A stretch of 64,000 bases of DNA, from contig JAPEUQ010000003.1 of NCBI GenBank assembly GCA_027946365.1, positions 2,356,001 to 2,420,000 on the forward strand, read 5' to 3'. Shown here piece by piece: positions 1-64,000 of the stretch. How positions within the stretch are numbered: the stretch's first letter is position 1; every line of letters starts with the position of its first letter. The stretch is from Kalmusia sp. IMI 367209. Taxonomy: Eukaryota; Ascomycota; Dothideomycetes; Pleosporales; Didymosphaeriaceae. The notes under the pieces are model-generated. The model saw only the letters and a program-made list of their open reading frames with translations, did not search any database and was not told the origin of the DNA. The position numbers and the translations under genes are program-made.

Positions 1-167
1 AATGAACGCACCTTCCTTGAAGCGTCAAAATGGTATAAGGAGTAAGGTGCTCCTAGAAAACCACTACTAAGAAATACTACGACTTCATCTCAATCTTCTT
101 TCGTTACCACATCCCCTTTTTACTTCTGCTCATATACGCGCCGCTTTTTGGTTCATCTCGGACAAGA

Positions 168-1307
168 ATGTCGCTACCACAGATCCTAGCCGAAGGAGTA
201 TTCGCGAAACTCCCTGTACTCGTAAATGCAGATACTTGTTCCGGCAGGACTTACATTGTCACTGGAGGGAATCATGGCCTCGGTCTAGAAACCGCACGGC
301 ATCTCGTTCGCAGCCAGGCAGCTCGCGTCATTCTCACTGTTCGAAATAATAAAGCAGGCGAGGAAGCCAAAACCGATATTGAACGCTCAACGGGCCGCAA
401 GGGAGTTATTGACCTCTGGCATCTCGACCTCGCTTCTTTCGACTCTGTAAAGGCTTTTGCGAACAAATTGTCTTCGGAAGTCGAGAGAATCGATGCATTT
501 GTAGCAAACGCTGGTGTCCAAATGGATAGGTGGGAAACGGCGGAAGGGAATGAACTGTCTATGACGGTCAATGTCATAAGCACCGTGCTGCTTAGCGTCC
601 TGATAATGCCAAAACTCGTGGAGATTGCAAAGAAATTTAACAATTCACCAAAGCTGGTTTACACAGGAAGTGCACTCGGATTTGTAGCAGAAAAAGAGTT
701 GGCCAAGAGCGGAGAGACCGATATTTTCAAAGGGCTTAACGATCAAAAGCGCGCAGATATGGACCAAAGGTATGTGCCTTCTTGACTATCTCCTGTGGGC
801 AAGAAATGTATATCTGACTTGTTCCTAAGGTACGCACTTACCAAGCTCGTCCAAATGTACGCTATCCGCGAACTTGCCGCTCTCTGTCCCGTCGATCGCA
901 CCGGTGTCACTATAAACATAATCGCTCCCGGACTATGTTCCACGGGCCTGGGTCACGATACAAGCACAAAGACACGGGCAATGGTGGCTGGGTTGAGGGC
1001 TGTGTTTGCTCGCACTGCTGAGCAGGGAAGTCGCACTATATTGCATGGTGTCGTGGCTGACACAGAAAGCCATGGGAGACTTTTATCTGGATGCAAGGTC
1101 AAAGAGTGAGTCTTGAACAGGACAATAGTCAACTTCGGACCGTTGTGCTAACAGCGCCGCAGATATTGGGTACCGAAATGGATGACTGATGCAGCTGGCC
1201 GAAAACTGCAGAAGCAGATCTGGAGCGAGCTTGTGGATATGATGGAGAAGGAGCAGCCTAGTTGTGTTTCGAAGCTTTCCTCAAGGATCGACGGCACGTC
1301 TGTGTAA
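168..1307 (+). CDS. Short-chain dehydrogenase/reductase (SDR), 340 aa, 3 exons
   Basis: NAD(P)-dependent oxidoreductase of the classical SDR family, closest in style to retinol dehydrogenase/WWOX-like fungal SDRs; the substrate cannot be told. Exons are 168-769, 830-1105 and 1163-1307, with introns of 60 and 57 bp, both GT-AG. The Rossmann motif TGGNHGLG is at residues 32-39 and the NAG motif at 114-116. The catalytic Y-x-x-x-K is Tyr202-Lys206, and the first intron falls just before that Tyr, so an unspliced reading loses the active site. There is no signal peptide or obvious membrane segment, which suggests a cytosolic enzyme. The length is normal for this subgroup. The start is the first ATG after a pyrimidine-rich leader. 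Family call is confident; the physiological role is unknown. Confidence 0.88.
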
Positions 1308-1878
1308 AGGAGATAAGGTGCATTCTCATGCATATGTCCTTCGTTCATAGTCGTCAAGTTGCCGCCGTATCTCTTTCTCCACGACCAGACTCTTAATAGA
1401 CTATTACGCAAGCAGATGTAACTCTAGCTGCATGAGATTCTGCCGTTATAACAGGCCTTATTTGCTTTTCTTCGCCTCAAGCTATGGTCGACCAGTCCTC
1501 TTCACGAGCAATCCATACTCCACTAGATGAATCGCTTAGCTAGCTGCATTTCGTGCATGTACAACCAGGACATAGTCTTAACGAAAAGGATTGTACGGAA
1601 ATTAATTGACCATACTGAGCAATGCCACTCATCCATATTTTATACGTGCCTGATAAAAGAAATACGGGAAACGAGAAGTAATGGCAGCACCTGCTACGCC
1701 TCGCTAGGATCTGCCTTGGCGGTCTTGGCAAGCGTCGTCATATGGCGCGTGAAACAGCATCAAGCCACAACTCATGCGCAACACCACCGCTTGAGGCAAC
1801 CATCACCCCGAAACAAGCCCAGTGTCTTTCCGTACTTCTTTTCAAGACTCCTCCACTAGGTGCTTCGCCATAACCAAC
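1308..1878. other. Intergenic, no gene seen
   Basis: This stretch holds the 3' flank of the SDR gene and the presumed promoter and 5' leader of the CUE-domain gene. Short open frames here show no recognisable domain or splice-linked continuation. Confidence 0.5.
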
Positions 1879-3414
1879 ATGTCTGAGAAACCAATAGGCG
1901 AGAAGGTGAGAAGCAACCCCGCATGCCCCTCGTCGTCCGGCCTCCGTTCATATACTCACGAGCTCCCCTTAGCCCACCAAGCCAGGCACAGGCTCAGGCG
2001 CCGAGTCGCCCACCACCGCCCGCGAACTTGACTTTGACGACGATAATGAGACCCCCGCTCCTGCCAGCGAGCAAGTCACATCTCCGCCGCCACCCTCCAA
2101 GTCGCCTAAGCCAGGCGTGCGCTTCTCAGACGATGCCACCGAAATCCCACCTCCAAAGCCGCCACGCCCAATGAGCCCACAGCAACAGTCATTGAATACG
2201 CTTATTGAAGCCTTCCCCAGCATTGACCCTATAACCGTCAAGGCAATGCTCGTATCTAGCAGGGGTGATCTCGAGTCTGCGTTTAACGGCTTGTTGAGTA
2301 CGTAGCTAGCAGCTTGATGCACCGCATAGAAGGCAGTCACTGACATGGACAGGCATGTCCGACCCGAACTTCAAGATCGAGGAAACCCCTCCGCCTCAGC
2401 CCCCGCGCCCACGCCCAACGCAGCCCCGCACTCAAGTCGAGCAGGACGAGATATATGCCCGTCAGCTGGCAGAGCACTACCAGAGCAATGATGGGGGATA
2501 TGGTTCACGCGCGAGAGGCGACCCTCCGCTTCCTCAACGGCGACAACAAAGTGGTCTAAAACCAAATGAGTTGCACGACGACGAAGGCCCGAGTTTCGAA
2601 GGTATATCTCTCAGATTACTTCTGTATTTCGTTGAGTTAACATGATCCAAGACGAAATAAAAGAAATCGGCCAAACTATCCAGGAAAGTTTTAATCAGAC
2701 GCGAGAGAACTTTTCCAAATTTTTTGGAAACATACGATCTAAGCTTGAAGGTGACGAGGAAACCTACGACAAATATGGCGATCAGGTAAACCGGCGACAA
2801 AATTTCGGACCATCGCAGTCGGATCAGCTCCATGGAATTCGCCGGTCCGCTGAAGCACGCCGCTCGGCCGACCGCGACCGCTACGATAGCGACAATCGCA
2901 TGCTGGGCGACGACTTTGAGGCTCTTGAGCTGAGAGACGACGAGAGTATGTCTTTACTGTATTCACCAAGACTATATGTGTACTGACTATAGGAACAGCT
3001 CCGGCCAACCAGAGGTCAAATCGCCCCCTTGCCAACCCCGACCTCTTCAAGCCCACGCCCGTCTCACCGCCCCAGAGTGGCCCCGTTGACGAAGTTGATG
3101 CGCTTTATCGGAACCCGTCCCCCAACGGCCAACAGACTGGCGTCACAGGCAACAAGTCAGGGGGAAAGAAGTGGCAGCCTTTGACCTCAATAGCACCCAA
3201 CCCCGAGTCTGACGAGCACGACCCGTTCAGCCTCGGCGACAGCGACGATGAGGATGCAAAGACCAAAGACATCAAGGCTGAGGATACAGAGCGGCTGAAG
3301 AAGGCGGCGGAGACTAAAGAGGCTACTTCAAGCGAACTGAAGCCTGCCGGACGCAGTGGCAGTGTGGGACAGATAGATGCGGCGGCGGAGGCTCTATTGA
3401 AGGACACAAAGTAG
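1879..3414 (+). CDS. CUE5: CUE-domain ubiquitin-binding protein, Cue5-like, 438 aa
   Basis: Likely ubiquitin-binding adaptor. In yeast, Cue5 links ubiquitinated cargo to Atg8 for selective autophagy. Five exons: 1879-1905, 1973-2297, 2353-2601, 2652-2945 and 2993-3414, with introns of 47-67 bp; the first exon codes only 9 residues. The CUE domain is at about residues 79-118, with the FP motif in AFPSID and the terminal GLL, both typical of ubiquitin-contacting CUE helices. The rest is proline-rich (PPPKPPRP and PPPQPPRPRP) and acidic, ending in an AAAEALLKDTK tail. Length is close to yeast Cue5 (about 411 aa). An Atg8-interacting motif was not pinned down. Domain call is strong; the Cue5 orthology is inferred from architecture. 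Confidence 0.85.
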
Positions 3415-4490
3415 GGGCTGGAGGAAGACGAGATTCGCTCGGTGGTTTTGCTACGCTACGGCCGGTTTATGAGGTAGGAATGGGAAGCATGGTTTGATTC
3501 CCCAATATTCTGAGAGAGATGATATGATACGATTGCATTGAATGGATATCGGGGGTCACGTCTTTGAAAGAGTTTGTTTTGATGTTTCAATGACGGATGA
3601 TGAGCGATGATCAAGGAAGGGAACTTTGGTGGCAGGTCCTTTGTAACATCCTTCTATTACACATAGATGATATGCCAAGAACATTTCAAGTTCCCTGGTT
3701 TCTTGCGGCAGTGTCGCCGATGAAATATGAGATGAGCTGCTGTAGGTACCGAATGGCATATCAAACTTGCTCGTGGGAGATGCGGATAGCAATGTGGTGT
3801 AGTCGAATGATTAGTAGTCTTCATTTACACGAGCTTTGTAATGAACATGTGCTTGTAGGACCCTACGCACTATCTCATATTGAATTTGGGTAGTGCGGCC
3901 GTCAAGTCTGAAGGCTAGGAGAACTTGCTTTGCTTATCCAACAGTGGGAAAGGATGAGCGTAGATTTAGGACGTATATTAGAAAGGCTAGGTAGAGGCCA
4001 TACGAGTGTTCTCCTAGCGCAGTATGAGTGCTATCATGGGATGATGAAGAATCCCGTGATCTGGGCGACGGAAATAAAAAGGTAGCGGATGGAATGCTTA
4101 TACCATGAAAATGATTGAATGACCGGCTGTGAATTGTCATTTTCCATGCTCTAGTTCTGTATCGTGTACTGTTTGCTAAGAGCTATGCTTTCTACACGAA
4201 ATCTAGGATATGTTCTACGTATCCGTTCCAGCGCGCGTAGTCTAACTCTGCATCGGTGCCGAATCCAATCACATCGCTAATGCCGCTTTGTTTGAATCTC
4301 AGAGCCTTGAACCAAGAACTACTGCGTTTTCCAACCTAACCTACAGCATCGTGTTACTGTTATCTCGAGAGGTGCGTGCAGCTGCTTGACGAACCTCGAA
4401 CTCTTTCACCATATTCTCTCAGAATTTCCTTGACTCCTATGAATGCTCCACTAACAGACGTCTTTCCTCCATAATTCACGCAATAGAGAA
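3415..4490. other. Convergent intergenic region, no gene seen
   Basis: Lies between the 3' ends of the CUE gene (plus) and the unknown minus-strand gene. It probably holds both 3' UTRs. The short open frames lack any family signature. Confidence 0.5.
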
Positions 4491-5401
4491 TCAAACACCC
4501 CCACCGTTTATATGACAAGCCAACTTATCGTGCACGAGCTCGAAATTGATGTCTCCTTCCGAAGTTGTGCATGCTGCGAGCAAGAGGGTCTTCGAGGGTC
4601 TTTCCAAAAAGGCATATTCGAAGACTACCTTGATCTCGATGTTCTTCTGGAAGCGAGGAATGATGGGCCGGAGAAACTGTAGGGTCTCATCTGTGTGGGA
4701 GTGTTAGTCAGTATACCTGATACATTTACTTGGGATTTTGTAGGGAGAGAACATGTACGTACCAATGGCTTCGTGAAGTTCGACGCGAGATGGTGACCAC
4801 ATATATCTCTGTTCTACCAATAAGATAATAGCGAAGTGAAAATTGTTCTTGACTTTGAAGGTGGGAGACAAGAGTTGGGCTATTTGAGACGATACGTGCG
4901 TGTCATAAGCCGCCTTGCCTGGATCAGCAAAAATAGACATGTATTGCACTGGCCATTCTAGCGTCAGTGCTGGAAGACGTATGTCTGCGGCAGTTACGCC
5001 ATGGCCGAAAAAGTCGGTGTTGAGAACCTTGCCGATGTTGCGCGGGTCGTGGATGAACAGGCCGGTGTAGATGCTGAAAAAGGTAGAGACTATCTCCTGC
5101 GCGACGCATGGCGGGGCGAGTGAGGCCTTCAAGAACCGGAGTGTGGCAGAGTTGTTGTTATTGAGCCGCTCATATATTGCGACCTTCTTTTGTGCGGGTG
5201 AGTTCAGACTTGGGAGGCCCACATGCAGCATTTCCGTGACCGTGGAGTCGTCAAGCAGGAAATTGTATGTAATGTCACGGATCTCGCGAGGGACGGTCTC
5301 ACGGAAGGCGGACAAGAAGTCGTGAAGTCTAGAAGCTTATTAGAGACGAGAGCCATGGGGAATTGAGGTAGTACATACTTCTCATCTGCGATGATGTTCA
5401 T
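4491..5401 (-). CDS. Conserved-looking hypothetical protein, 262 aa, 3 exons
   Basis: Function not recognised. Exons on the minus strand are 5379-5401, 4763-5328 and 4491-4690, with introns of 50 and 72 bp. Splicing joins IIADEK to LHDFLSAFRE, followed by VPREIRDITYNFLLDD, a segment resembling the LPxEIRxxIYxxLL motif that opens many uncharacterised dothideomycete proteins, some of them F-box-like. The last exon replaces an early stop and extends the protein to a GGGV end. I see no signal peptide or membrane segment. An upstream in-frame ATG at 5470 would add 23 residues (MGSALTELKS...), and which start is used is undecided. Splice phases agree across both introns, so the gene model is better supported than any function. 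Confidence 0.65.
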
Positions 5402-6959
5402 GGTGAGCGAGGAAATGGCCGCGTCTATGGTGTATTCGTACGATTTCAGCTCAGTCAGAGCAGAGCCCAAAAGTTGAGGGTGTGGGACGAGGGCACATAG
5501 TCAATCGGAAGCGGGGTGCCAACGAGTTCGCTATATACGCGTCGAGCACGCTAATTGAATACTTTCACCTGTCAAGGTAAGGTGTCTAGGCTGGAGTTGA
5601 GGTCGTAGAGTCGCTGAAGCAACTTGATAAGCTGCCGGTACATCGGCTTCCACCTACTACCCGCGTCATCAATTCTACCAGCCATTCTCACACTCCAAAC
5701 CCGGCATGTACAATCGCACATACTACCCGAATTCATAAAGCCTATACAAGCGTCTATCTCGCCTAACAGCTTCAAAATCCCATTTCTACCCTGTTATATA
5801 AATATAAAACTTCAGAATTTGGTATCAACTGGTTAGTGTGACGGGTAGGGTATGTCGAACTACGGTTCCAAGATGAGTACGACCGGAGTGTACGAGTTTC
5901 ATTGCGACTGCGGCCTGTTAGACCCGATGCAAATACACCATGTATCACTTATCGCGGGATCTGAACGAAAACAATCTCCTCGGAGGTTTTCAGCTTCGAC
6001 CTGGTGTAGTGAGGGCGGCACTACTAAACTAGAATTTCCTATTCTCGCGATTTTCTTTCTTTTGGTGGAGGTAGGGGATAGGAGTTGGTCGGGATCATGG
6101 CTGTGGATGGTGACAGGTGGTGATTATATAGCGGAGAGGAAAAGGACTATGCGTAAAGTATACTGCACTAGTGGCAAGCCTAGCCAAACGGAGCTACATG
6201 TTGCCGGAGTCTTGTCCTTTATTTCTCAATCTTCATTGTCTTCTAACTACTCATCCCCATGTCGCCTCTGACAAATTGGACGATTTATGTAACTTTCTCC
6301 TGGTTGAGATGTACAAAACGTACTTTTGACGAACATAGTCTTTGCCATGAAAAGCATGACGATCAATCAAGTTAACCTCTCAACGGAGATAGTCTCATTT
6401 GACGATTGTGTGGAGCATGTGCAAGTTATTACTGTTTAGCGTAGTGGTCTCTGTCGAGAAACCTATATGTCGCCAACAGGATCGTCGGTGTGATTGCTTC
6501 AGCCTCGTTGCCTGCATATAGCCTGTCATAGAATACTGTGCGTATCGAAGTTGGGTGTGAAAGCGAAACACGAACGCTGCAACCAAACAGGAAGCGAAGC
6601 CAAGAGCATAAGCTTTCAGCTGTGTCGCATAGGGCCACTACGTAGCCGGAATCTGACCAATCAAATTTTATGTGGACGCTCGAATTGCTTCTGCCAAATC
6701 CGCAGTTTAGGGGCCGAGAAATAATTATAAGGGGACGATCCTCAGTGTATTGCTGATGTTCGCATGCCGTAGGATCTTACTTTACTACAACTACTGAAGA
6801 TCAACATCGCCAAATCTTTTAGGTAAACGCCCAGCTAGAATCTCATCTTAAATATTATAAGGACTCAATTGAACCTCTCCGTCTCCAGGTTACAGTATTT
6901 CCTGCGTTGTTAGCCCATTGGGAAGTCGCTCGTTTTCTCGTTTTCCCCTATCATCAAAG
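5402..6959. other. Intergenic region upstream of GH17, no gene seen
   Basis: A divergent promoter region between the unknown minus-strand gene and GH17. A 139-codon open frame at 5852-6271 has no domain, no signal and no splice continuation, so it is not called. AT-rich ATTATAAGG-like elements occur at about 6723-6732 and 6849-6860; the second is about 105 bp upstream of the GH17 ATG and could serve as a TATA-like element. Confidence 0.4.
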
Positions 6960-8021
6960 ATGCGCTTCACTACAGCTGCTGTCGTAGTCGCATCAATCAG
7001 CAAAGTTCTTGCTCAGCAAGAAATTTACCTTGGTTTCAACTCTGGAGCGACGACCGATGACAATAAGGCGAAAACGCAAGCCGACTTCGAGAAGGAGTTC
7101 AATGCTCAGCAGAAACTCCAATTTTCGCCCGGCCTCTTCAACAGCGCAAGACTATACTCTAACATCCAACGATACACCACAGATACGCCCATCGAGGCCT
7201 TCGCCGCGGCGGTCTCCACGAACACAAAATTACTGCTAGGCATTTGGTGTTCCGAGGTGGACTCAATCGACAAGGAACTCGGTGCATTGAGCAAAACTAT
7301 TGACCAATATGGCAAAAACTTCACCGACCTTATTGTTGGTATATCTGTTGGGAGCGAAGACCTATATCGCGTCTCGGAAAGTGGCATAAAGAACAGCGCT
7401 GGCCCGGGTCAGGACGCCGACACCATCATCGGTTTCATCAAGGATACCCGCGATGCACTAAAAGACACTGCGCTTTCAAAGATCCCTGTAGGACATGTCG
7501 ATACCTGGACTGCGTGGGTAAACAAATCCAACAAAGCCGTGATCGAAGCTGTCGATTTTGTTGGAGCAGACATCTACCCATATTACGAAGACGACAAGGG
7601 CAACGACATTTCGAACGCGACAACCATCTTCGAGACTGCATTGAATGCCACCGAGAAGGCAGCGGGTGACACACCCGTCTGGATCACCGAGACCGGATGG
7701 CCAACAACGGGTCCGAAGTGGGGCCAGGCCCAGCCATCTGTCGACAACGCGAAGACATACTGGGACGAGATTGGATGTACATTATTCGGGAGGACGAACA
7801 CCTGGTACTATATACTTCGTGATTCGAATCCGGAGAACAAGATGAAATTTGGGGTGGATCCGGAATTGGACAGCAAAACCGCGTACAATCTGACGTGCCC
7901 AGCAAATTCTGGTGCACCAGCGTCTATCAATACCCAGCCATCTGCTGGTAGTATTTTGGCAACTCCTGGGGCAGGTGCGATCGCTCTGGGGTGGCTGATA
8001 GCATGTGTCTTTACTGCTTAG
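6960..8021 (+). CDS. GH17 glucan endo-1,3-beta-glucosidase, secreted, probably GPI-anchored, 353 aa
   Basis: Cell-wall beta-1,3-glucan hydrolase or remodelling enzyme of glycoside hydrolase family 17, related to the fungal EglC/Bgt group. Single exon. The chosen ATG at 6960 starts a good signal peptide (RFTTAAVVVASISKVLA, cleavage before QQ); an in-frame ATG at 6918 would bury it under 14 extra residues. The proton donor is probably Glu133 in VGSED and the nucleophile Glu244 in WITETGWPTTG, both hallmark GH17 positions. Several N-glycosylation sequons (NFT, NKS, NAT, NLT) are present. The C-terminus is a small-residue stretch followed by a hydrophobic tail (AIALGWLIACVFTA), as expected of a GPI signal. 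It should act at the plasma membrane and wall. Family call is confident. Confidence 0.92.
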   Translation: MRFTTAAVVVASISKVLAQQEIYLGFNSGATTDDNKAKTQADFEKEFNAQQKLQFSPGLFNSARLYSNIQRYTTDTPIEAFAAAVSTNTKLLLGIWCSEVDSIDKELGALSKTIDQYGKNFTDLIVGISVGSEDLYRVSESGIKNSAGPGQDADTIIGFIKDTRDALKDTALSKIPVGHVDTWTAWVNKSNKAVIEAVDFVGADIYPYYEDDKGNDISNATTIFETALNATEKAAGDTPVWITETGWPTTGPKWGQAQPSVDNAKTYWDEIGCTLFGRTNTWYYILRDSNPENKMKFGVDPELDSKTAYNLTCPANSGAPASINTQPSAGSILATPGAGAIALGWLIACVFTA

Positions 8022-8915
8022 ATGAAGCAGATACTGCAAGTTGTTCGCACGCCATTCATTTCTTTCTTAGCTACTACAGCCCCGGTTTTTTAAATGGTAC
8101 TAGGGTACAAACTCAAGGTCTCTTCATGGGTAGTGTTGTTCCGGAGTACATAATACACAATAAGGATATTTGTCCTATAAATGTAATGACAGCGTGAAAT
8201 GTGTTCTAAAAGCTCCCAATACGTGTGAAATTAAAGACATTGCTATGTGAGCAAATACTGAAACGACATGAAGAATACAAAGGTCTCGTTCAAACGGGCT
8301 CGTACGCCAAGACCAGTGTTGTGACCACATTGTGGAATATACATGTACTTTACATGTGTTTCAGAGAGTGGGGTTTCTCTGATCGACCAGGAAGCCCTAC
8401 AGATTGTACTAAAATCCTTTGACGGTACGATTCACCTCAGGTCTGAACCATGAGGTCACGCGTGAGTTGTACACACTTGGGTCGGTGAAAGGACCGGGTG
8501 CGGGTCTAGCTTGCTAGCGGTGTGCTGAACGCTGTACTGATAGCCGTTCCAAACAATGGTTTTAACATCCTATCTATGTGTCTAGCGGCTTTGGTATTTG
8601 GAGGAAGTTTGCTTTGGTCGAAAGAAGTTATGACAATGGACCCTTTTCCACTATCGCGGCAGCTGACCAAGAGTTAATGGAACCCTAATCTTAGCACCAT
8701 TGCTAAACCTCAGCTACGGATCGCAACCCCGCCTTACTCAGTAGTCGTGGAACAGCCACTTCGTCATCTTAGATCTCAAGCTCGTAATGACTCCTTAGGC
8801 ACTCATGAAAGGATGAGCATTCTCGGCTTTCTGATAATCTGATAGGTGCTACGAAAATATTTCATCCGTCTTCAAAAACGAATACACTGAAAAAGGAACG
8901 AATCTTGCCGCAGCC
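8022..8915. other. Intergenic, no gene seen
   Basis: 3' flank of GH17 and upstream flank of the small hydrophilic gene. No domain-bearing frame is visible. Confidence 0.45.
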
Positions 8916-9268
8916 ATGAATTCAGTCAAAGACGATTTAAAGCGGATGGCCGAAGGCCTCAACCCAGGCAGTTCTCAGCGGAAGAACATGGAAACGGGAA
9001 CACTGTCGTCTCCACATCCCAGTGATCCGAGCGTACAGTGGCACAAGCAAGCACAAGGCGGGCAGACTAATCCGAGTAAGCAATCGCTCCTCAATTGTCT
9101 CTGCTTTATGTAGTGAAATGGTAGAGTGACTGAGACGCTGAACTTAATGCTTTAGATACGAGCAATAAGTCGAGCAACACGAGTGAACAGATGATCAACC
9201 AGATCAGCGGCGACCAACAATTTGTAGAAGAAAATGAGGGTACAGCAAAAGCGACGAACATGAAGTAG
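8916..9268 (+). CDS. Small hydrophilic protein, 90 aa, 2 exons
   Basis: Function not recognised. Exons 8916-9075 and 9156-9268 flank an 80-bp intron (donor GTAAGC, acceptor TTTAG). Splicing restores the frame and adds a Ser/Asn/Gln-rich second half (NTSNKSSNTSEQMINQ). The N-terminus MNSVKDDLKRMAEGLNP is amphipathic, and the remainder is polar and probably disordered, without Cys or a signal peptide. Small soluble fungal proteins of this type are often linked to stress or conidiation, but nothing here proves that. It ends about 190 bp from the 3' end of the convergent 457-aa gene. Confidence 0.55.
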
Positions 9269-9457
9269 TTGAGAAAGGAAGTGAAGACTGAACGAGGATT
9301 ATCTAAAATTGAGACCATTGACATTGTATGTACTCATGGCAGCCACACAGTCAAATTGACATTCACGCTGAACATTACAATACCAACTTATGTGAAATCT
9401 CTAACGTTCGACTTGCCCGAATCGAACGCGATCCATCGAAATAAAAGCCAAAAATAT

Positions 9458-10831
9458 TCAGAGTCGCTGACGTTTCGCATCGTTACCTTGTGGCTCTTCA
9501 AAGCCCGGTCGTTTACCCAGATCATTATCAACGTCACTAAAAGCTCCGTCGTACTTGTCACATAGCCATTCCTGCGGCCAGCTTTCGGGTTGTACATGCG
9601 CCCCATACGCAAACGCATCACCCAACTGCGAAATCCCCTTGATCCCCATAGCAACATTGCCGTTAGCCTCACGATACGTCCTAAGCTCTTCCTCTGTCTT
9701 CTGCATCCTCTCTCTGTCCGCAAGCTGCCTCTTCCTGCGCTGATCATTCGACCCCTTCTGCGAATCCTTTTCCTTATCATAAGCCAGCGGGTGGTTTACA
9801 AGCAGCCTTATCTTCCAGTCTTCGTACAACACATCTTTGCAAGCGCGTTTGTTCCATGACAGCACTTTCACTACGTTGCATATGCGCTCTTCACATGTCG
9901 CTGTGCGATCCGGTCCGAGTGTATGGCTTGCTTTCAGGGCTTTATTGAAGTGAGCAGGGCCGCGGAAGCCGTTTTTGCAGCGGTCGATGAGCGCGGTGAA
10001 GATCTCGCGGCAGCAGGCTTCTATGAGGAGGGGGTCGAGGTATTCAGCAAGGAAGAGGCGGCGGTGATGCGAGTTCGGAGTGTCTTTCACATCTTCAGTG
10101 TTGGACATGGCGATGATGAGCTGGTCGACCCAGAATTCGGCATTGGTCTCTACGTTCGGAATGGTGTGGTCGATCTGTGGGTCCACGTAGGGTGGCTGGT
10201 AGACTTTGCGTCGGTAGTCTCGTGCTTGTTGCCATCGGTTTACAGGTGCGTGGACAGTAGCTTGTGGCGAGGGGCCTAAATGTGCAAAGTGGCTGTTTGC
10301 GGTGACGAGCACTTCTTGCCATTCAGCAGGGGCTTCGCTTATTGCAGGAGTGAGTAAATTGACCCTCTGAGGTGCATAGACCTCGTTGAGAATGTGGGGT
10401 TCTCCGAACGCCGACGTAGGTGGAGTTTGTGGGCTTTGAGGCTGCGTAGCGCAATTCTGTGATGAAGAAGTAAGTCGAGGGAAATGCACCGGACTTTGTT
10501 GCTCCGGCAGGGACGGTATCGAATAGCGATCCGAAGTCGTCCACTGGTGGTTGATCGATGGTCTTTTTGTGTTTGCTGGCAAGGTTGCGTGTGCAAATTC
10601 ACCCGAAGAAGCGAGACAAGCGTTTGACGTGTCCTGGAGGGGTACGTTCGAGAGGTATCTCGCGGGCGGACAAGAATCTGAAGATTTTCCTACAGACAGT
10701 GTCGGCAAGCGAAAATGTTCAAGGTCTAAGTATATGTAAGGCGATGTCTCTAAGGTAGCATCGCGAGGCTTACCTTTACCTGCCGTTTCAGTACTATTGT
10801 ATGGAATCTGGGAGAGATAGTCGTCGATCAT
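9458..10831 (-). CDS. Hypothetical protein with a conserved-looking C-terminal domain, 457 aa
   Basis: No named family recognised. Single exon. Residues 1-180 are low complexity (Ser/Pro/Gln-rich). From about residue 225 the protein becomes ordered: FWVDQLIIAMSNTEDVKD, then EYLDPLLIEACCREIFTALI, then ERICNVVKVLSWNKRACKDVLYEDWKIRLLVNHPLAYDKEKDSQK in pieces, and finally a basic coiled-coil-like segment (QRRKRQLADRERMQKTEEELRTY). The C-terminus ends in basic KRQRL, a possible nuclear signal. I have the impression of related dothideomycete proteins with the WNKR-CKDVLYEDW core, but cannot verify it. The start is the first ATG and no intron is needed. Confidence 0.75.
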   Translation of the reverse strand: MIDDYLSQIPYNSTETAGKGKPRDATLETSPYIYLDLEHFRLPTLSVGKSSDSCPPARYLSNVPLQDTSNACLASSGEFAHATLPANTKRPSINHQWTTSDRYSIPSLPEQQSPVHFPRLTSSSQNCATQPQSPQTPPTSAFGEPHILNEVYAPQRVNLLTPAISEAPAEWQEVLVTANSHFAHLGPSPQATVHAPVNRWQQARDYRRKVYQPPYVDPQIDHTIPNVETNAEFWVDQLIIAMSNTEDVKDTPNSHHRRLFLAEYLDPLLIEACCREIFTALIDRCKNGFRGPAHFNKALKASHTLGPDRTATCEERICNVVKVLSWNKRACKDVLYEDWKIRLLVNHPLAYDKEKDSQKGSNDQRRKRQLADRERMQKTEEELRTYREANGNVAMGIKGISQLGDAFAYGAHVQPESWPQEWLCDKYDGAFSDVDNDLGKRPGFEEPQGNDAKRQRL

Positions 10832-12526
10832 ATGTACTGTAGTAGTTGATAAACCACAGTCAAGGAGAGCTATGAATGTTGTTACCTTCGAACAAGCTGC
10901 TGAGTCGCGGAACTGAGGTGAGTGTAGCTATTCTACTTTTTTATGAAGTAGGAAATGAAGATACAGATATAGAAAAGGTAGACATTGTATGGAATACCTC
11001 CGTAGTCCCACGAATAGAATGTGAAGCTGTCCAATGTGACAAACAGCGGGGCCAGACCTAATTATTGAATGTTGACGTATGGGAAACATTACAATGATGA
11101 ACAGACATAGTTGTCTACACTTAGTGTCGATGCATAGAGAACTAAGCTCCGATACAGCAAAGTAATGCTTGTGTGTATAATCTTTAGACAATAACATCAG
11201 CGAGAATCTTCTAACATTCTTCTTACTCGCTAGCTGAGAGTAATTGTCTAATAATTCACATGATATACACGCAAGATAGGTTTAACCTTGACTTTGTCAA
11301 GTAGTGGGATCTCTGATTTTTGAAGTGGAGGTGCACCCATGCCTACGTGATTGAAGTGCCTCCCTTGTTCACATGCATCAGTCTGAACGATGGACACAGT
11401 GACCCTTGTGGTGTTATTGTAGGATCTTAGAGGATGCGCGTTCCTGCTTTGTGAAGACATGGTGCTTTAACGTCCTGATTCTACTGTTACAAAAAGTTAT
11501 GCCTTCAACGTCCACACCATGATCATGATAAACGATATCTTACTCTACCGTGTATTATGTAAGACCAAGCGAGCATCAGTAGGCGCTTTTTGCAATCAGA
11601 TGTTTCAAACTGGGGTGAGTCTTAGATTGCCCAACGGTCTTTTATGATGAGAATGTCTTGGTTGAGTATGATCACGTGACGATACACTCAGGCGCGAGCT
11701 CGATCTTTGGGCCTGCCAAATATGTGACAAATCGTCTTTTGCAGGTATTATCCAAATGCGATGGAATTATTCGAGCCACTTTGAAGTCAATGTAGCGTCA
11801 AAGCTGACTGCGTGGTACGATCCAAAGAGGTCGAACATTCGCCCGATTTGGAACCAGCAAACGGCAAAGGTCGAGGCATCGTGTGATCATCAGCGCACAC
11901 TGTCATGATATTTCCTCAAGCGATGCATAAATACAGGCGCCGGAACTTCGATGAGCCTTCGACTAGCCAGTCACGTGAAGATTTTCGCGCCTACGGTTCG
12001 CTTATTGGAGGCTGAAACGTCAGGGGCAGAACTTCAAGCCCCCTCCCTCATTCACGATCCCCGTCACCTACGACTTCCAAGCTGCGAACCCAATGATGAT
12101 TTGCCATCGAGGCGCATCCCGTTCAATGTCGAGCTTTCAAATCGCTCTTCTCCGGTCTACGAGACCTCACTGATTGTGTAAAGTATAGGAGGATCCTACT
12201 AAAAAGGCGCGAGCGCTTACCTGCCCACTGATGAGCCATGAGACGTTGCACGTTCGGAACTCAGGCATCCGTCACGCAACGTCTCAGGCCTGTCAGAAAC
12301 CTCAGCCCTTCGACAAGTAGGCGTTGCCATATATTTCTGTGTTCCTGGCGTGTGGCCTGATTTTTCTTTACCCACCTGTTCGCTGCTTCCTCATCCCAAT
12401 TCCTCAGGCGTTTTGCCCTTTTCATCCAAACACACTCTTTTCTTCTTGGTGCTGGTTCACTCTTTACTTTTAATAATATTTCTCTTTCTCCATCAAGCTT
12501 GACGCTTAGTATCACCTGTCGTCACC
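10832..12526. other. Long intergenic region, no gene seen
   Basis: About 1.7 kb, AT-rich between 10.9 and 11.7 kb. A 70-codon minus-strand frame (11248-11460) and a 76-codon plus-strand frame (11951-12181) have no family features and are not called. The last 150 bp is pyrimidine-rich and looks like the leader of the 12527 gene. Confidence 0.4.
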
Positions 12527-13009
12527 ATGCAGCTCTTCGCAAACTTCCTCGTCGTTCTCTCCGTTTTTCGCGCCGCCTTGGCGGCTCCAGACAAGTACCC
12601 GGCTGCTGTACTGGACAAGCGACAGACGGCTCCTCTAGCCACCACTGATGTGGGCGATCCATGCTTGGACTACTCAATAACGGCCAACATGTCGGTCATC
12701 AGCGCCACACCTGCTTACCGCACTGTCTTCATCCAAAAAGCACCTGTTGGAACTATCGCTACGGCGCGAATGCTCAATGCCGCCCAAGCCAAACTCCCGG
12801 CACTCACGGCGAATGTGGCTCTCAACCAGCAGTGCAAAAATCTAACTACGATCGCGATCACCGAAGCCGAGAAGAATTTCACGCAGGGCATTGTCGCACA
12901 GTTCACGACCGAGGGTCTACCTGTTGGTATCAAATCCGGCCCCGAGGTTATCCTCGTTGTCTCAGCTTGTTGCATTATCTTTTCCGTGGTATGGATCTTC
13001 GCCAGTTGA
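12527..13009 (+). CDS. Small secreted or membrane-anchored protein with Kex2 site, 160 aa
   Basis: Function not recognised. A signal peptide (QLFANFLVVLSVFRAALA) is followed by a short propeptide ending in LDKRQ, a Kex2-type processing site. The mature part has a few Cys (DPCLDY and QQCKNL) and sequons NMS, NLT and NFT. The C-terminus, SGPEVILVVSACCIIFSVVWIFAS, is hydrophobic to the end, so it is either a GPI signal or a single membrane anchor. Together these features suggest a cell-surface protein processed in the Golgi. Single exon. Effector-like by size, but the hydrophobic C-terminus argues for a wall or membrane location over free secretion. Confidence 0.75.
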   Translation: MQLFANFLVVLSVFRAALAAPDKYPAAVLDKRQTAPLATTDVGDPCLDYSITANMSVISATPAYRTVFIQKAPVGTIATARMLNAAQAKLPALTANVALNQQCKNLTTIAITEAEKNFTQGIVAQFTTEGLPVGIKSGPEVILVVSACCIIFSVVWIFAS

Positions 13010-14176
13010 TGGGTCGCGATATGAAGAGTATTATTTCCTGCGGCGGACGCTCTATTTTTTCAGGGCAAAAGATATGTCAATGATAGGAGATTGGGTCCGC
13101 GTTGTGAAGAAATGCAAGCACTTTTTGAAAGGGACAGTTCATTCTAAATTTTCCAGATATCCGAATAAACCGAGCACATGAAGCTACTGAGTTACAACAA
13201 CGAATTGATCGTTACGCGAGCGTGTGTTATGTGTCTTGTTGTAATGTGATCTATAATCTTCATACTCTTCCACATCATTAGGAAATACGAGAAAAGCAAG
13301 CAAAGGATTGAAAAAGCACGGCGAAGCCCGGCAAAGTATTGCCCTTTGTCAACATGATCTTGATTATGTAAGTTGCTCCTTCAAGCTCCAGGCCTCGCGA
13401 GTGGGGACTCCTCAGCTCACCCCCAACAACTCCGCCCGTGCGATCATCTGCGATGAGGACTCCAGAGCTCCAGGGTACCTGAAAACGGCAATGCGTCCAG
13501 AAAATGATGTCGGGCATTTGCCAATCGCTAAACCCGGTCCTCGGATTCGCAAAAAAACTAGCCCACTAAGCCAAAACCGTACTTGAAGAGAACGACTCAT
13601 GTCCAACGGCTCGGGTTTACCATGTGCGTACGCTGTGCCGCGGCTCTTTATAGCCGTAGTCAAGTCTGAAAGGTCTTCTAGCACGATTTCAGGAACACTC
13701 GATAGGGGTTCCTAGTGATTGCCATGCTGACGGGTGCGGTCGGTGCTGATAGTTTTCGAGTTCTAGCCAACCGCCGATTTCGCCTGACACGACGGCATCT
13801 CGCACAGACTTCAGAGCTGTAGGCCCCGCGACAAGGCGATCTTTTTGCATGGCCGCCTGACTTAATCGGGGAAGCGCAATCTGTCAAATGCCTGCTATCT
13901 GACGCTGAGTCGACCGCTTGCTGCCACTCCAGTGTTTCGTACAGGGCCACACGCCCATCGCCGAACCTAACATCCCTGTCGTGACCACGAGGGGCAGGAA
14001 TCTGGAAACTCTATTCATGGTTCCTTAAGAGGAGGTGGCGTCCTGATCTTACCGTGGGTCGCTTTGCTCGCAAGCCCGTGATGCACTCTGGACTGTAGGC
14101 ACGTATTTGTTGCGGCACCTTTGATTCAATCCTGCATTCGTGCCCGTTGCATGCTGCTGCGCAGCTTCGTTCAATC
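13010..14176. other. Intergenic, no gene seen
   Basis: Between the anchored small protein and the rhodopsin-domain gene. Short frames on both strands have no recognised motif. Confidence 0.45.
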
Positions 14177-15475
14177 ATGTCTGTCTTTGCCGCGATATAC
14201 GCAAATCCCCCGGACAAGAACGAACCCATTCCGATATCAAACAAGCCGGCCACCATATTCGGAGCAACATTACCCTTCCATGTAAGAAACTATGCCAAGG
14301 TTGTTCATAGTTGCACCGACATCTGATTACGACTAGATACTGACCTGGAGCGCTGTCCTCTTCCGGTTATATACGAGATACAAGATAATACGAGACCCAG
14401 GTTGGGACGACTACATTATCATACTATGTGCTATATTCAACTTGGCATCATTGATCGCCTTCTACGGCTGTGGGTTTCACACCCAATTTGCTCCCTTTCG
14501 TTCTCAGCTAAAACGTGCTTGCAGGTTTTCATTCTGGTCTTGGTCAGCACCTTTTCTACATTGACCCTAAAAACTTCGTTACGCTTTTCAAGTTCATTTA
14601 CGTTCAAAATGCGTCATATTATACGTGTGCGGGCCTCGTCAAGATATCTTTGCTTTGCCAGTACCTCCGACTGTTCAAGAAGGGACTGCTTCGTAAGATG
14701 TGCATCATACTCATGGTATTGACGAGTCTCTGGGCATGTTTCTGGTTCATCCAAGGCTGGTTTCCGTGCTTCCCAGTTAGCGGCTTCTGGAACCGGACCC
14801 AAACACCGGCACCCAAATGCTGGGGCACGGGATTCGCCAATGTCGAAGACGCTCTTGCCGCTTTTCTGGGTTTCGCGGCCAGCAACATGGTCCTGGACAC
14901 AATCATATTTCTCATACCAATAGCCCTATACATCAAGCCAGGGTTAGATTCGAGACAGGTACTGGCGCTTGTGTCACTCTTTTCGCTTGGATCAATGTAA
15001 GTGATCACATCAACATCTAGACTCTACTAACAAGTCTTGCAGAGTGCTGCTCATGTCCATCCTCCGCCTATGGACAGCCATGCGCCACAACAAATTCAGC
15101 ATCAACGCCGTCGACTTCACCTGGTGGTATCCGCTCACCATGATCCTTGCCTCCCTCGAGATCGACTTCGCCATCATCTGCGCATCCATACCCATCTTCT
15201 GGCCCGTCATCATCTCAGCACTGCCACAGATTTTTGTCACACAAGAAGTGCGCGTCACGCATCACCGACGCATACAGGATGACAGCAACATGGAATACGA
15301 GATGTCGAGGTCCTACTCTATGAAGAGCAATGGGAGTCAGGAGAAGTTGACAGAGATACAAGTGCCCACCAAGACGGATTACAGTGATCAGCTTATAGTT
15401 GGTCATGTTACGGGGAAAATAGAACAAACTACGGAGGTGGTGAGCGGGAAGCAGCAAAAGAAACGGAACAGATAG
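14177..15475 (+). CDS. Rhodopsin-domain integral membrane protein (PTH11-like), 380 aa, 4 exons
   Basis: Seven-TM fungal membrane protein of the rhodopsin-domain group related to PTH11-like receptors, so possibly a plasma-membrane sensor; the ligand is unknown. Exons are 14177-14281, 14337-14469, 14525-14996 and 15043-15475, with introns of 46-55 bp. The N-terminus reads NPPDKNEPIP, and the first TM is followed by LYTRYKIIRDPGWDDY, a hallmark of this group. Next come GCFHSGLGQH after the second intron and YTCAGLVKISLLCQYLRLF. The TM series ends with PIFWPVIISALPQIFVTQEVRVTHHR, given here in part, which matches the typical end of the domain. No CFEM domain precedes it. A polar 70-residue cytoplasmic tail (Ser/Lys/Gln-rich) follows. 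All splice phases agree. Confidence 0.88.
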
Positions 15476-16300
15476 AGACCAAACAATAATTTCAGATCAA
15501 CTTAATGCAACAGAGTCTAGAGCCGTGAACGAGGTAGTCTCTTACACCACGTGCACTCCTCAAGAAATCTGAGCGACAAATGATGTGGATGGGCCAGTTC
15601 GGCTCCGCATGTAAATGCATGTTCGCTAGAAAACCGTCGGGTCTGTCCGTGCAGATACGCTTTCATGGAGAGTAGAGGTTTTCGTCAAAATATTCACGGG
15701 TAAAGAGCATTACGCACAACCTCGAACCACAATATTGTCCCACACAATGGCAAAATGTTCCTCAACTACAGAAGTTCCAACTCATTCTGGGCCGCACAAT
15801 TAGAAGAAAGGTTCGATGAATCTTTACGGACTAAGAGAGCTGGAAGTATATAGGACGCGCCAGCATAGCCTCTGGTCCATTTTCCTACGTGTGGATCTTG
15901 GGCCTCTCTACTTCGGAAGGCACGCTCGCGTACAGCAAGTGCATACTGCTGATTCGAGACTATAAAGCTTGCCGCATATAGACTATCAGGCTTTCTCCTC
16001 CCACTTCTGCAGAGTCAGCCAAACCAAGCGCGTCCAAATTTCAAATCTTGGGAAAGCAATATATACGTGCTGCTGCTTTACGGTCTATGTAAACGTATTG
16101 TACAGTGCTTCTTCTGCTGTAACCTTATTGTGTAGTGAATCGGTATTTTTCACTCCATTATGTTATTCAAGGTTGCCTGTGTGAAAGATACAATAACCAC
16201 ATTCGACCCTCGCTATTTAAGAACAGATATCCCACACGAGCAATTCCGTGCCCAATATTCCATCACCACCTCAACCACCCCATCGGAACCGCTCAACACC
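15476..16300. other. Intergenic, no gene seen
   Basis: 3' flank of the rhodopsin-domain gene and promoter region of the next unknown gene. No supported feature. Confidence 0.45.
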
Positions 16301-17020
16301 ATGGCTCCACCGCAAGGCCCCTACACCTTCGACGACATCGACAAATACGCCAGAGCGAAGTTCCTCGAGACGTACAACAACATCAACATCAACATCTACA
16401 GAGTCGAAATCAAGTACGTCTGGTTCGGACCCGGAGACATACGCCAAATGCCCGGCGTCCGCGTCGGTACGTGCGTAGACCCTCTCAACCCGTTCGCAGA
16501 GAACAACCGCTCGCTGTGGGCCTTCATCATCTTAGACACGCTCACATTCTTCCGCGACCACAATCCGTACAGCCCTGGAGAGCTTTTTTGGGCTCGATCC
16601 TGGCGTTTGCTTGGTCCTTGGCCCGCTGCCAGAGTATCGCAGCATCAACGTGGGTCCTTACAAGAGGTTCGACTACTGGAGGGAGGACAGGAATAGGGAA
16701 GGAGTCTACATGGCCAAGAAAGAAGCCTCGGAGGAGAACTCAAGGAAGCGTGAGTACGATATGTTGCTGGAAGCATTCATCAAATGGGTGTTGTTGCGGT
16801 ACAAGTGTTTGAGCCACGTCGGGGGAGAGGATTTCTTGGGTTACTTCCAGAAAGCTTGCGAGATGATCATACCAGGACGGATCAACGCACGGTAAGTGAC
16901 TCCCTTCACTTTTAGAATTAGCTGCTGATTATCCTGAGTAGGTCAGTCGATCCCGCTGTAGGTCATGTCACGAAAAAGCTCGAGCGAGCTACGCTGCGAT
17001 CTGGGGATGCGAAGGAATAA
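16301..17020 (+). CDS. Hypothetical protein, frame interrupted by a 1-base shift at a T6 run
   Basis: Function not recognised. The frame from ATG 16301 (MAPPQGPYTFDDIDKYARAK) runs through WAFIILDTLTFFRDHNPYSPGELF and then shifts at 16584-16589. With one T fewer, it continues as FGLDPGVCLVLGPLPEYRSI and VGPYKRFDYW. A 50-bp intron (16892-16941) then joins GRINAR to SVDPAVGHVTKKLERATLRS, ending at TAA 17018-17020. The two halves plainly belong to one protein of about 220 aa. No signal peptide or clear membrane segment. An intron of 66 bp (16567-16632) could in principle remove the shift, but it would delete convincing coding sequence. Either an assembly indel or a recent null allele. Confidence 0.6.
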
Positions 17021-18209
17021 GGACTGTGGCTTCCAGGCTATGTTACATGCTTGACGATGTTCACGGTCGCATACAGACACCTTGAATAGAGTAATAGGAA
17101 ACACGTAATTGTTTTTCTGATTAGACACTTCCTGCGGCAAAAGATTTTACAACCAATATTGTACGCTTCTCTCCAACTGAGTAGAACCAAATATGTTCTA
17201 GGAACTGCTGTGTGATATCACAGATTACGTGTGCTGACAACAGAAGACTTTTTCGCAAATAGCTTACAAATTATTCTATTGTAGGTGCCCTGCATTCCAT
17301 TAGCGACTCGCACAATGGGATGTTTGAAACTTCGCGGGCCGAGAAATCTACTCTAAATGATGAGTCTCGCTACTCATTATCAGTTACACATCGCTGTTCC
17401 AATACATTCAATGGGCAAAAAAACGACCAATGCAACGAAGAAGCTCGGGAGTGTGGTAGCTCAGTAGGAGCATCCATTCCATGGCTGCTACTATATACCA
17501 AACAACCGATTGAAGTTGAGGGTCGAGGAATATTCGACGCACTTCCAAGATCTGTGCAGAGGAGCTGCCGTGGGTATCTCATCTGAGAAAAGACTCCCTT
17601 ATATATCAATGTATGGGTTTCAAGGGCCAGGCAATGAGGAGGACCATGGCCGAGATAAGGGCATATATGATAACTCATCTCATTGTAACTAAAGGTACTA
17701 GGATATAGATTTGGAGGCATGATGTAAACGAGCTATTCTCTTGCTTGGATAATTGCATAGCAAGACCTCAGCCAACTGATACACTCCTTCTCTACAATCC
17801 CGAAAGATAGTCAAGAGATTAGATTAAATGCTTTACTCGAGGACTTGGATAGAAGTAGAGTGCTATATGATGTGAGACGCACCGAAGACAAGAATGGTTG
17901 TCAGTCGCAGCGATACAAAGCTAGTGAAGAAGGGCGAGCATGAGGCATTGAAGAGGCCCTCCTACAGGGATACATGGTCTTGGAGGATGGGAATGGTGGC
18001 TGGCTTCGAAACAAGTCAGACGTCTAGTCACGTAACACATATAGCCAACCCCCCAGCATACAAGATGTTAGACTGGAAGATGGAGAAGCGGTGTGAAAAG
18101 CCCAAATGCACGAACTCGTCAAAGATGCATTTTGGAAGCCCACGGAGAGCAATGCCATTTCAGCCCCTTTCTATTCAAACAGGATATCAATACTTTAAAC
18201 CCCCCCCCC
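17021..18209. other. Convergent intergenic region with a C10 tract at its edge
   Basis: Between the 3' ends of two frameshifted genes. No supported gene. A run of ten C (18200-18209) abuts the stop codon of the minus-strand PAN-like gene. Confidence 0.5.
18200..18209 (+). repeat. C10 homopolymer flush with the PAN-like gene stop codon
   Basis: Ten consecutive C. On the coding (minus) strand this is G10 directly after the TGA, so length change cannot affect the restored reading frame but may mark an error-prone spot. Confidence 0.85.
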
Positions 18210-19145
18210 TCATACCCTCTTCACCGCGCTCGCAAACCAACTCTCCCTCCTCGCCGTAGGCGTCCACGTCCCATTCTTCAGCAGGCAATTCCCCCACCCG
18301 GGTCGCCATCTGCTATCATGGCGGTCAGATTCGCTCCGTACACGACGCCCTTGCAGCCGTCCGTTTCCGAGCAGTGGTCCATGCACGCGGTGAGGTTGTA
18401 CGTGATGAAGGTGCGCAGGTTGACGATGGCGTTGTGGTTCGCGTCGCCGCCAGTGGGCACGCCGCGGCGGCAGGTGATGTCGAAGTAGGCGTGGACGCCG
18501 ATGGGTGAATAGTAGGGGTTGGCGATGTTGCGGGGCGTTGCTTGGGAGGAGGGGAGGACAGTGGCCGGGCGGCAGGGTAGGTGGGCCATTCCTGAGGTGC
18601 CTGAGTCGACTGCATGGGAGTCGTTTTCATCTGGATTTGACGTTGAGGTTGGTGTGGGTGGTTGTCTACAGTTGTGGTGTTAGCGCGGGCAGAAGAAGTG
18701 CGTTGGGGTTTGAAACGTACGAAGATGATTTGGTTGCATAGTACCCTCCTACAGCTCCACCTACAGCCGCGCAGATGATGACGGCCACACTTATTGAAGC
18801 GATGATGATGAATGTTCGCCTCTTGAATCGCCATATCATGTCTTTCCGTTGTCTTCTCTCGTCTAGAATCAGACCCTCGTTGCTTTTTGCCAGCTCTTTC
18901 TCTGAGCTCGCCATCGATCCTCCCCACGCAAGCCAATGCTTCGATTTGGAGTCTATCGCTCTCGTAGTGGCGAACGGATACGGTCCATTGGGATCCACCT
19001 GAAGCCCCTCCGCTTCGCGATCCACCTCCGGAGCTAAATAGCTCCCTCCCCGGACGAAGGGTGGATGTTGTGGACTGTAGGACGGCTGCAGTGACGTTGG
19101 GGTTTCTTGAATTGAGCTGGTATTCGGGTTGTAATATGATGACAT
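18210..19145 (-). CDS. Single-pass membrane protein with extracellular PAN/apple-like Cys domain (1-base frameshift)
   Basis: Exon 1 is 18721-19145 and exon 2 18210-18665, with a 55-bp intron. The N-terminal cytoplasmic region is Pro/Ser/Tyr-rich and ends in a basic cluster (RRQRKDMIWRFKRR). One TM follows at about residues 111-135 (TFIIIASISVAVIICAAVGG), then a Ser/Thr/Pro stalk. The extracellular domain carries ITCRRGVPTGG, TACMDHCSETDGCKGVVYGANL and a final CLLKNGTW motif, the Cys spacing seen in PAN/apple-like fungal surface proteins. The frame is lost at a C5 run (18291-18295): as given, the protein stops after GGGIAC. One more base restores NCLLKNGTWTPTARRESWFA and a stop at 18210. Role unknown; possibly carbohydrate or protein binding at the cell surface. 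Confidence 0.72.
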
Positions 19146-21432
19146 TTCGCGACTTCGCGCCCCTTCGATATCTGAAGTTCAAATCCCCAAACTCTTGAAA
19201 TAGTATCGCACAACAAATTCGAGATCAACGGATTCGAGATCAACGGATTCGAAGGTAAAAAAAAAAAAAATGATGCACGCGAGGAAAAACGACGTCCGAC
19301 AAACAGCAAAGACACCCACCCGCCGAGACGCAATGCCATTTTGACTCTATTCCGTGGCTCCTAAGGCGGACCATGTGCCTCGAGCCTCACACGGCGATCC
19401 GCTCAGCTTTCAAGGCATTCGCTCTCAGATTCGGCGTCGCTTACATGACACAAACCCACCGCTAAGCCAATCATGCGCTCCATGCATGGAATCTGCACGT
19501 TCGGTGGTGGCCTGATGGGGTCGCAAACCGCCTCGATGCTCACGCGAAATCGCAATCGGTACCACGGTTTTAATGAGGTCTCTCGGTGCGATCCAATGGG
19601 ACTCGAAGCGTTGCGCATCTAGTCAGCGATGAAAAGGATTTACTTGGTTTCCCTTATCCTCGAGGGGTCGTCTTGCCACATGGCACGGCGGGAATACGGC
19701 ATTGAAAAGTGTTACCCCACACACTGCGCACCGCTGCGGGCTGCCCCAAAACATCGGTGTTGGGAAGCTGGTGTGGCTCAGTTCAGGCGCAGACTGAGGC
19801 GGAGGTGCAGGGAATGGGGGCCAATCAGCATAGAGCTGAACCCAGTTGCACGCGATGAGTCCAGGTTCCCGGAATATGTCCTTGTCAAGGGAGAGAGCTG
19901 ATGTTATCGTCTGATTGTGGTATGTGCCCAGCGTTTCACTATGTAGGACTCGGGTATGATCTTTCTACTGATCGCGAGGAGTTGGTACGGGTAGTATGAT
20001 GAGAGCAATTAACTTGGAGAGGGATTGACAAGCGGCAATAAGCAAAGAGAAGGACGAAAAAACAGAACCAAGAAAAGGAATGAAAGAGAAAGGACGTTTC
20101 GAAACTCATTACCAAAGATCGGATGTCGTAGTCATGGTGTATCTGGTAAATCAGCAGAAGAGAAATGTGAGACCATTCATGCCACCTATCAGCATAGAAT
20201 GCTCTCGTAAATCAAAACACGAGTGATCCAAGGATACGAAAATGGCATCAACCTCATGCTAAGGACGGTGACATTGAAGAATTGCTCGAATATCGTGCGG
20301 CGAGCAGTATCTACCTTGAAATCATCCACTGGCGATTGGACAAGCTTACTGCGTGTTTTTAGCTCGAGGGTGGATTATCGACCACAGAGCAAATAGACCA
20401 CCACACACACACATAGCAATCAACACGCCACATCCACACTCCCCAACCGCAGAGCCGCAAAGCCCGCCGCAAGCGTCCCCAATATGCAATCACGTCCGCA
20501 ATTCGGTCTCCTGCAACGACCCCTGCAGCACATCAATATACAGTAGTATCAATGACGTAGTACACTACCGCGTGCAAGCTTGGAAAAGCCCAAACAAAGA
20601 CTTCCAAGCCCTAGGCTCGTCTCGTCTTGAAACCGAAACCAATATTCTTTGCCGGCTGTTCCCGGCCCATCACATCGCGCGCGCGCACGTGCCCCACCCC
20701 CCGTCGTCACGTCACGCCAATTCAAGCTTTTCAACAAAAGCACCTCTCCGGTGCACGCCGGCACAACTAGCCGTCTTGACAGGGCCTGGCAGTCCCCGCA
20801 ATTCTTTGCAACCTATCCCGCGTTGGCGGCTATCGTGATAGCAAAAAGAAAAAAACAGGGAAGCGGATGGTCTCATGATGGGCTTCACGGGTGTTCGGAT
20901 GCGCAAGTGTTGGGATCTTGGTCCTGCCAAGGCGAGATAGTGATGGGGGCGGAGGACAGCGCAGGAATCGAGAAGAGAGCAGACGCGTGCAGAGCGTACC
21001 CCAGCACGGAGCTGCAGAAGCTAGATGTAGCGATGTATATACTGTCTTTGAATTGGAAGCGTATTTAGGTGGTGAATTACAAGAGTTATATGGGCAACAT
21101 CGAGTATCAGTATTTATCGCATTTGCGACCATCGCCATAAACATGCGGCCGCGGCCGTGGCCGGGGCGTGTCTTTCGCTCCAGCAGCCTTGCTATGTCCG
21201 TCTAAGGTATCGTCAAGCCGTAACAAAAAGGTGACTATGCAACTCCGGAAGATGCAAATGCATGCGGAGAGAGCAAAAAAAAAAATCGTCATGCTAGAGA
21301 AACGCCGATATGTTTTTTCCGCCCATAAAGACCAAAAATGTGCAAACCCCGGGGTATCATGCAGTGACGTAGAAACAAGTATCTGTACAGGAAAGCGGGA
21401 GGAGGGTAATTCGTTTTCGGGGTCGGGCTGTG
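19146..21432. other. Long intergenic region with short tandem repeats, no gene seen
   Basis: About 2.3 kb. Near 19216-19251 a 15-bp unit (ATTCGAGATCAACGG) occurs about 2.4 times, followed by an A14 run (19257-19270), 110 bp upstream of the PAN-like gene start. 20025-20110 is strongly purine-rich and 20399-20415 is a short CA repeat. No coding frame carries a recognisable domain. Confidence 0.4.
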
Positions 21433-22439
21433 TCATGGTAGGCGTTTGGTGCTACCGCTGATGCTCATCGATCGCTTTTTTTCGTAGTCGTCTTTTAGGC
21501 CTGGACCTCGCAGGTCCGGCGAGGCGGGCGTTGTGACAGCGAGTGTGAGGAGAGTGGCGAGCTCTGCAGCTGCGGCACCGATGGCGAGGTAGAAAGCGAC
21601 TCCCTGGAAATCTATTAGTCGGGTGCCGGCATGTTGTTGCGAGCTCGACTCACCTGCTCTTCGCAGACAGCACGGTATTGGTACCGCCCATTGCTCAGGA
21701 CGTCTCTGTTGCCGCAGGAATACCTGCCCAAGCTCGCTTTGCTGGCTCTGTCAAGCAGCGAGAACTCTGATATTGCGACGATCCACAATAGCACGCTAAA
21801 GCACCCGGCCACGACGCGATAGATACCGGCAGAGCGGGTTGGTCTGCGGAACGATCGCCTGAGGGACAGGGCGACGACGGCGACGGAGGCGAGGAAGCTG
21901 GCGACGGCAACGGCAAAGAGTATGATGGTGGGTGCGAGGTTGGTTCGGGCGGGCCAGGTCATGGGCAGCTCGCCCTTGCGAAGATCGAGGTAGCGGTTGC
22001 CACGGAAGATCTCGAGGGTGTGGACCAGGAAGACGATGACGGCGCCGCTGAGGACGATGACGAGCAGGCGGAGCGCTGAGCGCAGTCGACTGAGCCAGTG
22101 CGCATGCCAGCTGGAGAGCTCGAAAGGCATTGGCATGCGCGCGACGAGGCGGTCGAAGGTTGGTTTCCACAGTGTCTTGTAGCTGGCGTGGTCTTCTGGC
22201 ACCGAGTTCAATGGTGGCCCTGTCGGGCTGGATGGGATGAAAGGGAGCTGGTCGGGTACAGCAGAGATGGGGCGGCGGTCGTCCGAGGATGTCAATGTTC
22301 TTCGTCTCGCGATCGCAACGTGAGGCCCGGCCATAGAAGGACGGTCATCCCCTACGTGCACTAGGGCTCCGCTAGCTCGACGAGCGACACGGTCGTCGTA
22401 CCGCTGCTGTCGCCGCGCCGTGTTGAGGGAGAGCCGCAC
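21433..22439 (-). CDS. Four-TM MARVEL-like membrane protein, about 318 aa, 2 exons
   Basis: Exons are 21654-22439 and 21604-adjacent 21433-21603, with a 50-bp intron. The cytoplasmic N-terminus of about 120 residues is Arg/Ser/Pro-rich. Four hydrophobic segments follow: LRLLVIVLSGAVIVFLVHTL, PTIILFAVAVASFLASVAVV, YRVVAGCFSVLLWIVAISEF and, in exon 2, VAFYLAIGAAAAELATLLTL. Between TM3 and TM4 lies a loop with two Cys (YSCGN and AVCEEQ) just before GVAFYLAI, the pattern seen in fungal MARVEL-like tetraspan proteins. Splicing is needed to create TM4; unspliced, the frame stops after NNMPAPD. The C-terminus is short and basic. Exact family assignment is inferred from topology. Confidence 0.75.
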
Positions 22440-24052
22440 GAATCGGCAGCGTGCGCGGCGTCGCTGGGGAGATGGGATGTTTCAGCGGGAGCGTGTGGAA
22501 AAGGCGCGACGGAGAAGGGGAAGAAAGGCACTTCAACAACAAGGGGGCTGCACGCTTAAGACCAAACGAGCTTGGGCGATGGCTGTGCGTCCGAGCGCAG
22601 CACCGCAGACGATCATGACGGCACTGCGGGCCTGGTGCAGCGGTTTGCTTGTTGCTTGGATGCATTGAGCCTCGTTCGCGTTTCGAGCATGTCTGCACGC
22701 CGCACGCCGCCCGCGCACCGCTCCTACAAAGAGACCTTCGCTGCCCGTCGTGGTCGGTCGTCTTTTGCCTCGAGGCTCAAAAACTGGGATGGCCGGAAAA
22801 GGAAGGCGTCCCGCTAGCGAAATGCGCCACGGCTCGATTGGCCACCCGCGTCGTGCGTTTCCAAACACCACTACACGTGCATTTGGCCGCACCCACGCCC
22901 GACTGCCAGCCATCAGCCAGCCAGCCCCCCAGCCCGCTAGCCTGCCCTGCTTTTCACCGGTCTCTTGCAGTCTCGCCCACCTCCATCGGAGAATTGTTGC
23001 TGCATCGTGGAACAGGCGGACTTCGCTTCGCGCTTGCGGAGGAATACAACACTTTCACTGCCGCGACTCCGCTCTGCTGCTCCTCCGCTCGCTGCTCCTC
23101 CGTTGACCCAACCTCCTCGCCAACCAACTGACCGACCGCATAACGCGCGACGTATGTATTCTGCAGTGGCGTCCTGCACGTCTCGAGTCCGCACAGGGAC
23201 CCGCGGGCCGCAAACGGGAGTGTCTCAGCCGTGCATGGCTGACTTAAGCGTCTGACCCCAGGAACATGTCTTAAAATAAGACTGCACCGCCTCCGTCTGG
23301 TACTTTCATTCAACAACGCACGTAAGCCTCCGACAGGCATTCATCTACCTTCACCAAGGCACCCGTCCGCTCTTGCGCTGTGTGCCGCAGCAATACGAGC
23401 ATATTCGACCCAAGCTCAAACGAGCCCGTCGTCGTAGAAAGCCTTGTACCCAGACTAGCTGCCATCACTGCCTTATCGTAGACACGGACATCCGACTTTC
23501 TCTTCTGTGGCTGGACAAGCTGAAACATAGAATTGCTGTGTCGATAGTATCTTCGTACACCGTCCAAATCATTTGGGGCTGTCATCCAGGCCCGCGGAGC
23601 TCACGTTTGATTTTCTGTGGACCGTTGGGTGGCCAACGCTGCTGTCGCGCGCCATCCATAACTCCGCATAGTGGAGACAACGGACGACGTCTTGTTCATG
23701 GAATACCCCACATAACGAATATGACCAACGTCTCCTGTCAGCACGATGATCTTAATATACGATCATCATCAACATCATCAACATGCTTCTTTCGTTCAAC
23801 CTCAATTGTCACTTGGGAAATAATCTACAAGATCAAACGATATCACGCTGTTGCACATGAGCGAATGATCGGATTATCTTGCTTTTGATGTGTTCCATTG
23901 AATCTTGAAGTGGCTGCTACTGCCCCTCAGGCTAAGCTTCATGGGTTGCTAATCATAGCGGAGTATTACCTCCGCCGTTCTTTCGCTGAACACTTATTCA
24001 GAACCATCAAACAGTCTTCCCCTCAGCAATCTCGGCCTGAGCATGTCTGCCT
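22440..24052. other. Intergenic, GC-rich, no gene seen
   Basis: Upstream flank of the MARVEL-like gene and downstream flank of the small secreted protein gene. Several overlapping frames between 22.5 and 23.9 kb are Arg/Ser/Pro-rich composition artefacts without a domain. A short imperfect ATC/AAC repeat lies at 23761-23783. Confidence 0.4.
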
Positions 24053-24688
24053 CTACGCCAACTGCGTTGCCAACGCGTTTACCTGCGTCAACAGTCCCTG
24101 GTCCGCACTGCCTGCGTTCTTCTGCACCTTTCCGAGCAAATGCTCTACTGTCTGTCCCGGGTCCGTAATCGCAACGCCCTGCGCAGTCTTAATCCTCGCA
24201 ACCTGGAAGGCCAAAAAGAACTTGGGTTCTTTGATTGCCAGACTGCCTCCCTCACTGCGAACGCCGGCCTCGGTCGCCTGGTACAGGTCCAGGTTGGTTG
24301 TAAAAGCGTTGAGATCGGTGGATGCAAGTGGGTCTGCAGTGGCAAAGTTGTCGAGGGCGAATTGCAGAGGGGTGGACGAGGACTTGGAGAAGTCGATGTC
24401 GGAGAAGGAAACACCGTTGGAGGTGACGTCGGGGACATTGCCGATGGTGGTGCTCGTGCCGCAGGTTACCGAGCTTGCGATGGCATCCGCAATGTCCGCA
24501 GTCTCCTGGGGCAGGGCGGTGGATCCGACGATGAAGCAGGCATTCTGACGACGGTTCAGAGTGGTAGGAGCTATTGGCAATGGTTAGCACCTATCCTAAG
24601 GCAAGAGAGGGGATATCGGAGACATACCTGCAGAGACGCCAATGGCCAGAGCAGCAACTACAGCCACGAGGCTCTTCGAGGTATACAT
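24053..24688 (-). CDS. Small secreted protein with signal peptide and Kex2 site, 192 aa, 2 exons
   Basis: Exon 1 (24628-24688) encodes the signal peptide YTSKSLVAVVAALAIGVSA. A 57-bp intron (24571-24627) separates it from exon 2 (24053-24570). The mature protein follows a dibasic NRRQ site, a Kex2-type cleavage. It starts NACFIVGSTALPQETADIAD and includes SVTCG, FALDNFATADPLAS, GSLAIKEPKFFLAFQVARIK and a C-terminal LLTQVNALATQLA. Two Cys (ACFIV and VTCG) could form one disulphide. Similar two-Cys secreted proteins occur widely in ascomycetes as far as I recall, but no function is known to me. An unspliced reading would begin at an internal ATG in the intron and lose the signal peptide. Confidence 0.82.
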
Positions 24689-25849
24689 TTTCAGTATTCA
24701 AAGGAAGAAGATGAATATAAACAATATAGGCGACCAGCACAAAGAGGGTATATACGCGAAAGGAAGAACGCTACCAAATGAGCGGATGTTGATCGAATGG
24801 AAGGAAACGATTGACTGATTTATGCGTTTGCTGCAGAGAGGCGTCGCATCTTATAGACAGAGATGGGCGCTTGATCTGTAGCACGGAGCTGAGGCGCGAA
24901 CCATTTCCACGATGCAACCGAAGGGATCGTTTCCAATGCGCGCTAATGGCCCTGAGGAGTGTCACAGCGCAGCCTTGCAGCCTCGGGCGACATCCCAATT
25001 CGTTCGCGAGATGCAGATGCCGAATGCGTAATCGTCTATGAATTATTCTAAAGGCGCAATCGTACTGTTCAAATCGTGCAAGACAAAGGTGTGCCTGTTG
25101 GGCGCCGCTTCACTTCACTTCACGAAGATAAGCCTGCTATGTCTACGCATGAGAACGTAATCGTAATCTTGAACACTCGACCGAAGCTGCGAATCGGCTA
25201 CAACGGCGCTTTTGCAGTGTCTCGTGTTGGGATTCGAGACACCTGAGGCTGTCGGAGACGTCGATCATACGTGTAGCATCTGTGAACGCTATACCGCATT
25301 GGGATGCGGGTGAGTTAGCTAAAGCGAACGTCTATCCCGTAGGGCATGAGTTATTCATTATTCAGGTTGCTCGATAATTTAACGTATAAGGCGCGCCCTT
25401 AAACGAATGTTTCTCGGTAAGCAAGTTGGAACTTGTAGTACAAGCGAGTGAACTATTCCAGCGCTTGCATCTCCTAATCGGCATACAATGGACCTATGCC
25501 TGATCTTGTACTGTTGCGGAGTCCCCCTTGGCCTGAAGAAGATCAGGAAGACCAATTCAGCATATGGACAAAGCTACCGCATCCGCGTACTCCACACGCA
25601 GCCCGTGGGGTTCCGTGAGGTGAGCTGATTTGACTGCATCGGAAACACCCCGTTCCAGCCAATCACAGCGTTGTCTATACTAAACGAATTTCCCTCATGA
25701 GCAACCACCAAGCTATAACTCACATATCAATTACCAAGTTATATTTTCTTTTCATTCTTTGTATATTCATTCATTCATTTGATATAGCGTTTCTTTCCCA
25801 TTTTCCTTCATTCAATTCCATCCCACACGGCACCAGCCAGGCCGTAACC
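24689..25849. other. Divergent promoter region of the secreted protein gene and ERG2
   Basis: About 1.16 kb between divergent starts. The last 150 bp before ERG2 is T/C-rich (TTCATTCATTCATTTG), typical of a fungal 5' leader. No gene seen. Confidence 0.45.
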
Positions 25850-26579
25850 ATGCGCCTCCTCACGTCCATCGGCGTGGTCGTCGCAGCCCTCTCCTCCCTC
25901 ATGTACATGCTTGACTCGCATCTTCCCAAATTCTACATCTTCGACCCCGCGGAGCTGCACACGCTCTCCCAATCGGCCATCGCCGCCCACGGCAACGACA
26001 CCCGCGCCGTCGTCGACCACATCGTCTCCCACCTCAGCGCCACGCACCCCAACCACGTGAACCTGCACGAAGAATGGGTCTTCAACAACGCAGGCGGCTG
26101 CATGGGCGCCATGTACCTGATCCACGCCTCCGTCACCGAGTACCTGATCGTCTTCGGCACCGCGCTCGGCACAGAGGGCCACAGCGGGCGGCACACGGCC
26201 GACGACTACTTCATGATCCTGAGGGGCGAGCAGTACTCGTGGAGGGCGGACGGCTCCTTCGAGCCCACCGTGTATAAGCAGGGGGACCTGCACCTGCAGA
26301 AGAGGGGCGAGGTCAAGCAGTATCAGATGCGGGATACTTGCTTTGCGCTCGAGTATGCGCGGGGGTGGATCCCGCCGATGCTGTTTTTTGGGTTCGCGGA
26401 TAGTACGTTTGCTAAGCCTATTTTCATGAGGATGATGCAGGGTGCTTTGGCGAAGGGCGGATTGCTGACTTATTGTTCTTGTAGCCTTTTCGAGCACGTT
26501 GGACTTCCCGACTTTGTGGAGGACCGTGGTTATCACCGGGCGAGAGATGCTGTCGAATCTGGCGAAGATGAAGCTGTAG
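25850..26579 (+). CDS. ERG2: C-8 sterol isomerase Erg2 (sigma-1 receptor family), 215 aa, 2 exons
   Basis: Converts fecosterol to episterol by moving the C8-C9 double bond in ergosterol synthesis; an ER membrane enzyme. Exons 25850-26402 and 26485-26579 flank an 82-bp intron. The N-terminal TM (LTSIGVVVAALSSLMYML) precedes YIFDPAELHTLSQSAI. The family core is EEWVFNNAGGCMGAMYLIHA, then EYLIVFGTALGTEGHSGRHT, ADDYFMILRGEQ and FALEYARGWIPPMLFFGFAD. Splicing is essential: it replaces a wrong-frame tail with TFSSTLDFPTLWRTVVIT and GREMLSNLAKMKL, the standard Erg2 end. Length is as expected (about 222 aa in yeast). Ergosterol genes are often sterol-regulated, but I did not identify a site. Confidence 0.95.
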
Positions 26580-26731
26580 GTCGATGTCGCCATGGAGGAT
26601 CGAAAACGGGTTGCGGCATCCGCTGCAGAGTGCAGTTTGCTATACAAGAGGAGGCAGCAGCGAATGTATGAGTATCCTAAAATTAATCCATAATTTTGGC
26701 CTTTTCTCTCACCATGTCTAGGACTAGTTCC

Positions 26732-27058
26732 TTAGCCTCTTTTGCACTCATAACAAGCTCGAATATCTGTATCCAGCATGTCCGTATGTTCACGCACAAC
26801 GCGCTCGGGTTCCGACCAAGTGAGTGTTTCAAACTTCTGGATGAGCGTGCCGGGTGCGCCGATGGAGACGGAACTTGCGCCTGCTTAGGGCGAGCGATGC
26901 GTGTTCTATGTCATGGTCGCCGTGCATGTGCTTGGCGATGAGGAGGAGGAATGCTGTCGTGAGACCTATGATGCCTATGCTGGACATGTCATTTAGGTGT
27001 TCGCATGTTTGTGGCTTTGGGGAACTTACCCAACCACTACGATGCTTGTTTGAGACAT
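26732..27058 (-). pseudogene. Truncated D-amino-acid oxidase (DAO) relic, N-terminal part only
   Basis: Reads as the N-terminus of a fungal D-amino-acid oxidase. Exon 1 (27030-27058) encodes MSQTSIVVVG. A well-formed 50-bp intron (26980-27029) follows, then the FAD-binding segment (GIGIIGLTTAFLLL; the usual GxGxxG) and AKHMHGDHDIEHAS, which matches the DAO lead-in to SPWAGA. There the frame breaks: an apparent 4-base insertion (CGAG at 26891-26894 on the plus strand) and a stop at the expected Trp codon (plus-strand TTA, 26885-26887). In the shifted frame AGASSVSIGAPGTLIQKFE and TLTWSEPERVVREH continue to a stop at 26732. Nothing resembling the remaining two thirds of DAO follows before ERG2. 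The splice sites are intact, so the decay looks fairly recent. Confidence 0.7.
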
Positions 27059-28053
27059 GTTCACGATGACGGATCACGTCGAGGTCACTCGCTGACGCAA
27101 GAATGTGGGAGATTGAGAAATGCATTGTGTGCCATCTAGATCTACGTAGGGCCGCAGAGGATAGATCTGCCATCTAAACAATGTACTTGCTCGGAATGTC
27201 TTTCCCCAGAATGCTGCATTGCTCAAGATGGAGGTGAGAGGAGCGCTGGCGAATGCTGGCGGGGTTTCTCGAGGCCAGTGGCGCTGATTGGTCGAGTCGC
27301 CGAACGAGCAGCCACACACGACAACACGCTCACCTGCTTCTGTTCCCGACCACGCACGAGACAACGCGTGTTTATTTACTCTGCGGCCTCACTTCCCTCA
27401 GCTGCCTACCGCACGCAGCTCTCTCTCTGTCTCTGTCTCCCTCTTCCTCTCCCGACACACTGCCGCCTATACGCAGCATATATTCCTGGCAAGCGTCCCT
27501 CCGCCAACACCCACGCGCGCCCCATTTTGCCAGTACTGCTGCACAGTCCCGTTCGGCGCTTTCGCGGCATCCTGAGCGAGCGGTGGCCTGTGACATCACG
27601 CATTTCTCCGAGGTACGCTCGCCCGGCACAAATTTTTCCCTGATGCGATATTTACGCTCCCCCGGCGCCTCCCGGAGCCTCGAGGTTTAATTTCATCTGC
27701 TCGTCCTGCCATTTGCTGAAGCCGCCAGTTGTCCTCCGCCCTCGGGTGTTAGACTCTTCTGACTAACAACCCTTCTCCTGGAGCTTGGCGCTGCACTAAC
27801 CCGTTTCCGGCCATTTGCGGGTTGCGGGACTGGGAGCTCTCACTCGCGTCACTCAAAAGTACGATTATTGTGCTTCACTCACTGCGAAGAGGTTCCCATT
27901 CACCACCTCATCCGAGGCGGCCCCTCCAACTTTTTGCTCACTCCTCCCTTGCATTCCTCAACCACCCATGACCCGAACACTACCCACTTGTTCCTTCCCC
28001 CTTGTTCACCGACACAACTTGTCTCGCGACTTGGCCTGATCCAGCTGTCCATT
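27059..28053. other. Intergenic, CT-rich upstream region of the OTU gene
   Basis: About 1 kb with a pyrimidine-rich stretch (CTCTCTCTCTGTCTCTGTCT-like, near 27418-27450). Overlapping Ser/Pro/Arg-rich frames are composition artefacts. No gene seen. Confidence 0.45.
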
Positions 28054-29175
28054 ATGGCGCCCCGCAGGCCGCGAGCCAACTCTCCCGAATTCCCCATCCT
28101 CGACGCCAATTCATTGTATGCGGGGGAGATCAGAGGCGATGGTGAGTGCAAATTGCTAATTTTCGACGCGGCTCCAAGCTGACGGCCCAAGGCAACTGCC
28201 TCTTCAATGCCCTGTCCGACCAGCTCTACGGCCACCAAGAGATGCACGAGGTGCTCCGAATCAGCACCATCGAGCACATGAAGGCAAACTCGGCCTTCTA
28301 CCGCCAGTACATGGCCGTGAACAACGTTCGCCGGAACCCCAAACGCAAGACGACGGCTGCGTTGTCCACGAGGCTCGAGACCTCTGCGTATACCGAAGAG
28401 GAGCTGCAGAAGCAGTTCGACGAGCATGTTGAGAAGATGGGTCAGCCGGGCGAGTGGGCCGATAACATGGAGGTGTCGGCTTTTGCTTCGGCTATGAATG
28501 TCCATGTTCGCCTTTGGCAGGCTGACTATACCTACCTCATCTCTCCACGCGTTTACTACCACTCTGAAAACCTGGACGCTGTCGACGATAGGCAGGTGCT
28601 CCATATTGCTTATCACGTACGTGCACGCGTCCCAGCTTCTTTCTTCAGTGAAACGGCCTAACCAGCTACAGACTTGGGAGCACTACTCATCAGTGCGTAA
28701 CAACGCTGGACCCCACACCGGCGTACCGGACGTCACTGTGATACCGCAGCAGACATCCTTACGGAAACGGCCGAGTCCCAGTGTTTCTGGCGACGACGAG
28801 GATGAAATTCCGCGTGCTCGGAAACGCCGGTCGCCCCTTCCGCTCTTCGATTCCGACTCTACCCCCGAGGGCACTGAGAGTTCGTCAGACGAATCGAACG
28901 GCCCGATACTATCGCAGACACATCTGGACATTCCCGACTCAGAGCAAGCTGTGAAGCCTCAAAAGCTTACCATCAAGCTGCGAGGTCTACGAACCACCGA
29001 CCCAGTAGCCACCGATATCGTGGAGCCTGTGACGGCTATCCCACCGCCGACAGTCACTCCGCCCTCACCGCTACCCCCTCCCTCCATAATCTCGACCTCC
29101 TTTCCGTCCACACCACTCGATCCAGCTCCGCCCGTACCTTCTACACCATCTGCAACGAACGCAACGGCCTCTTGA
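28054..29175 (+). CDS. OTU-domain cysteine protease (deubiquitinase), 338 aa, 3 exons
   Basis: Predicted ubiquitin-specific cysteine protease of the OTU family, OTUD3-like in motif order. Exons are 28054-28141, 28192-28616 and 28672-29175, with introns of 50 and 55 bp. The first intron falls inside the active-site motif, so only the spliced form has RGDGNCLFNAL with catalytic Asp29 and Cys32. The second intron lies just before TWEHYSSVR, which carries the likely catalytic His175 after HIAYH. The C-terminal 150 residues are disordered: a basic patch (PRARKRRSPLPLF), an acidic/Ser run and a long Pro/Ser/Thr tail. The family and triad call is strong; ubiquitin-chain preference cannot be read. 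Confidence 0.9.
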
Positions 29176-29912
29176 GACGAAGACCAAGACTCAGACGTGT
29201 GACGCACCCACGTACACATACTCACGACGATACCCTATCACCATACCTTTGCATAGCCTAGGCGTACTCTTTGTTTTTGTTTTCTCCATTCCCTGCCTTC
29301 CTTCCTGCGAAGGGTTTTTTCTTCTTCCAGTTGCATAGCATACGAGCATGGCACACCACGGGGCATTGGCATCTTGGTCTTAGTTTGCATGGCCAGTCGG
29401 GACAGGGGGCACCAAAGTGCTTGGGCCTGAAGTCCTGCAACTGGCTTGGCGTTGGGTGGCTTTTTCTTTGTTTTCTTGCTCACGATGATGGCCATCGGAT
29501 TGGCTTAGTAGATAGCAATCTTACCATTCCATCCTCGTCGAGATCGTGCCTAACTTAAGCATGACCTGCTTCATGTTGCTTTCTGTGAAGTAAATACATG
29601 TACCTGTCTCGCAATCACGCTTTCTTCACAAACCAAGAAGTCGAGTCAGGCAAACAGAGCGATGCATGCTATATCTATGTATGCTACGGCCCATTCCCAG
29701 CCCCAACGCCCCCGGTTCCAACCACCCCCATCCCCCATCTCGCCCTGTATATCAAATCCAGTCTTTGCCGACCGCGCCAAACGCCACTGCAATGCCGCCA
29801 CATATCAAGACAAAAGGCGAACCAAGCTAAACAAAAAGTATAGAAAAAAAAAAGAACCGGGTAACGCTCCGGATTATGCTCCAACCCTCCCCGCGCCATT
29901 ACGAACTAACAA
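29176..29912. other. Convergent intergenic region, no gene seen
   Basis: Holds the 3' flanks of the OTU gene and TRAPPC8. An A10 run lies near 29845-29854. No supported gene. Confidence 0.5.
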
Positions 29913-29965
29913 CTACGCGCCCTCGAACAAGTCGTCCTTCTCAGGGCTCCGCTCGAGCGCGGGAC

Positions 29966-32324
29966 TCAGCGGCCCGGCATCGATATTGGGGGCGCGGCGC
30001 CGCCGCCGATGAGCGACCTGCGATGGGCGCGCGGGTTCGCGTCCAGCGTTTCGGTGGCCTCTTCGACGTGTGCAGCGTCGTCTTGGTCGTCAGCGGCGTC
30101 GGCAGCGTCCTCTGGGTCGTCGCCTAGCAGGCCGCGGTTCGCCAGGCGGAGGGCGAGGATCTGCTGTCTGAGGTCTACGACGAAGCGCTGCATGTCGTCG
30201 AAGGGGAGGGAGGCAGCGGGGTGGTGGTCGTCTTGGTTGCCGTCGCGGTCGTCGGGTGAGGAGGTGGGCGCGGCGTACAGGTGCAGAGCGGCATCGAGGG
30301 ACTTCTCTGCCTGGAGGGCTTTGCTCTGGCGCCACCAGGCGTCTGCGGCGAGGATGGCCCAGAAGGCGGCCTTGCGGCGGCGCGAGCCGAGGCGGAGGGT
30401 GCCGATGCCGGGGCGGACGGTGTAGCAGGCTGAGATGCGTTGGGTGAGGAGGGCGGCGCCGACGGGGCCGACGAGGTTGGACTCGAGGATGCGGGAGCCC
30501 CAGCGGGCGGCGTCGTCGGTGGCGGAGGTGCCGCGGAGGCGGAGGAGTTCGAGGGCGAGGGCCAGCGTGCGCAGCGCGTAGAAGGGCGCTGCGCTGCGCT
30601 GCCGCTCCGTGTAGCTGTAGCTCGCCCACTTGATCCACTCGTCGATCTTCTCTGTGCGGATCTTGGTCGAGGGCGTCACGGGGGAGAGGAGCGCGGAGAG
30701 GGCGGCCATTTCGGCGGCCCCCGCGTAGTGCTGCCATGCCTTGTCGTTGTTGAAATCCGTGCATAGGACCTCGTACGTGCTGAGTGCAAGCTTGGTGTCG
30801 CGAAGCATGAAGCAGTAGTCCGCGAGCCTGCGCATCAGCGCCTCAGGAGCGTCCGGGCGGTAGAATCCGTGCTGGGAGTCGTAGTTTGAATTCGACGAGG
30901 TGATGGCGGATGCAGAGCTCGTGCGCGAGGAGCCGAATGTCGTCCAGCGCTTGGATAGGGACATGAAGCGACCAGAGAGACCGCGGCGACGAGCGAGGAC
31001 TTGCTCGTTCCATTGGTGGATGTTGCGCTCCATGTGGGGGACTATAGATTGGGCGACGAGTTCACGAACGAAGGTCCGTATAGCAGTGACGTCGGAGTCG
31101 GGTATGTAGGGGGTCGGGTCTGTTATGTCGTCCGCGGTTTCTACAGCACGTAGTCAGTTTTACGTAGATGATGTAACAGGATGAAGTGGATGTACCTCGC
31201 TTTTGGATCTCTGCAAGCTCTTCCGACGCAGACATCCATCCGCAAGTTGGTAACCGCACAGCGTCGTCATCTGAAGATATACACTGCTCGCCTTTCAACC
31301 GTAGCAGGTGGCAATTGAGCCCAAAATGCCGCTTCATGGAGTCAAATGTTGCATTAGATTTGGTGATATCGCCCGTCTCTTCCTCATGTATGAAAACGTA
31401 ATATCGCAAGAAGAGGCTGTCCACCCACGGCGGGAACCGAAGATCACCCTGTTGCTGTCTATGGTACAGATCTCGTAGCTGCTGTACCGGGTCTGCGCTT
31501 CGCGAGCTCGTCACTATAACGCCTGCGACGGGATGCGCGAACGATTCGTGAGGGACTAAAGGGAGCCCTGAGAGTAACCGCCGGAGGTACAATGTGTAGA
31601 ACGGAGATGTCGCACTGTCTTGAGGGGCTGGTTCGCCTTGGTTCAAATAGTCAGACACCATGCCGTGAGTATTGAACTCGGAGTACTGTAGGTGACGGTC
31701 CACCAGCTCTTCAATTTGCGCAACATTGCCGCCCATACGCCGTGGTGGTATCGAGCTCGAGGGTGTTCTTCCGGCCCCTTGCTGCGGGTCTGGCCTTAAG
31801 CCTTCATTCGGACCAACAAACCGCACGCCGAAATCCTCATAGCTCTTGCTTGCCCCGACGCTGTCTCGGATGGTGACCTTGCCAGTGACTTGTTCCCCAA
31901 ATGGCCGCAGCAATTGTAGCAGCCCACCCTCCAGTCCCTTGCCAAGTATTAATTCCTCCGTCTCTGGGTCGGCCACCACTACCACGTGTGGCGCAAATGC
32001 CTGCTGTATAAGCGTTCTATGCTCATCCGACACCCCCGGCGGTAAAGCTCCCGGCGTGCGTGTGCCATTGTGTCTTGATCCGGGAGAGAACGCCGAGCCA
32101 GGTAGTATTGAGGCGGTCGGCGTTGCGCTACCAGAGCTGGGCCTCGATGTCGATATTGAGGCTGTCGATTCGAACAGCTTATGCAGCGACGGATTGGACC
32201 TTCGGTAAGGCAGAGACGCCAGGGACGATGCGGGTGAGGCTCGTTGTTTGGGGAGGATCAGGGACGTCTCCAGGTCGGCGGGATACCTGGGGGGCTTCGG
32301 CGTGGCATCTTGCACGGGCGTCAT
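29966..32324 (-). CDS. TRS85: TRAPP complex subunit TRAPPC8/Trs85, 767 aa as read, 2 exons
   Basis: Trs85 is the TRAPPIII-specific subunit that directs this Rab (Ypt1) exchange factor to autophagic and Golgi membranes. Exons are 31196-32324 and 29966-31140, with a 55-bp intron. The N-terminus is Ser/Pro-rich. The conserved part includes LIQQAFAPHVVVVADPETEE, SDYLNQGEPAPQDSATSPFY, LPLVPHESFAHPVAGVIV and, after splicing, TAIRTFVRELVAQSIVPHME. Next come RLADYCFMLRDTKLALSTYE and DFNNDKAWQHYAGAAEMAAL, typical of the Trs85 solenoid. The C-terminus as read ends APPISMPGR. If one G is added to the G5 run at 29988-29992, it would end NIDAGPLSPALERSPEKDDL plus FEGA, stopping at 29913, which looks more natural. 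Start ATG at 32322-32324, divergent from CCA1. Confidence 0.88.
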
Positions 32325-32681
32325 GGGGGCTCGGGCGGGGCGCCCACGGGCTTGAGGATGGGCGCGCAGGTTCTAGGGATGCCGGCATGTATTCTGGCGC
32401 TGCACAGTTCGATCCGGTGGTTGACAGCTGGCTAGAGGGCGCGGTTTGGCGTGCGAAGCTCGGCTTGTGATGGAGAAAGGTGACGATGACCGATGCGGCC
32501 GCCTCGCCCTCTGACTGGACGAGACCAGCACACCTCCATCACGTACCCCAAACCCTTCACCACGCTCCTTTAGCTTCCATTCCATCCTGGGCCACTGTTC
32601 TGAGGTGCAAAGTTTCCAACATACTCTATTGGGGAGATTTTCGCAGAGTCCTACCTAGTGATGCCTGTTTGACTCACCTGC
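32325..32681. promoter_or_regulatory. Shared 357-bp divergent region, TRAPPC8 and CCA1
   Basis: Separates the opposed start codons of TRAPPC8 and the CCA-adding enzyme. It must contain both promoters unless one starts inside the other gene. No specific element is called. Confidence 0.5.
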
Positions 32682-34729
32682 ATGCCATTTATGAGTCGAG
32701 CCTTCTGTTTTCGTTCATCGCGAGGAATTTCCTTTTATGCCAGAGCCAACACGCTGCCACCATTCCAACGACTCAGATTCAAACCACAACCTGGTCACGC
32801 TACTCTCCGTCGGCCGCTATCAATTCTTTTCTTCTCGCGTATGCCTGCGGGAAGGTTACCATCACCCAACCTGCAGGACGAGCCGTTCGCTAAACGGCGG
32901 AAGACTGTGCCTTCTCAGCCTCGCTTCATACGGTCCTACAGCGGGATGGCCTCTCATCCAGACACGAACCCAACCACCCTGGAGCTAACCGAGGAAGAGA
33001 CTAAGCTTCGGGATCTGCTTCTCGCCGTTGCAGCCTACATTGACGATGCTTCTTCAGCTGAAGAAGCTGTTGCTGGCGTCACTGTACCTGAAGAAGTCGC
33101 TCGAGAAAAGATTGTATTGCGATGGACTGGCGGCTGGGTGCGCGATAAGCTGCTCGGGGTTGGCAGCCACGATGTTGATGTTGCCATTAACAAAATGACT
33201 GGCGAAAATTTTGGCTTGAAGATGCTAGAATACCTCAAGGTCGCTGGTAATCTTGAGAAGCATGACTTCGGCGCAGCTGAAAGCGGTAAGATAATGTCTG
33301 GTTTGCACACCATCAAGGCGAATCCCGAGGCCTCCAAGAACTTAGAAACAGCGACTATCAAGGTCATGGGCATTGATCTTGATCTCGTCAATCTCAGAAA
33401 AGAGACCTATGATGAGGTCAGTCGCAATCCGCAAATGGAATTTGGTACGGCAGAGGAAGATGCCATGCGACGAGACGCTACGGTGAACGCCATGTTCTAC
33501 AACTTGAACACACAGCAAATCGAAGACTTCACAAAACGAGGTTTTGAAGATATGGCGGCGAAGATCATCAGAACGCCACTAGAGCCCTACCAAACTTTCA
33601 AAGATGATCCCCTTCGAGTGCTGAGGCTAATCCGCTTCGCAAGTCGATTGGATTACACAGTCGAGCCGGAAACGGCCAAGGCCATGGCAAACAAAGACAT
33701 ACAAGAAGCCTTGAAAGTAAAGATCAAACGCGAGAGGGTAGGGATCGAGACGGAAAAGATGCTCAAAGGACCGGATCCCGGCATGGCTCTCCGGCTAATC
33801 GACGAAGCCGGTCTATATGATACCATCTTCACTGACCCGACACGCGAGATGGATTTCCAGCCAGATGCCGAACATTATCGCAAAGGATATCAATTCATGG
33901 ATTCTTGGCTCCGGGAGAAAGAAAAATCGAAGTATCCCAATATTCGCCAGACCCTGTTAAGTACCCCAGACGAGGAGTCTGACGAGCAATATCTTGCGTG
34001 GGTATGCACAGCTGTGATACCCTGGGCCGATGCGCCGAAAGTCCCTCCTCCAAAAAAGAACAGGCAACCATTGCCCGCGGCTTATCTTGTAGCCCAGGAA
34101 GGTCTCAAGGCGCCAAACCGAGTCTGCGATGTCATTGCAGCATCTTTGAATAACTATGAAGCAATCTCTCATTTAGTCGGGGAGTGTCAGAAACCTCATA
34201 AAGGAGCTGAGTCACCTGCTCAGAGAGAGATTTTGGGTATGGCTCTGCGGAGTTGGGGCCGCACCTGGAGGACTCAAGTGTTCTTTTCGCTTCTACACGA
34301 GGTTGTGTATGGCTCTCAGACCATTGAAGGTATGCAAAATATTTCTTGTCCCCTACATTGCCGAATCTTTCCCTTTCACATCTCAGAATGAAAATCATAC
34401 GCTTCGATAATCGACTGACCATCTCTAGGAGTACTTCACCAATACGCCAAGTTTTTGAACCGAATTACCGAATTAAATCTCCTCGATGTCGTCAACCTCA
34501 AGCCTCTCGTGAACGGCACCCAGCTCGCCAAGGCCTTGGAAGTGAAACCCGGTCCCTGGATGAAAGATGCTCTCGATGTCGTATTAGCGTGGCAACTACG
34601 CAACCCCGAATTTACCGACCCGACCGATGCAATTGAGGAAGTAAAGAAGACCAGCAAAAGTGAGCTACCCTCGAAATTAATTTCCCATTTCCTAACGCTT
34701 ACGATCCGCCCTCTCTTTTCGCAGTCTAA
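32682..34729 (+). CDS. CCA1: Alternative spliced product: CCA-adding enzyme alone, 627 aa
   Basis: Same start and first intron (34330-34428, 99 bp) as the fusion form. If the junction intron 34660-34724 is removed, the frame runs from EEVKKTSK through ATC to TAA at 34727-34729. This gives a free nucleotidyltransferase with the usual C-terminal end of fungal CCA1 (yeast protein 546 aa plus a longer leader here). The Tti2 part would then be untranslated, because its first in-frame Met (34830) lies well inside the Tti2 domain and out-of-frame ATGs precede it. Both isoforms may be made; transcript data decide. Confidence 0.6.
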
Positions 34730-35755
34730 GACAGATGCTGAGAACACAAATCCGCCATGGAAGAGCCGTGAAAACAAGTCATTCCTAGACCTGCTGCACT
34801 GGGTTGTACGTGCTGCAGAGGAGAAAGATATGCGCGAGTACTTCAAGCTGGTTAGGCCACCGGTTTTCCGAATGCTAGAAGATAGCGATCTCGTATGGAA
34901 TGCGAAGGCCTGTCAGCTCATTACCTTGCTGGCAAGAAAAGTATCACCGAATCTAAGAGAAGAGTGTCAGAATCTATTTTCTGAAGATCTGTTTGGTTTC
35001 TTCAATTACCTCCCCACGTTGACCCCTGCGCACGAATCTGCCCAGCTACTCACACATGTGTATCCGGCCCTGATATCTTTCGTACCTGCAGCAGAACACA
35101 GGATAGCAGACCAGGAACGGTCGAGTGCATCTACGGCAGGTACCGATTTCGCACTCAGTGAGAAAGATATCAAATTTCTCGACAAGGTCGTCCGTCAAGG
35201 TGCTATCGCCGTATTACGGCACTCTCCAACGCCGACCACATACCCTGAACTCGCCACCGTCGTACTAGAACATCTCTCTCGACTTATCATCGCTCTCGAA
35301 ATTGAATGGGTCAAGCACACCAACGACATTCTTCCCTTGTTGCACGAAATCTTTCGCGATAAACTTAGTCTAACGCATCCTGAACTCCCCATTGCTGCGA
35401 TAAAATGCCTCAAGGTCGCTATTGCGAAGGGGTGGCCGCGTATGAGTGAGTTTTTACCATCTTCCACCACCCAATTTAAGCTCGAGATATAGGCTGACAT
35501 GTTCGAATTGTAGATTTAGACCGTCTGCAGGAGATGTACCTCTCCATTGCCACAGCTTGGGTCAATTGTTCAGAATACGACACCGACTTGAGTACAATGA
35601 AAGATGAGCTGCAGACAGCCGTTGTTTACGTAGACTCTGTGTTTAACAGTAAGGCACATGGTGAGGATGCACTACATTGGTGGAAAGATGAAGTGCAAAG
35701 GGCCAGATCAGAAAAGTCACCGTGGATAGACATGCTCGAGCAGGTCAAAACTTGA
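32682..35755 (+). CDS. CCA1: tRNA CCA-adding enzyme fused in frame to a Tti2 domain, 968 aa (intron-retained form)
   Basis: Residues 1-626 are a class II tRNA nucleotidyltransferase, which adds the 3' CCA to tRNAs. Motifs: RWTGGWVRDKLLG (148-159), SHDVDVAI with the two metal-binding Asp (164, 166), EDAMRRDATVNAMFYNL (259-275) and DPLRVLRLIRFASR (309-322). The N-terminus is mitochondrial-like, with in-frame Met at 1, 4, 54 and 89. Residues about 640-968 match Tti2, the partner of Tel2-Tti1 in maturation of PIKK kinases: LFGFFNYLPTLTPAHESAQL, TYPELATVVLEHLSRLIIAL and LPIAAIKCLKVAIAKGWPRM. Exons are 32682-34329, 34429-35445 and 35514-35755. A canonical-looking 65-bp intron (34660-34724) lies at the junction; see the separate entry. 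The fusion requires that it be retained. Confidence 0.85.
34660..34724 (+). other. Predicted intron at the CCA1-Tti2 junction, 65 bp
   Basis: Donor GTGAGC, branch-like CTAAC (about 34692-34696), a pyrimidine-rich run CTCTCTTTTC and acceptor GCAG. All elements and their spacing match the other introns of this window. Yet the intron has no stop in the CCA1 frame and its length is 3n+2, so retention keeps the frame open into Tti2 and splicing closes it with an immediate TAA. Confidence 0.65.
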
Positions 35756-36524
35756 TAGATAGCCTATGAATGTATTGTATTTCACAGACATTGTAATAGT
35801 CCTCGATGCTGAAAATTCAATTATAACATACTTTATGCGATGCCTTTGCCTTTTTCTTTTTATCTCGCCCAGGATAAATGTACGGGCATGAATTTTTGAT
35901 TAATAGACTTCCAGCTGACGCTCTGATATTCTTTTGATTGACAACGCCGGTATACCCGGCGAGCCTCTTCCTCAGCACACCTCATAGCGCACCTACACTC
36001 TCTGGTGAGCTCCTATAGAAGCTAGACATTCCTTTCCCACTCTCTTACTGCATACAAAAGCAACCTGACCACCCTTAAGCAGAGAATATTACAAAAATTG
36101 AATATTGCACACGGGCTCGTGGCGATGATAGCTTATTTATAAGCTAGGTCTTGTTTTCGAAAGGTGGTCCTGTCCCTTTTATATGGACAAGGATTGCTTG
36201 TTGACTTGAAGAAATTCACGCGTCCAATTGTCTGCCCTAGCGATGGATTTCGTTGATTTGTTTCTGTTCTGGTCAAAATGTTAAGGTAGGGTATCTTTAC
36301 TGGTTCTGAAGAAGGAAATCCTGGCCACCAGTGCGGCGAGGAAAGATATATATATATCAGAGTTGACTGGGTAATCATGGTATAAAATTCTATAAAAGAA
36401 CTTGTAAATAGCATTGCATGCAACTAGCGTAATCTGTGTATATGTCGTATCTCCAACCTTTCAGTGAACTATCTATGCTACTATATATTTATCTCTGACC
36501 AAATAGGTATGGCAAAGCCTATAC
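35756..36524. other. Convergent intergenic region, no gene seen
   Basis: AT-rich 3' flanks of the CCA1-Tti2 gene and the phosphorylase-ankyrin gene, with a short TA run near 36349-36358. No gene seen. Confidence 0.5.
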
Positions 36525-38688
36525 TTATCGGGTCCATGTTCTCAACATTGCTCTAACAGTCTGTTGTGCTTTTTTAGGTTTCCCAGATAAGTCTGGGAGT
36601 TCCTTTCCATCCAGATGCGCTCCTGATTGTATCAATACTTGCGCCATCTCCGGCACAGGACTTCCGTCGATTGCCAACAAGTATAATGGTGTCCTCCCAA
36701 GGTTATCCTTTGCATTGATGTCCACGCGTTGCTCTATCAGGTGACGTGCAGCCAGCGTATTGGCCGTCTTGACGCACCAGTGCAGCGGGGTCAAACCTTT
36801 ATCATCGGCAACGTCAATATCGGCGTGGTGCAGGCAGAGCAATTGGACGGCGGTGGCGATGTATCGCATTTTGGTAGGCTTGGTAGTGACATTGGCGGTG
36901 CCAAGAACGAGGTGCGTGATACTTTTGCCTCTAGAGTTTCGTGCGTTGACATTAAAGTCAGGGTCTGCGAGAACGTCATTCGCCGCGGAAGACGATTCAC
37001 TGCAAGCTTCGACTAGCAGGCGTGCTGCCTCATCTGCGGGTTTCTGGACAGTGTCAGCGCAACTGAAACTTGCTCACGACATTGCAGCGCGGAACTTACT
37101 GAGTTCGGGTCTTGACTTTCATAGATTGAGAGTGTCTCAATGCTAGATGGCGCTTTGGAAGACGCACTTGAAACCACACGAGGTCGTTGGGAAATAGATG
37201 GCATTGGACTCTGTGGCTGGTGTGGCGGACCAGGGTTCTGGAGTGCGTTTCCACCAGGCAATGAATCTGAGGATGACCATGGAATGGGCACAGGTGCATG
37301 TTGGACCCAATTTTGCTGTATCGGATGATGCGTATTGATTCCGGTCCAAGATGAATCATATCCGTACCATGGTTCATATTCGAGGGGAGGGCTCTGAAGC
37401 AGTACTGTAGTTTCGTTGATGGAGAGAGCTCCGTGGAGAGGAAGCACCAGAATGCAATATGGGTCCACTTGCTGCTCGAGGAGGCGGACTCCTAGGGATG
37501 TTGTTGTTGTTGTTGTTTCCATTTTCCCAAGTAATCCGCCTCGGCATGGACGGTGCAGTGGCGTAGCTAGCTAGAGAACTACTCGCGTTTGATTGAAAAG
37601 AATCGCTAGTTCGGATGCTAGCACGGCTACTCTCCCTTGGTGGTGGAGTGTGCCCAAACTCCTCTTCTTTCATCTCAAGAAACGCCCCAGTGCATGCTGC
37701 CGCGACAGCGGCCGCATAAGACTGCCACCTCTTATTCTTGTGACTGTCTGCGTAATCGCATATGCCCTTAATGACCACAATTGATGCGATTTCTTCGAAG
37801 ACTCCTGCACCTTCCATTTCGAACGCAATGGTTTTCTCTTTCGATGCAATCCGGTCACGATGGTCTGCGGACTTCATAACTGTGTCTCCTGAACCGACAA
37901 TTCCAAAATGTATAGTCGGATTCGTCCTTGTGTTCAAAATTTGGCGTTGACTGCGAAGCGTGACCTTGGAAAAGTCCCCGGTGTTGCAGTTTAATTCACT
38001 GCAGGATAAGTCTTTAGCTTCCGGGCAAGCCTGTAATTGATCAGGATTGGCGCATCCGTAACATGCTGAGGGAGGATAGTGTTTGTGTATATGCTCCGTG
38101 CTATATAGGATATCCTCTTCGAGCCCAGGATAATCAATTTTAGCTGCATATTGCGGATCGTCCAACATCATGTGTTGCAAACGGCTGTCAGAGTACTCAA
38201 TCAGTGTTCGTCGACTGTCTCCACTAGCCCTCAATTTGTTGATAAAAAGCAGCCATGTCTTTACGCGGTCGCATTACTCCGGCGGTTTTATATCCTTGAG
38301 GATACTGCTTGCCTTGATCATACTCTTGTACCTCCGTGCTGATGACGACGTCTCCAAGCACAATCTCTTGTAGTCCACTGGGCCGAGGTACGCCACCGCA
38401 TATCCCGACTATCAGTGCATGCTCGATGTTATGGAAGCTGAACTTCAGGTGAGCTGCCGCTGTAGCTGCCTTCCTTTTCCCATACTCAGCTAGCCACACG
38501 ACCACAACAAATGCTTTTGCTATCCTGCCTATCGTATACGTATTGAAATCTTTTGGGTTCCTTCCAAGCTCTGCAGGCTTCCATTTCCTGTCGAACAGCT
38601 TCTCGACGGCTTCTCCTTCTGTACCAATGGCGCAAATAATAGCTAGTGTAAAGTCGTCCCGGCTGGGGACAGCCTCAGCCTCGTACAT
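36525..38688 (-). CDS. Phosphorylase-superfamily (PNP/UDP-like) protein with C-terminal ankyrin repeats; frame broken twice
   Basis: The start at 38688 opens a nucleoside-phosphorylase-like domain: FTLAIICAIGTEGEAVEKLF, HALIVGICGGVPRP, VLGDVVIST, later PTIHFGIVGSGDTVMKSADH, KTIAFEMEGAGVFEE and KGICDYADSHKNKRWQSYAA, the usual order in fungal NLR-like proteins. A disordered Asn/Ser/Pro linker follows, then an intron (37044-37099) and ankyrin repeats (DDKGLTPLHWCVKTANTLAA and KDNLGRTPLYLLAID). There is no NACHT/NB-ARC between them. Two frame breaks are seen. At an A5 run (38244-38248) one base fewer turns AAFYQQIEG-stop into AAFINKLRASGD. Between 37377 and 37522 the frame changes again; the G4 run at 37384-37387 is a candidate. 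Corrected length is about 700 aa. Assembly indels or a decaying gene. Confidence 0.72.
37501..37517 (+). repeat. (TTG)n microsatellite inside the phosphorylase-ankyrin gene
   Basis: Five tandem TTG units plus a partial one. On the coding strand it encodes an Asn run in the linker (NGNNNNNIPRS), so copy changes would keep the frame. Confidence 0.8.
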
Positions 38689-39266
38689 GAGTAGATTGAT
38701 CTTGCATGAGAAGTTACGGGGTGTGTGAGCGGGTCGAGGACCGCGTGCCTTCCCAGGGTAATTGATAAGAAATGCAATGAAGCGCTTGGCTTCGTGAGTA
38801 GAGTGGTAGAGGATCGGGACTGCAGGTGCGAGGAATGTGAGGGGCAGTCGATGGCATTTGTCAAGTTGAGAAGCGCTAGTCCAGGTGCATCGGCTCACCG
38901 GAAATGACTGACCTATAAGGGCTGTATGTGATGCATGAAGAAATCACGCCCTGCTCGTATATTAGTTTGCTGTACTGGGGTATCGTGGGGGTCGATGCGT
39001 GAGCAGGAATGAGGCCAACTGCACCAAAAACAGAAAATTTGCCGTCTTTCACACGGGTTGGGCTTACGTGTGAAAGCTTCGGAGGTGAATTCTTTTACTT
39101 CGTTGATATTCTAATTTTATTTTCAAGTCACATGTTGACTACAGCAACTGCAAGAATCCTAGATTGTCACTACTGATGACAAAAAATCGACATGCTCTAT
39201 ATTATGTACATCCAATCTCATACAGTTCGTGATCTCTCATCGAAGCGCATGTTGTGCCAATTCATC
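38689..39266. other. Intergenic, no gene seen
   Basis: Upstream of the phosphorylase-ankyrin gene and downstream of the sugar transporter gene, both minus strand. An upstream-extended frame from 38898 adds 70 residues of unlikely N-terminus and is not used. Confidence 0.45.
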
Positions 39267-42025
39267 TTAAGTCTGGCCTTGAACATTTCTGCTTGAATCT
39301 GCAAATTGTTGTGCAGCATAAGGATGTGGGTAGCTCTGCCCTGCAGTAGTAGCGCTATAGTGCTGCTCCATGAAAGTAGCTCCAGCAAAGCTCTGCTGAG
39401 GACTCAATGATAACGATCCATGAGGTGAATACTGCCCTGGGACATTATAATAAGGCTGTGGAAAAGGCACACCTTGGTAGCTCATTGGCTGTGGTTGGTG
39501 CCCGTACATTCCTCCGTATTGTGCTTGATTCTGATAGTAGAAAGGGTGCGGCCCCGGGAGAGGCGCAGAGTAAGCTCGCTGTACAACAGGCGGTTGTGGA
39601 AAGTCGTAAGGCCCGCGATATAACGGTGCGGAAGCCCCCTTATTCTTTTCGAAAAGCTTTGAGGGAATTAACCGCGACCGCGCATGTTTAAAGAGTGAGT
39701 TATCGAATATGGCACTCATCTCCTCGAGAGATACAGCTTCGTTCGTGCATGGCACGAAGAAGTAGACTAATATAAAGCCGAAAACGCTGAGTGCACTATA
39801 TATCCATTAGTAACAAGCGACTAGCTGATTGCCTTTGATATTTACGTGAAAATTCCAAAGAGCTTAACACGAGACCATGCTAGGGCTTGGGGGACGACAA
39901 GTGTAAGGAGTCCTGCGCCTGAGTCTGAGATCAGCACATGACGTGAATATTAACTCGCAAGGAACGCACCGAAAAAGTTGACGAAAACCCCTACTGACAT
40001 CTGTTGATATAGCTTAGCAAGTACTTCTGCAATCTTTGCCGTATAGAATCGCACTTACTCCCAAGTCTCGCGCTTCGTTAGGCCAGATTTCCGCGGAATA
40101 AAGAAATGGTACCGCACCAACACCGGGAGAATAACAGAATGCTAGGAAGAAGACAAAGGCAGCGACTGCTCCTGCCTTGCTAGGATTCTCTGGAGGGATG
40201 GTCATCAGGCCTGTTAGGCAGGCTAGCATAATGGTTCCACTGCCTAACGACACAAGCAGTAGTCGCCTTCGTCCACGTAGTAGGCGTTGTAGCTCTAACA
40301 GCTTCTGACGTCGATTTTTTCCTTTCTTCATAGAAAAATCTTTCTGAGTGTTAGGGACAGAGGGGTACAAGTCCTCCAAGGAGGTGTCAACTGGGAGAGG
40401 CTCGACGAGAAAGTAGGCGACAGCGGAAGAAAGAACGGTACAAGCGGCAAAACCTAGACTCAACCTATAGTTGTTGCTGTTTCTTTCATCCTCTTTCATA
40501 TTCTTATCAAGATCCGCTGCCTGGTAAAAGTTGGTCCCAAGAAAGGCAAATATACTATACTGGATCAATACAATGCTCATATAAAAGAGGCTAAAACAAC
40601 TCACTTGATACCTGACAGATGCTGAGTTAACATAACGATGATAGTAGCGATCATGGCGTTCCTATTTCTACCAAGCGTAATGAGTCGTCGCAAGCGTTCG
40701 GTGTAACGGATAGGGGGCTGGTAGGTCCCAAAATCTGCCTCGGATCGTTTGCGCGCTAAGGCCCGCTCGGTCTGAATCTGGAAGTATGTGTAGCAGAATT
40801 CTTCTGCGGCCAATAATCTTTCCTTTCTCAATTGCACTAGCGTATCAAATGCGGCGATATATCGTTCCTGAACAATCAGCCAGCGCGGACTTTCGCAACC
40901 AATGTATACTAGAATGATAAGAATCAGTGCGGGAATGGCGCCGCTAAGGATCTGGCTCCGCCATTGATCTGGTTTCCGGAAGAAGTAGTTTGCACCATTG
41001 CCTGTCAGGAGACCAATAGCAACGAAAGTCTGCCACGACACAAGGACTCGGCCCCGCTTTGCTGGGGGAAGGATTTCTGACTCCCAGATTGGTATGATAG
41101 AGGCTTTTGCTCCAATTCCAATACCTAGGAGTATCCTCCAGGCAAGGAGATGGCGCCAGCTACTGCATCGAGATGCACCTATTGATCCAGCAAGACTGCA
41201 GCAAGCGGCGATGAACACCGAACCGCGACGGCCGCCACACCAGGTCGCATTGCAGATTGGATCAATCATCAGGGGACCAATCATAGCAGCAAACCATAAG
41301 ACGGCATTCACGGTCCCGAACTCCCAGATATCAGCACCGGATCGCTGTATCTTCGGTGAGACACCAAAATCTCCAGGCCAACCAAGATTGCCATTAGCGG
41401 CTTGGTTCCATCCTAATTAATTATAAGTAGATTGATAACGTAATTCATTAAGATACTAACCTTGTACCCATGGAGCTAAGCAGCACACACCGAGTGTGAC
41501 CAGAAGGGACTTTGGCTCCTTCCAGAATTTCTTCGACTTCTGAATATCCAGCGCCTTCCAGTCGTGCGGATGGAGTACTCGATTCACTGTTTCAGTCGAA
41601 GACGTGTCCGATACCGGCTCAGTATGATCAGGGTCACTGTTCGGGTCTCGCTCGTGATTTGCATAGTCTATGTACAATGCGTTAGCAACAAGTCGAATGT
41701 TCAGACGTAGGTGAGAATCAAAAAGCAGCTTACTACTCCTAGCAAGTTTTGCACCAATGAGCAGCTCACGTTCAGTGACAGATTGCTTGCCTTGGAAATG
41801 CTCTTCGAAAAGGTGTTTAACATGGCGCTTCAGATCATCGAGTTCCAATGCTTCCAATGGATTTTGCATCATCCGATCCTGTCTATTTTCGGATCGTATA
41901 GATGCGGCTCCATGATCGTACTCTGTAGGTATTGCATCAAGGTTAGGTCCAGGAAACCCTGGGTGTGTATTTTGAATCCATTCTCGAATTGGTAGCTCAT
42001 TGGGCCCTGGTATTTGTGTTGCCAT
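39267..42025 (-). CDS. MFS sugar transporter (sugar porter family) with long N- and C-terminal extensions, 813 aa, 7 exons
   Basis: Twelve-TM-type plasma-membrane sugar or polyol porter. Exons are 41734-42025, 41461-41667, 40605-41412, 40059-40554, 39970-40000, 39846-39924 and 39267-39795; introns are 45-66 bp and all phases agree. The 200-residue N-terminus (ELLIGAKLARS, DWKALDIQKSKKFWKEPKSL) is followed by LVTLGVCCLAPWVQGWNQAA, then GIGAKASIIPIWESEILPPA, the signature CESPRWLIVQ, and after splicing TQHLSGINIFAFLGTNFYQ. Late motifs are YSAEIWPNEARDLG and VPCTNEAVSLEEM. The C-terminal tail of about 120 residues is rich in Gln, Pro and Tyr. This layout (N-terminal extension with ELL-GAKLAR) matches a known group of long ascomycete sugar/polyol porters. 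Substrate unknown. Confidence 0.86.
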
Positions 42026-43417
42026 AATGATAACAAAGTCTACAATTCAACGCAGAAGCGAACGCGATTCCCATGCCCTTTTCATATCACTTCAATCTTT
42101 CTCAACGCGTTTGTCGACAGGTTGGCCCCCAAGAACGTGGTGCTTATTCGACCCCGCACTGCATGTAGACTAAGAAGGCTGTGACCGGTCAAAAATGGCC
42201 CCAACGACACATTATTCATTCAATCAATTTCGTTGATAGGCTTGATAATCCCAGCTAGTTTGCATGCCTGCATGACATTGCTTTTGCTTCGCAGGCAATA
42301 CACCATCCACTCTAGAAATTCGCCGGATTTGGAAGTGGCTGCTGCAATGGCCCATTTTGTCCTGACCAAAGGCTGATTCAAGTGTCGATTTGCTGATTCG
42401 AACATAAATGTTGGATTCGCATCCCGGCGAACTCCACTGGGATACCTAATAACAACATCTATAGCGGCCTTAGCGACAGACCTCCTCGAACCCCACTTTC
42501 CTCTTATTGGTCACAGCCTTTCTAGCACACTTGGAGCCGTAGTCTTACTACTTGTGGTGGTTTTAACACATTTTTGGAGGCAGTACTAAGCTCCTTAAGC
42601 CTATTACCCCTAGACTCGGTCAATTGCCTCACTAATCCTCTGCTTCGCTTGAGCTACTCGAGCCTCGGCCCTCATACTGCGTATGTTAGAGCAGTCTGAT
42701 CTGAAGCCACTGGTTGGTGCTCCGAGGCTCAGCAACCTTACGTTCTGGAATCGTAGCTGCTCCGTTCCAGCCCTTGCTACTGTTGGTAGTCACGAGCCCC
42801 TGCACTAGCCTTGGGACTGAGGGTTTTAACGATTCGGCGAATAAAATGCCTCTTGCTCAGCCTTGTATAATACACTAATCAAATTCCGCACCTTGTAGAT
42901 CGTACCCAGTAACGTATCACGACCTATGCCTAGCGTCTGCCAACGCACCATTCAGTATCCATTTCCGGTGAACTACGAGATTCAGCCTAGAGGTTGCATA
43001 TAAGGCGGATCGGAATTATCCGTACCGAGAATGGCACGACGAAATAAGGCGATCGATTGCCAGCGAGGTTGACCATATTTGCCTCCACCAGTATGTTTTA
43101 GTCATAAGGGAAACATCGTCTCAAATCAAGGAACTCAGATCCTATAAACTGAAATTTTATAGATGGCTTGAGCCGTAGAAAGTCTTAATTGCTGTCACCA
43201 TGATTCTTGCTAGGACTCTTGAACTTCAAAGTGTGTAAGATCCGGACAAGTAAACTTTCATGCTATTTCTGACAAGCGTAGCGGCCCCCAGCACATGGAT
43301 ACCTAGGAAGGCGGAATTAGGGTCATGCATAGTACGAGAATAGACCCCCCTTCAATCCTACAAAGCTGATTCTGGTATAGGAAAACACCTCAATAATGTC
43401 TTACATGTGAATATTGA
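42026..43417. other. Intergenic region with possible degenerate coding relics
   Basis: About 1.4 kb. On the minus strand, 42220 to about 42480 is open for some 85 codons (RRDANPTFMFESANRHLNQP onward to a TGA). Further upstream, near 42600-42800, a basic Ala/Gln/Arg-rich stretch (SMRAEARVAQAKQRISEAID) is interrupted by stops. These could be remnants of a transposase or gene, but I cannot assign a family. No terminal inverted repeats were found by eye. Confidence 0.3.
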
Positions 43418-44791
43418 ACTCAGAATATAGAGCCCCTCTATTCGATCGCTTACCCAGCTAGATTTCTTAGTAGGAGTGCATATTCAAAGATCAAACCAGA
43501 ACATAGCGAACTGCTGAATCGCTTCGATATACCCTGGGTGATAAGCACAGACGTTGGTGACCAATGCAACGGCTACTTCGGAAGCAAATGCACTTACAAT
43601 GCAGCCGGAAATGTACAAAGATACTGTATGCTCTTCGGAAGCTAAGTGGCGGATGCATATTTGGGGGCGCTTCTGATGATACGCGCAGGCACTTGGTTCA
43701 GATGCCTCGTCAAGATGACAGGGCAAATGTCACATGCTACGACTTACACCTGGCATGAGATGACATTCCTCACTAGCTGGCAGCCTAGATCCTCTAGGGT
43801 TCTGTGTATAGGCACCCCGGATGAATTCCAAGCTACACTGGAGCAAATATTGCATACATGGACAGAAACTTTGGATCTAAATGATCCATTCGCATTGCAT
43901 GCTCCGTTGTTGGATCAGGTCATTGCACTATACAACCAGTCTGTATGGAAAAACCGCGACTTGATCCGATATATCGAGAAGGTAAAGTTACAATGAAGTT
44001 TACTATAGAAAACTACAGCTTACATATCCTACTCTAGAATAGAAAAGAAGACCAATCTATTGAGACCAATTTTTCAGAATTGCACGAGATTGCACGGCAC
44101 GCAATACACTCCTCCGAAATCCTCACCGTAACAGCACAATCAATGGAAGCCATGCAACAGAGGCATAGAGAGTTTTACGAGGACTCACCATTCAACACGC
44201 CGGCGGCTGAATCACGTTGGAAAGCGACTCAGCAGCACATGGACTTTCATGTGCAGCTTATACGGAACTTGAAGCTCCGCTCACATGCAAACCAGGAAAG
44301 ATTGCAGAACGAGATTACGCTTGTAAGACTCCAATTTAGAGCAGCGAAACAGCGATGAGCAAAACAATGCATTCTAATCGTTTCACAGGCATACAACAAG
44401 ATTGCTCAGCGGGATAGCAAGGTAATGGTAGGAATCGGAGAGGCAACCAAGAGCGATAGCACGGCGATGAAGACTGTAGCGGTGATATCAATGGCTTTTC
44501 TGCCAGCCACTTTCACTTCAGTAAGCTACTCCGTTGCAAGAGCCCAGCTTCTGCTCACAGTCCTAGGCAATCTTCAGTATGAGCTTTTTCGATTGTTCAT
44601 CTGGGAAACGCACCGAAACAGATGATTGGACGGTATCCAGCAAAATATGGATATATTGGGTCGTGTCTATCCCCTTGACGGCGCTAACGTTGTTGGCTTG
44701 GCAGTGGAAGTGCGGACAAGGAAGCCGAATCAGTGGATTGTGGGACTATCACATACGACGACAGAAGCTAAAAGCTTCCGAAAAGGTTTAG
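43418..44791 (+). CDS. CorA-like Mg2+ transporter-related membrane protein, 5' end not defined
   Basis: Fungal CorA-like family: an N-terminal soluble domain, helical stalk and two C-terminal TMs. Pieces join as up to 43625, 43689-43981, 44038-44322, 44389-44520 and 44567-44791, with introns of 46-66 bp in consistent phase. Key segments are HSELLNRFDIPW, YTWHEMTFLTSWQP, DPFALHAPLLDQVIALYNQS, LHEIARHAIHSSEILTVTAQ, VAVISMAFLPATFTSAIFSM (TM1) and WIYWVVSIPLTALTLLAWQW (TM2). The GMN motif of true CorA channels is not seen, so transport is uncertain. No convincing ATG or upstream exon was found: the frame is closed by TGA at 43415. The gene may be 5'-truncated or have distal exons I cannot recognise. 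Confidence 0.7.
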
Positions 44792-45037
44792 GAAAGGATC
44801 TCATGATCGAAAACATTCCTCCACAAACAATCAATAGCAGAAGTACTCTAATTAAAATATCGAAAACATTGCCAACGAGGCCGAAGCCGGGTACCTCAGG
44901 TCGTTCGCGTACTTCCTTACTAAGCTCCCCCAACGCCTCGAAACACGACTGAAGACATGAGACCGCTAATTCATCGCACGCAAAATGGGTATCTCCCTCC
45001 AAACCTCCACCAACCAAACAAGAAATCACATCGTCCC

Positions 45038-45544
45038 TCACCAATTGTCTCTCCGCCTAGCCTCCGGGCTGTAGAACTCCCCCACCTTCCGTTCAGGCGC
45101 ATAGAATCCCCCCTGAGGCGCTCCATACCGCCCCTCCTTCCTATCCCTCATCTCCTGCACAAACAAGTCGTACTTCGTCCCGCTCGTGTGCCTCCGCCTT
45201 GAATTGGTCTCTTCGTACACGCCCCTTTCTGCTGGCCTAGGAGGAGCCTCTTCTCTAGGAGCCTCATCTCTAGGAGCCCTTCCGATGCGCAAGGAAGCAG
45301 GAAGCTGCCGTCCCGTCACCGGATGCCGACCGAGGACCGCCCTTGCTTCGGCTAAGTAATCACGCTGCTCTCGCGGGGACGCAGGGCGCGGGGGCTGCGA
45401 GCGGAATGTCTGCGGTGCCGTTGAGGAAGTTGGTACTGTTGGCGAAGCCTTCGGATGATTGGGGTGGTGTGGGTTGGTGTAGGGATTTTGCTTGGAGGAA
45501 CCCGAAGCGGACGGATGGAGGATTTTGGTGATGATCGAGGGCAT
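45038..45544 (-). CDS. Pro/Arg-rich hypothetical protein, 168 aa
   Basis: Function not recognised. Single exon. The N-terminal 60 residues are Ser/Pro/Asn-rich. The centre, REQRDYLAEARAVLGRHPVT and GRQLPASLRIGR, looks more ordered. The C-terminal half is highly charged (RDEAPREEAPPRPAERGVYE) and ends with KYDLFVQEMRDRKEGRYGAP and GEFYSPEARRRDNW. No signal peptide or membrane segment. The long open frame, uniform composition and aromatic-rich tail favour a real gene, but no homologous family comes to mind. Confidence 0.55.
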   Translation of the reverse strand: MPSIITKILHPSASGSSKQNPYTNPHHPNHPKASPTVPTSSTAPQTFRSQPPRPASPREQRDYLAEARAVLGRHPVTGRQLPASLRIGRAPRDEAPREEAPPRPAERGVYEETNSRRRHTSGTKYDLFVQEMRDRKEGRYGAPQGGFYAPERKVGEFYSPEARRRDNW

Positions 45545-46617
45545 TGTTCGTGAGATGTGGTGGGGATCTGTGAGAGATGCCGTACGAATTGGAGATGTGG
45601 AAGTCGAGATGGAGCAGCTGCTTATTGTCTGAGTTTAATCGAGAACGATATTCCCACTCTTGTATGCCGCCAATGTCCCCCGCTGGTCACGACCTTTTGC
45701 GTGAACACCGACGTCACGCGCTCGCCACTCCAGGCTACAATGTTGTTCTCAAGTTGTTGGCACAGCGGTCTCGCAGTACGAAAGTTGCCGCTATCACGAA
45801 GCTCTTGTGACACTGGTAAGATCCCGATCGCTATCTCTTTTCCAGTTTACAATCGAGGTCGCTAGGACGGGTGAAATCCTACAGCGGCGTTCAAGTTGGG
45901 CGCATGACTATTTATAAGATTGGGCCAGGGGGGAAGATTGCGCGAAAGGATTGTGCTAGCCGCATGTCGTTAGCACTTTAGGCTGCCATAGTCCGCCTTT
46001 TATACTAAGGATGGCGAGAACAGATCCGAAAATCACATAGCAGACGTACACTAGTAGTTAATGAGAAATTTGGAGGTATTATTTGCAGTACAGAAGCGTC
46101 TATCCGGAGCAACCATCGAGACTTTCAGCCAAGAGCATGCTGTAATCGCAAACTCAATTTCTGCCTCATGCCCTGCACTATACAGAGCCCCATAGTGGTA
46201 AAACCCATCTCCGAGATGGCTACCACACGACGCCAAAAAAAAGTAGCTCCAGATTGAAGAGCAAAAAACCTGCGACATGCAAAGTTCCTCGCCGAAAAAG
46301 AGTCGACTTGGTGCACCGCAGAACACAGTAATGGTACAAAGTCGGAAATGTATGCTGAGGTGCAAGAAAGAAGGAAAAGAACATAATGCCAAAAATACAA
46401 GAGGCACTAAACCTACGTACGCCTAGTCCATCTGAACAATTCTGTTGTCGAAGTGGAGCAAGTACGCAGTATCGCGATGAGACGCCTTCTTTACAGATAA
46501 GCGAATGTCAGCTAGACCTAAACGCCAATGCGACCTTGGATCGTCTGTGGTCTTGCTACAAAGATAGTTCGGACGACGTGAAGAGCCAGTTGTACTCTTC
46601 TTTTGATTCGGAAGGCT
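45545..46617. other. Intergenic, no gene seen
   Basis: Upstream of the 168-aa gene and downstream of the 1361-aa gene (both minus). Short frames without features only. Confidence 0.45.
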
Positions 46618-49600
46618 TCAGTGAACAGGCGCCGCCGCCGGACTCGGCCGCTTGTTAGTCCAAGGATTACTTTGAGATGGAGTGGACCGATTGTTTGACC
46701 ATGCACTCGCCGTTGGGCCACGAGACGAATTGTTCGAGCTCGTTCCTTGGCCCTGAAAATTCGAAGGCTTACGTGTGCGGGAATTTTGTCCATTGGAAGG
46801 TGCACTGCTCGTGCCGTTGGTGGGATTGCGCCGGGTTTTCTGATGACCGTGGCCTCTGCCTCCCTTCCGCCTGATTGGCATCGACTTCGTGACAGACCCT
46901 TGCATCTTTCCGATGCGAATAGTGACATCAATGGTGTCTTGGTTTCTATCTGGCTTGTCTTCCTGCAAAGTAGGCTTACTCGTGACGTAAAATTTGGGTC
47001 CAAATCTGGAATGCTGACGAGGAGTGGGCGGGAAACCGACAGCTGGCTCGTTGGCTGCCAAGTGAGGCGTTTTAGAAAGCTTCACTGTTGGTAGAGAGCC
47101 AAATTCCCTATCTTCAAGAAGGTCTTCAGCACCGCTGCGAGTCGTGACATCATTACTGTCATCATTGACAAAGCTCTTTCGAATGGCAGAAACTGGAAGC
47201 GAGACAGTGGCGGACGCTGTCGTCGCACGTACTTCAAGAGGGGCCTTCGACGAGGGTGCTATCTCGAGAGAGCCGGCTTTAGTAGGTACTGCTGCCTGCA
47301 CGGAGGATGAAGGCCTAGCAATCGGCGCAGGCGCAGAATTTGGCGCGGAAGGCTTCTCTAAAAGGCTATTGAACCTCGCCTGCCATTCCTGGGTAAGGGC
47401 AAGAGGTCGCGCACCAATACCGAGGCGTGTCCGAGGGGGCATACTCACAGGAGCTTCAGAATGCGAAGCAGGTTCCACAGCAGTAGGTGGCAGTCGTACT
47501 CGAGGCGATGGCTTCGGCATCTTCACAACCGGATGTGACATGTCGCCACTGAATGCTGGATGGGACTCCGTCTCGGGTGGAGGTGGGGATTCTTGTTTTG
47601 CGGCTGGCTGGGTCTTAGGAAAGAAGCGCGAGGAACGGCCGCCTTGCGTAGCCGGCTGGAGGGGGGTACCTTGGCCGATCGGAGAGGGTCCCTCATGGGT
47701 TTTGACACCTTCAATCTTGGCTTTGGCATCTGGAGAAACAGACGGCTGCGCGGCCTTTGGCTCGACGAGACCACCAACCTGCTGGTGCAATGTTGTTTCC
47801 GTATTCCCTTTTGGGTCCTTATATGTTTCCCGGAGTTCTGGACGGAAGTCTGCAGTCAGCCGTTCGCGGTCCCGTTCGGCTTTTGCACGCATATCCCGAT
47901 CATCTTGACGAATATGAGCTTGGAAATTACCCCAACCTTTGTCGGCGGGAGGAGCGATGGGTCCGCGCTTCGATACCGCATTGGCTTGGGTAAGAGTAGG
48001 TCCAGTTTGAGAGTACATGGTTTGCTGTGTGAAAGGCGCGACCTGCGGCTGCGAAGGCAAATTCTTTGCTGAAGGGGTCAATCCTATTGGTGCCACATTC
48101 GACTGCGGTTGTGTTGGCACTTGCTGGCCAAATGTACCGTTCCCAAGGGCTCTATCTTTAGCTTGAGGGGGACCCCAAACGCTTGAGCCCCAGCCGCTAG
48201 GGCGCTGTTGAGAAATCGTTGACCAAGGAGCTTGAGGAGGCTGGCTGGATTTAGTATCGGCTGCGCCAGTACCTTTAGGTTGCTGGGCCTGCGTTGGTGA
48301 TTGTTCAGCGAGCGACTTGGAATTATCACTGTCGCGAGACTGATTGTTCGCGGGGGAGACGGGATGTGAGAGCGAGGGCAGAGGCTTGGCCTGAGCCTCG
48401 GCCTGCGCCTTTACTGGTGAAGGACTAGGCTTTGGCGGAGCTGGTTTTGGTGCTAGCTCAGCGGATACTGGCTTTTTAACAGGCTGAGGCTGATGGACTT
48501 TCATCATGCCGTACTGGGCTACCTCACCCTCTGACGTGGGCACGGGTGGCTTGGGGGGCGACTGCACCGGGGCTGGCACCGCCTTCTCTTTTTGCGGTGA
48601 CTTCTGCGGGCCGCGCGTGGGTGATTCCTCTTTCGCTTTCGATTTCGGGTCGTCCTTGAATCCCATCGCCTCTAGCCGTTTGCGGAGTCGTTCCTTCCGT
48701 TCCGCTTCTTCCTTGGCCTCCTGCTCCTTCTCCTTTTGCTTCCGCAATTTGATTGCGTCGATGTTAGAATGCAGCAGTCGCTCCTGGACTTCCACCAAAT
48801 TCTGCATCTGTGAAGGAGCACCAGGTGTGACGATATCTTGTGAGGTCGTGGATCCAAACGGTGAAGCAGGTTGAGCATGTGCAACATTTGGCGACGCAGT
48901 CTGTGCCACGGGCGAGGGTTGAACTGGCTGTTGGTCGATATGCACTGGTTTTGAAGGCAATGCATGCCGAGGAGTCCCTGCAGCACCAGCCTCGACTCCG
49001 TTGATGGATTGAGATTCTCGTCGCTGTGAGGACATCGGCAGAGGTAAGTCAGGACCCCGTCTATCGAAGGACATGCGGCGACCGCTACCTCCACTGACAT
49101 TGGACGAGTTCCTCCTCCGGCCCCAGCCTGGCCCATCGGTGCTGGTCCTGTAAGTTTGAAAAGCCGCAGATGGCTCCGCGGGGCCATCTTGTAATGGCCG
49201 CTGCAACACAGAAGGCTGTTGGCGATAGCTACTGTCGCGTACCGAACCGCGTCTCATCTCGCTGACCGGTTCGTAGCGCCCACTGTGTGAGTTGAATAGC
49301 TCGCGATTACCACGATCATCGCGCCATGCACGATTGAAGTCGTCGGGCGCAATCTCCTTTGCCGGCACATGTTGCGATGGCATGTCATCGTAGCCATATG
49401 AATCTCTAATGTATCGCGATGGAGGCTGTTGGGCCGGTGTATTGATTTGTATCGGCGAAACCTTATCAACCGGGGGTAACTGAGCCCAGGGGGATTTGAC
49501 CGGAGCAGCAGGTGATGGTTTGACTACTAACGTAGGTTTCTCAGGTTGACCTTTTGGTTTGGTAGCACTTGCTTGCACACTTGCTCCGGGTTTTAGTATC

Positions 49601-50750
49601 GTCTTAGTCCCGCTGCTCAATCCTGATTTTTGACTGCCAGGCGCTGGCGATGGCACAGTCTTCGTAGCTTCTACAGGTGCTTCCTTCTTCAGTGCAGGTT
49701 TGGGTTCCTCCGGAGGTGGTGGTTGATTTTCTGCCGCAACGGTTGATTTAGTACCGTCCATCCACTGTACTGTTTCCGGCGCCCAGTCATCCTCATCATC
49801 GTCTATATCTGCCCACTTCGCCTCTTTACCAGCCTCGTCCGCTTGCAGGCGAGTTGCGAGATGTATTCCATATTGTTGTTTGAGCTCCTCATCGGTGAAT
49901 TGTTTTGGCGGCGCCGGAGGTACTGGCTGATTCTTGTTCCAGACTTTGCTAGCATCCGGCCCTGAGCCTGCTCCATTGGATTTTCCGAGGGATCGCGGTA
50001 CGTTGCTGGCGCCCGACTTTGCGACAAGACGTGGACGTGCGGTTTGCAAAGCTGAGGCAGCCGCGGAGCCTGATGCTGAGGTCTTGTCTCCTGGACGTGT
50101 GACGGGTGTAGATACGGCGGACTTTGCGAGGAAGTTCTTCGTCACCGACACAGACTTGAAAGATGCAGGCTTCTTGACCGAATTTGTACGTAAATGCCCA
50201 CCTGGCTGCTTCGTTGGATCCACGCTGCCAGGGCGGCTGATGTCCGTATCCGACCCACCGCTTCCTTCTCCATTTGCATTCTGCGATTCTGTTGCGGAGG
50301 TCTCGCCGGCGTCCCCGTTCGTCAAGTGCTCTCTCGTCTCGTTTAACGGCGTATCGGATCGTGGTTGACTATCCGTAATCGCGGTAGAAGCCTGCAAAAG
50401 TTAGAGTGCACGTGCAATTCATTGCTTTTCCCACTCACTTTCACCATATCCCCATCAGCCGTCTCCGAAGGTCGTGCCGCGGCACCTGCATTGTCTGGAG
50501 TCGTCGCGCTTATCGTAGCAGTGTCATTTGAAGATTTCGAGTCGTGTGTATTTGGGCCCGAGGGCACCTCGCCGTTGCCGGCGGAGTTGTTGGGAGTTGA
50601 CGCAGTGTCGTCGATGGGCGAGGGTCCACCCATCGACTGTGCTTCCTTTACCACATCGTGGGTGATCTGCTCTGCCATAACAATATGTGGGACTGTTGTG
50701 GCAACGGGGGACTCTTTGTCAGAAAGCTGCTCTTTAGAGGAGAAGGACAT
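46618..50750 (-). CDS. Large intrinsically disordered conserved-looking fungal protein, 1361 aa, 2 exons
   Basis: Function not recognised. Exon 1 is 50439-50750 and exon 2 46618-50391, with a 47-bp intron (donor GTGAGT, acceptor TTTTGCAG). Almost the whole protein is Pro/Ser/Gln/Ala-rich. Ordered islands are FTDEELKQQYGIHLATRLQA followed by EAKWADIDDDEDDWAPETVQ, a Trp-bearing acidic motif I associate with a conserved ascomycete family, and a charged helix (KLRKQKEKEQEAKEEAERKE, then RLRKRLEAMG). The C-terminus is Arg/Gly/Asn/Ser-rich (RRKGGRGHGHQKTRRN), resembling RNA-binding low-complexity tails. An RNA-granule or translation-related role is a guess from composition. A second in-frame ATG (50678) could also start it. 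Confidence 0.8.
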
Positions 50751-51629
50751 GGGTGAGGACGAGCGCGGACGCGTGCGACCGGCAGTCCATGGAGCGGAAG
50801 GGGCGAAAGTCGAGATGTAGTCACCTAGTGTCAGATGTAAAGCGTCGCCACGGAAAGAAAGTTGGCGCTTCCGCGGAAACGTCGACTGCTTTGGTCCGGG
50901 AGCTGCGCGGCGATGCGGAGGTTCGGTGTGGGCTTCGAGGCGTGGCGCGAGGTACGACTGCGGCTAGGTAAGGCGGGCTCGCAGGATCGCTGCTATCTCC
51001 TACCGAGGGTAAATGAAATAGAGAGGGCCTTGGGGCTTTGGCCGATCGCGTGGTGGATTGTGGTTTGGGGAGTTGTGGACAGCGCACGAGTTGATGATAG
51101 GCTCACCATCGGCTGCTTGGCGCTAGCGACTTCTTTGAAGCTGTAGCCTCGCCATGGCCGCGCCACATCAGCTTCACTTCTGCAGCGAGACTAGCCGACG
51201 TGCGAGTTTCTTGTAACTATCTCACGGATAGAAGCGTTGGAGTCATCAGGCACGGCAATATCATTGTTTCAACCTTTTCGAGGTTGGCAGTGCGGCATGT
51301 GAGCGACTGTACATCCCAGGTGCAGCCTGAGTGACGTTCAAAGCCCCTGCTGTCGCATCGGGTAGTGTATTAGCACAAGGTATGCTATATCGCATGCTAT
51401 TGCCTCTGGTTTGATAGCAGCACTAGATATGCCGATGTACTGTAAAGATGTCGCGTGGATATTGTTCAGACATGGTCACACACCGACCACCATCACGATG
51501 TCTCATTAACGGCGGGCAAACAGGATCACACTTGCTTTGGCACAACTGAGATTGGAATCTGCTACACTCTATATTTACACATGCTGCCTGTCCCGCTCAA
51601 CATTCGATCCGTGAGAGTGTTCGACCCGC
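50751..51629. other. Intergenic, no gene seen
   Basis: Upstream of the 1361-aa gene and downstream of ATP17. No supported gene. Confidence 0.45.
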
Positions 51630-52276
51630 TTAATGGTGCACATTGTTCTTGTGGTGGCCTATGAAGATATTAGTCATATTTCACGAGCAGAGTACATGAC
51701 GGGACCTACGCAGATGGAAGTAGTAGTTCTGTGCATAGCCGAGAGCAATGAGGGCGCCGATTACATGGACAAGCGCTGTGCCATACAGTTAGCAACCTGT
51801 CCCAGCAACGCCCGGGGCAGAGCATCTGCATCTAGGACACCTACGCATAGCAGAGGCGTTCTTTCCAAAGTATCTCTTCTGGTAGCGACCCAAGAGGCCC
51901 TTGGCCTGCACCTCGGGGGCGGCACCTCGGGGCAGCTTCTCGTAGAAGCTCACCACCTTCTGCATGCGGAGAGCATTCGGCGATGATCCGATAGCCTAGC
52001 ATCCACATCAGCATTGTCTCTCACGTCTTCTGCCCTTATGGCGGGTCGTTGCGCCGACTCCCTGTCGATGCCGAAATGTTTTGCGGTGGTCCGAGAAACA
52101 GCGAGATGCGATCATGGCGATCCAGGGCGCGGCTGGCACGAGTGGAAAAGCTTCTTACATTAGGGGAGGCCACCTAAAATAGACTGTTAGTACTGTAACC
52201 GGTCGTGCGATGCGTATGCGGTCCGTACCTTGGGCGGGATGAGCGTGGACAACGCGCGCTTCGTGATGTAGCTCAT
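51630..52276 (-). CDS. ATP17: ATP synthase subunit f, mitochondrial (Atp17), 102 aa, 5 exons
   Basis: Membrane (Fo) stalk subunit of the mitochondrial F1Fo ATP synthase. Exons are 52229-52276, 52159-52173, 51845-51995, 51710-51775 and 51630-51658; introns are 55, 163, 69 and 51 bp. The second exon is only 15 nt. The assembled protein starts MSYITKRALSTLIPPKVASP, continues with NALRMQKVVSFYEKLPRGAA and KGLLGRYQKRYFGKNASA, then one TM (LVHVIGALIALGYAQNYYF) and ends HLRHHKNNVHH, matching fungal Atp17 along its whole length (about 101 aa). No single exon is long enough to be noticed by itself, so this gene is easily missed. It is divergent from NDUFS4. Confidence 0.93.
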
Positions 52277-52516
52277 CTTGTCGGCTGGGCCTCAATTAGC
52301 ATCAATTGGATCGTGTCGGCGGTTTCGGATCGGATCGAGTGACGCACCTGGGCTGGCAAGATGGGAGAGTGGGGATGGAGGTCGTGCGGTGTCGATGGAG
52401 GTTGTTGGAAAGACCTCGACTGCAGCTTCAAGCTAAGAGGCTTGGCACGTCCGCGTCGGCGCTCACTTGGACATCACTGCAAGCTCCCACCCCTCAAGCT
52501 CGACACCCCGCCCAAC
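52277..52516. promoter_or_regulatory. 240-bp divergent region between ATP17 and the complex I 21-kDa subunit gene
   Basis: Both start codons face away from this segment, so it should carry a bidirectional promoter for two nuclear-encoded respiratory subunits. An ATTGG (CCAAT on the minus strand) lies at 52305-52309, close to the ATP17 ATG; CCAAT boxes are bound by the HAP/CBC complex that controls respiratory genes in fungi, but the site may sit in the leader. Confidence 0.55.
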
Positions 52517-53298
52517 ATGTCTGCCCTGCCCCGGTCAATTGGCTCACGGCTGCTGCCCGCTACCCTGCGCCCGTCCGCGACGAGGGCTATTGCCCCCAAA
52601 TACCGTACATACGCCTCCGAAGGTGCCTCCAAAGGAACTCGCACCCGAGACCAGCCCCAGCGACGCACCCAACGCCAGGCTCACCGAGTCGAGCCAGACC
52701 AGGCCAGAAGGTGCTGCGGAAGGCATCAGACACAAGCCGGACTACAATGTCGCTGTCGACTATCGGACCTCGTACGTGCAATCTTAGGCCGCACGATGAA
52801 CGGATATCTGACTTCGCAAACAGTAACTTCTCTCCGATCCCAAAACGCGTTATGGATGGAAGCGAGCCTGGCGAGAGTGTAGCTGCTGCGGTTCTCTCTG
52901 GTGCTCCTACCGATCTGCAGGCCAGGACTGTGCGGTATGAAAGAAGCCCAAAGTGCGACTGAAGAAGCTGGAGACTGACGGCAAACAGCATCTACCGCCC
53001 CACGAAGACGGCCACCCAGTCCGGTGACTGGCACTCACACCATTGGTTGATGGACTGGGATGTCTTGCCTAAGGGACACCGATGGGAGAACCCGTTGATG
53101 GGATGGCAGTCCTCCGCCGATTATATGCAGGGCCACCGAATACAGTTCAAGTCAAAGGAGGACGCTATCGAGTTTGCGAATAAGCAGGGTTACGAGTACT
53201 TTGTGCAGGAACCTAATGTGCGAAAGTTTGTCCCCAAGGCGTACGCCAACAACTTCCTACACAGCCCCAAGAAGTTGAAGATTATCAGGTCAAAGTAG
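52517..53298 (+). CDS. NADH:ubiquinone oxidoreductase 18/21-kDa subunit (NDUFS4), 1-base shift in the presequence region
   Basis: Accessory matrix-arm subunit of complex I. The N-terminus is a mitochondrial presequence (SALPRSIGSRLLPATLRPSA, then IAPKYRTYA). At 52613-52616 the frame changes: one additional C gives TYAPPKVPPKELAPETSPSD and continues to RHKPDYNVAVDYRTS. A long intron (52772-52988, 217 bp) then joins TS to IYRPTKTATQSGDWHSHHW. The conserved domain follows: MDWDVLPKGHRWENPLMGWQ, SSADYMQGHRIQFKSKEDAI, GYEYFVQEP and SPKKLKIIRSK, the standard NDUFS4 end. As an essential-type respiratory gene with an otherwise perfect sequence, an assembly indel is more likely than a null allele. Confidence 0.9.
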
Positions 53299-54341
53299 GA
53301 AGCACGAGAGATAACTATGGCAGAGACACCAGTGTATATACAGACCAAATGTTTTCTTTTCGTTTCTTGTTACGCGCATATATGATCTGTGATGCTCATG
53401 TCCTCCTTTACCGAACAATGTACTCAGTCTACAATCAGGCTGCATTGGCTTCAGCATGCATTCTTTACTCAGTCTGAAGACACAATCTAAGGGCTCACAC
53501 CTGCGGTGCTGTCACGGAAAAACCCATACCACTCAAAAAATACGCATTCTTACACATTTCGAAGACGTAGCTACTCGTACTCCGGCTCCACATACTATAA
53601 GTGTTTACTCTGGCTACACTAGGCAATATACGCTCGTGAAAGCTTGCTCCCATACTCCACCAAAATGAATCTCCTTGTGCTCCACAACAGTTTCCCTAGG
53701 CCGAATCATTCTCCCACACCTCTCGAATCTGGCGTTGATGATGATCACAGCGATTGAAAATTGATCGTGGTCAAGTCCTCGAATTTGTATATACTCGATT
53801 CACCTTGGGGTTATCCACGGTAGTCATATCGGATCCACTGTTGCACATATGCTGTGGCTCAATAAATCAACATATACGATATCTTCTGCGTTCTATATCA
53901 ATACTTACTGATTAAGAAATTTTCAGACGTGCCCTGCCCTGGGTATCGACATAGATGACGCTACAATACCTAAAGGCATACACACTTGCACACTACACCT
54001 CCACCAGTCACACCACAGATCAGGCATGAGTGCATACCACAAGGGTAGTTCACACCGTACCTTCATCCAGACAGTTCTGGTGCCATAGTAGAGTCTATGC
54101 CGTTCCTTCCTCTTCCATCCTCGCCATGACTGCGTCCAGTCTAACCACGTGCTAGCCCGGCAACCCACCCGTTTGCAACAGCAACAACAGCGTTGTAGAT
54201 ATCCCGCAGCTGCAATAGACTCTCAGATCATTACAAGATCCACAAACGGTGCACTTGTCACTCTCTACATTCGTCCCAAAGCCGAACAGCAGCATAAGTC
54301 CCGCGTGGTACTTCTTCATACAAAGTGCAATCAACAGCAGC
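53299..54341. other. Intergenic, no gene seen
   Basis: 3' flank of NDUFS4 and upstream flank of the small Lys-rich gene. No supported feature. Confidence 0.45.
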
Positions 54342-54677
54342 ATGGGTCGCGGCGGTTACGATATGACGCCGGCGCCAGTGGACCTCCTCATCCATCATGA
54401 AAAAAAGAAAGCAGACGCAGCGGTATGGACCAACGCAGTCCTGCACATTGACTCCAGCTGAACATTTTCCACAAGGTCGAGCAAGCGGCGAAGAAAGCAG
54501 AGGCTGAGAAGACCATCAAGAAGCACAAGAAGTCGTCAGATGTATATACAATCGTGCGTTTCGTCATTAGGTCTTATCTATATTAATATTTATGTACAGT
54601 GTGCAAAGGCAGCGAGCAAGACGTCGCAAGACATCAAGCCCAAGCCTGCGGGTATCAGAGAGTATGTCTCCAAGTGA
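54342..54677 (+). CDS. Small Lys/Ala-rich protein, 74 aa, 3 exons
   Basis: Function not recognised. Exons are 54342-54422, 54476-54541 and 54600-54677, with introns of 53 and 58 bp, both in phase 0 with good donors (GTATGG, GTATAT) and acceptors (CAAG, ACAG). The product starts MGRGGYDMTPAPVDLLIHHE, continues with a helix of Lys/Ala/Glu heptads (AAKKAEAEKTIKKHKK), and ends KPAGIREYVSK. Probably an amphipathic or basic coiled-coil peptide. Support is the agreement of three small exons; no family is known to me. Confidence 0.45.
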
Positions 54678-55016
54678 GCGCTTTGCGCGGTATTCATCAC
54701 CTCGTATATACACGTCCCATCCCCACCATTTACCGGTCCACCGTTCTAACTCCGTTTCCAGATTCTCCGCGGAGAGCCGTTTAGCTGTGAGTTTCTCGTC
54801 CTTCGTAGCTGAGCGGATGGACAGACGCAAGGGACTCTCCGGAACATAGCTGGACGGCGGAGATAGCGGCAAATGAACGGCGCCAACAATGGACACAGCG
54901 CCGAGCGAAAAATGGCATAAAGAGGTCCCAAACACCAATGCTGGAAAAGCAAGTCGTGACGCTTTCTCAAACTCCAAAATCCAAACAAAACAGAACCCCA
55001 TGTGACAGATTTAAAT
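54678..55016. other. Convergent intergenic region, no gene seen
   Basis: Between the small Lys-rich gene and the SGNH hydrolase gene. No supported feature. Confidence 0.5.
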
Positions 55017-56056
55017 TTACTGCCCCTTCGACTTGGCCGCGCTCTTCTTCACCAGCTGGTCCCTAACGACGGGGAAGAACTTGTCTGCCATGAAGACGTC
55101 GCCCTTCTCGTTGGGGTGCTCGCCCTCCCTCGTCATGGTCTTGTAGTCGAACCCCGTGTACATGTCGACGAGGATGACGGCACTGTCCGCCGTATTGCTC
55201 CTCTGGGACCACCCTTCCATGGCATTGTTGTAGTCCTTGATGCGGTCCGCGACCTCCTGGCCAAACAGGGTCGGATCGATGGGAATCAGCTTGCTGACGA
55301 TCAGAGTCGTCTTGGAGTTGGAAGCGCGCATCTGACCAAGCAGCGTGTCGTACGCGGCGATCAGCTTGGACGTCGAGATGTTGGCCACGGCGTCGTTGGT
55401 GCCGACGTGCATGACGATGACATCTGGTTTTGCGCTCGCGAGCCAGGGTTTCAGGGAGCCTTGGGCGGCGTAGTCGGTTACGCGGGCACCTGAGTGGCCT
55501 TCGTTGTCTTTGTCGAAGGGGACCGTGTTGCCGTTGAGCGTGCAGGAGCCCGTGGGTGTTTTGTGCGAGCCCACGAAGTCGACATAGGAGACGCGCGCGT
55601 TTTGCAGCTTGGTGTAGAGGTAGGCGCGCCAGCAGGTCTGAAGGAACATTAGATTGGTGTTGGTGCGGGTTTGTGAGGTTGAAGACACGTGATGGGGGCT
55701 AGTAATATGCTGGCTTGGGGTAGTCAAGGAAAGGATATAGCCTGATGCGGGGATGACAGGGCATATCCAACCACATGACCAGTACATTAAATGCCAATAA
55801 CGGAATTGAAATCATCCGAACTGTTTCCCTTCGAGAGCAAGTTTCCAAAAATTTTCCAAACTCTTTCTGCAATTGACGACTATGTGGATTGACCTCGGAC
55901 TCGAAATGGGAGTAAACTTACAATCTCAACAATAGAAGCACCAAACGGCATGAGGTTGACAACGGGTGAAGCCTGAGTCGCTGGAGCAGCAACAGGAGCA
56001 GCAGCCGCAACGCTGAAAAGCCCAAGGGCCGAAGTGAATATCGTAGAGCGAACCAT
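55017..56056 (-). CDS. Secreted SGNH/GDSL-type hydrolase, 251 aa, 2 exons
   Basis: Predicted secreted esterase/acyl-hydrolase of the SGNH superfamily (carbohydrate-esterase-like). Exon 1 (55922-56056) encodes a signal peptide (VRSTIFTSALGLFSVAAAA) and block I MPFGASIVEI, with the nucleophile Ser41. Exon 2 is 55017-55637; the 284-bp intron (55638-55921) is the longest in the window. Exon 2 starts TCWRAYLYTKLQNARVSYVD. Block III is VIVMHVGTNDA, and the catalytic His is in REGEHPNEKGD. Two departures from the family are visible: Asp to Ala before the Ser (GAS in place of GDS), and Glu where the Asp of the usual DxxHP triad would be. Activity is therefore plausible but altered. Substrate unknown. 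Confidence 0.85.
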
Positions 56057-58981
56057 GGTGTCGACCGGTCAACAACTCTAACCTCGTTCTCTCAAAGGAA
56101 GTTGAAAAGCTCGCTGTGGGGTCCTAATCAGGCGTGATCGTATCTCAAAATTATCCAGATCCAGATATCGATGTGAGATTCGCAGAGTATGTGACTACCA
56201 GGCTGCGAGAGCAAAACCAGCCTTTATACAACGCAGTAATCCAGGGCAGCTGTGCAACCGCCAGGCCAGACCAACTGACCACAAAAAAAGAAGTAGAGAG
56301 GAAGTAGGAAGGGGTCTCGCCTTGCAGGGGGGGTGCCACTGACAAAGAGACCAAGCCAGCCGACCAAGCTCACATAGAGGACCGGGGTCGCAATTCGATA
56401 GTGTGGATCACCCTACTCAAAAATAAAATCCGAACGTGCACCCTTGTTCCCCTCCGTATACCCAGATAGCGCGCCATATTATATATCACCGCGCCCCCCC
56501 GGTCCGCGCTCTCTCAAGAGACACCCAATCCCTGGCAGGAAATCAGGAACCGCGAGCGTAATGGTGAGTGATGTGGAGGTTCGAAGGGGGTGCCCGTCAC
56601 AAACAAGTCCCGTTGCGACCACCGCAAGAGAAGCTATGGTAGACGGCGCACGTTTCGACAATTGCAGCGTTGGAACGAAAGCACGAGCACGGGCTGTGCA
56701 AGTGTCGATGGAGCGTAGCCGAGGACCCCGTTTCGCTCCCTCGTGCGCCATTCACCACGACCATGCCGTTTGTTGACGGGCGAAGCCCCAACGTGGTTTA
56801 GCGGGGCCGTCCTCCCTGCACAAATAAGGAAAAGCCCGCCCGCTGACAGATAGCGTGAGCCGTCAGCCTTTTTTTTTCTCCTGGCTATCGCATCCCATCT
56901 GACGCCGGCCCACGATGGTCCTTCGTACTGCTTTTAGCTCTGCTCTTACCAACGCTGCGCGCGTTACGCTGCGCTGCTCACCTCACCGACAGAATCGAGC
57001 GCCTCGGCCCGATGCACATATGACCGCGCGCAGCGTTCTAGATCGGTAGGACTGATATGCCTTGTATGGACCACGCCTGGAGCAGGGGTAGCAGCGAGAG
57101 ACAGCAATTGTGCGGGGACGTGGAGCGCGTGTGCAAGATCTGCCGCGGGAGATTAGCGGCCGTCGAGTGCAAAGTGTGACCATACGAGTAGCAGACGCAA
57201 TTCATGGAGAAACAACAACCATCTGCTAGTAAATTAGTGTAGATGGCATCGGGACACATGGATCGCTGCGAAGCGGAAGGTGGGAGCGCTGCGGCGCGCA
57301 CGCGCATCGTACAGGTGCTGGCGTGCTGGACGGCGCCGCCGCTGATGTCGGAGGATATGCCCAGATGGAAAGTTTCTGCGATGCTGAGAGCGCCTGGGGC
57401 GATGGATGTGCTGGGCCTGCGCCTCGTGCGCCGCCTTGGGTGTCATGGTGAAGTGCATACGATGCCACCGGGCGACCACGGCCACCATCACCTGCGTCTT
57501 CGCAGCCTCGCAAACTGTTCCCTGGCCCAGACTGGATGACTAAAGTACGGTGAACATGTATACTATCGAATGTCTTCAGCCTCGCCGGCGCGCCCTTCGT
57601 TGCCCATCGCCACTTTGGGTACTACGCCTTCAATAATAGCTGATTAGTGTCTCTTAGCGGCGTACCATCACAAACAGATCTCCACTGATCCGTCGCCTCG
57701 TCCACCGTCACATTTCTCAGCCTCAATCATCATGCCCACGCCTCGCAGCGTCATACCTTCATCCTCCGATCCTAGATTCACAATTCAGAGTAGGAATGAG
57801 CGACAGGGGCGTTGTGCATGCAGTCAGACCAAGCTTTCGCGGTTCCCCCTCGGAGGGCAGATCGTGCCTTTTTCGGGCGCTAGTTTCACCCAGTCGATCT
57901 CTGTGACACACTTCAACATCCCTTATTTGGACTTCACTTTGATCCCTCAGACAATCCTATGACGGATGACAAACATTTTTAGAAGTGAAAATGGTCACTA
58001 GACAGGAGTCATGTGCGGAGGAGCGGAGGAGCGGAGCAGAGGCCGCCGTCTTGAACCTGTCGTGAGGCTAATGTCAAAGTTTCAAATCGGCATCATCGAA
58101 GCTTGCCGGTGGTGGGTCTGTCGCCGATCTTGCAAGCCACATATGGAACAAATATTGCCTGGGTTTATTTCGGACGTTGAAACATGTGCAACTTCGATTT
58201 TGAGGTACATACAGAAGAGATGAGACGGTTGTGTAAAATACCGATATGCCCGTAAGAACGCCGGAAAGTCTATCACATCCTGGTTCCACCGAAGAACGAC
58301 CATAATCGAAAAGAGCGGCGACAATAGCTCATGGTCTCTGCCACTGACTCATAGCGAATAGGCTTTCAGAACATAGAGGACTGTGCGTCCGCGAGAATCT
58401 GTTCGCATCGCGCATCGTCGTCCAACCAAATAAAAGATGCCTCCGTAAAGACCGTACATTTTGTGTATCAGACCTGAATCAATGCCGAACATGCCTTTCC
58501 CACACCCATCCATACGACGAGGCTATGGCCAGTGATGGACGACGATGGAGATCCATATTTGCCATTGGTTTCGTCCGTACTAGAATCCTCCATTATACCC
58601 CACGATTTACTGTTTCCAGGGGATATTGTTGGGAAAACCTCGCAGTACGTGAAAGAATGACAAGAAAAACATAAAAGCCATAATAGAGACAACGCTGGGG
58701 AAGTGTGTAGGGCAATAGTGATGCATCATATACTTACAACTTTGTTCGTATTCAGTCATGCTGGACTGTGGCCGAACTTGGAATAAGACTTTTGACATTT
58801 TGCAGAATCGAGGAGCTTCAAGTATCCAGATTCCTGTTTCTGTGGGCTTTGCAAGACATTTGGATGCCTAGATAGCTGGCCGTTGGTAGTCTTGCATTTT
58901 GCCGTATCGAATCTAAATGGGAAAGCGGGCCGGCGACTATACTCCCAGGACCGAGTCAGTATCCGCACCGCGTGAAGATGT
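56057..58981. other. Longest intergenic region (2.9 kb), no gene seen
   Basis: Upstream of the SGNH gene and downstream of the 425-aa gene. It contains a C-rich run near 56493-56500, a pyrimidine tract near 56871-56879 and a GGAGCGGA direct repeat at 58018-58036. Several 60-110-codon frames (for example 57243-57539 and 57732-57962) lack any domain or splice continuation. Confidence 0.4.
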
Positions 58982-60455
58982 TTAGCTTTCGGTGACAGAG
59001 CCACGGCTGGGATCATGAGCCTCGATCGGCATCGTGGGACGGGGTGACTGATGATGGGTAACCCCGACGTTCTCGTTGGCACCATCAAACATCGAAGACG
59101 GATGATGGTATTCCATCTGCAAGTCGTACGTATAACCCAATTCACCATCGGTTGTACCAATTGCTGTTACCGCAGAGATGGGGCGTACAGTAATATTATC
59201 AGATGTCTCTCCGGTAGAAGCCGCTTCCTCAACTGGATTCTCCTTGTCATCGTCTTCAAATTCTACGGGATCCTCTGCTGCGGCCTCTTTTGCAAGTTGT
59301 ATGTGAAGTGGCTCCTCATATATGACAAAGGGTGTTGGCTCCAAGCGTGGTCTGATATGACGGCCAGAGAACGATGAGTCAGGCAATACAGTCCGATAAC
59401 CCATATTGTCGATTGAGATCATTGAAAGAGGTGTCGAGCGAGGTGACGATGAGGCACTGAGATTGGAAGCATCATCTACAAGCTGTTAAATTCTTATGGA
59501 CACCACATATATTGTGCATCTAGCAGCCGACTACACCGTGCATGGACTATCGGTCACGGCCGTTGACTTACCATTGGAGCTGACAATCTCTCGCTCTTCA
59601 ACCCCCGGAGCAGAAGTTGCCTCCTCATCGTTGATCTCCTCGATGCTGCTGTCGGTATTGATTTGCCTAAGTTGCTCATCTTGAGGATGCACATTGGCGT
59701 TATACAACACATCGCGATTGACCTGACGAGCAGAACGCCTGATACCTTGACGTGCAGTCGGCTTGTTGCGCCTCTTACGCTTCTTGGTCTGCGGCTGGTC
59801 GTTGATGTTGCTGTCGATGTCATTGTCGATGTCAATGTCGCTGTCGGACTCGCTGTCATAGCATTCTCCATGGTCGGCTTCTTCGCTTTCCTCATCATCA
59901 AGGCCATGTTCTGCGCGGCGTTTGGCAGCCTGAGAAGGGCGAAGAAATTCATCTATCGGGTGGTATTTTTGATCGTACGCAAGGTCAGGAGATCGATTTC
60001 CGCTGGTGGAGCCTCGGGTCATATATGATGAAGGAGGAGGCATAGAGGATACTGGTGGGCTGTCCTCAGCAGTTGAGTGGACCAACTCCTCTGACGGTAT
60101 CATGATGATATTGCTCATGTCAAGTCCACTGAGCAGATAAGTGCGCTTGCGCTTTCGCGAGACGGTGTTCTGAGAAGTTAGCACATTTGATCGTTGCTAA
60201 ACTTTACTAAAGTTGAAAACTCACTGTAGCTGGGGCCCGCTTGCTGTGTCTGTCGCGGAGAACTTGTAGGTAGCGATGACGGTGTGTTGATGGCACGCTC
60301 TCGCAGAGGCGATTGCGGAGGAATTGACTTCCCCTAGTACGTTCAGTGAGCTCCCAGTCACGGTCACACTCCGCTTACCTTGGCTTGAGAGAGACTACAA
60401 CACAGTCCGCCTCCGAACCGGACGAAGAATCGTAGTCGCTCAAGGCGGGTGGCAT
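58982..60455 (-). CDS. Hypothetical probably nuclear acidic/basic protein, 425 aa, 4 exons
   Basis: Function not recognised. Exons are 60379-60455, 60225-60333, 59572-60169 and 58982-59475, with introns of 45, 55 and 96 bp in compatible phase. The N-terminus is MPPALSDYDSSSGSEADCVV. Further on are SRKRKRTYLLSGLDMSNIIM, an acidic Asp/Ser/Ile run (ESDSDIDIDNDIDSNIND) and a strong basic nuclear signal (TKKRKRRNKPTARQGIRRSA). The last exon has SMISIDNMGYRTVLPDSSFS, then EPTPFVIYEEPLHIQLAKEA and FEDDDKENPVEE. This mix is typical of a nuclear, perhaps chromatin- or cell-cycle-linked protein, but that is inference. The second exon reads less naturally than the +1 frame (Ser/Pro-rich), so that exon boundary or base count is uncertain. 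Confidence 0.6.
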
Positions 60456-61613
60456 CACAGGAAGTTGGATACACGGTCGCTTGAATAAATTAGCGAGAGA
60501 GGACGGTGAAGGTGCGAAACGGTGAAGTGAAGTGCGTTGTGGTAAAATGAACACCGTGAATTGTAAAGTCGGCGCGGGTTCAAAAGATTACGCGTGTAGC
60601 AGAGATTCTGACGGGCAGCTGCCACGGAAGGTACGCGCGAACGCCTGTTCACATGATCGGTACCAGACCTAGGTGGTCAGGAGAAGAAAGAGCGACCGCC
60701 GTATACCGCATCATCTCGCGGACACAAGAAGCAGAACGCTCTTGGTCATCAGGTTATGAAACACGGTGTTCAGCAAGAAGAGTGGTTTAGAATTATCTAT
60801 GGATCTAGTACTACTATCAGGCTACAGCTCGATGTGTTCGAACGTGGTAATTGACATATACTCATGGGCCTTGCAATCGTTTCCGTGACCTGCACAAAGC
60901 ATCGCCGTGCTAATTGACTTTCGTATCAATGCAGACTGTAGCTGTTAGTATCAGTCGTATGTCTTTGCGGCTACATGTCATGATAACGTCTTGAGCGGCA
61001 TCTGACAATCGTAATGTACAGATGGAATAGGAAGAGAATCCTTGTGGGACCTTGGCAGAAGGGCTCGACAAAATGTAGGGTCACTTCCTGGGTAGATTAC
61101 CAACAACTGGTTGCCGGATTGAGGGCCTAGAGTGAGAGCACACATTTTCGGGAGCCGTCTCGGATTGTTATCAGACCGATGGACCCTATTCTTGCCTATC
61201 GAAGCCGTTGTGATCCGCTGTCAACTGACGTGAGGCATATAAGAACAAGCTATAAGAGTAGATCAGACGATAGATATTTGGCGCAAAAGTAATTACAATC
61301 CTTTAAGATGACAAGTCCCAAGACAACGAACGAGTGAAAGCTGACAACGATTCAGCCACGACCTTGATCCAGTGTTCCGATCCAACGATAGTCTGCGAAA
61401 GGGTATGTGTGTAATTTTAATGGCATGCTGATAATGCAATATACGCGACGCCGGGCGTAGCCGGTAATGCAAAGTTTTTCGTTTCTTGCGTGAAATTCGT
61501 GGTTTTCCTCTCCCAATGCTCCTTCTATGAACGCCGGCCTACCTGTGGCGAGATGTCGCTTGAACGCAAATAATGACAGATAAGAAATGATTGACACGGA
61601 AGCAGGGGGACCA
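60456..61613. other. Intergenic, no gene seen
   Basis: Between two minus-strand unknown genes. No supported feature. Confidence 0.45.
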
Positions 61614-62603
61614 TTAATGTATCCGGGAGGTTAGTCGTATCGGAGGCATGACGAAATTCATTTCATCAGCGTCTTCGTCATCATCAATTTCGATGTCGAC
61701 AACCCGGGACGTGGAATATGTGCCGATTGCTGGAGAGATGGTGGTAGGTGTAATCTCCTTCTCCAAGTCTGGCACTGGTATGGTGGTTCGCTTTCCGGGT
61801 TTGGACCCCAGGTCTGCGGCTTCTTGCCTTTCCTTCTCCATAGCAACCAATTTCTGAGCCGCATACCTCGCAACTTCGCTTTTGGCAACGGCCTGGACCT
61901 CTTCAAAATGACCGCGAACACCATCGAGCTCTTTCCTACAGTCGCCTTCGCGGAGCGATTGATGGGCTGCCCTTTCGCACAAAGCTTGTGCCTGTTCTAG
62001 TGCCTTGTCGGCAGTGTCGAAGCGTTCGACGGGCGTACTGGTATTGTTTTCCGTCATGCGCAGCATCGCTGCGGGTGATCGCATGGAAGAAAGGCCTGCG
62101 CGGTGCCGGTATCCAATTCTAGACATGATGACATCGTTCCCATCCTCTTCATCGGAAGAATTGGCAAGAGTGGCCATTGCGTCCATCTTTGCAGCCATCT
62201 TTCCTTTCCGGAGCATGTTCCGGCCGGTGCCAATTGCACGCACGAGCTGTTCAAAAGCGCATTGTATTTGTCCATCGTAGTTGACCACGATCATGGTTCG
62301 CGAGCGCATCTTCATAAAACCCGATTGCTGTCCGGACAGCGCCGACGGTGTTTTCCGCTTTCGTGTCGTCGGTTCGCTTTGGTGTGCTCCACCAGATGAC
62401 TCTGGCTCTTCTCGTATGGCGTCGAGGTCGCGGATGGATTCGATGGATCCGGTCCTCCGTTTCATGGGCAGCGAGCGCGACACGGGGACTTTTGCAAGCT
62501 CACTCTGCATCGCAATGATCTTGCTCTCAATCTCGGAGACATTCTTGAGCCACTGTGGGATGTTGTCGTGCAGGTAGGTGAACGACTTCTCGATGTCCGT
62601 CAT
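61614..62603 (-). CDS. Hypothetical protein, 329 aa, single exon
   Basis: Function not recognised. The N-terminus MTDIEKSFTYLHDNIPQWLK is helical, followed by NVSEIESKIIAMQSELAKVP, a likely coiled coil. The central core RSRTMIVVNYDGQIQCAFEQ then LVRAIGTGRNMLRKGKMAAK looks conserved and ordered. Next come an acidic SSDEEDGND patch and a long helix (ADKALEQAQALCERAAHQSL, HFEEVQAVAKSEVARYAAQK). The C-terminus is a short motif after an acidic run: DDDEDADEMNFVMPPIRLTS. The charged patches and C-terminal motif suggest a nuclear or scaffold protein; I recall similar uncharacterised ascomycete proteins but cannot confirm. The start is the first ATG. Confidence 0.75.
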   Translation of the reverse strand: MTDIEKSFTYLHDNIPQWLKNVSEIESKIIAMQSELAKVPVSRSLPMKRRTGSIESIRDLDAIREEPESSGGAHQSEPTTRKRKTPSALSGQQSGFMKMRSRTMIVVNYDGQIQCAFEQLVRAIGTGRNMLRKGKMAAKMDAMATLANSSDEEDGNDVIMSRIGYRHRAGLSSMRSPAAMLRMTENNTSTPVERFDTADKALEQAQALCERAAHQSLREGDCRKELDGVRGHFEEVQAVAKSEVARYAAQKLVAMEKERQEAADLGSKPGKRTTIPVPDLEKEITPTTISPAIGTYSTSRVVDIEIDDDEDADEMNFVMPPIRLTSRIH

Positions 62604-64000
62604 GGCCGTGGTGCGGACACCCGCGGCGGGTGCGGGCAGTAGTACTAAGCGTGGGCAGGGGTTAGTGGGAACGGTGGACGTGTATCGACGCAGCGCCCTT
62701 CAGCGCGGATGGTGTATCGCAAGCCGGAGCAAAGGTGTGTATAGAGGGAGGGCAGGCAAGCAGAGACAGCAGGACGAGGAGCAAAAGAGCCAGTGTGCAC
62801 ACGGTCGGAGTGGGTTGAGGCGGCCGGGGATGTGCGAGCAATTATAAGAGCGGTTGGCGGGCAAGGGTACAACGAGGGGATCAGCAGTAGCTTGTCCGCT
62901 GCCGGCATGCGGGATTAGCTGAGTACAGGCTCAGTACAGGCTCGCTTTTGCATGGCGGGCAGCTGCAGGAGGCAAGGACGCAGCGTTGTTAGGATTAATG
63001 GGGCCTGTACAGCGGCACTATTCGTTTGCCAGGGGATTTCAAATGTCCGTTTGGCCATCTTCACCCTTGGCGCCGCTTTATTGACCGGCGGCATGCCTGC
63101 ATCCTGCCCATCGACTTCCGCCGCGCGATATTGCCTCTGCCCAAGGGCCGCCGACGCTCTGCGGCCCGTGGCGTCTTACCAGAACGCCCGTTTCGAGGAC
63201 GAGATGCGCCAGCATTGCCCGTAAGCGGAAGTCTCCACGTGGGGACACTCTGGGCGCGATGAAACAGACTGCGCTTGCATCGGGACCTCCATCATCTGCT
63301 GCCCTTCCCAGCCGGCGGGCGGCTCGGGCGCCAGCAAACTGTGCCAATTGTGCCAACTGTGCCAACTGTGCCGTGAGGCGGTAAATGCCTTCTGCACGAG
63401 AGGGTGGGAACAGTGCATCCGCCGGGTTTCGATTCCTTCACCGAGTGGTTCTGACGACCGGCGGCAGCTCGCGGAAACGGCGGCAGATGGCCCAATGGAA
63501 TCGCCTCAAGCCCCTGTGCCTGCTCCCCATCATTGTCCAAGAGCCCCCCCGGTCGAGCTTCGACCTGCCCTTCCTTGTTCCTCATGCAGCACCATGCAGC
63601 TCGCTTTCGTGTCTTGCGGTGAACGTTGCCGGCCCTGATGCGCGAATAATCTACCGCCCTCAGGCTTGCAGATCAACACATCAACACTCGCGAACGATGC
63701 TACTCGCGGACGGAGCAGGTGACTGGCATGCCGATCGTCACGGGACGACCACGTCAACCGCCGGGCACCTGGGAGGCATGGCCGAGTCCCTCGCTGCAAG
63801 CTTCTGAATCGATGTGTCTCCTTCAGGTGTACGTCAAGCATGAACCTATCGGTAGGGATGTCTGAGCAGACTGGCCGCATGAACACAGTGTCCGCGAAAC
63901 GCTCGCCACGATGCGAACAAGGCGTGGCCCCTGCTGTCTCACCGCAAAAGGTTCTTGCGCATCCTGAAAAGGTATTAACATATAACTCCTATAGTCATGT
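62604..64000. other. GC-rich flank, no gene seen
   Basis: About 1.4 kb at the window edge. Long open frames on both strands reflect GC-rich composition; none has a domain. It holds the 9-bp tandem repeat listed separately and a short direct repeat (GCTCAGTACAG-like) near 62917-62943. Confidence 0.4.
63339..63372 (+). repeat. Tandem repeat, 9-bp unit CTGTGCCAA, about 3.8 copies
   Basis: Units at 63339, 63348 (one mismatch), 63357 and 63366 (partial). Read on the minus strand it would encode a Leu-Ala-Gln type repeat, but it lies in no supported gene. Confidence 0.8.

What the first reader, a model, noticed from the sequence alone, without database searches (positions are those of the whole stretch)
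34600..34830. CCA1 and Tti2 share one frame, with an intron acting as a possible on/off switch for the fusion
Seen: the CCA-adding enzyme frame continues without a stop into a full Tti2-type domain. At the junction sits a textbook 65-bp intron (GTGAGC, CTAAC, pyrimidines, GCAG). Splicing gives ...KKTSKI-stop; retention gives a 968-aa fusion. The Tti2 N-terminal part (RPLFSQ, PWKSRENKSFLDLLHWVV) lies partly inside and just after this intron and has no ATG of its own. Inference: alternative splicing sets the ratio of free tRNA-maturation enzyme to Tti2, the PIKK (TOR/ATM) co-chaperone subunit, linking tRNA end-processing with TOR-pathway assembly.
Basis: partly seen in the sequence, partly recalled or inferred. 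Interest (0 to 1): 0.88.

Follow-up and report, generated by a model that had tools for sequence, protein, structure and literature searches.

The report
Splice-controlled CCA1–Tti2 gene fusion
In a large class of fungi one gene appears to make either a tRNA-finishing enzyme alone or that enzyme joined to a helper of growth-control kinases, depending on whether one tiny intron is removed.

Summary
At 34660-34724 a 65-bp intron-like stretch lies between a CCA-adding enzyme and a Tti2 domain. Retained, it gives a 968-aa fusion; spliced, 627 aa ending KKTSKI-stop. The window matches Kalmusia sp. IMI 367209, whose deposited protein is the fusion. Among 120 listed long homologues (of 157), 119 keep the stretch as conserved protein, predicted to be one helix. 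In relatives it also behaves as an intron. CCA1-only proteins leave the fused frame at its 5' end; four C-termini long enough to test match its removal (12/12, 7/8, 5/5, 5/5 residues), one does not. Among unannotated ORFs spanning intron 1, those without intron 1 (read as cDNA) lack the segment in 14 of 15; those with an insert there (read as genomic) keep it in 25 of 27. Of 799 columns, only the 5'-site column is polymorphic within NGT-codable residues and only the 3'-site column within Q/K. Best reading: a deeply conserved alternative intron decides CCA1 versus CCA1-Tti2. Splicing in Kalmusia itself, and regulation linked to TOR, are inferred, not shown.

The parts
32682..34329 (+). Exon 1: CCA-adding enzyme (CCA1). 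In-frame ATGs at 32682 (968/627-aa forms) and 32946 (MASHPD, 880/539-aa forms)
   Evidence: P0001 (880 aa) starts at the second of these
33120..33572 (+). PolyA_pol head domain of CCA1 (residues 147-297)
   Evidence: one match to this family found in the genome
34330..34428 (+). Intron 1, 99 bp; used to tell cDNA-derived from genomic ORFs in relatives
   Evidence: 83 of the 120 listed hits end near this position
34429..34659 (+). Exon 2a: C-terminal end of CCA1 (PGPWMKDALDVV...EEVKKTSK)
34660..34724 (+). Alternative 65-bp intron; when retained it encodes the rest of S627 to Q648, the first helix of the Tti2 part
34725..35445 (+). Exon 2b: Tti2 domain in the retained form; in the spliced form the frame shifts and stops at once
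34727..34729 (+). TAA stop codon of the short (CCA1-only) form
34644..35360 (+). Tti2 domain (residues 622-860), continuous only if the 65-bp intron is retained
   Evidence: E 2.5e-35; one match to this family found in the genome
35446..35513 (+). Intron 3, 68 bp; its donor lies 716 nt after the short-form stop
35514..35755 (+). Exon 3: C-terminal end of Tti2, stop TGA 35753-35755

Best explanation
One gene, two products. The pre-mRNA carries CCA1 followed in frame by Tti2, with an optional 65-bp intron (exitron-like) at the domain border. If the spliceosome removes it, the frame shifts and a stop codon lies right behind the acceptor, so a complete free CCA-adding enzyme is made. If it is kept, the 65 bases encode the first helix of Tti2 and translation runs on to give a CCA1-Tti2 fusion, the only evident source of Tti2 in this genome. 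The ratio is set mainly by how efficiently a suboptimal intron is spliced (low-scoring branch site here; inferred AAG acceptor in many other species). Shown in the sequence: the two frames, the domains, one match to each family in the genome. Shown in relatives at protein level: both products, with the same intron borders. Inferred: that Kalmusia splices it too, and that both proteins are functional.
For: Anatomy. Of 120 listed long homologues, 120 align from CCA1 into Tti2, 114 carry both PF01743 and PF10521 and 119 keep the segment. Tails predicted by removing the same 65 bp: P0220 12/12, P0243 7/8, P0204 5/5, P0215 5/5, each the sole best of 252 sites by share of residues; random tails reach these scores in 0, 1, 15 and 0 of 2000 draws. 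Segment absent in 14 of 15 unannotated ORFs without intron 1 and in 2 of 27 with an insert there; Fisher p 3e-8. Splice-site columns unique among 799. The segment is better conserved than any other 22-residue stretch of the Tti2 part (0 of 298 windows reach it) and is one predicted helix (540-559 of P0001). One match each for PF01743 and PF10521 in the genome.
Against: No RNA from this species was available and the deposited Kalmusia protein is the fusion. No DNA of relatives could be read, so their splice sites are inferred from protein. That ORFs without intron 1 are cDNA is itself an inference. The long form among such ORFs rests on one cluster, P0041, which could also be a genomic loss of intron 1. 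P0248 ends in a tail that does not fit the conserved acceptor (3/10). The short tails of P0145, P0149 and P0143 fit (2/2) but say little; those of P0148, P0144 and P0151 (1/2) and P0244 (2/4) do not help. P0191, P0206, P0231, P0245 and P0195 were not explained. High conservation of the segment is not unique in the whole protein: 40 of 128 windows in the 150 residues before it reach the same level. A 65-bp length is not a multiple of three, unlike textbook exitrons.
Confidence: 0.85

Rival explanations
1. Constitutive fusion: the stretch is ordinary coding sequence that happens to resemble an intron; CCA1-only proteins are gene-prediction artefacts.
For: 119 of 120 listed fused homologues keep it as conserved protein; the deposited Kalmusia model keeps it; annotated short models could be predictor errors.
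Against: Short forms also occur among unannotated ORFs, nearly only where intron 1 is gone; four testable tails match removal of the same 65 bp; the two splice-site columns are unique among 799; 2 of 2991 decoys score as high.
Confidence: 0.07
2. The intron is always spliced in vivo and Tti2 is made from its own mRNA or by internal or re-initiation.
For: Short forms outnumber long ones among unannotated ORFs without intron 1 (14 to 1), with the length limits of the two searches as a bias.
Against: Without the intron the Tti2 frame has no Met before residue 684, about 60 residues into the domain match; the segment is the best conserved 22-residue stretch of Tti2; P0041 has no intron 1 and keeps the segment. 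An internal start at M594 would still need retention.
Confidence: 0.05
3. Splicing is mainly a brake: the short mRNA is a nonsense-mediated-decay substrate that lowers fusion output, and the short protein hardly matters.
For: The short stop is followed by a long 3' part and, in Kalmusia, by intron 3 whose donor lies 716 nt downstream, a classical decay context (recalled).
Against: The short product looks like a complete CCA enzyme: the solved plant enzyme 9kma matches up to residue 538 of P0001, directly before the junction, and the solved cca1 chain 9ns2 up to residue 526. CCA1 proteins of other ascomycetes that appear unfused end at about the same place. Short forms occur in 15 unannotated clusters of the kind (P0220 included). 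PF01743 has only this one match in the genome.
Confidence: 0.1

Closest known systems
SKI7/HBS1 alternatively spliced fungal gene (Marshall et al. 2013, PMC3597508; abstract and passages seen)
   Same: Ancient alternative splicing, kept in many fungi, that makes two functionally distinct proteins from one gene.
   Different: There, in several ascomycetes, alternative 3' splice sites choose between two related proteins; here retention decides whether a second, unrelated protein is appended.
PTC7 retained intron of Saccharomycetaceae (same paper; passages seen)
   Same: Both the spliced and the unspliced mRNA are translated, and the stop-free intron is conserved.
   Different: PTC7's intron is 3n long and adds a membrane helix to one enzyme; this one is 65 bp, shifts the frame and switches a stop codon between two gene products.
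Exitrons (exonic introns; review PMC10985678, abstract and passages seen)
   Same: Stop-free intron inside conserved protein-coding sequence, exon-like GC (0.477 against 0.49-0.50 in the exons and 0.39-0.41 in introns 1 and 3).
   Different: Length not a multiple of three. The review says retained exitrons give the major isoform; here short forms were more frequent among unannotated ORFs without intron 1. The main text of that review holds no word beginning with 'fungi'.
Separate CCA1 and TTI2 proteins (chains 9ns2 'cca1', taken from memory to be S. pombe, and TELO2-interacting protein 2 in 7f4u, 7ole, 9wjy)
   Same: The two halves match these by profile (E 3.1e-109 and about 2e-10).
   Different: Separate proteins there; one gene here. 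The 22-residue segment lies outside both of these matches (they end at residue 526 and start at 567 of P0001), though inside the Pfam Tti2 match.

Membership tests
CCA-adding enzyme (eukaryotic CCA1) | Nucleotidyltransferase head domain and CCA-enzyme fold | tested here: met
   PF01743 84.3 bits against 23; Foldseek top hit 9kma, E 2.6e-22
CCA-adding enzyme (eukaryotic CCA1) | Adds CCA to tRNA 3' ends | not testable with these tools
   needs an enzyme assay
Tti2 (TTT complex subunit) | Sequence match to the Tti2 family | tested here: met
   PF10521 122.8 bits against 25.2; profile match to TTI2 chain 7f4u_C, E 2e-10; a single-sequence search did not find TTI2 in the PDB
Tti2 (TTT complex subunit) | Fold match to solved TTI2 | tested here: inconclusive
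   The 50 Foldseek rows shown for the whole model are CCA enzymes and a few helical-repeat proteins; no TTI2 row is among them
Tti2 (TTT complex subunit) | Works with Tel2 and Tti1 on PIKKs | tested here: inconclusive
   A Tel2 domain is present in the genome; Tti1 not searched; no interaction data
Exitron | Stop-free intron inside conserved coding sequence | tested here: met
Exitron | Spliced out in some transcripts | tested here: inconclusive
   Protein-level evidence in relatives; no RNA from the window's species
Exitron | Weaker splice signals than ordinary introns | tested here: inconclusive
   28th percentile overall, branch site 4th, donor 47th, acceptor 78th percentile of a consensus-selected set
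Exitron | Length a multiple of three | tested here: not met
   65 bp
Alternatively spliced two-protein fungal gene (SKI7/HBS1 and PTC7 kind) | Same alternative event conserved across distant species | tested here: met
   Residues compatible with the splice sites in 120 of 120 rows (5') and 119 of 120 rows (3'), with short forms from several genera ending there; protein-level only
Alternatively spliced two-protein fungal gene (SKI7/HBS1 and PTC7 kind) | Both products functional | not testable with these tools
   needs complementation

The most novel reading that the evidence does not exclude
A clade-wide genetic switch: an intron about as old as the gene fusion sets, and in response to growth or stress shifts, the share of pre-mRNAs that make free CCA enzyme against CCA1-Tti2, so that tRNA end-maturation and assembly of TOR/ATM-type kinases and Tra1 are tied by one splicing decision. 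The retained form tethers a tRNA-finishing enzyme to the TTT co-chaperone.
Probability: 0.22. Interest if true: 0.92.

Novelty: new variant of a known kind. Interest (0 to 1): 0.8.

Why it matters
Few fungal alternative splicing events are known to make two distinct proteins and to be conserved over long times. Here a 65-bp intron that doubles as one protein helix merges or separates two unrelated proteins, at least one of which (Tti2) is essential in S. pombe (PMC6868236, passages). It would mean that CCA1-Tti2 annotations in this fungal class show only one of two products, that Tti2 dosage may be set by splicing efficiency, and that the codons at both splice sites are held by two jobs at once. 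It is testable with public RNA-seq alone.

Tried and rejected
DNA of relatives: the search for related loci with alignment A1 in genome contigs (29 stretches matched, none confirmed) and viral contigs (49 matched, none confirmed), and blastn of part of the gene (34429-35445) against plasmids gave nothing, so the orthologous introns could not be read as DNA. A search with the Tti2 part alone returned 14 ORFs, sources lgn, jgi and ena only; all 14 lie on the Tti2 side and were read as exon-limited ORF calls, not as evidence for free Tti2. The alternative acceptor at 34734 (in-frame, 943 aa) scores 15.0 bits, 4th percentile, and was not taken up. P0064 and P0185 (annotated t1 and t2 of strain NU459) splice in this region but in other ways and were not counted as the same event. 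Papers (listings seen only): none held both 'Tti2' and 'tRNA nucleotidyltransferase'; the listings showed no title on a CCA1-Tti2 fusion or this intron. These searches cover only open-licence PMC papers.

Full report
WHAT IS THERE. The window is G000:C23:2356001-2420000 of a 42.8-Mb genome. A deposited protein identical over the query region, P0001, is named CCA tRNA nucleotidyltransferase, mitochondrial, of Kalmusia sp. IMI 367209, and its longest contig has the length of C23, 3992429 bases. The gene on the + strand has exons 32682-34329, 34429-35445 and 35514-35755, with introns 34330-34428 and 35446-35513. Inside the second exon, 34660-34724 has all parts of an intron. Kept, it gives 968 aa (880 from the ATG used by the deposited model); removed, it gives 627 aa ending KKTSKI-TAA. 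The protein is a CCA-adding enzyme followed by a Tti2 domain. A fold search with the whole model returned CCA enzymes at the top; no TTI2 chain was among the 50 rows shown, and a single-sequence PDB search with the Tti2 part found none either, so the Tti2 naming rests on the Pfam and profile matches. The families PF01743, PF10521 and PF10193 (Tel2) each have one match in the genome, searched in six frames.

THE FUSION IS OLD. A search with the junction and Tti2 part found 157 proteins, of which 120 are listed. Its length limits (0.55 to 1.75 times 968 aa) favour fused proteins, so it says nothing about how common separate genes are. All 120 align from CCA1 into Tti2; 114 carry both PF01743 and PF10521, and the other six (P0061, P0062, P0078, P0087, P0093, P0120) are unannotated ORFs without the head domain. 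The named organisms are, as far as I recall their taxonomy, Dothideomycetes of many orders, plus Coniocarpon (P0113; Arthoniomycetes) and one record labelled Quercus suber (P0107), an oak, which I take for a fungal contaminant. In 119 of 120 the residues encoded here by the intron are present: S/G-E-L...H-F-L-x-L-T-I-x-P-L-F-x-Q/K; P0064 is the exception. In 33 aligned sequences this 22-residue segment has mean column identity 0.74 against 0.483 for the rest of Tti2 and 0.689 for CCA1; 0 of 298 other windows in Tti2 reach it, but 40 of 128 windows in the 150 residues before it do. The AlphaFold2 model (33 sequences, mean pLDDT 85.3, pTM 0.70) makes it one helix, residues 540-559 of P0001, between the last CCA1 helix (526-534) and a poorly predicted loop at 561-565. 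So the stretch is real coding sequence, and a Tti2 without it would lack its first helix.

IT ALSO BEHAVES AS AN INTRON IN RELATIVES. A search limited to shorter proteins (464-aa query, so at most 812 aa) gave 2435 hits, 120 listed. Of these 120, 83 stop near intron 1, 33 stop near the junction and 4 run on into Tti2. The 33 include eight or so that look like unfused proteins of other classes (for example P0237, P0247, P0251-P0253). P0244 of Verruconis gallopava is named 'hypothetical protein, variant'.

TWO-FRAME TEST. If the same 65 bp are removed, the short protein's tail must be the downstream exon read in another frame. I asked, for 252 acceptor positions each, how many residues of the nearest fused protein are compatible with the tail. 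At the predicted position P0220 scores 12/12, P0243 7/8, P0204 5/5 and P0215 5/5, each the only site as good by share of residues. Random tails reach these scores in 0, 1, 15 and 0 of 2000 draws. P0220 against a second partner, P0195, itself a frame-shifted gene model, scores 6/12, still its best of 51 sites. P0145, P0149 and P0143 score 2/2 but have tails too short to be telling. P0148, P0144 and P0151 score 1/2 and P0244 2/4, against more distant partners. P0248 does not fit (3/10; it fits 11/11 at another place). Of the odd longer tails, P0147 fits 19/22 in the same shifted frame near the junction; P0155, P0156 and P0157 fit less well (10/13, 11/13, 11/13); P0191, P0206, P0231, P0245 and P0195 are not explained.

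cDNA AGAINST GENOMIC ORFS. The unannotated ORFs (sources jgi, lgn, ena) appear to be called without splicing, since so many end at intron 1. So an ORF that crosses intron 1 without an insert probably comes from RNA, and one with an insert from DNA. In one search, 25 of the 120 listed are unannotated, and all 25 cross: 24 carry an insert and keep the segment, one (P0041, contig 3165 bases) has no insert and keeps it. In one search, 98 of the 120 listed are unannotated; 81 do not span intron 1. Of the other 17, 14 have no insert and lack the segment, P0210 has an insert and keeps it, and P0220 and P0254 have extra residues and lack it. P0220's extra stretch (26 residues) has the length seen in two annotated proteins; P0254 ends like the unfused proteins. 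Fisher p is 3e-8 with all rows, 6e-10 without these two. For Alternaria the contrast is direct: P0189 (99.5% identical) breaks off at intron 1, while P0145 and P0165 cross it and end QTDK-stop. P0228 ends the same way. The two searches have different length limits, so 14 to 1 is not a splicing ratio, though it suggests that splicing is common.

A TRACE OF THE SPLICE SITES IN PROTEIN. Over 120 fused rows and 799 well-filled columns, only one polymorphic column is confined to S, G, R or C, the residues with NGT codons: residue 627 (S 57, G 62, R 1), where the GT of the donor lies. Only one polymorphic column is confined to Q and K, the residues with CAG or AAG codons: residue 648 (Q 64, K 55, one gap), the last codon before the acceptor. 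Residues 628-629 are E-L in 120 of 120, as GAG-CT of the donor would give. In the 64 rows with Q, the second residue after it is K, N, S, R, D or E in 61, as an immediate TAA, TAG or TGA in the shifted frame would need. Protein constraint and shared ancestry can produce part of this pattern; that both unique columns fall exactly on the two borders is hard to explain otherwise.

STRENGTH OF THE INTRON. Against 74 introns of the same genome, the candidate has an average donor and a good acceptor but a poor branch site; intron 3 is at the 92nd percentile, intron 1 at the 50th, the candidate at the 28th. The training introns were chosen by consensus, branch site included, and the window was part of the training set, so percentiles are rough. 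A weak intron that is sometimes passed over by the spliceosome is the simplest way to set a standing ratio.

HOW IT LIKELY WORKS. Splicing makes free CCA enzyme, complete at about the place where apparently unfused relatives end. The solved plant enzyme 9kma matches up to residue 538 of P0001, directly before the junction, and the solved cca1 chain 9ns2 up to 526; solved TTI2 matches begin at 567, after the segment. Retention makes the fusion, the only evident source of Tti2. A free Tti2 by internal start at M594 is not excluded but also needs retention. Tti2 is essential in S. [quoted passage not shown] Whether the ratio is regulated, and whether the tie to CCA1 has a purpose, is open.

NOVELTY. 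Known relatives in kind are SKI7/HBS1 and PTC7 (PMC3597508, abstract and passages) and exitrons (PMC10985678, abstract and passages). In the listings, which cover open-licence PMC only, I saw no paper on a CCA1-Tti2 fusion or this intron. I rate it a new variant of a known kind: retention decides whether an unrelated second protein is joined.

LIMITS. No RNA from Kalmusia, no DNA from relatives, no protein evidence. Database proteins are clustered at 90% identity, so counts are of clusters, not species. The meaning of the source labels jgi, lgn and ena was not given; I did not rely on it beyond the intron-1 test.

Noticed in passing
32682-32946: The CCA1 frame has an upstream ATG with an Arg-rich 88-residue extension that by eye resembles that of relatives P0002, P0004 and P0008, and a later ATG used by the deposited model. 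Two starts could give mitochondrial and cytosolic forms of both splice products, so up to four proteins.
   Followed up: no
29966-32324, - strand: Two ORFs match consecutive parts of TRAPPC-Trs85 (profile 1-253 and 291-452): probably one divergently transcribed gene split by an intron, its start about 360 bases from the CCA1 gene's first ATG.
   Followed up: partly
34660-34734: A second acceptor 10 bases downstream would remove 75 bp in frame and give a 943-aa fusion without the first Tti2 helix; it scores poorly.
   Followed up: partly
P0064 and P0185 (Dothideomycetes sp. NU459, g1853 t1 and t2): Two annotated isoforms both splice in the junction region but differently: t1 drops most of the segment in frame, t2 joins the residue at the donor to a far downstream part of Tti2 in frame.
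   Followed up: partly
P0204, P0215, P0243, P0220 compared with fused relatives: The inferred acceptor is AAG rather than CAG (K at residue 648 in 55 of 120 rows), which would be an unusually weak 3' splice site kept over a long time.
   Followed up: partly
6960-8021 +, 40601-41284 -, 55017-55787 -: Other window ORFs match glycosyl hydrolase family 17, a sugar transporter and a GDSL lipase; ordinary.
   Followed up: no
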